A stretch of DNA of 45,758 nt from Nitrospinota bacterium (GTDB lineage Bacteria; Nitrospinota; Nitrospinia; Nitrospinales; VA-1). The stretch covers positions 1-45,758 of the forward strand of contig WAHY01000015.1 in assembly GCA_009873635.1 (NCBI GenBank). The letters are read 5' to 3'. The translations under genes were made by a program, and so were the position numbers. The notes beneath the pieces were generated by a model. It did not search any database. It was not told the DNA's origin and was given only the letters and a program-made list of their open reading frames with translations. Of this stretch, positions 1 to 45,758 are shown piece after piece (position 1 is the first letter of the stretch; each line of letters begins with the position of its first letter).

Positions 1-149
1 ATCTATCACCAAATCAATGCTCACGGAATAAGAAGATAGAACACCCTAACTGGGGAAGGAGAAAGCGTTTGGTTTTCAGGAAAACCGTATTTTGTTATGA
101 AATCACTGGAAAACCCGTTAATATAAATGGAAACTTCAAGGATAAAGCC

Positions 150-1034
150 ATGCCACTGCGTAAATCTGAAATACATATGCACTCGATCTTTTCAGATGGT
201 GAGTTTTCTCCTTCAGATTTGGTACAGATTGCTGAAAAAAATAATGTATCGATCTTGTCTCTCACCGATCATGATACTTTTGATGGTATTCCAGAATTTA
301 TTCAATCTGCAGATTCTACGGGTATCACGGCGTTTCCCGGAATTGAAATCACTGTAAAATTCCACGATTTTAATATACATCTTCTTGCCTATTTCAAGGA
401 TTATGAATCCATAAAACCTGAACTCAGGGGCCGTGTAAAAAGAATGACGGAAACCAGGGAAACACGCATGCGACAGTTGATTGAGAATGTGAACGCAGTC
501 ATTCCTGCTAAGTTTCGTGGGACCATTGAATTTGAGAATGTAAAAAGAGCTGCTGAAGGTGTCCTGGCACGGCCGCATCTTGCGCGTGAGATGGTGCGAC
601 TCGGTATTGTGTCCAATACGGGTCAGGCATTTGAAAGATACCTGGTGAAATATAATGTCGAACGGGAAAACCTGGATGCTCATGCCGCCATCACTCTGGT
701 CCGGGAGAGCAAGGGAGTTCCTGTGTTAGCTCATCCTGGCGAGCGTTCCTACTCTCTGATCTGCCCTGAAAAAGGAAGGCAACCTGAAAACGCACCTGTA
801 TTATTAGAGGAATTGAAAGGTATGGGTCTATTGGGTCTTGAATGCCATTATCCCTATCATGAGAGAATGGGGACGGTGAATTATTTCATCGACCTGGCAA
901 ATAGTTTTAATTTAGTCATTACAGGTAGCCGAGATTTTCACGGATTTAACTCGCACCAGAATGTCGACATCTTCGGAACCACCAAAATGGAACCCATTTT
1001 CTTCGAACAATTCCAGGAAATTTGGGCATCTTGA
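150..1034 (+). CDS. PHP-domain phosphoesterase (YciV/RNase AM-like)
   Basis: This is a 294-residue PHP-fold metal-dependent phosphoesterase. The N-terminus carries the metal-binding HMHS motif (residues 10-13), followed by a SDGEFSP segment, then LTDHDTF. Further conserved His/Asp positions lie in the ARPHLAR, VLAHPGE and SRDFHG segments, as in the family that includes YciV/RNase AM (3',5'-nucleotide bisphosphate phosphatase and 5'-3' exonuclease). I place the start at the ATG at 150 because AAGGAT lies a few bases upstream. An in-frame TTG at 69 would add 27 residues that do not resemble the family. The protein looks cytoplasmic, with no signal peptide or membrane segment. The exact substrate cannot be told from sequence, but the PHP assignment is secure. 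Confidence 0.85.
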   Translation: MPLRKSEIHMHSIFSDGEFSPSDLVQIAEKNNVSILSLTDHDTFDGIPEFIQSADSTGITAFPGIEITVKFHDFNIHLLAYFKDYESIKPELRGRVKRMTETRETRMRQLIENVNAVIPAKFRGTIEFENVKRAAEGVLARPHLAREMVRLGIVSNTGQAFERYLVKYNVERENLDAHAAITLVRESKGVPVLAHPGERSYSLICPEKGRQPENAPVLLEELKGMGLLGLECHYPYHERMGTVNYFIDLANSFNLVITGSRDFHGFNSHQNVDIFGTTKMEPIFFEQFQEIWAS

Positions 1035-1041
1035 AACTTCC

Positions 1042-1521
1042 CTACTGCAACTGAAAACTCACAAGAATTCCACCCATAACATCATCAAGCACAAAGTCTT
1101 TTTTCGGACTTTTTGGGTGACCATTGTGGCATTCAACGCATCCACGTGTTACGGCTATATCTGGATATATTGCTCTGAAAAAAGATTTCCTTCCCACCTT
1201 GGATCGCTTTATATTCGGGCGAATCGGGTGTACTTCAACACTTTCAAGTCCGTTTTGTTCAAACTCATTGGCAGGTCTGTTCTGTGGATTAATAGGATAA
1301 AGACTGATCAAACGATAATTCAGTCCTAATCGTTTTGATTTGATCGCACTGTTTAACAGAAACTGCGCGGGAAGCATCAGGGCCGTTTCATTTTCCCATT
1401 TTTCCTTGGAGTGAAGAACGCCCTGTTCCTCCAAACGATTTACAACATGCTGGGCATAAACGGTACGGTCCGACTCCCGCACTAAATGAACATAGTCCGC
1501 CACCACTTCCGGAGTCAGCAT
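1042..1521 (-). CDS. Tll0287-like (DUF3365) haem-c domain protein, second half of a probable split tandem
   Basis: This 159-residue DUF3365/Tll0287-like domain has one c-type haem motif (CVECH) near the C-terminus, preceded by the family's AIYPDIAV segment and followed by DVMGGI. It closely parallels its upstream neighbour: YRLISLYPIN here, YRLMSLWPLN there. It has no signal peptide, yet haem c is attached outside the cytoplasm, so a stand-alone product would be mislocalised. Its frame stays open upstream of the ATG at 1521 into the neighbour's last codons, and the two frames differ by -1 next to an A6 run. It is therefore either the second half of a tandem two-haem protein broken by one base, or a translationally coupled gene. 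Tll0287-like proteins are proposed redox or haem sensors. Confidence 0.7.
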   Translation of the reverse strand: MLTPEVVADYVHLVRESDRTVYAQHVVNRLEEQGVLHSKEKWENETALMLPAQFLLNSAIKSKRLGLNYRLISLYPINPQNRPANEFEQNGLESVEVHPIRPNIKRSKVGRKSFFRAIYPDIAVTRGCVECHNGHPKSPKKDFVLDDVMGGILVSFQLQ

Positions 1522-2102
1522 GAATTTTTCATCAACATTTTTTCTGTCCGCCTTCCCAAAGGCAGATCAATGATAATCCCTCCCATGATATCACCAACTT
1601 TAAAATCATTTTTTGGACTGTTCGGGTGATTATTATGGCAGGTGACACAGGTTTCCGATACGGCGATATCAGGATAAATAGCTTCAAAATACCAACGACC
1701 CTCACGTGGTACGACCCAGGTGAAGGGTTTATCTGTATTCTTCAAAACTTCCTCAAGCCGCAGTTTTTCGTTTTGTGACCGGGGTGAATTATTTTTATTG
1801 AGCGGCCAAAGGCTCATTAACCTGTACTTTATTCCAATTCCTCGTGAGTTGGAAATTTTGGATGACATCGAAAGGAATTGGGCAGGTAGAGGTAAGGTGT
1901 GCTGCTGTTCCCAGTTTTCAGAAGCGGCGACTGAGTTTTTCAGGTGTTCAACCACTTTTTCAGAATAAGTGGTTCTCCCGGCTTCGACCACTGCATGGAT
2001 GAAGTCTGCGGCTAATCCGGCAGGGATTCCTTTTTCAAGACTTTGGGCTGAATAGGGGATAAATAGAAAGATCAGGGCAACATAGAACGCGAAAGATTTC
2101 AT
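1515..2102 (-). CDS. Tll0287-like (DUF3365) exported haem-c protein
   Basis: This is a 195-residue protein with an N-terminal signal peptide (hydrophobic residues about 5-20, cleavage near SAQS). One DUF3365/Tll0287-like domain follows, with a single CVTCH haem-c site near residue 150 and a DIMGGI strand at the end. It should be periplasmic with one covalently attached haem. The last residues (KMLMKNSC) read as an out-of-frame tail, and its stop overlaps the ATG of the next, homologous gene by 7 bases. Together these suggest an originally fused tandem protein. The start at 2102 is supported by the signal peptide and an upstream GGGAGGTAGG Shine-Dalgarno sequence. Confidence is high for the family and low for the physiological role. 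Confidence 0.8.
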   Translation of the reverse strand: MKSFAFYVALIFLFIPYSAQSLEKGIPAGLAADFIHAVVEAGRTTYSEKVVEHLKNSVAASENWEQQHTLPLPAQFLSMSSKISNSRGIGIKYRLMSLWPLNKNNSPRSQNEKLRLEEVLKNTDKPFTWVVPREGRWYFEAIYPDIAVSETCVTCHNNHPNSPKNDFKVGDIMGGIIIDLPLGRRTEKMLMKNSC

Positions 2103-2375
2103 GGGCCTACCTCCCGAAAAGTTGCATTGCGGTTAATATAGGCCCCAAAAAACTAATTCTCAATGTTGGTTTAGAGCAAATTGGGGTAGTCGAAGAATAT
2201 GGAATCTGTATGTTTTTATAGAACTTTTTTCTTTATTTAATCACTCACACACTCAAGAAAACTATTTTTTTGCCGAAAAAGAAAATGCACTGAAACTTCC
2301 TTAAGAACAATCGGCTTCACTACTACATCAGGTGGTTTTTAATACGATAAAATATTTGTTGGATGAGGTATAAAG

Positions 2376-4382
2376 TTGTTGTTTTTTAAAAGTTTAAACT
2401 TTTTCTTACCCAAAGTCTGTTTGTATTTATTATGCGCAATAGTTTTGGTCTCGTATGATGTCAATGCCCTTGAGGTTGATACTGCCGTACCACTGCCTGA
2501 TAAAATATTTCTCTCGGTTGAGAATGCCCCGGATATTAAGCCTCGAAAAAGTCCTTTTATAGTTCGTTCCCGTCTAGTGACTATAGACTTCGGGCTTATA
2601 AAAAATCCGGAGGAAGACTTTGAGGCCGAACCAGATGGTGAAATTAAGTTAATTCTTAATGCTTTCCAAGGCCTGGAGTTTACGGCCATAATTAAAAGAA
2701 TAGAAAAAAACCGGTCTGGAAGCTACTCATGGTACGGAGAGTTAAAGGACAATCCTTTGAGCCGAGTGGTTTTGGTTGTGAGTGATAATAAGGTTTTTGG
2801 AAACATATCAAAAACCGGTTTTTCTTATCAGGTACGTCACATCAGTGATGGAGTGCATGCTGTTTACGAAATTGATCCCACCAAGTTTCCGCCCGCTAGT
2901 GAACCAATTACTCCTGATATAAAATCAAATTCTATACCCTTAAATAGGCCACTCGGAAATTCGAAGGCTCATGTGAAGCCACATATCTCTGGTGGATATA
3001 GCGATCTGGCAGGTGGTGATGCTTTTATCTCTCAGGATTCATTTTCACAAATTGAGACCAACAGTGATGCTATGCTATCAACAGGCGTGCTGACGGTGCC
3101 CGATTCTCTGAGTCCATCAAATAGTTTAAGTTCTTCAGACCCTGCAACTCAGGCTGACGATGGAAGCGTTATCGAAGTTTTAGTCGTTTATACAGAAGAA
3201 GCACGAATTGCTGAAGGAGGCGTCAGCGCAATAGAGAGCTTAATAGACTTAGCAGAATCTGAAACCAATGCTGCTTATTCAAACAGTGGTGTGGAGCATA
3301 CAATCAGCGTCGTTGCCAAAAAAGAGATTGATTTTTCAGAAAATGACTTTAGCTTTAGTGGAACTCTTAGCTCAGCACAAAGTGGAGCAATTTCAGGGCT
3401 TCATGCTTTAAGAGATGATAATGGAGCAGATCTGGTTGCTGTGCTCGTAAAAGGTGATAATAGCTTGTGTGGCTTGGCATATTTAATGACCACGGTTTCT
3501 TCATCTTTTGAGGCTTTTGGATATTCGGTTACACAAACTAATTGTGCTACTGGTAATTACACTTTTGGACATGAGATAGGGCACAATATGGCGGCACGTC
3601 ATGATCGTGCTAACGACAATACTGATGGACAGCCATTTGATTATAACCATGGGTATGTTGACACCACAAATAATTTTAAAACCATAATGGGGACAGGGGC
3701 TAATACTCGAATTCAGTTTTTTTCCAACCCAAACGTGCTGTTTGGAGGTGCTGTCACAGGAGTTCCGGAAGGGAATGCGCTTGCGGCAGATAATCGCCTG
3801 ACATTTCAAAATACAGCATTCACGGTTGCTAACTTCAGGCAGTCTGTCAGCTCAACCACTCCTGCTTTTGATACTATCGTTAAATTCCCAAATTCCCAGA
3901 GAGTGGTATCCCCTTATTGGCAATCGGACTCTGAATCTTATACTTTCATTGCTGTTACCCATACATCACTTTCAGGCATGGCATCTCAGATTGGTGTTGT
4001 TGTTCGGGCGATAAAAAATAATGGGGCTTTATTTGGTTCTGCTCAGTCCTTTACTGTTGAGAGAGATGCTACGGAAAGAGTATTTATTGTTAGGTCCGGA
4101 CATTCTTCAGTTAACAGCACATTGATTCCAGATGCCAAACTAATTACAAGTAACTCTTCCTTTCAGCATGGATTCTTACATATTAATCCTGTAGCCAGCA
4201 ATCCCGAAAACACTGTGGATAATGCATACCAAGATATAACGATGTTAAGTTTTTGGGGAACAGTTGTTACGGAAAGCAATACAGCTGGTTTTGCTATGGA
4301 GTTTATTGGAGATATGACAGACTCTCAGGCAACATCAATCCTTGATAATAATGCCCAGGTTGTGGGGCCTGCCGCTCCTTAA
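2376..4382 (+). CDS. Secreted reprolysin-like (M12B-type) zinc metallopeptidase
   Basis: This is a 668-residue exported protease. A signal peptide covers about the first 32 residues (hydrophobic core followed by VNA-LEV). A propeptide-like region of about 230 residues follows, then a Ser-rich linker near residues 215-260. The catalytic domain (about 262-490) contains the extended zinc motif HEIGHNMAARHD (H399, E400, H403, H409), typical of metzincins of the reprolysin-like group. The C-terminal 160-170 residues match no domain I know. Translation appears to start at TTG 2376, with GAGG seven bases upstream; no ATG precedes the signal peptide. The gene stands alone, convergent with the following MBL-fold gene. 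It probably acts extracellularly or in the periplasm on proteins; the substrate is unknown. Confidence 0.85.
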   Translation: MLFFKSLNFFLPKVCLYLLCAIVLVSYDVNALEVDTAVPLPDKIFLSVENAPDIKPRKSPFIVRSRLVTIDFGLIKNPEEDFEAEPDGEIKLILNAFQGLEFTAIIKRIEKNRSGSYSWYGELKDNPLSRVVLVVSDNKVFGNISKTGFSYQVRHISDGVHAVYEIDPTKFPPASEPITPDIKSNSIPLNRPLGNSKAHVKPHISGGYSDLAGGDAFISQDSFSQIETNSDAMLSTGVLTVPDSLSPSNSLSSSDPATQADDGSVIEVLVVYTEEARIAEGGVSAIESLIDLAESETNAAYSNSGVEHTISVVAKKEIDFSENDFSFSGTLSSAQSGAISGLHALRDDNGADLVAVLVKGDNSLCGLAYLMTTVSSSFEAFGYSVTQTNCATGNYTFGHEIGHNMAARHDRANDNTDGQPFDYNHGYVDTTNNFKTIMGTGANTRIQFFSNPNVLFGGAVTGVPEGNALAADNRLTFQNTAFTVANFRQSVSSTTPAFDTIVKFPNSQRVVSPYWQSDSESYTFIAVTHTSLSGMASQIGVVVRAIKNNGALFGSAQSFTVERDATERVFIVRSGHSSVNSTLIPDAKLITSNSSFQHGFLHINPVASNPENTVDNAYQDITMLSFWGTVVTESNTAGFAMEFIGDMTDSQATSILDNNAQVVGPAAP

Positions 4383-4423
4383 CCATACAGAAGTTCTTCA
4401 ATTTCATTTTTTGAAATGAATGA

Positions 4424-5836
4424 CTACGCAGGCCTGCCTTTCCAGCGTTTGACATCACGCATGAACTTTTGCCTATCCATATCGTTGTCCCAGGGGAAGA
4501 TATCCATGAGGGGTTCCAGGGCATAGTTCGATTTGTCTTCAGGCGGGAGCTCGAACCGACCATCTGTGATTCGATAAATATTGTTGAAGGTGCGGTAATT
4601 ACCGCATAGCGTCACATAATCCCAGGCGGTATTGCCTTCTATCAGGGCGCATAAATCCGATGTGGAAATACCTTCGTAGAGGTTGATTTTTCCTGTCTCG
4701 CCCTTATGCAGTTGTGGTTTTCCAGGTTGGCCAAAATCAATGGTCCAGGCTTGCGGTCCATTTTGCCCAAAAATTTCAAGCTGATAAACGATTTGCCAAT
4801 GTTGCCAGCCACCCAGCAACTCACTTTTAAAAATCCGTTCTAGAAAACCGTTTTCAATGAAATTATCCACCACCTCAACTTCCCTTTTATATTCTTCAGG
4901 GTCGGTAGTTAGAGTTTTTATGGCAGGAACTTCAGAGTTTGGCTTGAAGATAACAAGATGGCTGTCGTCTTCTTTAACACGAACAAAACCGGAAGACTGC
5001 TCTTCTATGTGAATTTCATCCTTTGATATGTGCGCAACATCTCCTGGAAAAAATGGAGCGCGTGGAACTTCCGGGCAGAAAGCTTCAAGGTCACTCAGGA
5101 ATTGATCCTGGGTTGTAGGAAAAGAATACTGGTTTAGGAAATTCAACTCATCTCGATACCTGAATGCGGCAGAGCCCGGTACGACAAACCTGGGAGAAAG
5201 TGCTTTCACAACATTCAGGAATGTGCAGTATTCATCAATAGGCAAAGTGATCGGTTTGTTATAAGAAAAATTTCCTTCTATCAATGGAACAAACCGGGAG
5301 TGAAAAAAATCTATCTGGCCGTATAGCTCGGTGATGTGCTGGATGATGTCCGGGTTTACGAGAGAATCCACCTGGTTCCAGATTGTCACCTCACCATCAT
5401 TCACCAATAGACCATGTTCGGGAAAAGGGTCTTCAGCGGTGCTCAACTGGTTGCGTGAAGGAGTCGGGGTCAGGGTCACATCCTTGACCTGGATGGGTTC
5501 AAAATCGGCAACCACTTTTATATTTTTAAACTCCAGTTCATGGAGAATATCGAGCAGAAGATTGTCCTGCGGTGCGAGGACAAGGGTGTCCGGTGTGAGG
5601 AGCCGTTCATTTTGAACCAGATATGCCAGGGTGCGCACATCAAAATGATCCTGATGCCTGTGAGAAATATTGAGGACATCAAGCGGTGGAACTTTATCTT
5701 TTTCAAGGACAATGCTGGGACAAAGTGTGTTGATTTCCTCCCAGAGATAATCGAACCAGACCGGGTCGGTCAGTATATTCGTTTCCTTCGATTGTATGAA
5801 CAGGCAGGCATGCCCGACCAGAGTCGTCTTGATCAT
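4424..5836 (-). CDS. MBL-fold metallohydrolase with a C-terminal extra domain
   Basis: This 470-residue protein has an N-terminal metallo-beta-lactamase fold. It opens with TTLVGHACLFIQ, and the signature HRHQDHFD lies about 60 residues later, supplying zinc/iron ligands of the HxHxDH type; Arg replaces the residue between the first two His. The beginning resembles the UlaG/RomA-like group of cytoplasmic MBL hydrolases. From about residue 310 on there is a Trp- and Tyr-rich region (WQHWQIVYQ and later) that I do not recognise. I use the ATG at 5836 because the family motif begins immediately; a TTG 60 bases upstream would add an unlikely tail. The gene is convergent with the metallopeptidase. 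The substrate is unknown. Confidence 0.75.
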   Translation of the reverse strand: MIKTTLVGHACLFIQSKETNILTDPVWFDYLWEEINTLCPSIVLEKDKVPPLDVLNISHRHQDHFDVRTLAYLVQNERLLTPDTLVLAPQDNLLLDILHELEFKNIKVVADFEPIQVKDVTLTPTPSRNQLSTAEDPFPEHGLLVNDGEVTIWNQVDSLVNPDIIQHITELYGQIDFFHSRFVPLIEGNFSYNKPITLPIDEYCTFLNVVKALSPRFVVPGSAAFRYRDELNFLNQYSFPTTQDQFLSDLEAFCPEVPRAPFFPGDVAHISKDEIHIEEQSSGFVRVKEDDSHLVIFKPNSEVPAIKTLTTDPEEYKREVEVVDNFIENGFLERIFKSELLGGWQHWQIVYQLEIFGQNGPQAWTIDFGQPGKPQLHKGETGKINLYEGISTSDLCALIEGNTAWDYVTLCGNYRTFNNIYRITDGRFELPPEDKSNYALEPLMDIFPWDNDMDRQKFMRDVKRWKGRPA

Positions 5837-6128
5837 ATATAGCGGTCCCGTTTTTATTGAAGGACTGAGATTAACCGAATGGAAGCAGTATTTCAAGCCC
5901 TACTAGATGTGGAGCCACCAGCGTGACACTGTACTCAAATGCAATAGCTTCGTATGGCAGGCAAACGCTCTCTTGACTCAAGGGCATTACTATTTTTTCC
6001 CTTATGCGTGGGTTCAGCTTGATAGGGAAGAAAGCCGCTGTATGAGTGGTTGTTCTCAACAGATGCAAAGGTTTATTTTACCAGGACAGAAAACAATTGC
6101 TGACAACAAAACTCATTACTCGATTAGT
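5837..6128. other. Intergenic region without a convincing gene
   Basis: About 290 bases lie between the MBL-fold gene start and the end of the sigma-4-like gene. Open frames on both strands here have no ribosome-binding site and no recognisable motif. It presumably holds the promoter of the minus-strand MBL gene, but I see no clear -35/-10 pair. The string CCAGCGTGAC near 5921-5930 recurs, inverted, inside the palindrome at 6129-6143. Confidence 0.4.
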
Positions 6129-6143
6129 CCAGCGTCACGCTGG
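6129..6143 (-). terminator. Perfect short palindrome directly after the sigma-4-like gene
   Basis: CCAGCG-TCA-CGCTGG is a perfect 6-bp stem with a 3-base loop, starting at the base after the stop codon of the minus-strand gene that ends at 6144. It could stop or stabilise the end of the sorAB-linked transcript. No run of T follows immediately on the minus strand, so it is not a canonical intrinsic terminator. Confidence 0.35.
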
Positions 6144-6386
6144 CTAGCGGCTGAGAAATTTTTGCAGGGTTTTGTCGCGGATTTTTTTTACTTTTGATAT
6201 GGGAATGTCAAGAATTTGCGCGATTTCCGCAAGTGTCAATTCTTCATGATAATGCAGGGCTATTATCAGTCGTTCCTGTTCATTGAGCATATCTATGGAT
6301 TTGGCGATATCTGCTTTCCACTCTTCCCGTTCCTCGACGGTGAGATCTGTAACTTCAGCTTGGGTCATCGTTGCAGTTTCATTCAT
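6144..6386 (-). CDS. Stand-alone sigma-70 region 4-like DNA-binding protein
   Basis: This is an 80-residue protein that is almost only a sigma factor region 4 helix-turn-helix. The core reads LNEQERLIIALHYHEELTL, then AEIAQILDIPISKVKKI, the usual four-helix pattern that recognises a -35 element. Region 2, which binds core polymerase and melts the -10, is missing, so it cannot be a complete sigma factor. It may be a regulator, an anti-activator or a partner for another sigma fragment. The start at ATG 6386 follows GGGGTAA. It sits 14 bases after a 51-residue small ORF and on the same strand as sorAB, so the five genes may be one operon. A short palindrome follows its stop codon. The fold is clear; the role is not. 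Confidence 0.75.
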   Translation of the reverse strand: MNETATMTQAEVTDLTVEEREEWKADIAKSIDMLNEQERLIIALHYHEELTLAEIAQILDIPISKVKKIRDKTLQKFLSR

Positions 6387-6400
6387 TGTGTTACCCCGTT

Positions 6401-6556
6401 TTAGTGTAATTTTTTCATGTTGGCTGTTGCTCTAGGTTTGACTTGCTTTGTTACAGAGACAAAACGTTTGTCTTTGCTATAAACATTCCAGCCAACCCGA
6501 TTAGCGGTATCTCTAAACATGCGGGTTAAAAGCTCATCTATGGTCAAGTTTTTCAT
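6401..6556 (-). CDS. Small protein of 51 aa upstream of the sigma-4-like gene
   Basis: This 51-residue ORF starts at ATG 6556 behind an excellent Shine-Dalgarno sequence (AAGGAGGAG, five to six bases upstream). The product is basic and begins MKNLTIDELLTRMF, with a WNVYSKDKRF segment in the middle and a Lys-rich C-terminus. I recognise no family. It overlaps the stop of a 34-residue ORF by ATGA and lies 14 bases before the sigma-4-like gene, a spacing typical of translational coupling. The strong RBS and position make it a likely real gene. It could be a partner of the sigma-4 protein; that is inference only. Confidence 0.6.
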   Translation of the reverse strand: MKNLTIDELLTRMFRDTANRVGWNVYSKDKRFVSVTKQVKPRATANMKKLH

Positions 6557-6657
6557 AACTCCTCCTTGTCTGAATTTTGACGCAATGACTTCTTTTCAGC
6601 TAATAAAGCAATACGCATGCCAAAACTCAAAGCCGGACCAAGTCCGAAGATTTTCAA
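6553..6657 (-). CDS. Possible 34-aa small ORF between sorB and the 51-aa ORF
   Basis: A TTG-initiated 34-codon frame (TTG at 6657, preceded by CAGGAA) runs MKIFGLGPALSFGMRIALLA and ends in a TGA at 6553 that overlaps the next start as ATGA. It lies in the same frame as sorB, nine sense codons beyond the sorB stop. It may therefore also be the remains of a longer SorB C-terminus or a readthrough tail. The ATGA overlap with a well-started gene is the main support. No family is recognised. Confidence 0.35.
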   Translation of the reverse strand: MKIFGLGPALSFGMRIALLAEKKSLRQNSDKEEL

Positions 6658-6684
6658 TAATTCCTGTTGTATGAACCCTATTGG

Positions 6685-7080
6685 TTATAAAGGGTTAGGG
6701 CGGTAGGTGTATTTGTGCCCCATAGGGTCACTGGATTGGGAAGGCGTTTTCTTTATTCCTTGGTATGTGGCCAGATAATCTAAAATTGTTTTTCTTAGAT
6801 CAGGCTCCAGATCCCACAAGCCTTGTTTTTCCTGCATCCAGGTCAAAGTTTCGTCCCATTGTTTGCGGGCCATATGGTTTTGCAGGATGATGGCAGAAGA
6901 ATGGCAGACGGTACAATTCTCGATAACCTGTTCCCGTCCTTTTCCGGGAGGTAGGCCCTGGGAATCTTCACCATTCGCGACAACAGGAAGGAGGGGGATG
7001 CAAAGAAGAAAGAGAGTCAATCCAAGTTTATCGGTAAAGAACCTGTTCAAGTTGTGAATGGTTCGTGGAACTAAAAACAT
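6685..7080 (-). CDS. sorB: SorB-like cytochrome c subunit of sulfite dehydrogenase
   Basis: This is a 131-residue exported monohaem cytochrome c. An N-terminal hydrophobic signal (about residues 18-35) is followed by a single haem motif CTVCH at residues 56-60. After it comes an NHMARKQW segment whose Met is a likely axial ligand, and the helical DETLTWMQEKQGLWDL region found in the cytochromes that accompany sulfite dehydrogenases. It starts 12 bases after sorA, so the two should be co-expressed and work as a periplasmic SorAB pair: SorA oxidises sulfite and SorB passes the electrons to the respiratory chain. The assignment rests on both the haem motif and the neighbour. Confidence 0.8.
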   Translation of the reverse strand: MFLVPRTIHNLNRFFTDKLGLTLFLLCIPLLPVVANGEDSQGLPPGKGREQVIENCTVCHSSAIILQNHMARKQWDETLTWMQEKQGLWDLEPDLRKTILDYLATYQGIKKTPSQSSDPMGHKYTYRPNPL

Positions 7081-7092
7081 TTTTATTTTCAG

Positions 7093-8304
7093 TTAAGTTA
7101 CGTTTACGGCGATACGGTGCATGGCATTGTTCAGATATCCCTTAGGGTTCCATCCCGGGACCACCATGGGTTGCATTTCACCAGCACTGTCGGTTGCTCT
7201 TGCCCAGATTTCATAATAGCCTTTCCCGGGAAAATCAATCGCAGTGTTCCAATTTTGCCAGGCAAAACGATTGACGGGGGGGGCCAAAGACACTGCCAGC
7301 CAATTTGCTCCAAAATCTATAGAAACATGCATAGCTTTTACACTGCGATCTCCCGCCCAGGCATGCCCCCTTACCAGAAGAGATTTTTTTAAATTCCAGT
7401 TCAGACGTGATTTTGGAAATGTGATCAGAGATTTCACAGGCAATGATTCAATGATTTTCATATCTTCCTTGGGAACATGAGTTCCGGGAGATACCGGGTA
7501 CCGGGGAACACGGTATGCATAACCCGTCATTTTAGGACCATCGTGCTCCCTGTCACGGACATATATTCGTTTCAGCCACTTTATGGAGGTCGATCCGGGC
7601 CAGCCCGGTGTGACCACGCGCAGGGGAAACCCGTGCAATGCGGGTAAAGGCTGACCGTTCATTTCCCAGACGATCAGTGTGTGTTCATCCATGGCCTTAC
7701 TGATAGGAGTACCTCGGGATATGGGTATTTTATTGGGGTCACCACTTAAGTGAGGGTCGCCACCATAATACCCCGTATACACAGCGGAACTCTTCAGTCC
7801 TGCGGATTGGAGCACATCTTTCATTCTAACTCCTGTGTAGGTCGCGCAACCTATGGCACCGTATGTCCATTGATTGCCTTTTGCGGGTGGAGTGTAGCCC
7901 GCTCTTCCGTTACCTCCGCACTCAATTTGCAAGGCATAGGTATATTGTTTGAATCGTTTTAATTGTTCCAGTGTCAGGGCCAGAGGATTGTGCACTTCTC
8001 CATCCACAGTAAGGGTCCACCCGGTTTTATCTATTTCGGGTACGAGTCCGTTGTTCCTGACGAAATGCCGGTCGTTGGGAGTTATCACATCATCCAATAA
8101 ATGAGGAGGGGTCTCAGCATTTAAAGGTCTGTTATTCAAAACTCTCAATCCATTCTTTCCGGGTATCGTTAAGTCATCAAGAGGGTCAGCAAATGAGGAT
8201 TGAAGAAAAGGCAAGGTTAAATCCGTTGTAACTGCCAGGGCCGAAAGCCCGCTTAACTTTAAAAACTCCCTGCGAGAAGAATTTGGTGTTTGACGATTTC
8301 CCAT
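7093..8304 (-). CDS. sorA: SorA-like molybdenum cofactor sulfite dehydrogenase subunit
   Basis: This is a 403-residue enzyme of the sulfite oxidase/YedY fold. It has an N-terminal Tat-type signal (SSRREFLKLSG, residues 9-19), implying export as a folded cofactor-loaded protein. The molybdenum-coordinating Cys is in IECGGNGR (Cys129). The HGFPLRVVTPGWPG and IKWLKRIYV segments complete the oxidoreductase domain, and residues about 290-400 form the C-terminal Mo-co dimerisation domain. It should oxidise sulfite to sulfate in the periplasm and hand electrons to the cytochrome encoded 12 bases downstream. A general molybdo-oxidoreductase acting on another substrate remains possible, but the cytochrome partner favours sulfite. 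The start is the ATG at 8304. Confidence 0.85.
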   Translation of the reverse strand: MGNRQTPNSSRREFLKLSGLSALAVTTDLTLPFLQSSFADPLDDLTIPGKNGLRVLNNRPLNAETPPHLLDDVITPNDRHFVRNNGLVPEIDKTGWTLTVDGEVHNPLALTLEQLKRFKQYTYALQIECGGNGRAGYTPPAKGNQWTYGAIGCATYTGVRMKDVLQSAGLKSSAVYTGYYGGDPHLSGDPNKIPISRGTPISKAMDEHTLIVWEMNGQPLPALHGFPLRVVTPGWPGSTSIKWLKRIYVRDREHDGPKMTGYAYRVPRYPVSPGTHVPKEDMKIIESLPVKSLITFPKSRLNWNLKKSLLVRGHAWAGDRSVKAMHVSIDFGANWLAVSLAPPVNRFAWQNWNTAIDFPGKGYYEIWARATDSAGEMQPMVVPGWNPKGYLNNAMHRIAVNVT

Positions 8305-8536
8305 ATTCTGAGATTGAACCTCATAAGAGAATTAATAGAGCTGTCTTTTAATTTTACCAACAATTCATATATTGGCAAAATAAACCCGGTTTTGGGAAAT
8401 GATCTTATTAATAAATCACTTTATATTGTTTCAAATGGCGTAGAGAGTTTCGATTTTTTCTTTCACTGCGCCCTAAAGCCCGGTAGAATTCCTTAATTCT
8501 ATAAACCAGGTTTTAAACCATGGGAGTGTAGTCTCT

Positions 8537-9328
8537 ATGAAATATTTTTTTCAATTGGTTTTTTATACAGTTTTAAGTCTGGCAACGATAGCTCACGCTG
8601 AGGTTAAATCTCAAGAGATCGATTACAGTTATAAGGGTACACCATTAAAAGGCTATTTCGCTTATGACTCTTCTATTAAAGGAAAGCGTCCCGGAGTTTT
8701 AGTGGTTCACGAATGGTGGGGACATAATGACCATGCCCGGGAACGTGCTCGTATGCTTGCTAAAATTGGTTATACAGCATTGGCTGTCGATATGTATGGC
8801 GATGGAAAGTTAGCGGATCATCCCAAAAAGGCCGGGGAATTCATGAGCGCGGCTTTCAATGACTGGAATACTTCAAAAGCAAGATTTAACAAGGCCAAAG
8901 AAATTTTGCAATCTCATGAAACAGTGGATGCGGATCGTATTGGGGCAATCGGATTTTGTTTTGGAGGCGCGGTTTCTATTCGCATGGCTAGAGGCGGTGC
9001 TGACCTGGATGGAGTCGTTGCCTTTCACAGCGCATTGCCTTTGCAACCTGCGATCAAAAATATGAAAACTTCTATTCTGGTCATTAATGGTTCTCAGGAT
9101 GCCTTCCTGAAACCTGAAACTTTAGGTTCATTTACCAGCCAGATGATGGCGGGCAATGCTGACTTTACCTATATGAGCCTGGCTGGCGTTAAACACAGCT
9201 ATACCAACAAGCAGGCTGATGAATTCAGGAAAAAATTTAATATCCAAGCGCTGGAATACAACAGGCAAGCAGACGAAAGGGCCTGGTCAGCAATGCAGAA
9301 ATTTTTCCGACGTGTATTTGGTCAATGA
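8537..9328 (+). CDS. Exported dienelactone hydrolase family protein
   Basis: This is a 263-residue alpha/beta hydrolase with an N-terminal signal peptide (cleavage near AHA-EVK, residue 22). The mature part follows the dienelactone hydrolase pattern: VLVVHEWWG oxyanion region, AVDMYGDGK, and a GFCFGG nucleophile elbow in which Cys replaces Ser. A catalytic Asp lies in GSQDAF and a His in VKHSYTN. The reaction is probably hydrolysis of a lactone or ester in the periplasm; the natural substrate is not evident. The stop overlaps the start of the following FAH-family gene by ATGA, which suggests a translationally coupled pair. Confidence 0.85.
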   Translation: MKYFFQLVFYTVLSLATIAHAEVKSQEIDYSYKGTPLKGYFAYDSSIKGKRPGVLVVHEWWGHNDHARERARMLAKIGYTALAVDMYGDGKLADHPKKAGEFMSAAFNDWNTSKARFNKAKEILQSHETVDADRIGAIGFCFGGAVSIRMARGGADLDGVVAFHSALPLQPAIKNMKTSILVINGSQDAFLKPETLGSFTSQMMAGNADFTYMSLAGVKHSYTNKQADEFRKKFNIQALEYNRQADERAWSAMQKFFRRVFGQ

Positions 9329-9987
9329 GTGAATTGCGGATAAATATTGAAGGCCAGTCGTTCACGCCTCATAGGATTTTTTGCATTGGGAAAAACTATG
9401 ACAAGCATGTGAAGGAGCTTGGAGGGCAAGTTCCAGACGAGCCGGTGGTTTTTATGAAACCGGTATGGAGTATTGTGTCACCGGGAGAAACCCTGTTTTT
9501 GCCACAACATGGCAGCCTTTTGCATCATGAAGTGGAAGCGGTGCTTTTAATAGGTAAGGAGGGGCAAAATATCCCTGAGGCCGATGCGACTTCTTATATT
9601 GCAGGGGTTACTCTGGGTCTGGATTTAACCCTGCGTGATGTTCAGGGGAGATTGAAAAAATCAGGATTGCCCTGGGAACTTTCCAAAGCTTTTGAACAGA
9701 GTGCTCCTTTAGGTCATTTCAAGGCTTACAATTCAGATAGCATTGACCTGAAAGACTTAACCTTCAGCTGCTCGGTTAACGGGGAACTTCGTCAGCAAGG
9801 CAATACTCGTGAAATGCTTTTTCCTGTCAGCCAATTGATTCATGTCTTAAGCGGATGGTGGAAATTAAAACCGGGTGATATTGTTTTTACCGGAACCCCT
9901 GAGGGCGTTGGTCCGATAAAGGCTAAAGACAAGGTGGTTATTGAAAGTCCGACTACGGGTTCTTTCTCATGGGTCTTTGGCGGGTAA
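9325..9987 (+). CDS. Fumarylacetoacetate hydrolase (FAH) family protein
   Basis: This is a 220-residue cytoplasmic protein of the FAH/acylpyruvase family (YcgM-like). It has the IFCIGKNYDKH substrate loop, the acidic metal ligands in HHEVEAVLLIGKEG and the later GLDLTLRD, and the terminal GDIVFTGTPEGVGPI motif. Its length matches single-domain acylpyruvases such as FAHD1/YcgM, which hydrolyse acylpyruvates or decarboxylate oxaloacetate. It overlaps the dienelactone hydrolase gene by four bases. In an organism relying on C4 acids, oxaloacetate or acylpyruvate removal would be plausible. The substrate is not proven by sequence. Confidence 0.85.
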   Translation: MSELRINIEGQSFTPHRIFCIGKNYDKHVKELGGQVPDEPVVFMKPVWSIVSPGETLFLPQHGSLLHHEVEAVLLIGKEGQNIPEADATSYIAGVTLGLDLTLRDVQGRLKKSGLPWELSKAFEQSAPLGHFKAYNSDSIDLKDLTFSCSVNGELRQQGNTREMLFPVSQLIHVLSGWWKLKPGDIVFTGTPEGVGPIKAKDKVVIESPTTGSFSWVFGG

Positions 9988-10282
9988 TAAAGTTTGAGTC
10001 ATGACTAGAGCAGATGGTTAGAAAGCATGCTCAGTTTGTGTTTTGGCAGTAAGAAGTCGTTGTTCAAATCGTTCAAAGATTTCAGAGTTTAAATTTCGTC
10101 AAATTATTCGCTATTTTGTCTTCCTCGTTATGACACGCTTCCTGGGAACACTATTCAAGAAACTTGCAAGCTTATAAAAGAGTAATGGTTTAAAGTTTTC
10201 TTTCCCTCACTGAGGTCTTTGCATTACCTCGTCATCTTTCTAAAGCTGCAAGATACTTCTCTTTGCCTTTCTCGCTATATGG

Positions 10283-11308
10283 TTAGAAAAGATTTTCCTG
10301 GCTGCCCTGACTGGGGGCAAGTTTATTAAAATGTTTGTAGGCCATGGGGGTGGCAACCCGGCCACGGGGTGTTCGCTGGATGAATCCCGTCTGGATGAGG
10401 TAAGGTTCCAGCACATCTTCGATGGTATCTTTCTCTTCACTTATTGATGCGGCAAGACTTTCTATTCCTACAGGACCTCCAGAATATTTTTCAATCATAG
10501 CCAGCAGAAGTTTGTGGTCCATTTTATCGAGTCCTTTTCCATCAACCTCCATCATCTCAAGGGCACCAGCAGCTACCTCACGGGTGATGATCCCATCGGC
10601 TTTCACCTGGGCGTAATCTCTTACACGTCTTAAGAGGCGGTTGGCGATTCTTGGTGTTCCGCGTGACCGGCGTGCGATTTCATTCGCACCTTCAGGGACT
10701 ATCGCGATTTCAAGAATGCCGGCTGAACGGGTAAGAATAGTTTCCAGTTCTTTTTCATTGTAGTAGTCGAGTCGATGAACCACTCCAAAACGGTCGCGCA
10801 ATGGAGAAGTGAGAAGTCCTGCTCTTGTTGTGGCTCCCACCAGGGTGAAAGGTGGCAATTCAAGTTTTATGGACCGGGCGCTTGGTCCCTGGCCAATCAT
10901 GATATCGAGCTTGTAATCTTCCATCGCGGAATAGAGAATTTCTTCGATGACATTGGACAATCTGTGTATCTCATCAATAAACAGAACATCCCCTTTTTTC
11001 AAGTTAGTCAGAAGTGCCGCGAGATCGCCCGACTTTTCGATGACTGGACCCGAAGTGCTTTTGATATTCGTGTCCATTTCAGAGGCGATGATGTTAGCCA
11101 GTGTGGTTTTACCCAGCCCGGGTGGTCCGTAAAAAAGGACATGGTCGAGTGATTCATCTCTCATTTTTGCGGCGGAGATAAATATATCGAGGTTTTCTTT
11201 GATCTTTGCCTGACCGACATATTCTTCCAGCTTGCCAGGCCTGAGGCTGTTATCAAATTGAACCTCTTCATTATCCTGCCCGGAACTCATGAGTCTGTCT
11301 TCTTCCAT
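10283..11308 (-). CDS. ruvB: Holliday junction branch-migration helicase RuvB
   Basis: This is a 341-residue AAA+ ATPase that drives Holliday junction branch migration with RuvA. Visible elements are the [13 protein letters not shown]-terminus, Walker [10 protein letters not shown] (residues 61-69), Walker [10 protein letters not shown], sensor-1 GATTRAG, the Arg finger region SPLRDRFG, and the C-terminal winged helix ([10 protein letters not shown]). The length is normal. It is the last gene of the minus-strand yebC-ruvC-ruvA-ruvB series, 12 bases after ruvA, with an AGGGA ribosome-binding site. No LexA-type operator is obvious upstream of the cluster. Confidence 0.97.
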
Positions 11309-11320
11309 TATTTTTCCCTG

Positions 11321-11914
11321 CTATAAAATATTTAAACTTTCTTTAATGAGCTCTTCAAGGCTGGCATCCTGTCCATTTTGGTTATAGATCGCTTTCAGGG
11401 CTTTTTCTGCTTCCGGTTTCTTATAACCTAGATTTAAAAGTGCCGACAGGGCATCGTCATAAAAACCTTCTTTAGGACTGGAGTCGGCTGTATGTTCCAT
11501 TTCAAGTGCAAGATCTGCAAGTTTATCCTTCATTTCCAGAGTTAGCCGTTCCGCGGTTTTTTTGCCAACACCGGGGATAGTGCTCAGCCTTGCGGAATCG
11601 TTATTCATCACGGCGGACAATAAATCTTCAGGAGACATGCCGGACAAGATGCCCAGTGCCAGCCGTGGACCAACCTTGTTGATGGTGATGAGCTTCTGGA
11701 AAATTGTTTGTTCCTCTTCTGTCAGGAAGCCGAAGAGTTTGAGCTCGTCTTCCCGAACCCGGGTATGGATTTTAAGGGATACTGTTTGTCCCGTGCCGGG
11801 CAAGGCGTAATAGGTTGATAGGGGTGTGAACACCTGGTAACCAACTCCATTTACATCGACAATGGCGTATTCGGGAGATTTGTAAGTTAGTTGTCCTTTT
11901 AGGTGGGCAATCAT
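11321..11914 (-). CDS. ruvA: Holliday junction DNA-binding protein RuvA
   Basis: This is a 197-residue protein. It comprises an N-terminal OB fold (MIAHLKGQL, NGVGYQVFTPL), central tandem helix-hairpin-helix motifs (INKVGPRLALGILSG and IPGVGKKTAERL), and a C-terminal domain III (ALLNLGYKKPEAEKAL) that contacts RuvB. It forms tetramers that hold the Holliday junction in a square-planar state and loads RuvB. The gene lies seven bases after ruvC and twelve before ruvB, consistent with one operon. Confidence 0.96.
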   Translation of the reverse strand: MIAHLKGQLTYKSPEYAIVDVNGVGYQVFTPLSTYYALPGTGQTVSLKIHTRVREDELKLFGFLTEEEQTIFQKLITINKVGPRLALGILSGMSPEDLLSAVMNNDSARLSTIPGVGKKTAERLTLEMKDKLADLALEMEHTADSSPKEGFYDDALSALLNLGYKKPEAEKALKAIYNQNGQDASLEELIKESLNIL

Positions 11915-11921
11915 GTTTTAT

Positions 11922-12422
11922 TTATCTCTGGGCTTTTTTAATTTTTTGTTGAAGTCCGGCATGATGTATATGGCAGATGGCTACAGCAAGGGCATCGGAT
12001 GCGTCAAAAGGTTCAGGCTTTTCTTTTAGACGTAGAAGGGTTGAGACCATATCGCACACCTGGTTTTTGTCCGCGCGCCCATAACCGACCACGGACTGTT
12101 TGATTTCCAGCGGGCTGTATTCAGCCAGTTCAATCCCGCAGTTGACAGCTGCGAGCAGGGTGATACCTCTTGTTTGTCCGAGTTTTATTACGGTTTTTAC
12201 ATTTGTTGCATAGAACAGGTCTTCCACCGCAACCACATCTGGCTGGAACTTTTCCATTGTTAAAACAAGTTCGTCATAAATGAGTTTGAGTCGTTGGGGG
12301 AACGAATGCTTGGATGAAGTGCGCACACTGCTCCAGTATACAGGTTGCAGGTTGTTTTTTATCTCTTCTATGATACCGAATCCAGTGCAGTTGCTACCTG
12401 GATCAATTCCCATGACGCGCAT
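11922..12422 (-). CDS. ruvC: Holliday junction resolvase RuvC
   Basis: This is a 166-residue RNase H-fold endonuclease that cuts Holliday junctions symmetrically. The catalytic acidic residues are visible: Asp7 in MGIDPGS, Glu in VVAVEDLFYATN, and the C-terminal DASDALAVAICH pair. The GYGRADKNQV segment is a family hallmark. It sits between yebC (77 bases upstream) and ruvA (7 bases downstream), the common bacterial arrangement, and completes the RuvABC resolvasome. Confidence 0.96.
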   Translation of the reverse strand: MRVMGIDPGSNCTGFGIIEEIKNNLQPVYWSSVRTSSKHSFPQRLKLIYDELVLTMEKFQPDVVAVEDLFYATNVKTVIKLGQTRGITLLAAVNCGIELAEYSPLEIKQSVVGYGRADKNQVCDMVSTLLRLKEKPEPFDASDALAVAICHIHHAGLQQKIKKAQR

Positions 12423-12499
12423 TGTTCAGCCTTGTTGAAGGGTTGAATATTTGGATGGGCTACCCGTGTAATTTTATGCCGGGTCTTTGAATTGAGGCC

Positions 12500-13255
12500 T
12501 TAACTGTTTTCTAAAATTGCGGCCATGACATCATCCGAGATGTCGAAATTTGAATAGGCTTTTTGGATGTCGTCGTGGTCTTCCAGAATATCCATAAGTT
12601 TAAGAAGGGCTTTGCCTTTTTTTTCATCAATGGAAACCGTGTTTTGCGGGATGCGGGTGATTTCTGCCGTTTCCATGGGCACGCCCGCATCTTCCAGGGC
12701 TTTACGCACTTCTTCAAAACTCTCAACAGCAGTTGTGATCTCGTATTGGTCGTCAACCGTCTTCAGGTCATCGGCACCGGCATCAATAGCGAGTTCCATC
12801 AGCTCATCTTCAGTTTTAGCCTCGGTTTTGACGGTGATGAGTCCCTTTTGTTCAAACATCCATCCGACACATCCGTTTTCTCCCAGGTTCCCACCTGCTT
12901 TGCTGAGAGCGGCGCGAATTTCACTGACAGTACGATTTTTGTTATCGGTCATGGCTTCCAGAAAGATGGCTGCTCCACCAGGGCCATAACCCTCATAAGT
13001 ATGTTCTTCGTAATGTGTGCCTTCCAACTCGCCGGTGCCTTTTTTTATGGCGCGGGTGATATTATCGACAGGCATATTTTTGCTTTTGGCGATCAAGATA
13101 GCAGTCCGGAGTCTTGGGTTTCCATCTGGGTCTCCACCACCAATACGTGCGGCAACGGTGATTTCCTTAATCAGTTTTGTGAAAATTTTTCCACGTTTGG
13201 CGTCGGCGGCGCCCTTTTTATGTTTTATACTAGCCCACTTGGAATGACCGGACAT
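12500..13255 (-). CDS. yebC: YebC/PmpR family protein
   Basis: This is a 251-residue protein of normal YebC length. It has the invariant N-terminus [20 protein letters not shown], the middle [15 protein letters not shown], the EGYGPGGAA loop and the acidic C-terminal domain. Family members have been described as transcriptional regulators and, more recently, as ribosome-associated factors that relieve stalling at proline stretches. Which applies here cannot be read from sequence. It is the first gene of the yebC-ruvCAB set, a neighbourhood shared by many bacteria. Confidence 0.95.
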
Positions 13256-13338
13256 ATTTGTTCCTCAAATTTCAAAAAATATTAAACTGTGTGTAATTTA
13301 ACATAATCTATGATCTTCTCTCAACTTCGTATGGCCTT

Positions 13339-13995
13339 ATGACTGAGAAAACAGTGGAAATAAAAATTTCAGGCAAAACCATTCAAGCCAAAGCTGGAGA
13401 AACCCTGGTGCATGCCCTTTGGGCGGCGGGAATGGCAGAAAGCGTGAAGGTGGGGTGTGCGGGAGGGGTTTGTGGTGCCTGCACGGTTACTTTGCGCTAT
13501 CCGGATGGAAGGCAGGGGGGAACTGAACTGGCTTGTATGAAACCGGTGGAAGATGGAATGGAGGTTTTCCCCTGTCCTGTTAGCGCAGATAATCCGGCCG
13601 AACCGGTGGTCCAGCCAGAGCTTGCTCATTTGCAGTCGGTGTTTCCTGCTCTTAGCCGTTGTACCAAATGTGGTAGCTGCACCACTGCCTGCCCCATGTC
13701 AATTCCGGTGATGGATTCAGTGTTGCGAATGCAGAAGGGTGAATTTCAAGCTGTAGCGGAAGACTTCACCACCTGTATCCATTGCGGACTATGCCGTTAT
13801 GTATGTGAGGATAAAGTCAAGCCGCATAATATGGGACTTTGGATTCGTCGATCGCTGGGTATGAGCCGGGATGCAGCTATCAAAGAATCTGAGGATACTG
13901 CAGAGCAGGAATGGGAACACCTGCTCAATGAAGATCGCGAAGAGAGGCTTGAAAGGGCAATAAAGTTTCGACAATCCGGGAGGGTCGAACCGTGA
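13339..13995 (+). CDS. Fumarate reductase/succinate dehydrogenase-type iron-sulfur subunit with 2Fe-2S and two 4Fe-4S motifs
   Basis: This is a 218-residue electron-transfer subunit. The N-terminal ferredoxin domain (residues about 1-90) binds a 2Fe-2S cluster through CAGGVCGAC and a later AC. Two cysteine motifs of the 4Fe-4S type follow: CTKCGSCTTACP and CIHCGLCRYVC. True SdhB proteins have a 3Fe-4S site between such motifs; here the pattern looks more like an HdrC-type ferredoxin pair. The tail is charged and helical. It overlaps the flavoprotein gene by a few bases (stop at 13995, ATG at 13995 or GTG at 13992), so the pair is surely one enzyme. There is no membrane anchor gene beside it, suggesting a soluble or peripheral complex. 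It should carry electrons to or from the FAD subunit. Confidence 0.8.
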   Translation: MTEKTVEIKISGKTIQAKAGETLVHALWAAGMAESVKVGCAGGVCGACTVTLRYPDGRQGGTELACMKPVEDGMEVFPCPVSADNPAEPVVQPELAHLQSVFPALSRCTKCGSCTTACPMSIPVMDSVLRMQKGEFQAVAEDFTTCIHCGLCRYVCEDKVKPHNMGLWIRRSLGMSRDAAIKESEDTAEQEWEHLLNEDREERLERAIKFRQSGRVEP

Positions 13996-15647
13996 TGCAA
14001 TGGGCAAAAGAGTCTCTGGATAAGCTTGAAAGCTCACGTCTAACCAGACTGAATCAATCGGCGCATTTACCAGACTCGGAAGAGGCGGATGCAATTCTCA
14101 GGAAATATCACCCCGACTACCTGGGGCATATAAGGCAGGTTAATGTTGGCCCCAATGCAGGAGACCAGAAATTTCCTTTAGAGCTTGCGCAATTGTTGGA
14201 GGGCAATAGCCCTATAGAAAAAGACTATAATCCCATCCCCGAAATTGAAACGGATGTTTTGATAATAGGTGGGGGAGGGGCCGGAGCGGCAGCGGCTCTC
14301 ACCTTGCATGGAAAAGGGTTATCTGTTCATTTGGCAACAAAACTCAGGTTGGGTGACTCCAATACGGTGATGGCGGAAGGCGGAATCCAGTCTGCGATAG
14401 GCCCTGACGACTCGCCAAGGAGGCATTTTGCCGATGCGCTGGTAGGGGGGCATGGAGATAATGACCCGAACCTGTTGAGGATTCTCTGTGAACAGGGACC
14501 GGAGAGCATTCGCTGGCTCAGTCAGCTCGGTTGTCTGTTTGATCAAAATGAAGATGGAAGTTTTAGATTGCGAGGCGGTGGCGGGACTTCTGTGCCGCGT
14601 GTATTGGCTTGCAGGGATTACACGGGTCTGGAAATCATGCGAGTGCTGAAAGATGCTGTGCGTTTGACCGACACTCAATTGCTGGAAGAACATGTGGCCA
14701 TGGAGTTGGTCGATGATGGAAACAGCCGGGTGACAGGTGCCATTTTATTTGACAGGAATGCTGGTAAAAAGATTTGTGTTTCGGCGCGTGCGGTGATTCT
14801 GGCTACCGGGGGAAGCGGGCAGATCCGATTGCAGGGGTTTCCCACCAGTAACCATATAGGGGCTACCGGTGATGGTCTTGTGCTCGCATACAGGCAGGGA
14901 TGTCGACTGATTAACCTGGATAGTTATCAGTATCATCCTTCAGGAGCCTGTTATCCAGAAGCTCTGGCTGGACAATTGGTGACAGAAGCGATTCGGTCAA
15001 TAGGTGCCCAGGTGGTCAATTCTGAAGGGGTGCATTTCATTAACGAGATGGCTTATCGTGATGTGTTGGCGGGGGCAATCATCAGGGAAATTGCAGATGG
15101 AAGAGGGATAAAAACTCCACATGGTAAGGAAGGCATCTGGCTTGATACTCCGATGATTGACTTGAAAAATGGTGAGGGGGCTTTAGCCCGTCAATTTCCC
15201 GGGCTGATCCACCGATTTGAGCGGTACGGCATTGATCCGGCAAAGCAGCCAATTCTAATTTATCCCACATTGCATTACCAGAATGGTGGCATTCGTGTGG
15301 ATACGGAATGTAGAACCGATGTTGACGGACTATGGGCCAGTGGAGAAGTAACAGGAGGCTTGCATGGCAAAAACCGTCTTATGGGAAACTCGCTGCTGGA
15401 TATTACCGTTTTTGGCAGGAGAGCCGCCCTATCAGTAATCGATAATCTTCCTGAACGAGGGACAGTGACTCTCACTAACCTGAAAAAGTTTCGTGCGGAA
15501 CAGGAAAAGACAGGAAGCGAAACGGTATCTCCAAAGTTTTTTCCAGACGCCTCAGGGATGAAACTGGAAGTGAAGAAATCAGAAGAGAACGCAAAATCAG
15601 ATACTAAATCTGCTGGTTTTGAACCTCGTAACCCTTTTAACTTTTAA
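13992..15647 (+). CDS. Fumarate reductase/succinate dehydrogenase-type flavoprotein subunit
   Basis: This is a 551-residue FAD enzyme of the SdhA/FrdA/NadB superfamily. About 85 N-terminal residues precede the dinucleotide motif DVLIIGGGGAGAAAAL. Catalytic positions appear conserved: HPSG, TEAIRS, the Arg in YRDVLA, LHYQNGG, and HGKNRLMGNSLLD. The stretch before the FAD site lacks the His-bearing RSHT/RSHS signature of covalently flavinylated SdhA, reading LRLGDSNTVMAEGG instead, so FAD may be non-covalent. It differs strongly from the sdhA at 33946, so the organism has two such enzymes. The direction (fumarate reduction or succinate oxidation) is not decidable from sequence; L-aspartate oxidase is less likely given the Fe-S partner. 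GGGAGGG at 13978-13984 serves either the GTG or the ATG. Confidence 0.8.
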   Translation: MMQWAKESLDKLESSRLTRLNQSAHLPDSEEADAILRKYHPDYLGHIRQVNVGPNAGDQKFPLELAQLLEGNSPIEKDYNPIPEIETDVLIIGGGGAGAAAALTLHGKGLSVHLATKLRLGDSNTVMAEGGIQSAIGPDDSPRRHFADALVGGHGDNDPNLLRILCEQGPESIRWLSQLGCLFDQNEDGSFRLRGGGGTSVPRVLACRDYTGLEIMRVLKDAVRLTDTQLLEEHVAMELVDDGNSRVTGAILFDRNAGKKICVSARAVILATGGSGQIRLQGFPTSNHIGATGDGLVLAYRQGCRLINLDSYQYHPSGACYPEALAGQLVTEAIRSIGAQVVNSEGVHFINEMAYRDVLAGAIIREIADGRGIKTPHGKEGIWLDTPMIDLKNGEGALARQFPGLIHRFERYGIDPAKQPILIYPTLHYQNGGIRVDTECRTDVDGLWASGEVTGGLHGKNRLMGNSLLDITVFGRRAALSVIDNLPERGTVTLTNLKKFRAEQEKTGSETVSPKFFPDASGMKLEVKKSEENAKSDTKSAGFEPRNPFNF

Positions 15648-15658
15648 TTATTTTTTTG

Positions 15659-16219
15659 ATGGATTTCATCTTTTCTACTGACGGGTTAAAAGTTCTAGCC
15701 TTCCTGGCAGTGGTTGCTCTCATATTTTTTATCCAGAAAAGAAAACAACACAAATTGGCGGGTGACCCGAAGATTGTAATGGGTCAACTGGAACGCTTGG
15801 GTCCTGATTATTTTGTTTTGTCAAATGTCGTTGTGTCTGCTGAATTGGGTATGAATGATGTGAGTCATGTGGTGGTTTCGAATTATGGTGTGTTTGTTCT
15901 GACAGTTAAAACAGAAGCGGGGAAGGTGTTTGGCCGTGAAAAAGATAGAGAGTGGCACTTAAAACCATCTAAGGATATTCTGTACAATCCACTTTGGGAA
16001 AACCGCAAACACGTAAATGCTCTGGAGCAGATAATAGGGCCCGTATGGTTTGTGCCTGTTGTGGTTTTTACTCGGGCGGTGTTAAAGGGTGACTTTGGAG
16101 CCAGTGTTATCCAACTAAATGACTTGATCCCTTTTATTGAGCAAAATAAAACATCCCGTTTGTCCGCTGACAAACGGGATGAAGTGATACGTAAACTACA
16201 ACAGCTTTCAGCCAATTAG
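15659..16219 (+). CDS. Membrane-anchored NERD-domain protein
   Basis: This is a 186-residue protein with one N-terminal transmembrane helix (about residues 9-25, VLAFLAVVALIFFI) and a NERD (nuclease-related) domain. The domain shows its usual landmarks: LSNVVV, a DVSHVVVSNYGVFVLTVK strand-loop-strand, a W after the basic region, and NPLWEN with the following NVNALEQII-like helix. NERD domains resemble restriction-endonuclease-like folds, but their activity is mostly undefined. It starts 11 bases after the flavoprotein gene with no clear Shine-Dalgarno sequence, so translation may be coupled. A functional link to the fumarate reductase is not evident. Confidence 0.65.
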   Translation: MDFIFSTDGLKVLAFLAVVALIFFIQKRKQHKLAGDPKIVMGQLERLGPDYFVLSNVVVSAELGMNDVSHVVVSNYGVFVLTVKTEAGKVFGREKDREWHLKPSKDILYNPLWENRKHVNALEQIIGPVWFVPVVVFTRAVLKGDFGASVIQLNDLIPFIEQNKTSRLSADKRDEVIRKLQQLSAN

Positions 16220-16277
16220 GCTGTCACATCGGTGTTGCCGTCAACGACAAGAATAGTTTGTTGAGAATTATTTCCTA

Positions 16278-16684
16278 TCATTCTTTACTTTCTTCGGATG
16301 CTGACTGCATTTCATTTTTCAGTTTTGAAAAGACAGAGCAGGCTCCGGAAAAGTCAAACTGGTTTAAATGTTTTTTCACTGGGTCGAGAAACTCCCTAAT
16401 GGCCGAAATTCTGGGAAAATGACCGATACGTCTTCCAACACTTTTTCCAGTTTGAATTCGATTTGCACAATATCTATTTTCCCGGCTTCAATTTTTGATA
16501 CATCAAGGATGTCATTGATGATGGTCAGCAGGTTTTTTGACGAGGAATTTATTTTTTGCAGATAGTCATTTTGGACCGGGGTCAGTTCAGTGCTCATGAC
16601 AAGTTGGGTGAGTCCCAGGGTGCCATTCATTGGAGAACAACATCTTTTTAAAAGATGAGAATTTTTATCTTTTTCTTCAACCAT
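16278..16684 (-). pseudogene. Relic of a hybrid histidine kinase (HisKA plus out-of-frame C-terminal tail)
   Basis: The longest frame (16376-16684, 102 codons) is a HisKA dimerisation domain: PMNGTLGLTQL, then LTPVQNDYL, then LLTIINDILDVSKIEAGK. The H-box that should read SHEIRTPMNG is disrupted (SHLLKRCCSPMNG), which destroys the phosphorylation-site context. The frame stops at 16376 with no HATPase domain. A second minus-strand frame then continues to a TGA at 16278-16280 and encodes EFLDPVKKHLNQFDFSGACS. That pattern is common at the C-terminal ends of hybrid kinases and Hpt domains. The simplest reading is an internal deletion that removed the ATPase and receiver parts, plus a frameshift. 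The frame stays open about 85 bases upstream of 16684 but has no start codon there. Confidence 0.7.
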
Positions 16685-16973
16685 GAGATAACCCGATAAC
16701 TCTTCAAGGTGGTCAAACTTAATAATTAGAAGTTGGGCAATTTTTGTGCCAGCAAAAAATAATATTTTCCTCTATGTAAAATAAAGAGTTATGGCGTTTA
16801 TATGGATGTCTTGTTCTGGTTTTGTAAAGCGATGTTTACAGTTTATGTGTTTGAATGTATATTTTTTAAGGCGGGGTTTTGGAACGTTAACTGGATAGAT
16901 ATTTTTCTATATATGGAATAAATACATTAAAATAACAGTCTTTCTTAGAATTTGAATTTGAACAGGAGTAAAG

Positions 16974-17531
16974 ATGAAACGGCTAGTGGTTTTGGCGATT
17001 TGTTTTTGGGGTGCTTTTTTTATGTTGGCAGGATCATCTTTTGCGGTATCAAAAGAATACTTGTTTCCTTCGCCTAGTTATAAGCCGCCTTGTGACACTT
17101 CTAAACGGACAATTTGTACTATTGAAATCTGGTTAGGTCATAAACATAAAAAAAAGAAAAAAGAGATTCGAAAATTTCTAAAATCCAACTCCCTTAAAGT
17201 ATTGGGGCATACGGTCCAGTTTTGGAGGCGTGGTAATGGGCATCCCCCTACTAATATTGCCATTGGCAGCGCTGTCAGTGCTGAAGATGCACGTTTCGTG
17301 ATTGATTTTGCGCTTAAGTATAACGACCGGGTGGATGGCTTGATTTTGCGTCCGCTCAATCCGCCTAATTATGCGGCGGTTGCTACTTCAGCATGGGACG
17401 AATTGTCCGAAGTTGCTATTACCCCTGAGGAGCTGGAAAAATTACGTGATCCCAAATTGACTACAGAAGAGTTTCACTCTCTTTATTATGAGCTCACCAA
17501 CGAAGCAGGTGTTCAGCAAAAATTCTATTAG
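16974..17531 (+). CDS. Secreted protein of unknown function with a Lys-rich segment
   Basis: This is a 185-residue protein with a clear signal peptide (hydrophobic about residues 3-22, cleavage near SFA-VSK) and good upstream AGGAGT. The mature part has two Cys residues close together (PPCDTSKRTICT), a strongly basic stretch HKHKKKKKEIRK near residue 58, and a mixed alpha/beta region to the C-terminus. I recognise no family. The two Cys could form a disulfide in the periplasm, and the basic patch could bind an anionic surface. It stands alone between the kinase relic and yajC. Confidence 0.65.
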   Translation: MKRLVVLAICFWGAFFMLAGSSFAVSKEYLFPSPSYKPPCDTSKRTICTIEIWLGHKHKKKKKEIRKFLKSNSLKVLGHTVQFWRRGNGHPPTNIAIGSAVSAEDARFVIDFALKYNDRVDGLILRPLNPPNYAAVATSAWDELSEVAITPEELEKLRDPKLTTEEFHSLYYELTNEAGVQQKFY

Positions 17532-17712
17532 TCCGTAGGTGGGTTAGGTAACAATAAAAGGGTGCCTGTATGGCGGCAGGTTAGTTATGGCGTTATGCTG
17601 GCAATTTTCAGATTTTGCCTCCCCACTGGAAAAGAATGTTTACTTGACCCACGGCAACTTTTTCCTTGTCAGAGAGGGTTGTGCGATTTACCGCATGCTT
17701 TTACGCCAAAGT

Positions 17713-17741
17713 TTGACAAATGGGGTGGGATTTGATAGAAG
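17713..17741 (+). promoter_or_regulatory. Possible sigma-70-type promoter before yajC-secDF
   Basis: TTGACA at 17713-17718 matches the -35 consensus. Seventeen bases later, TAGAAG at 17736-17741 matches four of six -10 positions. It lies about 45 bases upstream of the yajC start and would drive yajC-secD-secF. This is a motif match only. Confidence 0.35.
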
Positions 17742-17787
17742 CTAAACCTTTGAATTATAAAAAAATCTACTTTTCTGGGAAGATATC

Positions 17788-18102
17788 ATGCTCGATTTAG
17801 CATTTGCTATGGCACCGCCACCAGAGGGTGGTGAACCTGGTGGAGGAAGTTTGCTTGCATTGCTTCCGCCAATGATCATGATGTTCATGATCTTTTACTT
17901 TGTTCTTATTCGTCCGCAGCAGAAAAAACAACAGGAAGCGCGCAAAATGGTTGATGAGCTGAAAGAGGGCGATTCTGTTGTAACATTAAGTGGTATTCAT
18001 GGAACCATTAAAAAACTTAAGGAAGATACGGTTATGCTGCAAATTGCAGACAATGTTCGAGTCAAAATAAACCGCTCTTCCATTGGTTCGAAGAAAGATT
18101 AA
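17788..18102 (+). CDS. yajC: Sec translocase accessory subunit YajC
   Basis: This is a 104-residue membrane protein. After a Pro/Gly-rich N-terminus there is one transmembrane helix (about residues 26-46, rich in Met and Phe). The YajC signature IRPQQKKQQE follows, then the cytoplasmic DELKEGDSVVTLSGIHG domain. It associates with SecDF to assist protein export. It is the first gene of yajC-secD-secF, with GGAAG before the ATG at 17788. Confidence 0.93.
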   Translation: MLDLAFAMAPPPEGGEPGGGSLLALLPPMIMMFMIFYFVLIRPQQKKQQEARKMVDELKEGDSVVTLSGIHGTIKKLKEDTVMLQIADNVRVKINRSSIGSKKD

Positions 18103-18125
18103 GTTGATGCATGAGGTTTTAAGTA

Positions 18126-19679
18126 ATGTATAAGGATCTTAAATGGAAAATCCCTTTGATACTCGCTGTAGTGCTTGGTGCAATTTGGCTCGCGTATCCA
18201 TTGAAGGAAAAAATTGCCCTGGGCCTTGACCTGCAGGGGGGGATGCATCTGGTGCTTGAAGTTAAGGTTGAGAAAGCAGTAGAAGCAAGCCTGGACAGAC
18301 TGGCTGATGATATTAAGAGGGATATTACTGAAGAAGACTTGGAAGTAGACCGCATCAAAGTCATATTCTCAAATAGACAGATTAATATAAGGATGGTGGA
18401 TCAGTTGGATCTGCCACCAGTTAAAACCGTTCTGGAGAAATACCCCTTTTTCAGCCTGGTCAGTGAAGACTCAGACGGACTCGGGCTGATATACCAATTG
18501 AGTCAGGACCAGATTAAGCAGATAGAGCAAAACGCAGTGAGTCAGGGATTGGAGACGATTCGCAACAGGGTAGACCAGTTTGGTGTTTCAGAACCGACCA
18601 TTCAGGTGCAGGGAGTAAAACGGATTCTCGTGCAGTTGCCCGGTGTGAAAGATCCCGAGAGAGCCATAAACCTGATAGGAAAAACTGCCCGGCTGGAATT
18701 CAAGCTGTTGGATGAAGAAAACAGTTTGCAGCAGGCTCTTGATGGAAATATTCCTGATGGGGATGAAGTTTTATACCAACGAATAGAAAATAAGGAAAGC
18801 GGGGCCGTTACCAAAGATCCTTATCTTTTAAAGAAACGCGCTGTTTTGACAGGTGAGACATTGACGGGTGCTGAGGTTCGCTTTGATTCTGATTTCAATG
18901 AACCTTATGTTGCTTTGAACTTTAACAGCGTCGGTGCCATGATTTTTCAGCAGGTGACGCGTGAGAATATCAAAAAACGTCTGGCAATTGTTTTGGATGA
19001 TAACGTTTATTCGGCGCCTGTTATTCAGGATGAAATAGCAGGTGGACGGGCTCAGATCACGGGTCGATTTACTTCTTCTGAAGCAAGAGACCTGGCTATT
19101 GTTCTCAGGGCAGGCGCGCTTCCTGCACCTGTGGTTATCCTTGAGAATAGAACGGTTGGTCCATCGCTCGGACAGGATTCCATTAATAAAGGAATCACTT
19201 CTATTATTTATGGCGGGCTTCTTGTCGTGGCCTTTATTGCCATCTATTACAAACTGTCCGGCATAATCGCTGTGGTTGCGCTGTTTCTCAATATTATTCT
19301 CCTGGCAGGAGCGCTGGCTTATTTTGGAGCGGCTTTGACATTGCCAGGCATTGCAGGAATTATTCTCACAGTAGGTATGGCGATTGATGCTAACGTGCTG
19401 GTGTTCGAAAGGATCCGTGAAGAAATAAGAATTGGTAAGACGGTGAGGGCTGCAATCGAAGCGGGCTTTTCCAAAGCATTTCGAACTATTGTTGATGCGA
19501 ATATTACCACCTTCATTGCTGCAGTCGTTTTGTTTCAGTTTGGCACTGGCCCCATAAAAGGGTTTGCCATTACTTTATGTATAGGAATCGCGGCCAGCAT
19601 GTTCACAGCGGTATTTGTGAGCAGGGCTATTTTTGATGGAACAATGAGCCAAAGAAAACTGGATAAATTAAGTATATAA
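18126..19679 (+). CDS. secD: Protein translocase subunit SecD
   Basis: This 517-residue inner-membrane protein uses the proton gradient to pull exported proteins through SecYEG. It has the N-terminal helix, then the GLDLQGGMHLVLEV motif. The large periplasmic domain contains GLETIRNRVDQFGVSEP and VQLPGVKDP. The RND-type membrane domain has GQDSINKG, ILTVGMAIDANVLVFERIREE and the Asp in AIDANV. The length is typical of short SecD forms. It lies 23 bases after yajC and 2 bases before secF. Confidence 0.96.
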   Translation: MYKDLKWKIPLILAVVLGAIWLAYPLKEKIALGLDLQGGMHLVLEVKVEKAVEASLDRLADDIKRDITEEDLEVDRIKVIFSNRQINIRMVDQLDLPPVKTVLEKYPFFSLVSEDSDGLGLIYQLSQDQIKQIEQNAVSQGLETIRNRVDQFGVSEPTIQVQGVKRILVQLPGVKDPERAINLIGKTARLEFKLLDEENSLQQALDGNIPDGDEVLYQRIENKESGAVTKDPYLLKKRAVLTGETLTGAEVRFDSDFNEPYVALNFNSVGAMIFQQVTRENIKKRLAIVLDDNVYSAPVIQDEIAGGRAQITGRFTSSEARDLAIVLRAGALPAPVVILENRTVGPSLGQDSINKGITSIIYGGLLVVAFIAIYYKLSGIIAVVALFLNIILLAGALAYFGAALTLPGIAGIILTVGMAIDANVLVFERIREEIRIGKTVRAAIEAGFSKAFRTIVDANITTFIAAVVLFQFGTGPIKGFAITLCIGIAASMFTAVFVSRAIFDGTMSQRKLDKLSI

Positions 19680-19681
19680 AT

Positions 19682-20578
19682 ATGAAAATTATTGGTAGCG
19701 AAACCCATTTTGATTTCATGGGTAAAATTAAAGCAGCCGTAACCATTTCAGGGTTGGTAATCTTGATGGGTCTGGCTTCTATAGTCCTGTCAGGTGGGTT
19801 GAAGTATGGCATTGACTTTTCTGGGGGGACTCTCGTTCAACTCCAGTTTAAAACCGCTCCGGATCTGGAGGTCATTAGGGATGGTTTGAAGTCAATTGGA
19901 CTTGGAGAAAGCACAATCCAGGAATTCGGGACTAAACGCGATATTCTCATCCGTGTTCAACGATCAGAGGAAAAACTCGAAGCTGTAGGCTCCAGGATTC
20001 GCAACAGTCTCGGCGAAAAGTTCAATAAGGCTGACATCACTGTTGAAAGAGTAGAAATGGTAGGTCCTAAGGTAGGGCGTGACCTGAGGGAAAAAGCGCT
20101 CCTTTCAATCTTGTATGCAATTATTGGAATTGTAATTTATATTTCATGGCGTTTTGAACTTCAGTACGCTATTGCCGCAATCATAGCCCTGGTACATGAT
20201 GTTCTGGTTACTATGGGAGCATTTTCGATTTTAGACAAAGAATTCACCCTTGTGATTGTCGCCGCATTTTTGACCATCATTGGTTATTCATTAAACGATA
20301 CTATTGTTGTTTTCGACCGTATTCGTGAGAACCTTCGCCGTAAAGGTAAAAATACACTTACCCAAATCATCAATGCAAGTATCAATCAGACCTTAAGCAG
20401 GACGCTCCTCACCTCAGGAACAACACTGCTGGTAGTGGTTGCGCTATTTTTCTTTGGAGGAGAAATCATCCATGATTTTTCTTTTGCTTTGCTGGTAGGT
20501 GTTCTGGTTGGAACTTACTCATCCATCTTTATTGCCAGTGTGTTTCTCGTTTTTTGGGACTCACGAAGTCGAGCCTGA
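19682..20578 (+). CDS. secF: Protein translocase subunit SecF
   Basis: This is a 298-residue inner-membrane partner of SecD. Motifs are KYGIDFSGGTLVQL near the N-terminus, VGPKVGRDLREKAL, and the six-helix region with LTIIGYSLNDTIVVFDRIREN, in which the Asp of YSLNDT is the proton-path residue. The start codon is two bases after the secD stop, so the two are translationally coupled. No C-terminal extension is present. Confidence 0.96.
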   Translation: MKIIGSETHFDFMGKIKAAVTISGLVILMGLASIVLSGGLKYGIDFSGGTLVQLQFKTAPDLEVIRDGLKSIGLGESTIQEFGTKRDILIRVQRSEEKLEAVGSRIRNSLGEKFNKADITVERVEMVGPKVGRDLREKALLSILYAIIGIVIYISWRFELQYAIAAIIALVHDVLVTMGAFSILDKEFTLVIVAAFLTIIGYSLNDTIVVFDRIRENLRRKGKNTLTQIINASINQTLSRTLLTSGTTLLVVVALFFFGGEIIHDFSFALLVGVLVGTYSSIFIASVFLVFWDSRSRA

Positions 20579-20788
20579 ATCGGTCTTAGGGTTAATAGGC
20601 ATACCAATTAAACTTAGCTAGCCAAAGAAGCATGGCTTTGTTGGAATCATTTGCAATCCTATTCTGGCCCATGCTACATTTCTCAAAGAATATAAGATAA
20701 TACATAATAGCTTTTGCTGAAAAAGGGATATCGTGTACCTGTCATTCCTCATAATTTGAGGGATTAAGCCTTAATAGAGAGTAAAATA

Positions 20789-21529
20789 TTGAGTGTTTCA
20801 CCCAAAATTCAACTTGAGCAATTAATCCTACTGCAAAAAATGGATAATGATATTGCCGAGCACAGAAAACTCCTTGCTGATATCCCTGTTCAGATTGATT
20901 CTGGACTTGCGGAATTAGAAGAGAAGAAGAAGGTTCTTTCAAACGCTAAAGAAGAAATAGAAAATCTACAAAAAAATCGTAAGGATATTGAGTTAGAGGT
21001 TCAGGGTGAAAATGATCATATGGCTAAAGCCAAGACGAAGCTGCCAGCTGTAAAAACCAACAAAGAATATACGGCCATTCTTGCCGAAGTGGAAACGATT
21101 AAAGAAAAAGTAGCGGGGCTGGAAGATAAAGAACTTGAAATAATGGAAATTCTGGAAGAAAAACAAAAAGAGATTCCGGCAATTGAAAAAAAATGTAAGG
21201 AAGAGGATTCTCATTTTCAGGAATACAAAGCGAAAAAAGATGCTGAGCTTGAAAGGATGAAAAAGGAGTTGGATTCGCTGTTAGCCAAGCGTGATAGCGT
21301 CACAGATCAGATCGATAAGGTGATGGTACAAAGATATGAAAAACTGGTTAAAGCCCGTGATGGTCAAGCTGTAGTTTTGTTGCGCGAAAATGTTTGCCAG
21401 GGTTGTTTTCAGCAGGTTCTACCGCAAATGGTGATTAATGTTAAAGTTGGCGAATCGATTCAGCAGTGTTCAAACTGTATGTGTTTTTTATATTGGGAAG
21501 AAGTATCTGAAGCCGCAACGCCGAAGTAA
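20789..21529 (+). CDS. Coiled-coil zinc-ribbon protein (C4-type, CdsZ-like)
   Basis: This is a 246-residue protein made of a long antiparallel coiled coil (residues about 10-195, rich in Glu and Lys, with KTNKEYTAILAEVE in the middle) and a C-terminal zinc ribbon. The ribbon has CQGCFQQVLPQ and, about 25 residues on, CSNCMCFLYW. This architecture is shared by the widespread C4-type zinc-ribbon family found next to the RNase P RNA gene in many bacteria, as here. Its function is poorly known; nucleic-acid binding is a reasonable guess. The start is a TTG at 20789. Its last codons and stop lie inside the 5' P1 strand of rnpB. Confidence 0.85.
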   Translation: MSVSPKIQLEQLILLQKMDNDIAEHRKLLADIPVQIDSGLAELEEKKKVLSNAKEEIENLQKNRKDIELEVQGENDHMAKAKTKLPAVKTNKEYTAILAEVETIKEKVAGLEDKELEIMEILEEKQKEIPAIEKKCKEEDSHFQEYKAKKDAELERMKKELDSLLAKRDSVTDQIDKVMVQRYEKLVKARDGQAVVLLRENVCQGCFQQVLPQMVINVKVGESIQQCSNCMCFLYWEEVSEAATPK

Positions 21530-21897
21530 ACCGGGTGACCGCTGTTTCGGTTTTATAACCGGGAGAGAGGAAAGTCCGGGCTCCACAGGGCAGGATACTC
21601 CGTAACGCGGAGTGAGGGCGACCTTAAGGAAAGTGCCACAGAAAATATACGGCCTACCCGGCTTTGTGCCGGCGGCAAAGGTGAAAAGGCGAGGTAAGAG
21701 CTCACCAGTATCGTTGGTGACAGCGGTAGCTTGGTAAACCCTATCCGGAGCAAGATCAAATAGGAAAGTGCTTGAGGGCGGCCCGTCCGAAACTTTCGGG
21801 TTGATTGCTTGAGCCTGTTGGTAACAGCAGGCCTAGATTAATGGTCACCGCTTCATGTTTCATGAAGTACAAAACCCGGCTTATGGTTTGCTTCGGC
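21520..21897 (+). ncRNA. rnpB: RNase P RNA (type A), rnpB
   Basis: This is the catalytic RNA of RNase P, which matures tRNA 5' ends. The universal cores are present: GAGGAAAGTCCGGGCTCC, ACAGAAAATATACGGCC, a GGTAAACCC block, and the 3' ACAAAACCCGGCTTAT. End pairing fixes the limits. P1 is formed by CCGAAGTAAACC (21521-21532) with GGTTTGCTTCGG (21885-21896), extended by one G-C pair. P2 is formed by GGTGACC (21534-21540) with GGTCACC (21843-21849). By this structure the RNA begins about 10 bases before the end of the upstream coding sequence. The 5' end must therefore come from processing of a read-through transcript or from a promoter inside that gene. Confidence 0.95.
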
Positions 21898-21982
21898 TTA
21901 TCGGCAACTACCGCCTTCCTTGCCAAATGCAGAATCCGGATGGTTTTCCGGGCTGAATGCAATTAAGTTTAATCCCTGCCTT

Positions 21983-22159
21983 CTATTGATTGGTTCTTCG
22001 TGTTTTAACGTGTTGTTGAATCTTTTCTCCCAATGGGTCCGGGAGTGAAACACTGTGCAGTGCATTGATGAGAAACACTATTGCTGCCAGCAGGCTGATT
22101 GGCAGTATATAGTTGGTTATGGGTTTGGAAGATTTTCTTTTTGGATAAGTTGTGTGCAC
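21983..22159 (-). CDS. Small single-pass membrane protein (58 aa)
   Basis: This is a 58-residue frame starting at GTG 22159, preceded five bases upstream by a strong AAGGAGG. The product has a basic N-terminus (YPKRKSSKP), one transmembrane helix (about ITNYILPISLLAAIVFLINA) and a charged C-terminus. An ATG 24 bases upstream would place the Shine-Dalgarno sequence inside the gene, so GTG is the better start. No family is recognised. It runs toward rnpB on the opposite strand. Confidence 0.5.
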   Translation of the reverse strand: MHTTYPKRKSSKPITNYILPISLLAAIVFLINALHSVSLPDPLGEKIQQHVKTRRTNQ

Positions 22160-22516
22160 GTTTTCCTCCTTGAAGTGGTGCATTAATTTCTCTTGCCTTA
22201 TCGGCTGAAAAACACGCTTTCATTATCCTTTGGTTCATTTAGCGAATTAACCCCCCTAATTCATAGCTTTTCAACTCACCTGTTTTACACTTGCCGCAAC
22301 CTGGGGCGATTCCCCTGTTTTCGCTTATATTCGTGATCCAGTCGTGATTTAGGGAAAAACCCCTTGATTTTAAAGTTAATTAAGCCGTAAACCATATATA
22401 GAATAAGTTTCTGAGTGAAATTTCCCGGCTATTGTTTGCTTACTGGTTTTGCTATTAAGAAGTATTTGCAATTGAAAGTTGCTATTTCTGCCCTTCATAT
22501 AAATTGAATAACCTTT
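22160..22516. other. Intergenic region, divergent promoters likely
   Basis: About 357 bases separate the minus-strand small membrane protein from the PAP2 gene. No coding potential is convincing. GGGG-CGATT-CCCC at 22303-22315 and AGGG-AAAAAC-CCCT at about 22352-22365 are short hairpins without good T-runs. The region should hold outward promoters for both flanking genes. Confidence 0.4.
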
Positions 22517-23554
22517 ATGAGTCCTGATAATTCGCTAAAACACTGGTGGGTCATTTTTGTCATTTTTGGACTGTATTTTTATGCCACTAATGCATTAGCG
22601 GGCGAAGCTCACCTGAAAGTTGAAGAGAAGGGCAGATCATTAAGCCGCCATGTGTTGTCGGGAAAGTCGGAATATCCGCAGGGAAAACCAGTGCCGAATT
22701 ACTTTTCTACTAATTCATTTTCAGGAAACTATATGAATGAAGGCAATGAACTACTACTTGCCGCAAACAATCACTATTCATCAGCGCTGAAAGAAAAAAC
22801 CGATCGGTCAAGTTTGCGTGGCGGTTTAAAGCTGAATAAAAACTATTTTAAAAACATATTGACGGATACCGGTTATATGCTGACGTCACCCTGGCGCTGG
22901 GATAAATCTGACTGGTACACCGCTTCAACGGTTGCAGGGGTTACCGGTGTATTATTTTTTCTGGATGATGAATTCAGGGAAGATTTCAAAGAAGGTCGAA
23001 GCTCTACCACTGATGACATATCGAGTGTGTTTGAGCCGTTTGGCAATTCAGCTGTTATGTTCCCTCTCATGGCAGGCTTTTACCTTTATGGCAATCTTTG
23101 GGAAAATGAAAAAATTGAACGAACTGCTTTACTTGCGACAGAAAGTTTTTTGATTACCAGCCTGTTCACGGGAGTATTAAAATTGATGATGGGTCGGACA
23201 CGCCCTTTCGACGGGGTTTCTGAATTTGAGTTTAAAGGACCGAGTACAGGAAATAAAGCTTTTCCTTCCGGACATACTTCAACGGCCTTTGCCATCGCAA
23301 CAGTTGTGGCTAATGAATATGAGCATGTTCCTTTAGCCGCACCAATTTCCTACGGTCTCGCGACCTTGACAGGTCTTTCCCGGTTGAACGATCAAAAACA
23401 TTGGGCTTCGGACGTGTTTTTTGGTGCTGTGCTGGGTTATTTCACTTCAAAGACGCTGCTCAAGCTTCACAGTAATAAAAAAGGCCGACACTTTACCATT
23501 TATCCACAAACGAACTATAAAGGTGGAGGACTGGTCTTTTCGACAAACTTTTAA
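22517..23554 (+). CDS. PAP2 superfamily phosphatase
   Basis: This is a 345-residue exported or membrane protein with an N-terminal hydrophobic signal (residues about 10-28, cleavage near ALA-GEA) and a PAP2/vanadium-haloperoxidase-like core. The three-part active site is clear: KLMMGRTRPF, then FPSGHTSTAFA, then SRLNDQKHWASDV with the catalytic His and Asp. Such enzymes dephosphorylate lipid phosphates (phosphatidate, undecaprenyl pyrophosphate) on the outer face of the membrane. The C-terminus ends in a beta-rich tail. Its stop interlocks with the stop of the convergent OleC-like gene at a shared TTAA. Confidence 0.85.
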   Translation: MSPDNSLKHWWVIFVIFGLYFYATNALAGEAHLKVEEKGRSLSRHVLSGKSEYPQGKPVPNYFSTNSFSGNYMNEGNELLLAANNHYSSALKEKTDRSSLRGGLKLNKNYFKNILTDTGYMLTSPWRWDKSDWYTASTVAGVTGVLFFLDDEFREDFKEGRSSTTDDISSVFEPFGNSAVMFPLMAGFYLYGNLWENEKIERTALLATESFLITSLFTGVLKLMMGRTRPFDGVSEFEFKGPSTGNKAFPSGHTSTAFAIATVVANEYEHVPLAAPISYGLATLTGLSRLNDQKHWASDVFFGAVLGYFTSKTLLKLHSNKKGRHFTIYPQTNYKGGGLVFSTNF

Positions 23555-25173
23555 GGTTGGTTTTTCACCCAATCCGCTAGTTCTTCGCGGCAGATTTTTG
23601 CGTTGTGTCGGACATCCACTGGAAAATCTGGATAAAAGAATATTTTTTTAATTGAGCAGGTGTGAGGATAGGAGGCTGCTATTTCCAGTAGCTCGTTAAT
23701 GAAAACTTCCTGATCTTTTGTAACTCTATCTTTATTCTCCGGTTCAATGATCATCACTGGCTCACGATGTTTCCCAGCACCTTGTCCTACTAAAGCGGAA
23801 CGTTTGACATCAGGGTGTGTGTTGAAAATAGCTTCGCAGGGAATGGTGAAGTATGTTTCTGAATCAGTAACAACGCGGTGACTTTTTCTGCCACAGAACC
23901 AAAGCCGGTCTTGGTCGTCCCACTTTCCAACATCACCCATCCTGTGCCAGAAATTTGGGCCATCGGGGACTTTAGCGAGACGGGTGATTTCATCGCGGTT
24001 GAAATAAGATTTAGTCACCCAGGGAGCTTTCACAATTATTTCTCCGGTTTGGCCTTTTGGGACTTCCAAGCCGTCTTCCCATTTTAAAATAGGGTCATCT
24101 GAGATCTGTATAATTCTTACTTCAGCTCCAGGGACAGGTTTTCCAATGCAGGTTCCATTTCCTTTTTCCGACTTTTCCCAGGTCTCTTTGATAATCTCTT
24201 GCCTTTCTATAGACGTTACCGGGAGGGCTTCGGTTGCTCCATAGGGAGTCATGATTTTGCAATCTGGTTCTAATATAGATTCAAAACGCTTTAGCAGTGT
24301 TCCTGAAACGGGAGCGCCTGCGATCAAAATACGCTTGAGGGAAGTCAGTCGTACCTTGTTCGTTTCGCAATAACGGCTGACCGTGTCCCATAAAGCCGGA
24401 GATCCAAAACTGCTGGTGATGTTATAGGTTTTGACTGGATGAATGATATTTTCCGGTTTTACCTTGGCTGGGCAGGTGGGATCCATATCTGGTATGACGC
24501 TTGTCATCCCCATGCCAGTACTGAACAAACCGAACAGAGGAAAAGTTGGTAAGTCTTTTTCTCCCTGAATAATGCCAAAGTGCTCTCTTAAAATTTGGGT
24601 TTGTTGTTCAAACATTCCGTGAGTATAAAGAACCCCTTTGGCAGGACCAGTACTTCCGCTAGTGAATAAAACAGCTGCCTCCTGATCTTCTTGAGCTTCT
24701 TCCATCTGATAATCGGTTCGTCCGAATTTTTTTATTTTTTCAAGTGTTGGGCCCCGCCAGAACCAATTTTTCCCGACGGTTACTGAAAACTGGATTGACT
24801 TGAAAGCCGAAGGCATCAGTGATTTTATTGCATGGACTAAGGGAACCGCAATGATTCCACGTGGTTCGGATTGTTTTACGCAATGTAGAACATTTTTTTT
24901 ACCCATTCCCGGGTCAATCAGAACAGGGACTGCTCCAGCCTTAAACAAAGCAAATGTCAGTGTTACAAAGTCACTTCCATATGGCACCATCATGAGAACC
25001 CGGTCACCTTTTTTCAATCCTTGATTGAGAAGCCCTGAAGCAATTAAGTTGCTCTCTTCTTCCAGTTGTTTAAAAGTAACCTCGGTTTTAGTCCTTATTT
25101 CAATGATTGCAGGCTGATCAGGTATAACTTTTTCCCAATGTGAGAGGCTGGCAGAGATGTTGCGGCTGTTCAT
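23551..25173 (-). CDS. OleC-like AMP-binding enzyme (fatty acyl-CoA ligase/beta-lactone synthetase family)
   Basis: This is a 540-residue ANL-superfamily enzyme. The A3 motif LFTSGSTGPAKGV, the A5-type PYGATEALP, the MGDVGKWDDQDRLWFCGR core and the late NAKICREEL, with the catalytic-type Lys, are all present. The ATEALP and CIGKPVPG context resembles OleC, which converts beta-hydroxy acids to beta-lactones during long-chain olefin synthesis. OleA, OleB and OleD are not in this window, so the biochemical role is not settled; a plain long-chain acyl-CoA ligase or acyl-AMP ligase is the alternative. It starts six bases after the Hda-like gene, suggesting co-transcription. Confidence 0.8.
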   Translation of the reverse strand: MNSRNISASLSHWEKVIPDQPAIIEIRTKTEVTFKQLEEESNLIASGLLNQGLKKGDRVLMMVPYGSDFVTLTFALFKAGAVPVLIDPGMGKKNVLHCVKQSEPRGIIAVPLVHAIKSLMPSAFKSIQFSVTVGKNWFWRGPTLEKIKKFGRTDYQMEEAQEDQEAAVLFTSGSTGPAKGVLYTHGMFEQQTQILREHFGIIQGEKDLPTFPLFGLFSTGMGMTSVIPDMDPTCPAKVKPENIIHPVKTYNITSSFGSPALWDTVSRYCETNKVRLTSLKRILIAGAPVSGTLLKRFESILEPDCKIMTPYGATEALPVTSIERQEIIKETWEKSEKGNGTCIGKPVPGAEVRIIQISDDPILKWEDGLEVPKGQTGEIIVKAPWVTKSYFNRDEITRLAKVPDGPNFWHRMGDVGKWDDQDRLWFCGRKSHRVVTDSETYFTIPCEAIFNTHPDVKRSALVGQGAGKHREPVMIIEPENKDRVTKDQEVFINELLEIAASYPHTCSIKKIFFYPDFPVDVRHNAKICREELADWVKNQP

Positions 25174-25179
25174 ATCTGG

Positions 25180-25914
25180 CTAAGGCAAGTCAAGAGCTGT
25201 CTTGACCATAGGCAGAGTCACTTTTTTCTTTTTTATATAAGACTCTTGATTAATGGTCGTGACAGCATTTTGGATTGAAATGAAATCTCGTGGTATGCGT
25301 GACATTAAATACTGGATGATGGATTCCGGCAAGGTAAGGTTTATGTCCTTTGCCAGTTTAGAGATAATCCTGGCAGTTGTGTCATCATCAATGGGTTTTA
25401 TTTCCGCGACCATACCCCATTGAAACCTCGAGGTCAGGTAGCTCTCCATGGCGTTATTATTTTCAGGGGGTAGGCCAGAAGTGAAAGCCAGTTTTCCGCC
25501 CTTTTCCCTAATTTGATTGTAAAGATGGTAAAGTTTTTCCTGGGCAGGTTTGGAGTGGGCAATGGCTTCCACATTATCCATGAGAAAAAAATCAACGTCT
25601 AAAAGTTGCTCCAGAGTATGTTGAGCGAGTTGATTGTCCTGTGCTTTTTTTGAAAAATCTTTTCCCTCGATGTAGACAGCGCGCAAGCCTTTTTCTGTGA
25701 TATGGTTGCCTATAGACAGGAGCAGATGTGTTTTCCCCAGGTTTTTCTGACCGAAAAGATACAGAACTTGAAATGGAATTTCTTTTCCGGAGCAGAATTC
25801 CTCCGCTGTTTCATACGCAAAGAGCGAACCATCAGAAACTACAAAGTTCGCAAAGCTGTATTCCGGTCGTATTGGAAAGTTTAAAAGGAGTTGTTGGCCG
25901 GGTTTATCGGTCAT
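25180..25914 (-). CDS. hda: Hda-like DnaA-family AAA+ regulator
   Basis: This is a 244-residue DnaA-related ATPase without the DnaA DNA-binding domain. Residues 7-13 (QQLLLNF) match a sliding-clamp binding motif, as in Hda. The AAA+ core has FVVSDGSLFAY, Walker A GQKNLGKT, a Walker B-like FFLMDNVEAI, the sensor-1 AFTSGLPP and the Arg-finger/sensor-2 helices at the end. Hda bound to the clamp stimulates ATP hydrolysis by DnaA and prevents re-initiation. The ATG at 25914 places the clamp motif close to the N-terminus; the 12-residue longer form from 25950 is unlikely. Some relatives outside Proteobacteria may have other roles. Confidence 0.75.
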   Translation of the reverse strand: MTDKPGQQLLLNFPIRPEYSFANFVVSDGSLFAYETAEEFCSGKEIPFQVLYLFGQKNLGKTHLLLSIGNHITEKGLRAVYIEGKDFSKKAQDNQLAQHTLEQLLDVDFFLMDNVEAIAHSKPAQEKLYHLYNQIREKGGKLAFTSGLPPENNNAMESYLTSRFQWGMVAEIKPIDDDTTARIISKLAKDINLTLPESIIQYLMSRIPRDFISIQNAVTTINQESYIKKKKVTLPMVKTALDLP

Positions 25915-26009
25915 GATAGTTCTGCGCCTTACCCGGGGATAATGGGGCAAAGGCTAGAGCGTTCTACTCGCCTAAAAAATTAAATGCACATTTTTTAAAA
26001 AAACTGGAA

Positions 26010-26438
26010 TTATTTAGGGCCAGCCTGTATTTCAATATATACCTGCCCAAGTACAGACTTGATAAGTAGATTGCAAACCCAGCCTTCTTTTTCGTAGTGC
26101 ATGACTGTGGGTGAATGCCCCATGGTATTTATTAATGTCCAGCCTTTATTAATCATTTCATTTTTGTAAAAATTAATAACTGCGCTAAGATCGCTCCAGC
26201 CGTAAAAGAAGAGTTGGCCAACTTTTATAGTGCTGCTTCCTGATTCATATATAAAAGATTTTGAATGGTCTCTTTTGAACCCGTTGGGTACCGGGATATC
26301 TGTAAATGGCTGCGCCATAATTGGCGGTGGTGGTGCTGGGGACCCTTTTTTAGTTACCTCTTCAAATGAAGAGCACCCCACAAGTGATAACCAGAACCCA
26401 AAAAATAAAAAAAGGAAAAATTGTTTAACCATTTGCAT
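26010..26438 (-). CDS. Small lipoprotein of unknown function
   Basis: This is a 142-residue protein with a lipobox (SLVGC, lipidated Cys22) after a very hydrophobic signal. A Pro-rich linker (about residues 35-55) follows, then a compact C-terminal domain. Its INFYKNEMINKGWTL segment is a pattern I have seen in small bacterial lipoproteins of undefined role. AGGAGGAGGAA precedes two close ATG codons (26438 and 26432), and either could be used. It overlaps the end of the upstream DUF2065 gene by 14 bases, so the two are probably co-translated. The cell-envelope location is clear; the function is not. Confidence 0.65.
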   Translation of the reverse strand: MQMVKQFFLFLFFGFWLSLVGCSSFEEVTKKGSPAPPPPIMAQPFTDIPVPNGFKRDHSKSFIYESGSSTIKVGQLFFYGWSDLSAVINFYKNEMINKGWTLINTMGHSPTVMHYEKEGWVCNLLIKSVLGQVYIEIQAGPK

Positions 26439-26622
26439 TTCCTCCTCCTAAGTAGACTACCAGTAATCCTGCCATCATGAGGCAAAAACCTATTGCCCTG
26501 AGGGTTCCATCAGGCATATCTGGAATTTTTCGTGCAAAGGACTTAACTTGTTCAGGGAAGCAAAAATATGGAATTCCTTCAAAAATCATCAATAATCCTA
26601 ATGCTGAAAGAAACAGTTTCAT
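26425..26622 (-). CDS. DUF2065 (YjeT-like) small membrane protein
   Basis: This is a 65-residue protein with two transmembrane helices (residues about 2-18 and 42-60) joined by a basic loop. It shows the DUF2065 pattern: an N-terminal ALGLLMIFEGIPYF, a central FARKIPDMPDGTLR, and IGFCLMMAGLLVVYL. Escherichia coli YjeT is the best-known member, and its function is unknown; in Proteobacteria it lies by hflC or purA. The ATG at 26622 fits the family length better than the one at 26634. The stop overlaps the lipoprotein gene. Confidence 0.75.
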   Translation of the reverse strand: MKLFLSALGLLMIFEGIPYFCFPEQVKSFARKIPDMPDGTLRAIGFCLMMAGLLVVYLGGGNANG

Positions 26623-26634
26623 ATCAGGGGCCAA

Positions 26635-27142
26635 TTGTAAACAGATAAATCATTTGCAAAGTATTTATTCCGATGTATTTACATTCCAGACACGGAAGAT
26701 GATAAACTCCTTTGTTTTGAAAACGTGTCATTCCCGATGAATAGAAGATTTAGCAAAATTGAACGACTATTTTAATTGGCCTGCTAGAGGAACAGATCGG
26801 CGATTAATCCATCGCCCGTTGCGATTATCTTTTATCTCATAAAGCTAGTCAAATATAATTAGTTTGCTAATGAGTTTGGCAGGCACCTTCTTTCAGGGGG
26901 TTTGTGGTTGTAAATAAAGGAAAAAGCATTATATAATTTAGATTCATTATATTTTCCTTTCCCTTTCAAGATCAAATTAATTGGACTTTTAAATTAATTT
27001 TTTTTAACTGAAAAATAGGCCTATATAGTATTAAGCTGTAAGTAATTAAACCGCTCTTTAAATGAGAACCGGGTTGTATTTCCCCTGAATCTCCATCACA
27101 CATTTTTATTTTCGATTGCTTACAAAAGAAGGATTAAACAAT
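26635..27142 (+). other. Long intergenic region before the first htrA
   Basis: This AT-rich stretch of about 500 bases separates the divergent DUF2065 and htrA genes. Frames present lack ribosome-binding sites and recognisable motifs. TTAACT near 27006 with TATAGT about 14-17 bases downstream could be a weak promoter for htrA. No sigma-E-like GAACTT pair is convincing. No tRNA, riboswitch or repeat is visible. Confidence 0.4.
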
Positions 27143-28609
27143 ATGCTTAAATTTTTTTTCCAACGTGCTCATTTAACTTCACTAACTTTTATATTATTGC
27201 TATCGCTCATAATGTCTCCAGAGGTCCTGTTTGCTTTGAGTAGTGATACCCATCCTCTTGCAAGCAATATTTTTGTGGAGATAGCAAAAAAGCAGAACCC
27301 TGCTGTTGTTAATGTGAGTAACAAGTCCAAAGCAAAAGCACTTCCTCGGCAGAATATCCCAATACCTCGGCCAGGACCAGGGCAAGGCCGGTCTCCGGAC
27401 CCTTTCCGTGATTTTTATGATCGTTTTTTTGGGGAGCGTCCAAATCAACAGCCAAGAGGAGGTATGGGCTCGGGATTTGTGATCGACAAGGAAGGACACA
27501 TCCTTACTAACTATCATGTGATAGAGGGGGCAGATGAAATTGTAGTGACCCTTGAGGATAAAGGAAAAGAAAAAGAATATACAGCCACTCTGATAGGGTC
27601 GGACTCCAAAACTGATATTGCCTTGGTCAAAATCAAGCGTGAACCAGGCGACAATACAGAATTTCCTTTTCTGAGACTTGGAAGTTCAGAAAATCTTGAG
27701 GTGGGTGAATGGGTAGTAGCCATTGGGAACCCTTTCGGCCTCAGCCATACTGTTACCGTGGGTGTGGTGAGCGCTTTGGGGCGGAGTATTGGCGCTGGCC
27801 CCTATGATGAATTCATACAAACCGATGCTTCTATTAATCCCGGTAACAGTGGTGGTCCGCTGATTAATATTGAAGGGGAAGTGATCGGGATCAACACCGC
27901 TATTATTTCAGGCAATACGGGTGGAAATGTGGGGATTGGTTTCGCTATCCCTATTAACATTGCAAAGGGAATCTTAAAAGATTTAAAAGAAACAGGGTCT
28001 GTCACACGTGGTTGGTTGGGGGTCATGATCCAGAAAATCACTCCTGAACTGGAAAAATCTTTTGGTCTCAGTCAAAGTGAAGGGGCTCTTGTTGGAGATG
28101 TGATTCCGAATGGCCCCGCTGATAAAGGAGGAGTTAAGCGCGGTGACGTTATCACCAGATTTAACAATCAGGTTGTAAGGGAAATGGAGGACCTTCCCAA
28201 AATCGTTGCAGCGACAACACCTGGGTCGGTGGTAGATGTTGAGGTGATACGTGACGGATCCCTTAAAGTATTGCGTATTACCATAGAGGTATTAAAAGAC
28301 ACTAAGGAAACTGTGGTTGCCAAGGCTGATCCGCTGGGTCTTCAGGTTCAGGACATCACTGAAGAGCTGGCACAAAGCCTTAAACTGGAAGGCGTTGATG
28401 GAGTTTTGGTTTCTGATGTGGTTGCAGGAAATGCGGCATCAGAAGCGGGTATCCGCCGGGGCGATGTTATTTCAGAAATGAATCGTGTTCCCGTCAAAAA
28501 TCTGCAGGACTACAATAACCTTCTTGCCAACGTTGAGAAGGGGTCTTCAGTTCTATTTTTGGTAAAGCGCGGCGGAAGTACCATATATATTGCTGTTAAA
28601 GTCGAATAG
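27143..28609 (+). CDS. HtrA/DegP-type periplasmic serine protease (first copy)
   Basis: This is a 488-residue periplasmic protease-chaperone. A signal peptide (about residues 1-33) is followed by a basic Pro-rich linker. The trypsin-like domain has the triad His in LTNYHVIEG, Asp in SKTDIALVKI and Ser in NPGNSGGPL. Two PDZ domains follow (about residues 285-375 and 385-480). This is the DegP/DegQ architecture, which refolds or degrades misfolded envelope proteins. I use the ATG at 27143, preceded by GAAGGA; a TTG at 27116 would add nine residues. A second, divergent HtrA gene follows 139 bases downstream. Confidence 0.92.
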   Translation: MLKFFFQRAHLTSLTFILLLSLIMSPEVLFALSSDTHPLASNIFVEIAKKQNPAVVNVSNKSKAKALPRQNIPIPRPGPGQGRSPDPFRDFYDRFFGERPNQQPRGGMGSGFVIDKEGHILTNYHVIEGADEIVVTLEDKGKEKEYTATLIGSDSKTDIALVKIKREPGDNTEFPFLRLGSSENLEVGEWVVAIGNPFGLSHTVTVGVVSALGRSIGAGPYDEFIQTDASINPGNSGGPLINIEGEVIGINTAIISGNTGGNVGIGFAIPINIAKGILKDLKETGSVTRGWLGVMIQKITPELEKSFGLSQSEGALVGDVIPNGPADKGGVKRGDVITRFNNQVVREMEDLPKIVAATTPGSVVDVEVIRDGSLKVLRITIEVLKDTKETVVAKADPLGLQVQDITEELAQSLKLEGVDGVLVSDVVAGNAASEAGIRRGDVISEMNRVPVKNLQDYNNLLANVEKGSSVLFLVKRGGSTIYIAVKVE

Positions 28610-28631
28610 TATGTCGTTTTATTCATAGCTG

Positions 28632-28727
28632 TGCCCGAATTACACCGCTGCCTTTCTGAATATGGGATAGAGCAAATGTTCACGGCAGAGGGCAGCGAGT
28701 TTCGGGCATCCAGCCTTATTCTTTTTT
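28632..28727 (+). terminator. Large stem-loop between the two htrA genes
   Basis: TGCCCGAA (28632-28639) and GCTGCC (28647-28652) pair with GGCAGC (28691-28696) and TTCGGGCA (28701-28708). They form a two-part stem with a loop of about 38 bases; a T6 run lies at 28722-28727. It may terminate or attenuate the first htrA transcript, or act as a processing site. Confidence 0.4.
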
Positions 28728-28748
28728 ACTTATTTTGTCCTGTTAAGC

Positions 28749-30125
28749 GTGAGTTTTCCCTCAAGGTGGTTCTGGGTTGTAGCAGTCCCAATATTCTTGC
28801 TGGTGCATTCCCCTGCATCTTATGGAGAATCTTATAATCGCAGAACCCCTCTCGTAAGGGCTGTAGAGAGAGTCAGCCCGGCTGTTGTCAATATTTACAC
28901 GTCTGAAATATCACGATCCGCGCGTAATCCCTTCAGAAGCTTTGGCAATAATTTCTTTGACCAGTTCTTCAAAGACTTTATCCCTCCAATGGTAAATCAA
29001 AGGCGTAGCCTGGGTTCAGGTGTTCTCATCAATGACGAAGGTTTTATTCTCACCAATGAGCATGTCATTGCCAAAGCCGCAAAAATTCATGTCACTCTTA
29101 GTGATAAAAGAGAGTTTGATGCCAGAGTCATTGGCGCGGATATTAAATCTGACCTTGCTATCATAAAGATTGATTCAGATAAGTCACTACCCTATGTGAA
29201 AATGGGCAGGTCTGATGATTTAATGATAGGAGAGCAGGTTTTGGCAATTGGGAATCCATTTGGATTGCAGCACACAGTGACATCCGGAATCATCAGTGCA
29301 TTAAACCGCAATATAACTGCCGGGAAAAATATGGTTTACAGTGACTTTATTCAAGTCGATGCCTCGATCAACCCGGGAAACAGTGGCGGACCTTTATTGA
29401 ATATCAACGGCTCCCTGATCGGAATAAATACTGCCATTTATCAAAAGGCGGAAGGGATAGGGTTTGCTATTCCCATAGACCATGCCAAACGTATTGTCGA
29501 CGAACTGATCCGTTATGGCAAAGTCCGGCGTGGCTGGTTAGGAGCTTCTGTGCAGGAACTGGATACCCAGCTCTTGCGCCATTTTAAACTTGAGAGGAAA
29601 AAAGGAGTGTTGGTTATATCGGTGGCTGGCAATAGCTCTGCAGGAAAAGCTGGTTTAAAACGTGGCGATGTAATTGTTGCAGTTGACGATCATGAGATAA
29701 AGGACAAATCGGATTTAAGCGGGCGTATGGCTTCTTATACTGTAAACAGCACGGCTCGTTTTTCTATTTTGCGGGATGGGAAAATGATTGAACGTAAAGT
29801 ACATATCACTGCTATTCCTAAAAATTATGTAAAAGAATTTACCCGGTCATGGCTCGGATTATTAATACGGGAGAACAGCCAACGCTATGCCCGTTCCAAT
29901 AGGTTGACCACCTCCAAGGGGATGGTTGTATTAGAGGTGATTCGTGATAGTGCAGGTGGGAGAATAGGTCTCAAACCAGGTGATATTATTCGGCAAATGA
30001 ATCAAAAGCGTGTTGACAATGAAGACGATTATAATAAAGCTGTTGTTGAAATAAATAACCCAGATCGCATTTTACTTTTGGTTCAACGTGGAAGGCAGGG
30101 GTATTATGTGACTCTGGAGCCATGA
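28749..30125 (+). CDS. HtrA/DegP-type periplasmic serine protease (second copy)
   Basis: This is a 458-residue protease starting at GTG 28749. A signal peptide (about residues 5-26, ending ASYG) leads into the protease domain, with His in LTNEHVIAKA, Asp in IKSDLAIIKI and Ser in NPGNSGGPLL. Two PDZ domains follow. It differs from the upstream copy in the linker, the loops and the absence of the long Pro-rich N-terminal region, so this is an old duplication rather than a recent one. The pair may divide labour between stress conditions or substrates. Confidence 0.9.
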   Translation: MSFPSRWFWVVAVPIFLLVHSPASYGESYNRRTPLVRAVERVSPAVVNIYTSEISRSARNPFRSFGNNFFDQFFKDFIPPMVNQRRSLGSGVLINDEGFILTNEHVIAKAAKIHVTLSDKREFDARVIGADIKSDLAIIKIDSDKSLPYVKMGRSDDLMIGEQVLAIGNPFGLQHTVTSGIISALNRNITAGKNMVYSDFIQVDASINPGNSGGPLLNINGSLIGINTAIYQKAEGIGFAIPIDHAKRIVDELIRYGKVRRGWLGASVQELDTQLLRHFKLERKKGVLVISVAGNSSAGKAGLKRGDVIVAVDDHEIKDKSDLSGRMASYTVNSTARFSILRDGKMIERKVHITAIPKNYVKEFTRSWLGLLIRENSQRYARSNRLTTSKGMVVLEVIRDSAGGRIGLKPGDIIRQMNQKRVDNEDDYNKAVVEINNPDRILLLVQRGRQGYYVTLEP

Positions 30126-30220
30126 GTAAACTTATTATCCTGTAAAATTTTTATGAGAGTGTCTAAATCTCTCAAATTGGCTTCAGTAGAAACGACCTGT
30201 TGTAACTTCCTCATTCTTAG

Positions 30221-32260
<2,040 letters not shown>

Positions 32261-32269
32261 CCGAACCCC

Positions 32270-33583
32270 TTAACGGGTAGCTGATGTATGGGCTCGTCTG
32301 CGTGGCGGGCGTTTCGCAGGCCTTCTGCCATCAGGCTTTTTTGCTTTCGGTGGTGGACCGCGTCTTTTTTTAGCGGGAGGTTTTCCTTCCTTTGCTTCCA
32401 GAAACAATTCTTCTTCAGGCCAGGATACGGGTATTTTGCTTTTCAGGTAATCTTCAACCCGTTCCAGGTGTTGAGCAAAGTCTTCACAGCACAAAGTGAT
32501 GGCAGTACCCTTGTTTCCTGCACGTGCTGTCCTGCCTATACGGTGTACATAGTCTTCAGCATCTTGAGGTAAATCATAATTAATGACATGCGTGATATCG
32601 TCAATATGCAGTCCGCGAGAAGCGACATCGGTGGCGATGAGAATATTGATTTCTCCTTTCTGAAACTTTTCCAATACCCTTATTCGCGCTTTTTGATGGA
32701 GGTCACCACTTATTTGCCCGGCATTAAAACCGTTGTGGTTTAACTTCCACTCGAGATTCTCGCATTCAATTTTAGTGTTGGAAAAAATCAGTACTTTTTC
32801 TCCAGCTTCTTTTTTCATCAAGCCCAAAAGTAAATTGAACTTTTCATGCTGACCCACGTGATAAAGAATTTGGGTGATTGCATCGACCACGGTTTTTTCC
32901 GGTTCGATAGCGACCTTTACCGGATTGTTCATATGTTCGTAACATAATTCCATCACCCGGTGATTGAGAGTTGCTGAAAATAACATGGACTGACGTTTGT
33001 TATAGGGCGAACAGTTTCGGAACAGGTAACGCAGGTCAGAAATGAAACCCATATCAAACATGCGATCCGCTTCATCCACGACCATCACTTCGACTTGTTT
33101 TAAGCTGAAGAATTTCTGTTTGTAGAAATCGATCAATCGTCCAGGTGTGGCGATAAGTATATCCACCCCGTCTTTGATTTGTTTTTTTTGTTTTTCATAA
33201 TCTACACCACCGATAACACATACGGTGCGGAAGGAACAGTATTTGCCCAGAAGGAGTGCGTCCTTCTCAATTTGTCTTGCGAGTTCCCGTGTTGGAGCGA
33301 TGATCAATGCCCGTGGACCAGATTTTCTTTTAGGGTCAAGGGGTGGAGTGTTTTCCAACAACCGTGTGAGCAATGTGATTAAAAAAGCGGCAGTTTTTCC
33401 TGTGCCGGTTTGAGCTTGGCCTGCTAAATCTTTGCGGGCAAGTGTGATAGGTAAAGACTTGCTCTGGATAGGTGTGCAGGTTTTAAATTTAGCCTCACGA
33501 ATACCCTTCAAAACTGGTTCGGGTATGGGGAGAGACTCAAAAGTCAAGAGTTCCAAAAGATGCTCCGGGCGGGCACTTCTCAC
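32270..33583 (-). CDS. DEAD-box RNA helicase (RhlB/RhlE-like)
   Basis: This is a 437-residue ATP-dependent RNA helicase. Motifs in order are the Q motif FKTCTPIQ, motif I AQTGTGKT, Ia PTRELARQ, Ib TPGRLID, II VDEAD, III SATL, IV LIFSNTK, V TDVASRGLHID and VI HRIGRTARAG. The last 60 residues are a basic, Lys/Arg/Pro-rich tail probably used for RNA binding. The start appears to be the GTG at 33583. Such enzymes act in RNA decay, ribosome assembly or cold adaptation; which of these is not clear here. Confidence 0.93.
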   Translation of the reverse strand: MRSARPEHLLELLTFESLPIPEPVLKGIREAKFKTCTPIQSKSLPITLARKDLAGQAQTGTGKTAAFLITLLTRLLENTPPLDPKRKSGPRALIIAPTRELARQIEKDALLLGKYCSFRTVCVIGGVDYEKQKKQIKDGVDILIATPGRLIDFYKQKFFSLKQVEVMVVDEADRMFDMGFISDLRYLFRNCSPYNKRQSMLFSATLNHRVMELCYEHMNNPVKVAIEPEKTVVDAITQILYHVGQHEKFNLLLGLMKKEAGEKVLIFSNTKIECENLEWKLNHNGFNAGQISGDLHQKARIRVLEKFQKGEINILIATDVASRGLHIDDITHVINYDLPQDAEDYVHRIGRTARAGNKGTAITLCCEDFAQHLERVEDYLKSKIPVSWPEEELFLEAKEGKPPAKKRRGPPPKAKKPDGRRPAKRPPRRRAHTSATR

Positions 33584-33945
33584 AAGGTTTTGCGAGGGCT
33601 AGGGCCTTTGTTTTCAAGTGGTTAAAAATATATGTTGAAGACAAGGGCCATTATGAGGGGCTTGAACTTGTTTTGCAACTCAATTTTCATTTTTCTTGAC
33701 TTTATAGTGGGGGAAATGGTTAAATCCACCTTCTATTTTGATTCCGGTAGCTACCCCTATAGTGAGCCCGCCTGCATTTAGTTTCAAAGGTTTTCCCTTT
33801 GGTTTTCAATGGTTTTGTAGTGCTTGTGAGGGGTCGGGATTGAGATAGTTGGTAGAGGATGTTGTAAAGGTTTAAAGTCTGAATTTAACCGGATATATAA
33901 ATATACAATTGAAGTGCGGGATCCTTCTCGTTTTGAGGTGACTTT
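33584..33945. other. Intergenic region before the sdh operon
   Basis: About 360 bases lie between divergent genes. I see no coding frame with support and no RNA gene. It should contain the promoter of sdhABE; TTGACT near 33697 has a poorly placed TTAAAT downstream. GAGGTGA five bases before GTG 33946 is the sdhA ribosome-binding site. Confidence 0.4.
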
Positions 33946-35655
33946 GTGATTCAACATGATGTAGTGATTATTGGTGCTGGTCTTGCGGGAATGCGTTGTG
34001 CTTTGGAGGCATGTAAAGAGCTGGATGTTGCTCTATTGACCAAAGTATACCCCTCTCGATCTCATTCAGGTGCCGCACAAGGTGGGATTGCCGCTTCTCT
34101 AGGAAGCTCGGAACCGGATAGCTGGGAAGAGCATATGTATGACACCGTCAAGGGTGGTGACTTCCTCAGTGATCAGGACGCCGTGGAGGAATATGTCAAG
34201 GCCGCCCCCAGAGTCATCTATGAATTGGAGCATATGGGCTGTATTTTCAGCCGTACTCCAGATGGAAAAATTGCTCAGCGAAGTTTCGGTGGCCATTCTA
34301 AACCACGTGCATGTTTTTCTGCTGATCGTACTGGCCATGCCATTTTGCATGCACTTCATGAACAACTCATGAAGAATGAGGAATCCGTAAAAATTTATAA
34401 TGAGTGGTACATGCATTCCCTGATCCTTGATGGTGACCGTTGCAATGGTGTCGTGGTCAGTAATATCCAGACGGGGGAAGTGGAAGTGATGAAGGCCAAA
34501 GCTGTTGTATTTGCAACGGGTGGTTATGGCAGGGTTTTCAAAATTACTTCAAACGCTTTTGCCAGCACAGCTGATGGTGTAATGGCCGCATTCGATGTAG
34601 GCATTCCTCTGGAAGATCCAGAGTTTGTCCAGTTTCATCCATCAGGTTTGTTCCGCCAGGGAATTTTGTTTTCAGAAGCAGCACGTGGTGAAGGTGCATA
34701 TCTATTGAATGGAAATGGCGAACGTTTTATGGAAAAGTATGCCCCTTCACGTATGGAGTTGGCTCCTCGTGATATTGTTGCACGGGCTGAACAGAGTGAA
34801 ATAGATGCAGGCCGTGGTGTCAATGGTGAAGACTGTATCAACCTGGATTTAAGACATTTGGGTAAGGAACGGATCATGGAACGCCTGCCTCAAATCCGGC
34901 AATTGGGCATCGACTTTTTAGGTATAGACTGCATTACAGATTGTCTTCCTATTCAACCTACAGCGCATTATTCAATGGGGGGGATTCCGGTTGATAAAGA
35001 CTGCCACGTTATCAGTGATGAAAAGGGCACCCGTGTGAACGGTTTTTTTGCCGCTGGAGAATGCGCCTGTGTCTCTGTTCATGGTGGAAACCGGCTGGGT
35101 ACAAATTCCCTTCTGGACGCTGTCGTGTTTGGAGAACGTGCGGGTAAATCGGTGCTTGAATATGCCGTGGGTATTGACCATGGAAATGTAAATGAAGGGC
35201 AGGAAAAAGCACGGGTTCTGAAAAAGTTTGAGGATATTTATCAAAGAGATGGGTCAGAAAGCTATAACGATATCCGTGATGAAATGAAAGAAGTGATGAT
35301 GACCCATTGTGGTGTTTTCCGTGATGAAGAGAAACTTAAAGTTTGCATTGATACCTTGAAAGGACTGCAGGAAAAGTTCAAAAAGGGTAGAGTGACAGAC
35401 AAAGGTAAGGTGTTCAACACCGAGATTTATGAAATTATTGAGTTGGGGAACATGCTAGGCATGGCAATGCTTATTGCCACTGCGGCCTTGGAGAGAAAGG
35501 AAAGCCGGGGCGGGCATTATCGAACGGATTACCCCAAACGCGATGATGAAAACTTTCTCTATCATACGATGATCTTTGATTCCCAGGATGGACTGGTCAT
35601 TAAAAAGAAACCCGTTGTGATTACCAAATATCAACCCGCAGAGAGAACATATTAA
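33946..35655 (+). CDS. sdhA: Succinate dehydrogenase/fumarate reductase flavoprotein SdhA
   Basis: This is a 569-residue FAD subunit. The dinucleotide motif [14 protein letters not shown] starts at residue 7. [15 protein letters not shown] holds the His that covalently binds FAD. The active-site residues are in [33 protein letters not shown] and [13 protein letters not shown]. The C-terminal helical domain ends in a region typical of SdhA ([10 protein letters not shown]). The start is GTG 33946 behind GAGGTGA. With sdhB and sdhE downstream it forms a type-E succinate:quinone reductase, used in either direction of the TCA cycle. Confidence 0.95.
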
Positions 35656-36596
35656 TGGCGACTTTCAGGATCAAGCGATTCAATCCGGAAAAACAGGCGG
35701 AACCTTATTTTGAGGAATTCCAACTGGATATACCTAAAGGTTCCACGCTTCTCGATTGTATGAACCTGATTAAATGGACACTGGACGGAAGCTTCTCTTA
35801 CCGCATGTCTTGTCGAAGCGCGATATGCGGGTCTTGTGCTGTAAAGGCGAATGGTCACGCTCTGCTGGCTTGCCAGCGACAGGCCGAACACATTATAGAT
35901 AATGACGAAACCATCACTTTGGAACCGCTCGGCAATATGAAGCCGATCAAAGATCTGGTGGTCGATTTCACCCCGTTCTGGGACAAGATAAATAAGGTCA
36001 AACCTTATCTGGAGCCAAAAGAAGCACCTCCGGAAAAAGAACGGCGCCAGTCGCAGGAAGAGTTTCTGAAAATTGATGACTCCAGTACATGCATCATGTG
36101 TGGGGCCTGTTATTCAGACTGCAATGTGCTGGAAGTGGACGACAACTTTCTGGGGCCTGCCGCCCTCGCAAAGGCTCAAAGGTTTGTCGGTGACTCGCGT
36201 GACTCCAAGACCCTTGAGCGGGTCAAGGAACTCAGTGAGCCGGGTGGCATTTGGGACTGTACTCACTGTGCTGAATGTGTTGAGCGTTGCCCGAAACCGG
36301 CGAGACCGTTTGATCGCATAAAAGAAGTCATGACCGTTGCTCTGGAGCAGGGTGTACACAACAATAATGGAGCCCGCCACGCTCTTTCCTTTTTTAATTC
36401 TGTGAAAAGAAGCGGAAATTTGAACGAAAACAGAATCCCCGTTGAGTCAATGGGATTTTTTAATATTCCAGGACTGATGAGTCTGATCCCGGTTGGATTG
36501 CGCATGTTCCTGAAAGGCAAGGTGCCGCCTGTTATCCATCATTCAATTGAGGAGATGGATGATGTTAAACGTATTTTCAAGGAGTTGGACCAATGA
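35655..36596 (+). CDS. sdhB: Succinate dehydrogenase/fumarate reductase iron-sulfur subunit SdhB
   Basis: This is a 313-residue Fe-S subunit. The N-terminal ferredoxin domain binds 2Fe-2S (CRSAICGSC and a later Cys). The C-terminal domain has [11 protein letters not shown] for one cluster and [14 protein letters not shown] for the others. It is longer than classical SdhB by a linker (residues about 120-140) and a C-terminal tail. It overlaps sdhA by one base and sdhE by four, so the three are translated together. It transfers electrons between SdhA and the HdrB-like SdhE. Confidence 0.93.
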
Positions 36597-37468
36597 AGTT
36601 TGCCCTGTTTACTGGATGTGTTGCGAAAGGGGCGACCCGGGAGTTAATGCTATCTACAACTAAGGCGGCGGAAGGCCTGGGATTTGATTTCGTAGAAATG
36701 AAAGCCGCTTCCTGCTGTGGTGCCGGGGTGGTTTCTGAAAAAAGTCCTCTCCTTGCAGACGCTCTTAATGCACGTACTTTTTCTATTGCTGAAAAACAGA
36801 ACCTTGATATTGTCACAATCTGCTCTACCTGCCAGGGTACTTTGAAGAAAACTGAGGCTCATCTAAATGAGGATCCTGAATACAAAAAAAAGGTCAACGA
36901 TATCCTTGACGAGGGCGGACATCAATATAATGGCAAGACCAAAATCAAACATTTTGCCAACATTCTTGCCACTGAAGAGGGAATGGCAAGATTGAAGGAA
37001 CGCATCAAGAGACCGTTGACCGGGTTAAAAGTTGCGGCGTTTTATGGTTGTTATGTTCTTCGCCCGTCAGAAAACTCGGACTTCGAGAACCCGGATAACC
37101 CGACCGGCATGGAAGATATCTTTGCGGCACTGGGCGCGACACCGGTTTATTATCCTAGTCGAACCAAGTGTTGTGGATTTCCCATCATCATGATGAACAA
37201 ACCCGCTTCTCTGGGTATGTCGGGCAATGCTTTGCTGGACGCTATAAACCACGGAGCTGATGTTTTGGCAACAGGGTGTCCGCTTTGCCACTTGAGCCTG
37301 GATTCTTATCAGCCGGAGATGGAAATCCTTCAGAAGAAGAATAATGAAATCCCTATTTTACACCTCCCCCAGCTTGTTGCCTTGGCACTCGGCTATTCCC
37401 CTGCTGAGCTTGGCATGGATAAACATATTGTCTCCACCCTGAAAATCAACGAGATATTAGCAAGTTAG
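36593..37468 (+). CDS. sdhE: Type-E succinate:quinone reductase subunit SdhE (HdrB-like, CCG domains)
   Basis: This is a 291-residue protein with two CCG domains, the hallmark of heterodisulfide reductase subunit B. The first has ASCCGAG and CSTC; the second has TKCCGFP and CPLCH. In type-E complexes this subunit replaces the haem-b membrane anchors SdhC and SdhD, binds an unusual Fe-S cluster, and attaches the enzyme to the membrane without transmembrane helices. None are seen here. The four-base overlap with sdhB confirms the operon. No SdhC/D-type gene follows. Confidence 0.9.
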
Positions 37469-37600
37469 GTTTAATTAAGCATCCTGTAATTTAGTTCGTT
37501 ACAACTTCTATAGCAAAACCTTTAAGAAAAAATATCTCCTATCATGTCACCGAAAAGGTTAATATCATTGCGTTAATTTTTTTGTGGATATGAACTCCTG

Positions 37601-39142
37601 GTGAAAACTACTTTCAATAGACAATTATTTGTTCTGGCTTTGGGAGCCTTTATTTTTTTGGCTCTTCTTGCAATGCCGACTTTTACTGGATTAACACCTG
37701 TGGGGCAACGCATGTTGGCGGTGACCTTTCTTATGGCCATCTGGTGGATTGGAGAAGGTACCTCACTGGCTGTCACGGCTTTATTGCCTCTTTTTTTATT
37801 CCCATTACTGGGTATCATGCCAAGCAAGCAAGTGGCTCCGAATTATGCTAACCATCTGATTTTTCTTTTCCTTGGTGGGTTCATGATCGCTCTGGCCATG
37901 GAAAAGTGGAATTTTCACAAGCGCCTGGCTTTATGGATCATTCTTGTGATTGGAACTCGAACTCAACGTTTGATTCTGGGTTTTATGACGGCTACTGCCG
38001 CGTTATCGATGTGGATATCAAATACAGCTTCGACCATGATGATGTTCCCGGTTGCTATGGCTGTTGTTCGTCAAATTGCTGTTGATGCGTCTTTAAACGG
38101 TGTGAAAAATGATGAAACGCAAAGACAAATTGAACAAGGGGTGGGTCTTGTCCTCATGTTGGGACTGGCCTATTCCGCCAGTATTGGTGGAGCGGGAACC
38201 CTGATTGGCACGGCACCAAATATCGTGTTTGTGGGTTTTTATAAAAAAATGTTCCCGGAGTACCCGGAAATAACTTTTTTCAAATGGATGGTGATGGCCA
38301 TTCCGGTGGTTATCGTTTTTGTTCCACTAGTTTGGTTGTACTTATGCCGTTTTGTTTCTCCTTTATCGTTGAAAAATATTTCTGCAGGCAGCCATGAAAT
38401 CATCCAACAGGAATTAGACGATTTAGGCCCCATCAATCGTGCTGAAAAAACTGTGGCGGTGGTGTTCTGCCTGACAGCTTTTTTATGGATTTTTCGCCAG
38501 CCAATTTCTTTCGGTATGTTTGTGGTGCCCGGATGGTCAGGCCTTTTTTCTCACTCAGAATATTTGCACGATTCTACAGTAGCCATGACGATGGGTGTGT
38601 TGCTTATGATTTTGCCTATTGATGGTCTAAAGGGACGTGAGTTAGATGGCAAGAGGGAGTTCTTTGCACTGGACTGGAAAACGGTACAGGAAAAAATTCC
38701 CTGGGGTATTTTACTTTTATTTGGGGGAGGATTTGCCCTGGCCAGCGGCTTTGGCGCAACAGGACTGGATAAATGGATAGGAAATAAGCTTACAGGTGTA
38801 GCCGGATGGCCATTGTGGTTAGTAGTTCTCAGTATTTGTATTGCCATTACATTTTTAACGGAGTTGACCTCAAATACTGCAACCACAACGATGATTCTCC
38901 CGATATTAGGCATGTCGGCAGTGGCTGTAAACATCCATCCTCTATTTTTTATGGTTCCGGCAACGTTGGCAGCATCCTTCGCATTCATGTTGCCAGTTGC
39001 GACGCCTCCTAATGCAATTGTGTTTGGAAGTGGCTGGGTAACCATCCCGCAGATGTCACGAACTGGATTTGCGCTCAACTTTGCTGGAGCGGGGATCGTG
39101 ACTGGTGCTGTCTTGATCCTTGTGGAATCCCTGTTCCTTTAG
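37601..39142 (+). CDS. SLC13/DASS-family dicarboxylate transporter
   Basis: This is a 513-residue transporter with about 11-12 membrane helices. The two family SNT motifs are present: WISNTASTMMMFP in the first half and TSNTATTTMILP in the second. The LPVATPPNAIVFG signature is near the C-terminus. Family members move succinate, fumarate, malate or citrate, usually with sodium. The position 132 bases after sdhABE suggests C4-dicarboxylates, though co-transcription is not shown. The apparent start is GTG 37601 with no clear ribosome-binding site, so the true start may differ slightly. Confidence 0.88.
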   Translation: MKTTFNRQLFVLALGAFIFLALLAMPTFTGLTPVGQRMLAVTFLMAIWWIGEGTSLAVTALLPLFLFPLLGIMPSKQVAPNYANHLIFLFLGGFMIALAMEKWNFHKRLALWIILVIGTRTQRLILGFMTATAALSMWISNTASTMMMFPVAMAVVRQIAVDASLNGVKNDETQRQIEQGVGLVLMLGLAYSASIGGAGTLIGTAPNIVFVGFYKKMFPEYPEITFFKWMVMAIPVVIVFVPLVWLYLCRFVSPLSLKNISAGSHEIIQQELDDLGPINRAEKTVAVVFCLTAFLWIFRQPISFGMFVVPGWSGLFSHSEYLHDSTVAMTMGVLLMILPIDGLKGRELDGKREFFALDWKTVQEKIPWGILLLFGGGFALASGFGATGLDKWIGNKLTGVAGWPLWLVVLSICIAITFLTELTSNTATTTMILPILGMSAVAVNIHPLFFMVPATLAASFAFMLPVATPPNAIVFGSGWVTIPQMSRTGFALNFAGAGIVTGAVLILVESLFL

Positions 39143-39226
39143 ACTTAAACCTCAATAAATTAAGTGATTATGGTTATGGTTCTTAGGGTGTTGCTTTAAG
39201 GAAAGTAAACTGGTATTTAGTGTGTC

Positions 39227-42200
39227 ATGAATCCTTCCAACTTCGTACATCTTCACCTGCATACATCTTATAGCTTGCTGGACTCTTCGATACGCCACTC
39301 TGCTTTATTTGAAAAAGCAGTGGAGTTTGGTATGCCGGCTGTCGCGATGACCGACCATGGTAATTTGTTCGGGGCCGTCGAATTTTATAATACTGCCCGA
39401 AAGTTTGGTGTCAAACCTATCATCGGATGTGAAGTCTATGTTGCCCCCGAAAGCAGACATGAAAAGAGCTCGAAAGATGGCCTTCGGGATGCTTCATATC
39501 ACTTGATTCTTCTTTCTGAAAATGAGACGGGTTATAAAAATCTCCTGAAGCTTGTGACCAAGGGGTATCTGGAGGGTTTCTATTATAAGCCGCGCATCGA
39601 TAAGGAACTGCTGGCAGAATGCTCAGAAGGTCTTATCGCTCTGAGCTCTTGTATTCGTGGTGAGGTAGCTCATAACGTGAATCGTGAGAATGTTCCCCGT
39701 GCTATCAAAGTCGCCAGCCAGTATTCAGAAATTATGGGGGAGAATAATTTTTTCCTTGAGCTGCAAAATCACCAACTGGAAAACCAGGACAGAATCAATA
39801 AGGAAATTATTGGCATTGGCAAAAAACTCGACCTGCCAGTAGTGGCAACCAATAATTGTCACTACATCAATCGAGAAGATTTTCATGCCCATGAAATTCT
39901 GTTGTGTCTGCAGACGGGAAAGACGATGTCAGATCCCTATCGAATGCAGTATCCCAAGGATGAATTTTATTTTAAATCTCCTCAAGAGATGATCGCTTTG
40001 TTTAAAGAGACACCAGAAGCGATAGAGAACACTTTGAAAATTGCTGATCGCTGTGAACTGGAGCTGGAATTTGACAAGCTTAATCTTCCGGATTATCCGG
40101 TTCCTGACACATATTCCCTTGAAACTTACCTTGAAGAGAAGTCTCGCGAAGGTTTGGCAAAAAGATTTGAAGAACTGGATAAACGCAAGATTGAATTTGA
40201 GCGTGAAGCCTATGAAAACAGACTGGATGAAGAGCTGGGAATTATTAAGAGGATGGGATACCCCGGTTATTTTCTGATCGTATGGGACTTTATCCACCAC
40301 GCCAAGGAAAACGGCATTCCAGTAGGTCCTGGCCGTGGCTCGGCCGCAGGTAGCGTGGTGGCCTATGCCCTGCAAATCACTGATATCGATCCCCTGCAGT
40401 ATGATTTGTTGTTCGAGCGGTTTTTGAATCCGGAAAGAGTCAGCATGCCGGATATAGATATTGACTTCTGCATGGATGGCAGGGATGAGGTGATTAAATA
40501 TGTTACCGAGAAATATGGTGGCAACCAGAATGTTACCCAAATTATTACCTTTGGCAGTATGAACGCTAAGGGGGTCATTCGTGATGTCGGTAGAGTTTTG
40601 GACATGACTTATGGTGAAGTTGACAAGTTAGCGAAACTTGTTCCCAATAAATTGAATATATCTCTTAAAGAAGCTTTCAAGGAAGAACCGCAATTTGACA
40701 AGTTGCGCAAGGAAAATGAGCAAGTTGCGGAACTGCTGGATATTGCTAAAAATCTTGAAGGGTTACAGCGGCATTGTTCGACTCATGCGGCTGGAGTGGT
40801 CATTTCCTCCAAGGCACTGACTGAATTTTGTCCACTTTATAAAGGTGGAAATGATGAGGTTGTGACTCAATATGCCATGGGCAGTGTAGAAAAACTCGGC
40901 CTGCTGAAAATGGATTTTCTCGGCCTTAGAACTTTGACGGTGATCAACAATGCCTTAAAGCTGATCAGGCAATCAAAAAATATTGATTTGGATATAGGTG
41001 CCATCCCTCTGGACGACTCTGCCACCTATCAGCTGCTTTGTGATGCGAAAACGCTTGGGGTATTCCAACTGGAAAGTTCAGGGATGCGCGATCTTCTTAA
41101 AAAACTTAAACCGGACTGCTTTGAAGATATCATTGCTCTTTTAGCGATGTACCGGCCAGGGCCCCTTGAAAGTGGTATGGTTGATGATTATGTCAAGCGA
41201 AAGCATGGGACTTTGGAAGAAAAATATGATCTTCCTCAATTGGAATCCATTCTCAAGGAAACACATGGGGTCATCCTCTACCAGGAACAAGTGATGAAGA
41301 TTGCAAGCGTCCTGGCCGGGTTCAGTCTGGGTGATGCGGATCTGTTAAGAAGAGCCATGGGTAAAAAGAAACCTGAGGAAATGGCGGCGCAGAGGGAGAA
41401 ATTTCTAAATGGGTCAAAAGCCAAAAATATAGATGTAAAGAAATCGGAGAAAGTTTTTAACCTGATGGAAAAGTTTGCCGGTTACGGTTTTAACAAATCT
41501 CACAGCGCCGCATATGCTCAGGTTTCTTACCAGACCGCCTACCTGAAAGCTCATTTCCCGCTGGAATTTTTTGGTGCATTGATAACCAGTGATATGGACA
41601 ACACGGATAAGGTTTTGCGTTATATCCACGATTGCCGTGAATTGAACATCACGGTACAACCTCCGGATGTGAACTTGAGCCAGCGTGACTTTTCAGTCGC
41701 CAACAATGTGTTGGTTTTTGGTCTTGGGGCAATAAAAAATGTCGGGAGCAAGGCCATCGACAATATTATTGAAGCGAGGAAGGAGTTGACTCAATTCAGC
41801 TCCCTGGGACAGTTGTGTGAGAGCGTTGACATGCAGTTAGCCAATAAACGGGTTTTTGAAAGTTTGATAAAAAGTGGGGCCTGCGATTCCCTTGGTAAAA
41901 CCAGGGCTCAGATGATGAGCGATTTGCAAGTCTGTATGGAACGAGGGCAGGCAAAGCAAAGAGACCAAAATTTGGGACAGTCGAATATGTTTGATACGTT
42001 TGAGGCTGATGTTGAAGAAGATAAATCCATTTCTGTTGAAGACTGGAGTGATACAGAGAGGCTCCGTTTGGAAAAAGAGAGCATAGGGTTTTATATCACT
42101 GGCCATCCTCTGGATGGGTTCACCCGGGAGTTGTCCTGGTTTACAGATGCCACCTCAGCCTCAATCGCTGAAATGGGAAATAAGAAAAAGGTCAGCCTGG

Positions 42201-42682
42201 CGGGTATGCCTATCAAGCATCTCCCTAAAACCACTCGCAAGGGTGATAAGATGGGGATTATTACTCTGGAGGATTTGCAGGGTTCGGTGGAGGTTATTCT
42301 TTGGCCGGAGATTTATGAAAAAGCCCAAACGCTTTTGTTGGCGGAAGAACCTCTGCTTGTGAAAGGTGAAGTGGATGCCGAGGGCAGCCTGCCAAAGGTC
42401 ATTGCAACTGAAGTGTTTCCGCTTGGACAGGCGAATCAGCACTTTCAAGGCAAGGTGATGATCCACTTCAGGACTCTGGGACTGGAGCGTGAAACTTTGA
42501 TCGCGGTAAAAGAGATTTTAGCGTCACATAAGGGCAATAACGATACCCGGTTACATTTTATATTCCCTGATAATAAAGAACGTGTAGTAACTGTGGCGGA
42601 TGAATTACGTATTAAGCCTTCTGATGAAGTATTGGGCCAGATTGAGTCTCTTCTGGGGGAAGATGCCATTTTATTTGAATAG
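39227..42682 (+). CDS. dnaE: DNA polymerase III alpha subunit DnaE
   Basis: This is a 1151-residue replicative polymerase catalytic subunit. It comprises an N-terminal PHP domain (VHLHLHTSYSLLD, AMTDHGNLFG), palm and catalytic region (GPGRGSAAGSVVAYAL, then the acidic PDIDIDFCMDGR), thumb, fingers with YGFNKSHSAAYA, a beta-clamp-binding region and a C-terminal OB fold (LEDLQGSVEVILWP). The length is usual for DnaE1. It starts at ATG 39227 with no strong Shine-Dalgarno sequence and stands alone, with no other replication gene next to it. Confidence 0.97.
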   Translation: MNPSNFVHLHLHTSYSLLDSSIRHSALFEKAVEFGMPAVAMTDHGNLFGAVEFYNTARKFGVKPIIGCEVYVAPESRHEKSSKDGLRDASYHLILLSENETGYKNLLKLVTKGYLEGFYYKPRIDKELLAECSEGLIALSSCIRGEVAHNVNRENVPRAIKVASQYSEIMGENNFFLELQNHQLENQDRINKEIIGIGKKLDLPVVATNNCHYINREDFHAHEILLCLQTGKTMSDPYRMQYPKDEFYFKSPQEMIALFKETPEAIENTLKIADRCELELEFDKLNLPDYPVPDTYSLETYLEEKSREGLAKRFEELDKRKIEFEREAYENRLDEELGIIKRMGYPGYFLIVWDFIHHAKENGIPVGPGRGSAAGSVVAYALQITDIDPLQYDLLFERFLNPERVSMPDIDIDFCMDGRDEVIKYVTEKYGGNQNVTQIITFGSMNAKGVIRDVGRVLDMTYGEVDKLAKLVPNKLNISLKEAFKEEPQFDKLRKENEQVAELLDIAKNLEGLQRHCSTHAAGVVISSKALTEFCPLYKGGNDEVVTQYAMGSVEKLGLLKMDFLGLRTLTVINNALKLIRQSKNIDLDIGAIPLDDSATYQLLCDAKTLGVFQLESSGMRDLLKKLKPDCFEDIIALLAMYRPGPLESGMVDDYVKRKHGTLEEKYDLPQLESILKETHGVILYQEQVMKIASVLAGFSLGDADLLRRAMGKKKPEEMAAQREKFLNGSKAKNIDVKKSEKVFNLMEKFAGYGFNKSHSAAYAQVSYQTAYLKAHFPLEFFGALITSDMDNTDKVLRYIHDCRELNITVQPPDVNLSQRDFSVANNVLVFGLGAIKNVGSKAIDNIIEARKELTQFSSLGQLCESVDMQLANKRVFESLIKSGACDSLGKTRAQMMSDLQVCMERGQAKQRDQNLGQSNMFDTFEADVEEDKSISVEDWSDTERLRLEKESIGFYITGHPLDGFTRELSWFTDATSASIAEMGNKKKVSLAGMPIKHLPKTTRKGDKMGIITLEDLQGSVEVILWPEIYEKAQTLLLAEEPLLVKGEVDAEGSLPKVIATEVFPLGQANQHFQGKVMIHFRTLGLERETLIAVKEILASHKGNNDTRLHFIFPDNKERVVTVADELRIKPSDEVLGQIESLLGEDAILFE

Positions 42683-42767
42683 CAATCATTTGCAGGCCGC
42701 TGATTTGTGCGCTAATCTAACGCTTTAAATTTTAACATTTCTTATATCTGCCGAAGGCGAAATAAAT

Positions 42768-44078
42768 ATGGAAGTTAAAGAATTTTCCTTACGATACTAC
42801 AACGATGTGATGGCTAATGGATTGACGGTGGTTACCGTTGAAATGCCGCATATTCACACCATGGAAGTATCAATGTTTGTCCGCGCTGGTTTAAGGTTTG
42901 AAACTGATAAGAATAACGGGATATCCCATTTCCTGGAACACATGATGTTCCGGGGTAATAAGAAATACCCGAATTCAATTTCCCTGAATAAGGAATTTGA
43001 GAATATTGGCCGGGATCTCCGGGCTTCAACACTTGGTGAGTATACCCAGTACGGGTTCAGTCCGCATATTTCAGAGTTGGATAAGGGGATGGAACTTTTC
43101 TCAGAGTTTCTTTATTCCCCAACTTTTCCGGAAATAGAGCTGGAAAGGGAAATTATTCTTGAAGAGTATTATGAAGAACTTAATGAAGAAGGCGTGAATG
43201 TGGATATAAACAACCAGGCCTGCAAGTTGCTTTATCCTGATAATCCAATCTCATGGCCAACTATAGGCACAGAGAAGAGCATTAAATCTATTAATGTGGA
43301 AATGTTAAGGGATTATTACAATGTCCATTATGTTCCCGGCAATATGATTTTGGCGGTTTCAGGCCCGACTGAGCATGATTATATCCTTTCAATGGCAGAA
43401 AAGTATTTTTCACGGTTCTCAAATACTGTAGCGCCGATTGCAAAAGATTGCTTTATAGATAGTATCTCTGAGAAGCAGGACCGGCCTCAGTTTCTTTTTC
43501 AGCAGGACTCAGATAGCCAGATTGAACTGCAAATATGCTTTCGTTCCTGTTCCTATAACCATAAAGATTTTTTGACGATGGGATTGATCAGTCGAATATT
43601 TGATGATGGATTCACCTCCAGGCTACAGAGAGTGCTTAGAGAAGAACGTGGCCTTGTATATTCTGTAGAATGCCGGGCCACCAGTATGTCAGATATTGGC
43701 ACCATGGATTTTGATGTCACGGTAAGACCTGAAAAACTTTTGGAAGTGACAGATGTATTGCTTCAGGAAATTAAAGCTTTTGTGAACCATGGCCCTACAG
43801 ATTACGAAGTGGCTCATGTGAAAAAACGTTATATGTTTGATTTGGATTCGGAACTGGATGATCCTTATAAGCAAGTGGTGCGTTATGCCTTTCCTCATCT
43901 CTATTCAGAAGAGCTTTCTTTGGAAGAAGAACGAAACCGGATAGAAATGATCTCAAAATCAAAAATTATGGAAGTTGCTCGAAAAACTTTTGTTCCTGAA
44001 GTGATGAACCTCATTCTTGTTGGTCCTTATACTCCGGAATTGCAGGAAGGTCTGGAGCAACTGGCTCTGAAATATTAA
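42768..44078 (+). CDS. M16-family zinc metallopeptidase
   Basis: This is a 436-residue pitrilysin-fold peptidase. The inverted zinc motif HFLEH is at residues 54-58, with the third ligand Glu in IILEEYYEE (about 132-133). The C-terminal half has the substrate-binding GLVYSVECR region. The size matches single-chain bacterial homologues of the mitochondrial processing peptidase, which act as dimers. There is no signal peptide, so it is probably cytoplasmic. AAGGCG precedes the ATG. The next gene starts four bases after its stop, suggesting an operon with the haem-b lipoprotein. Confidence 0.88.
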   Translation: MEVKEFSLRYYNDVMANGLTVVTVEMPHIHTMEVSMFVRAGLRFETDKNNGISHFLEHMMFRGNKKYPNSISLNKEFENIGRDLRASTLGEYTQYGFSPHISELDKGMELFSEFLYSPTFPEIELEREIILEEYYEELNEEGVNVDINNQACKLLYPDNPISWPTIGTEKSIKSINVEMLRDYYNVHYVPGNMILAVSGPTEHDYILSMAEKYFSRFSNTVAPIAKDCFIDSISEKQDRPQFLFQQDSDSQIELQICFRSCSYNHKDFLTMGLISRIFDDGFTSRLQRVLREERGLVYSVECRATSMSDIGTMDFDVTVRPEKLLEVTDVLLQEIKAFVNHGPTDYEVAHVKKRYMFDLDSELDDPYKQVVRYAFPHLYSEELSLEEERNRIEMISKSKIMEVARKTFVPEVMNLILVGPYTPELQEGLEQLALKY

Positions 44079-44082
44079 TTGC

Positions 44083-44847
44083 ATGAAACAAAATAGAATA
44101 TTTACCTTCGCACTACTTTTATTTTTTCTCACGGCTTGCGGTGTGAATGTTGAGGATTGTTTGCAGGATGAAACTTGCGGTCCGGCTATACCTGTTGCCA
44201 ACCATGATGGAGCTTTGCCGTCAGATCCTTATGACTCCTTTTGGGATAAAAAAGCTGTAGCCGTAAAGGTGGAGCTTGGTCCTCAAATGATCACTAATCC
44301 TAAATGGCCGAATCCTTCTACAAAGGAAGTCACGATTCGCGCGGCTAAAAATAATAACGACATCGCCATAATGCTGGAATGGAATGATGATACCAGGTCC
44401 AGCAACTTTGACCACTCGGCTTTGTATGTCGACCGAGCTGCAGTGATGTTTCCAGTCACTGTTAGTAAAGAAGCTCCCTCGATCACCATGGGAGAGCCGG
44501 GAATGCCTGTCAATATCTGGCAATGGAAGGCCATTGGCGGGGAGAGGGGCCAGCCAGGTGTAAAAGATAACCCCAATTCAATGCTTGCTCACCAGACCAT
44601 TGAAGATTTGAATGCTGAAGGATTCAGCACTCTGACCGATCAGAATCAGCAGGATGTGAAAGGTGGGGCGATTTGGAAAGACAATAAATGGCGTCTGGTT
44701 TTGAATCGTTCCCTGACAAATGGAAATGCAAATGATGTGCAGTTCAGGCAATCGGTATTGATGGCCACTGCAGTCTGGAATGGTTCCAATAAAGAATTGA
44801 ACGGGCAAAAAGGTCTTGCCGGCTGGCTTCTTTTAAAGTTTAGTTGA
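44083..44847 (+). CDS. Lipoprotein with ethylbenzene-dehydrogenase-type haem-b domain (NxrC/DMSO reductase gamma-like)
   Basis: This is a 254-residue lipoprotein: the signal ends FLTAC with Cys19 lipidated. The mature part matches the haem-b-binding gamma subunits of respiratory molybdoenzymes (EbdC, NxrC, chlorate reductase gamma). It has the DSFWDKKAVAVKVELGPQ opening, the IAIMLEWNDDTRS strand pair, AAVMFPV with a candidate Met ligand, and MGEPGMPVNIWQWKA, which usually carries the other ligand. No alpha or beta subunit is near, so it may work alone as an electron carrier or belong to an enzyme encoded elsewhere. It is four bases after the M16 gene and overlaps the convergent fetB-like gene by eight. 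Confidence 0.8.
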   Translation: MKQNRIFTFALLLFFLTACGVNVEDCLQDETCGPAIPVANHDGALPSDPYDSFWDKKAVAVKVELGPQMITNPKWPNPSTKEVTIRAAKNNNDIAIMLEWNDDTRSSNFDHSALYVDRAAVMFPVTVSKEAPSITMGEPGMPVNIWQWKAIGGERGQPGVKDNPNSMLAHQTIEDLNAEGFSTLTDQNQQDVKGGAIWKDNKWRLVLNRSLTNGNANDVQFRQSVLMATAVWNGSNKELNGQKGLAGWLLLKFS

Positions 44848-45529
44848 GCGTTTTTACTCGTAGTAGAAGATATATGGCGGCGGCAATGCCAGCTGAACCA
44901 AATATCATCCACATCACCATGATCTGGTAACGCACTGCGACGATCGGGTCAACTCCGGAAAGTATCTGGCCCGTCATCATTCCCGGTAATGCAACAAGCC
45001 CAACAGCAAAAAGACTATTTATTTGTGGTATGAGAGCCGCTTCTAAAGCTGTTCGTCTGGCACTCTTGGGATCTTTTTCCCGCTTGAACTCTGATTCAAA
45101 ACGTTCTGCTGCCAGGCTGACTGTGTTCATGGAGTTGGCAAAGATCATTCCGGCAATTGGGATCACCATGTTTGGCTCAAACCATCTTGGCAGGTCCAAT
45201 ACCAGTTGTGTCACGAGACCCAGTTGAATTAGTCCCGGTGCTCCGATTGAGATGATGGCTATCAGGAAAGGCTTGTGTTCTTCGAATGGCCTGACGGCAA
45301 TCCATGAAGCCACTGCTATCATAACGATAATTAATGCGATGATGACCATCGGTTGTGTGGTTTCGAAAACGTATTTTAGAAAATAGCCAACCAACAGGAG
45401 CTGAAGAAGCATGCGGGCGTTTGCGTATAATCCGACCCAGGGTTTGAGCTCCCATTGATACATTATTGCGATTAGAAAAGCTGCGGGGATGAAGACGATG
45501 CTCAGTTCCGGTAATGGAATGGTTTGCAT
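44840..45529 (-). CDS. FetB/UPF0014-type ABC transporter permease
   Basis: This is a 229-residue membrane protein with six or seven helices of the UPF0014 family. Characteristic segments are WELKPWVGLYANARMLLQLLL-like near the start, IPIAGMIFANSMNTVSLA in the centre and LVALPGMMTGQILSGVDP near the end. Escherichia coli FetB (YbbM) pairs with the ATPase FetA in an iron exporter; no ATPase gene is next to this one in the window. The family is certain; iron as substrate is inferred from the E. coli case. Confidence 0.85.
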   Translation of the reverse strand: MQTIPLPELSIVFIPAAFLIAIMYQWELKPWVGLYANARMLLQLLLVGYFLKYVFETTQPMVIIALIIVMIAVASWIAVRPFEEHKPFLIAIISIGAPGLIQLGLVTQLVLDLPRWFEPNMVIPIAGMIFANSMNTVSLAAERFESEFKREKDPKSARRTALEAALIPQINSLFAVGLVALPGMMTGQILSGVDPIVAVRYQIMVMWMIFGSAGIAAAIYLLLRVKTLN

Positions 45530-45545
45530 GGTTAATCCTGAACTT

Positions 45546-45758
45546 TTACATGGCTACCTGGGACTGTTTTTCCAGGTTCGCGCGAAACTTTTTCCAGGGT
45601 GCTTGCAGGGCGGGTACCAGTTTTTCTTTCAACTCGTCTGGAACGAAGTTTATTTTTTCTACAGGCCAATCTTCAACATACCTTACATCCAGACCCGACT
45701 TTTTGTAAGGGATCAGCAGTGCTTCTTCAAAGCCATAAACCAGGGCATTTGAATAGAC
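45546..45758 (-). CDS. C-terminal end of an unrecognised protein (cut by the window edge)
   Basis: An open frame enters from the right edge and runs 70 codons to a TAA at 45546-45548. Its product includes VYGFEEALLIPY, the acidic RYVEDWPVEK and a basic end APWKKFRANLEK. Good coding character and the same strand and close spacing (16 bases) to the FetB-like gene support a real gene. It does not look like an ABC ATPase, so it is not the FetA partner. The family is unknown. Confidence 0.6.
   Translation of the reverse strand, partial: VYSNALVYGFEEALLIPYKKSGLDVRYVEDWPVEKINFVPDELKEKLVPALQAPWKKFRANLEKQSQVAM

Follow-up and report, generated by a model that had tools for sequence, protein, structure and literature searches.

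RNase P RNA is the ribozyme that trims tRNAs. In the stretch of DNA analysed here (the window, 45,758 nucleotides, from a group of marine bacteria) it begins inside the upstream gene for a zinc-ribbon protein, and the stop codon of that gene is also bases 5-7 of the ribozyme. By sequence comparison, this overlap of protein and RNA on one strand is real, well conserved and double-coding. We propose, with a probability of roughly 0.7, that gene and RNA form one transcription unit and that the RNA is cut from the 3' part of the mRNA.

The RNase P RNA starts within the zinc-ribbon gene

The features of the locus are:
20789..21529, + strand: CT398-like coiled-coil and zinc-ribbon protein, 246 aa (ORF list and Pfam)
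21520..21532, + strand: P1 5' strand (21523-21532, P1 of the Rfam model; 21520-21522, extension)
21523-21898, + strand: RNase P RNA, class A, with the limits given by Rfam (RF00010, full model 1-367)
21527..21529, + strand: stop codon TAA of the zinc-ribbon gene, RNA bases 5-7 (sequence; covariation with the P1 3' strand)
21885..21897, + strand: P1 3' strand with extension (sequence, pair covariation and fold)

The protein, whose TTG start is the choice of the ORF caller, matches the coiled-coil hairpin domain PF24481 (53.9 bits, cut-off 27), and its C4 zinc ribbon (PF02591) scores 21.3 bits, below the cut-off of 29.1. The four cysteines C203, C206, C227 and C230 are invariant in 17 aligned relatives, and relatives with solved structures in the PDB are CT398, HP0958 and msmeg_4306. 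The RNA matches the covariance model over its full length with 318.4 bits (gathering score 100). Its first base lies 7 bases before the end of the gene, which reads ..ACG CCG AAG TAA. An earlier note had claimed from the letters alone that the RNA begins inside the upstream coding sequence; the Rfam limits set against the ORF end at 21529 bear this out.

The 13-pair P1 helix described in that note is also found, 21520-21532 pairing with 21885-21897. Rfam P1 comprises the inner 10 pairs (21523-21532 with 21885-21894) and the outer three pairs are an extension. The only G-U pair, 21527 with 21890, involves the first base of the TAA stop. The note had placed the last three codons and the stop in P1; the stop does lie there, together with CCG, AAG and the last base of ACG, so that two whole sense codons are included rather than three. 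The helix is present in the unconstrained minimum-energy fold of 21500-21920, a fold with an energy z of -4.62 that was matched by none of 100 shuffled sequences. Across 40 RNAs of the order it forms 96.3% standard pairs, compared with 22-48% in slid versions. Both sides have changed in six pairs of the helix, where shuffles that ignore relatedness give 2.0 (sd 1.1; 0/500 as high). The count of further pair types in the helix was not above that of shuffles in these RNAs (328/500 as high); on the other four of the five measures it stands apart from the shuffled and slid versions.

The last codons serve both protein and RNA

The bases shared by gene and helix are constrained twice over, as had been suggested. 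Among the 35 overlapping loci of the order, the second-last codon is CCG (Pro) in 33 and TCG in two, and the last is AAG (Lys) in 34 and GAG in one. The frequency of identical codons for these two positions is 1.00, where 0.26 and 0.50 are expected. In 579 pairs of loci with less than 80% protein identity, the ratio of this frequency to its expectation is 2.04 for codons 241-246, as compared with 0.98-1.23 in the other 24 windows of codons. Covariation of P1 with the end of the gene, which the note had named as a check, was observed: the stop codon varies together with the opposite strand of P1. Bases 5-7 and their partners read TAA/UUA in 26 of the 40 RNAs (four of which come from loci where gene and RNA do not overlap), TAG/CUA in three, TGA/UCA in three, TAA/UUG, with a G-U pair, in five and TAA/UCA, with an A-C mismatch, in three. 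At least three changes of the stop codon are needed on the tree. An essential ribozyme that carries the stop codon of a protein in its first bases, with compensatory change through an order, gives a clear example of double coding in nature.

Conservation, gain and loss of the overlap

The order (Nitrospinales, relatives of Nitrospina) was sampled with 64 genomes, 47 of which gave a match to RNase P RNA. Four matches were fragments only (G007, G045, G059, G061) and three loci had too little upstream sequence (L009, L016, L046), which leaves 40 that show both the gene and the start of P1. The stop codon lies at RNA bases 5-7 in 35 of these 40, so the overlap is not an artefact of a single assembly. 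For L062 and L063, where the Rfam match starts at model position 20, the position of the stop was read from the sequence. The 40 rows used for the codon-pair and helix analyses differ slightly: L054, L062 and L063 have no 3' end and are absent, whereas L009, L016 and L046 are included, as are the loci L006, L008, L010 and L036, which have no overlap. In the 35 overlapping loci the protein continues for 14 to 22 residues beyond the final cysteine of the zinc ribbon, so changes in the length of this tail preserved the frame.

A rapidly built tree of the protein (LG+G4; long branches were flagged) requires four changes of overlap state. These are consistent with a single gain at the order's base (SH-aLRT 96), with two losses inside the order, one in a genus of four loci and the other in L036, and with an independent gain in L042, which belongs to the same class. 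In all, the overlap was lost from five loci of the order and so is not indispensable. L054, one of them, has CAA at RNA bases 5-7, and in L036 a similar protein tail can be read in another frame. The gene end ..PAVPK is kept in L008 and L010 about 35 bases upstream of P1, and it looks as if the old P1 start was duplicated when the overlap was lost. GC-rich, palindrome-like flanks lengthen P1 by about 12 pairs in L006. In the class relatives L018, L034 and L053, which also lack the overlap, the spacer between gene and rnpB is filled with short repeats that are unlike in sequence, for example agcaatgag or tagactctta.

Genes that end within RNase P RNA in other groups

An Rfam scan of a distant set of 40 zinc-ribbon loci (L115-L155 minus L140 and L151, plus L112) placed rnpB downstream in 22. 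A tRNA lies upstream of the gene in 35, within 400 bases in 27; none was found before the gene in the 7 loci of the order that were scanned. In these distant relatives rnpB often follows the zinc-ribbon gene, in many cases behind an RNase HI gene. In ten of the 22 rnpB loci an ORF of 100 aa or more lies upstream and has its stop inside the RNA; the stop occupies bases 5-7 in L137 and L149 (zinc ribbon) and in L116 (RNase HI).

A wider survey covered 111 loci, 100 from other families taken from the best-scoring matches listed and 11 from the earlier sets; most second members of a family were skipped and a few families are represented twice. An ORF of at least 90 aa crosses the RNA start in 19. 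Pfam was run on 14 of them (L177, L203, L218, L219 and L226 were left out) and assigned a family to 12: eight RNase HI, two CT398 zinc ribbon and two RsfS, the last two from a single family. The ORFs of L156 and L225 matched no Pfam family. Two of the 12, L217 and L242, overlap the RNA by no more than 2-3 bases, a distance that the error of the Rfam limits could account for. Some of the surveyed overlap ORFs stop in P1 and others at about base 69-96. Those of L033, L134, L144, L167, L173 and L213 pass P1 and run into the RNase P core (bases about 69-96); they encode RNase HI, but RsfS in L167 and L173, and have ribozyme-encoded tails such as EESPGSTGQGGG. Because the overlaps are spread over groups, a repeated origin seems likely, aided by stop triplets that RNase P RNA contains.

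This bears on what the overlap means. On balance we lean slightly towards a frozen accident without regulatory meaning, in which the spacer disappeared on a single occasion, P1 by chance offered a stop in frame, and both were then preserved by compensatory change, with transcription and processing of the ordinary kind. Stop triplets do occur in P1 of non-overlapping relatives (GGAGTAG in L052), and the repeated origins elsewhere and the two losses within the order fit the same picture. The long persistence of the overlap through the order and the recurring element upstream of the gene (see below) suggest a unit that was kept, though not a regulatory role. A frozen accident concerns meaning only and is compatible with a single transcript.

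Promoter-like sites before and within the gene

Candidate promoters were scored with approximate -35/-10 matrices, after a program scan had found 3 sites where shuffles gave 4.0, an uninformative result; matrix scores with controls were used in its place. Counts refer to 33 overlapping loci, L062 and L063 being excluded, unless stated otherwise. In the search for a promoter inside the gene, which the earlier note had proposed, no candidate fitted a start at RNA base 1: a score of at least 5 for such a start was reached in 0 of the 33 loci, whereas 8 of 18 non-overlapping loci of other groups reached it. None of the 4 scored loci of the order without overlap did so either, so the missing promoter at base 1 is not tied to the overlap itself. 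Within the order, the best score in the 60 bases upstream is at least 8 for 26 of 30 tmRNA genes and 13 of 30 SRP RNA genes, as against 3 of 33 for rnpB; the modest count for SRP RNA weakens this contrast.

One further site was found upstream of the gene:
20651..20680, + strand: promoter-like element, TTGCAA (20651-20656), TG (20672-20673) and TACATT (20675-20680) (recurrence before the zinc-ribbon gene)

Scores before the zinc-ribbon gene are at least 8 in 34 of 35 loci, and the best site begins with TTGC in 30 of the 35. Its common form is TTGCAW, 17-18 bases and TAMATT, with TG two bases before TAMATT. A regular expression for the element, composed after the element had been seen, matches upstream of the gene in 31 of 40 loci and nowhere in the remaining 121,561 nt of the same strand. 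In the genome of the window (2.62 Mb) it has a single match, 20651-20680, and a reversed control pattern also has one. Since the pattern is no rarer than its control, the evidence is recurrence through the order and not rarity. The element, with an extended -10 (TTGCAW..TGMTAMATT), is kept across genera and the leader behind it varies in length.

Alternatively, the RNA could be transcribed from a promoter of its own within the coding sequence of the zinc-ribbon protein, with a position that varies by genus (near -188 or -34, for example). Message and ribozyme would then be separate transcripts and the overlap mere gene packing. We regard this as unlikely, although position -188 speaks for it, with a mean score over the 33 loci of 2.10 where the maximum of synonymous shuffles was 0.67 (sd 0.36; 0/60 as high, in shuffles that ignore, and so break, relatedness). 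Scores of at least 6 occur at -188 in 11 of the 33 loci and at -34 in 10, and the window has TATATT at -34. However, the best scores per locus inside the gene show no excess (48/60 synonymous shuffles as high). The -188 site also falls on a Tyr codon that is nearly invariant (TAT 23, TAC 11; 86 and 77 for all Tyr codons of the alignment), and synonymous constraint at codons 181-190 does not stand out (ratio 1.22, as compared with 0.98-1.23 elsewhere). An RNA 5' end made from such a site would still need trimming. A conserved promoter within the gene is thus supported neither by synonymous constraint nor by an excess over shuffles, the doubtful site at -188 aside. It is very improbable that the RNA really begins only after 21530, with another P1 and hence no overlap: we found no evidence in favour of this, and both the full-length Rfam match, which includes P1, and the changes on both P1 strands speak against it.

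Pairing beyond P1 and a model for maturation

Pairing between the end of the gene and the 3' flank of the RNA continues outside P1. At pair -3 the 40 RNAs have G-C in 29, A-U in four, no pair in six and one gap; at pair -2 they have C-G in 32, U-A in two, G-C in one and no pair in five. A possible outer stem, supported by the fold and by comparison within the genus, consists of:
21512..21515, + strand: 5' half GCCG, within the gene
21902..21905, + strand: 3' half CGGC

It reads GCCG/CGGC in six of seven loci of the window's genus and ACCG/CGGT in the seventh, L035. Over the 33 overlapping loci, flank pairing outside P1 averages 3.33 positions compared with 2.70 (sd 0.12) when partners are permuted without regard to relatedness (0/5000 as high). 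It reaches 9 positions in L024 and L040 and spans 0-3 in one genus. An RNA begun at base 1 would miss the 5' bases of these flank pairs, and the pairing lends indirect support to a 5' end cut out of the message.

The conserved, doubly constrained overlap, the flank pairing, the failure to find a promoter-like site suited to a start at base 1, and the element that recurs upstream together point to a single transcription unit. In this model the upstream element would be a promoter, with transcription starting at about 20687 and running through the RNA to give a bicistronic transcript of roughly 1.2 kb with the RNase P RNA as its 3' part. The 5' strand of P1 would supply the stop codon of the protein. 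The extended P1 stem would form between the last codons of the gene and the 3' flank of the RNA, and an endonucleolytic cut near its base would yield the mature 5' end. A cut at RNA base 1 would part the coding sequence from its stop codon. More generally, as a cut at 21520-21523 falls upstream of the stop, the mRNA part would probably be left as a non-stop message. A ribosome that ends translation at 21527 would, by the general size of its footprint, cover the 5' strand of P1, so translation and folding of the RNA would be expected to compete. The suggestion in the earlier note that mRNA and ribozyme from one transcript exclude each other is plausible: were the RNA released by cutting of the message, exclusion would follow from the geometry.

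tmRNA scores over its cut-off in 43 of the 64 genomes of the order, including that of the window. A more speculative and rather doubtful extension would link translation, RNase P supply and ribosome rescue in one switch: production of the ribozyme would leave a non-stop mRNA, while a finishing ribosome would hold P1 open and delay the ribozyme. Comparable links may have evolved independently where RNase HI, RsfS or other zinc-ribbon genes reach their ends within the RNA. If the ribozyme is indeed released from the mRNA by a cut, the message must be damaged whenever the RNA matures, and a link of translation to RNase P supply can be tested directly. Shared transcription may also explain the frequent position of zinc-ribbon or RNase HI genes ahead of rnpB. 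For annotators, the practical point is that the 5' end of rnpB can fall inside a gene.

Comparison with known systems

Canonical bacterial rnpB, as for M1 RNA of E. coli, has its own promoter. Like M1 RNA, the RNA described here belongs to class A and matches the model over its full length in the ordinary way; unlike E. coli rnpB, it has no promoter-like site that fits base 1, and it overlaps a gene in P1. A search over titles and the openings of abstracts, with subscription journals mostly outside it, returned no account of an rnpB that starts inside a gene, which is weak evidence of novelty. A similar arrangement is seen in other phyla, where the gene before rnpB, for RNase HI, a zinc-ribbon protein or RsfS, likewise ends within the RNA (in L137, L149 and L116 at the same bases 5-7); otherwise the genes involved and the places of the overlap differ from those of the order. 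In the rpmH-rnpA pair, as outlined in PMC10941002, an RNase P component is likewise co-transcribed with or close to another gene, but this is the gene of the protein subunit and the pair is without overlap in an RNA helix.

Stable non-coding RNAs at the 3' end of an mRNA, made from one promoter and released by a cut near the stop codon, are known as small RNAs cut by RNase E, with OppZ and CarZ of Vibrio cholerae (PMC7398697) and a cleavage map of Salmonella (PMC5222698) as sources, and we infer the same arrangement here. According to these sources, stop codons are enriched for RNase E sites in Salmonella (PMC5222698) and only mildly so in V. cholerae (PMC7398697). Unlike the small RNAs cut by RNase E, the RNA of the present locus is a ribozyme essential to the cell and contains the stop codon, upstream of which a cut would be made. 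Messages that end in a non-coding RNA are a known kind of arrangement, and what may be new here is that the RNA overlaps the gene.
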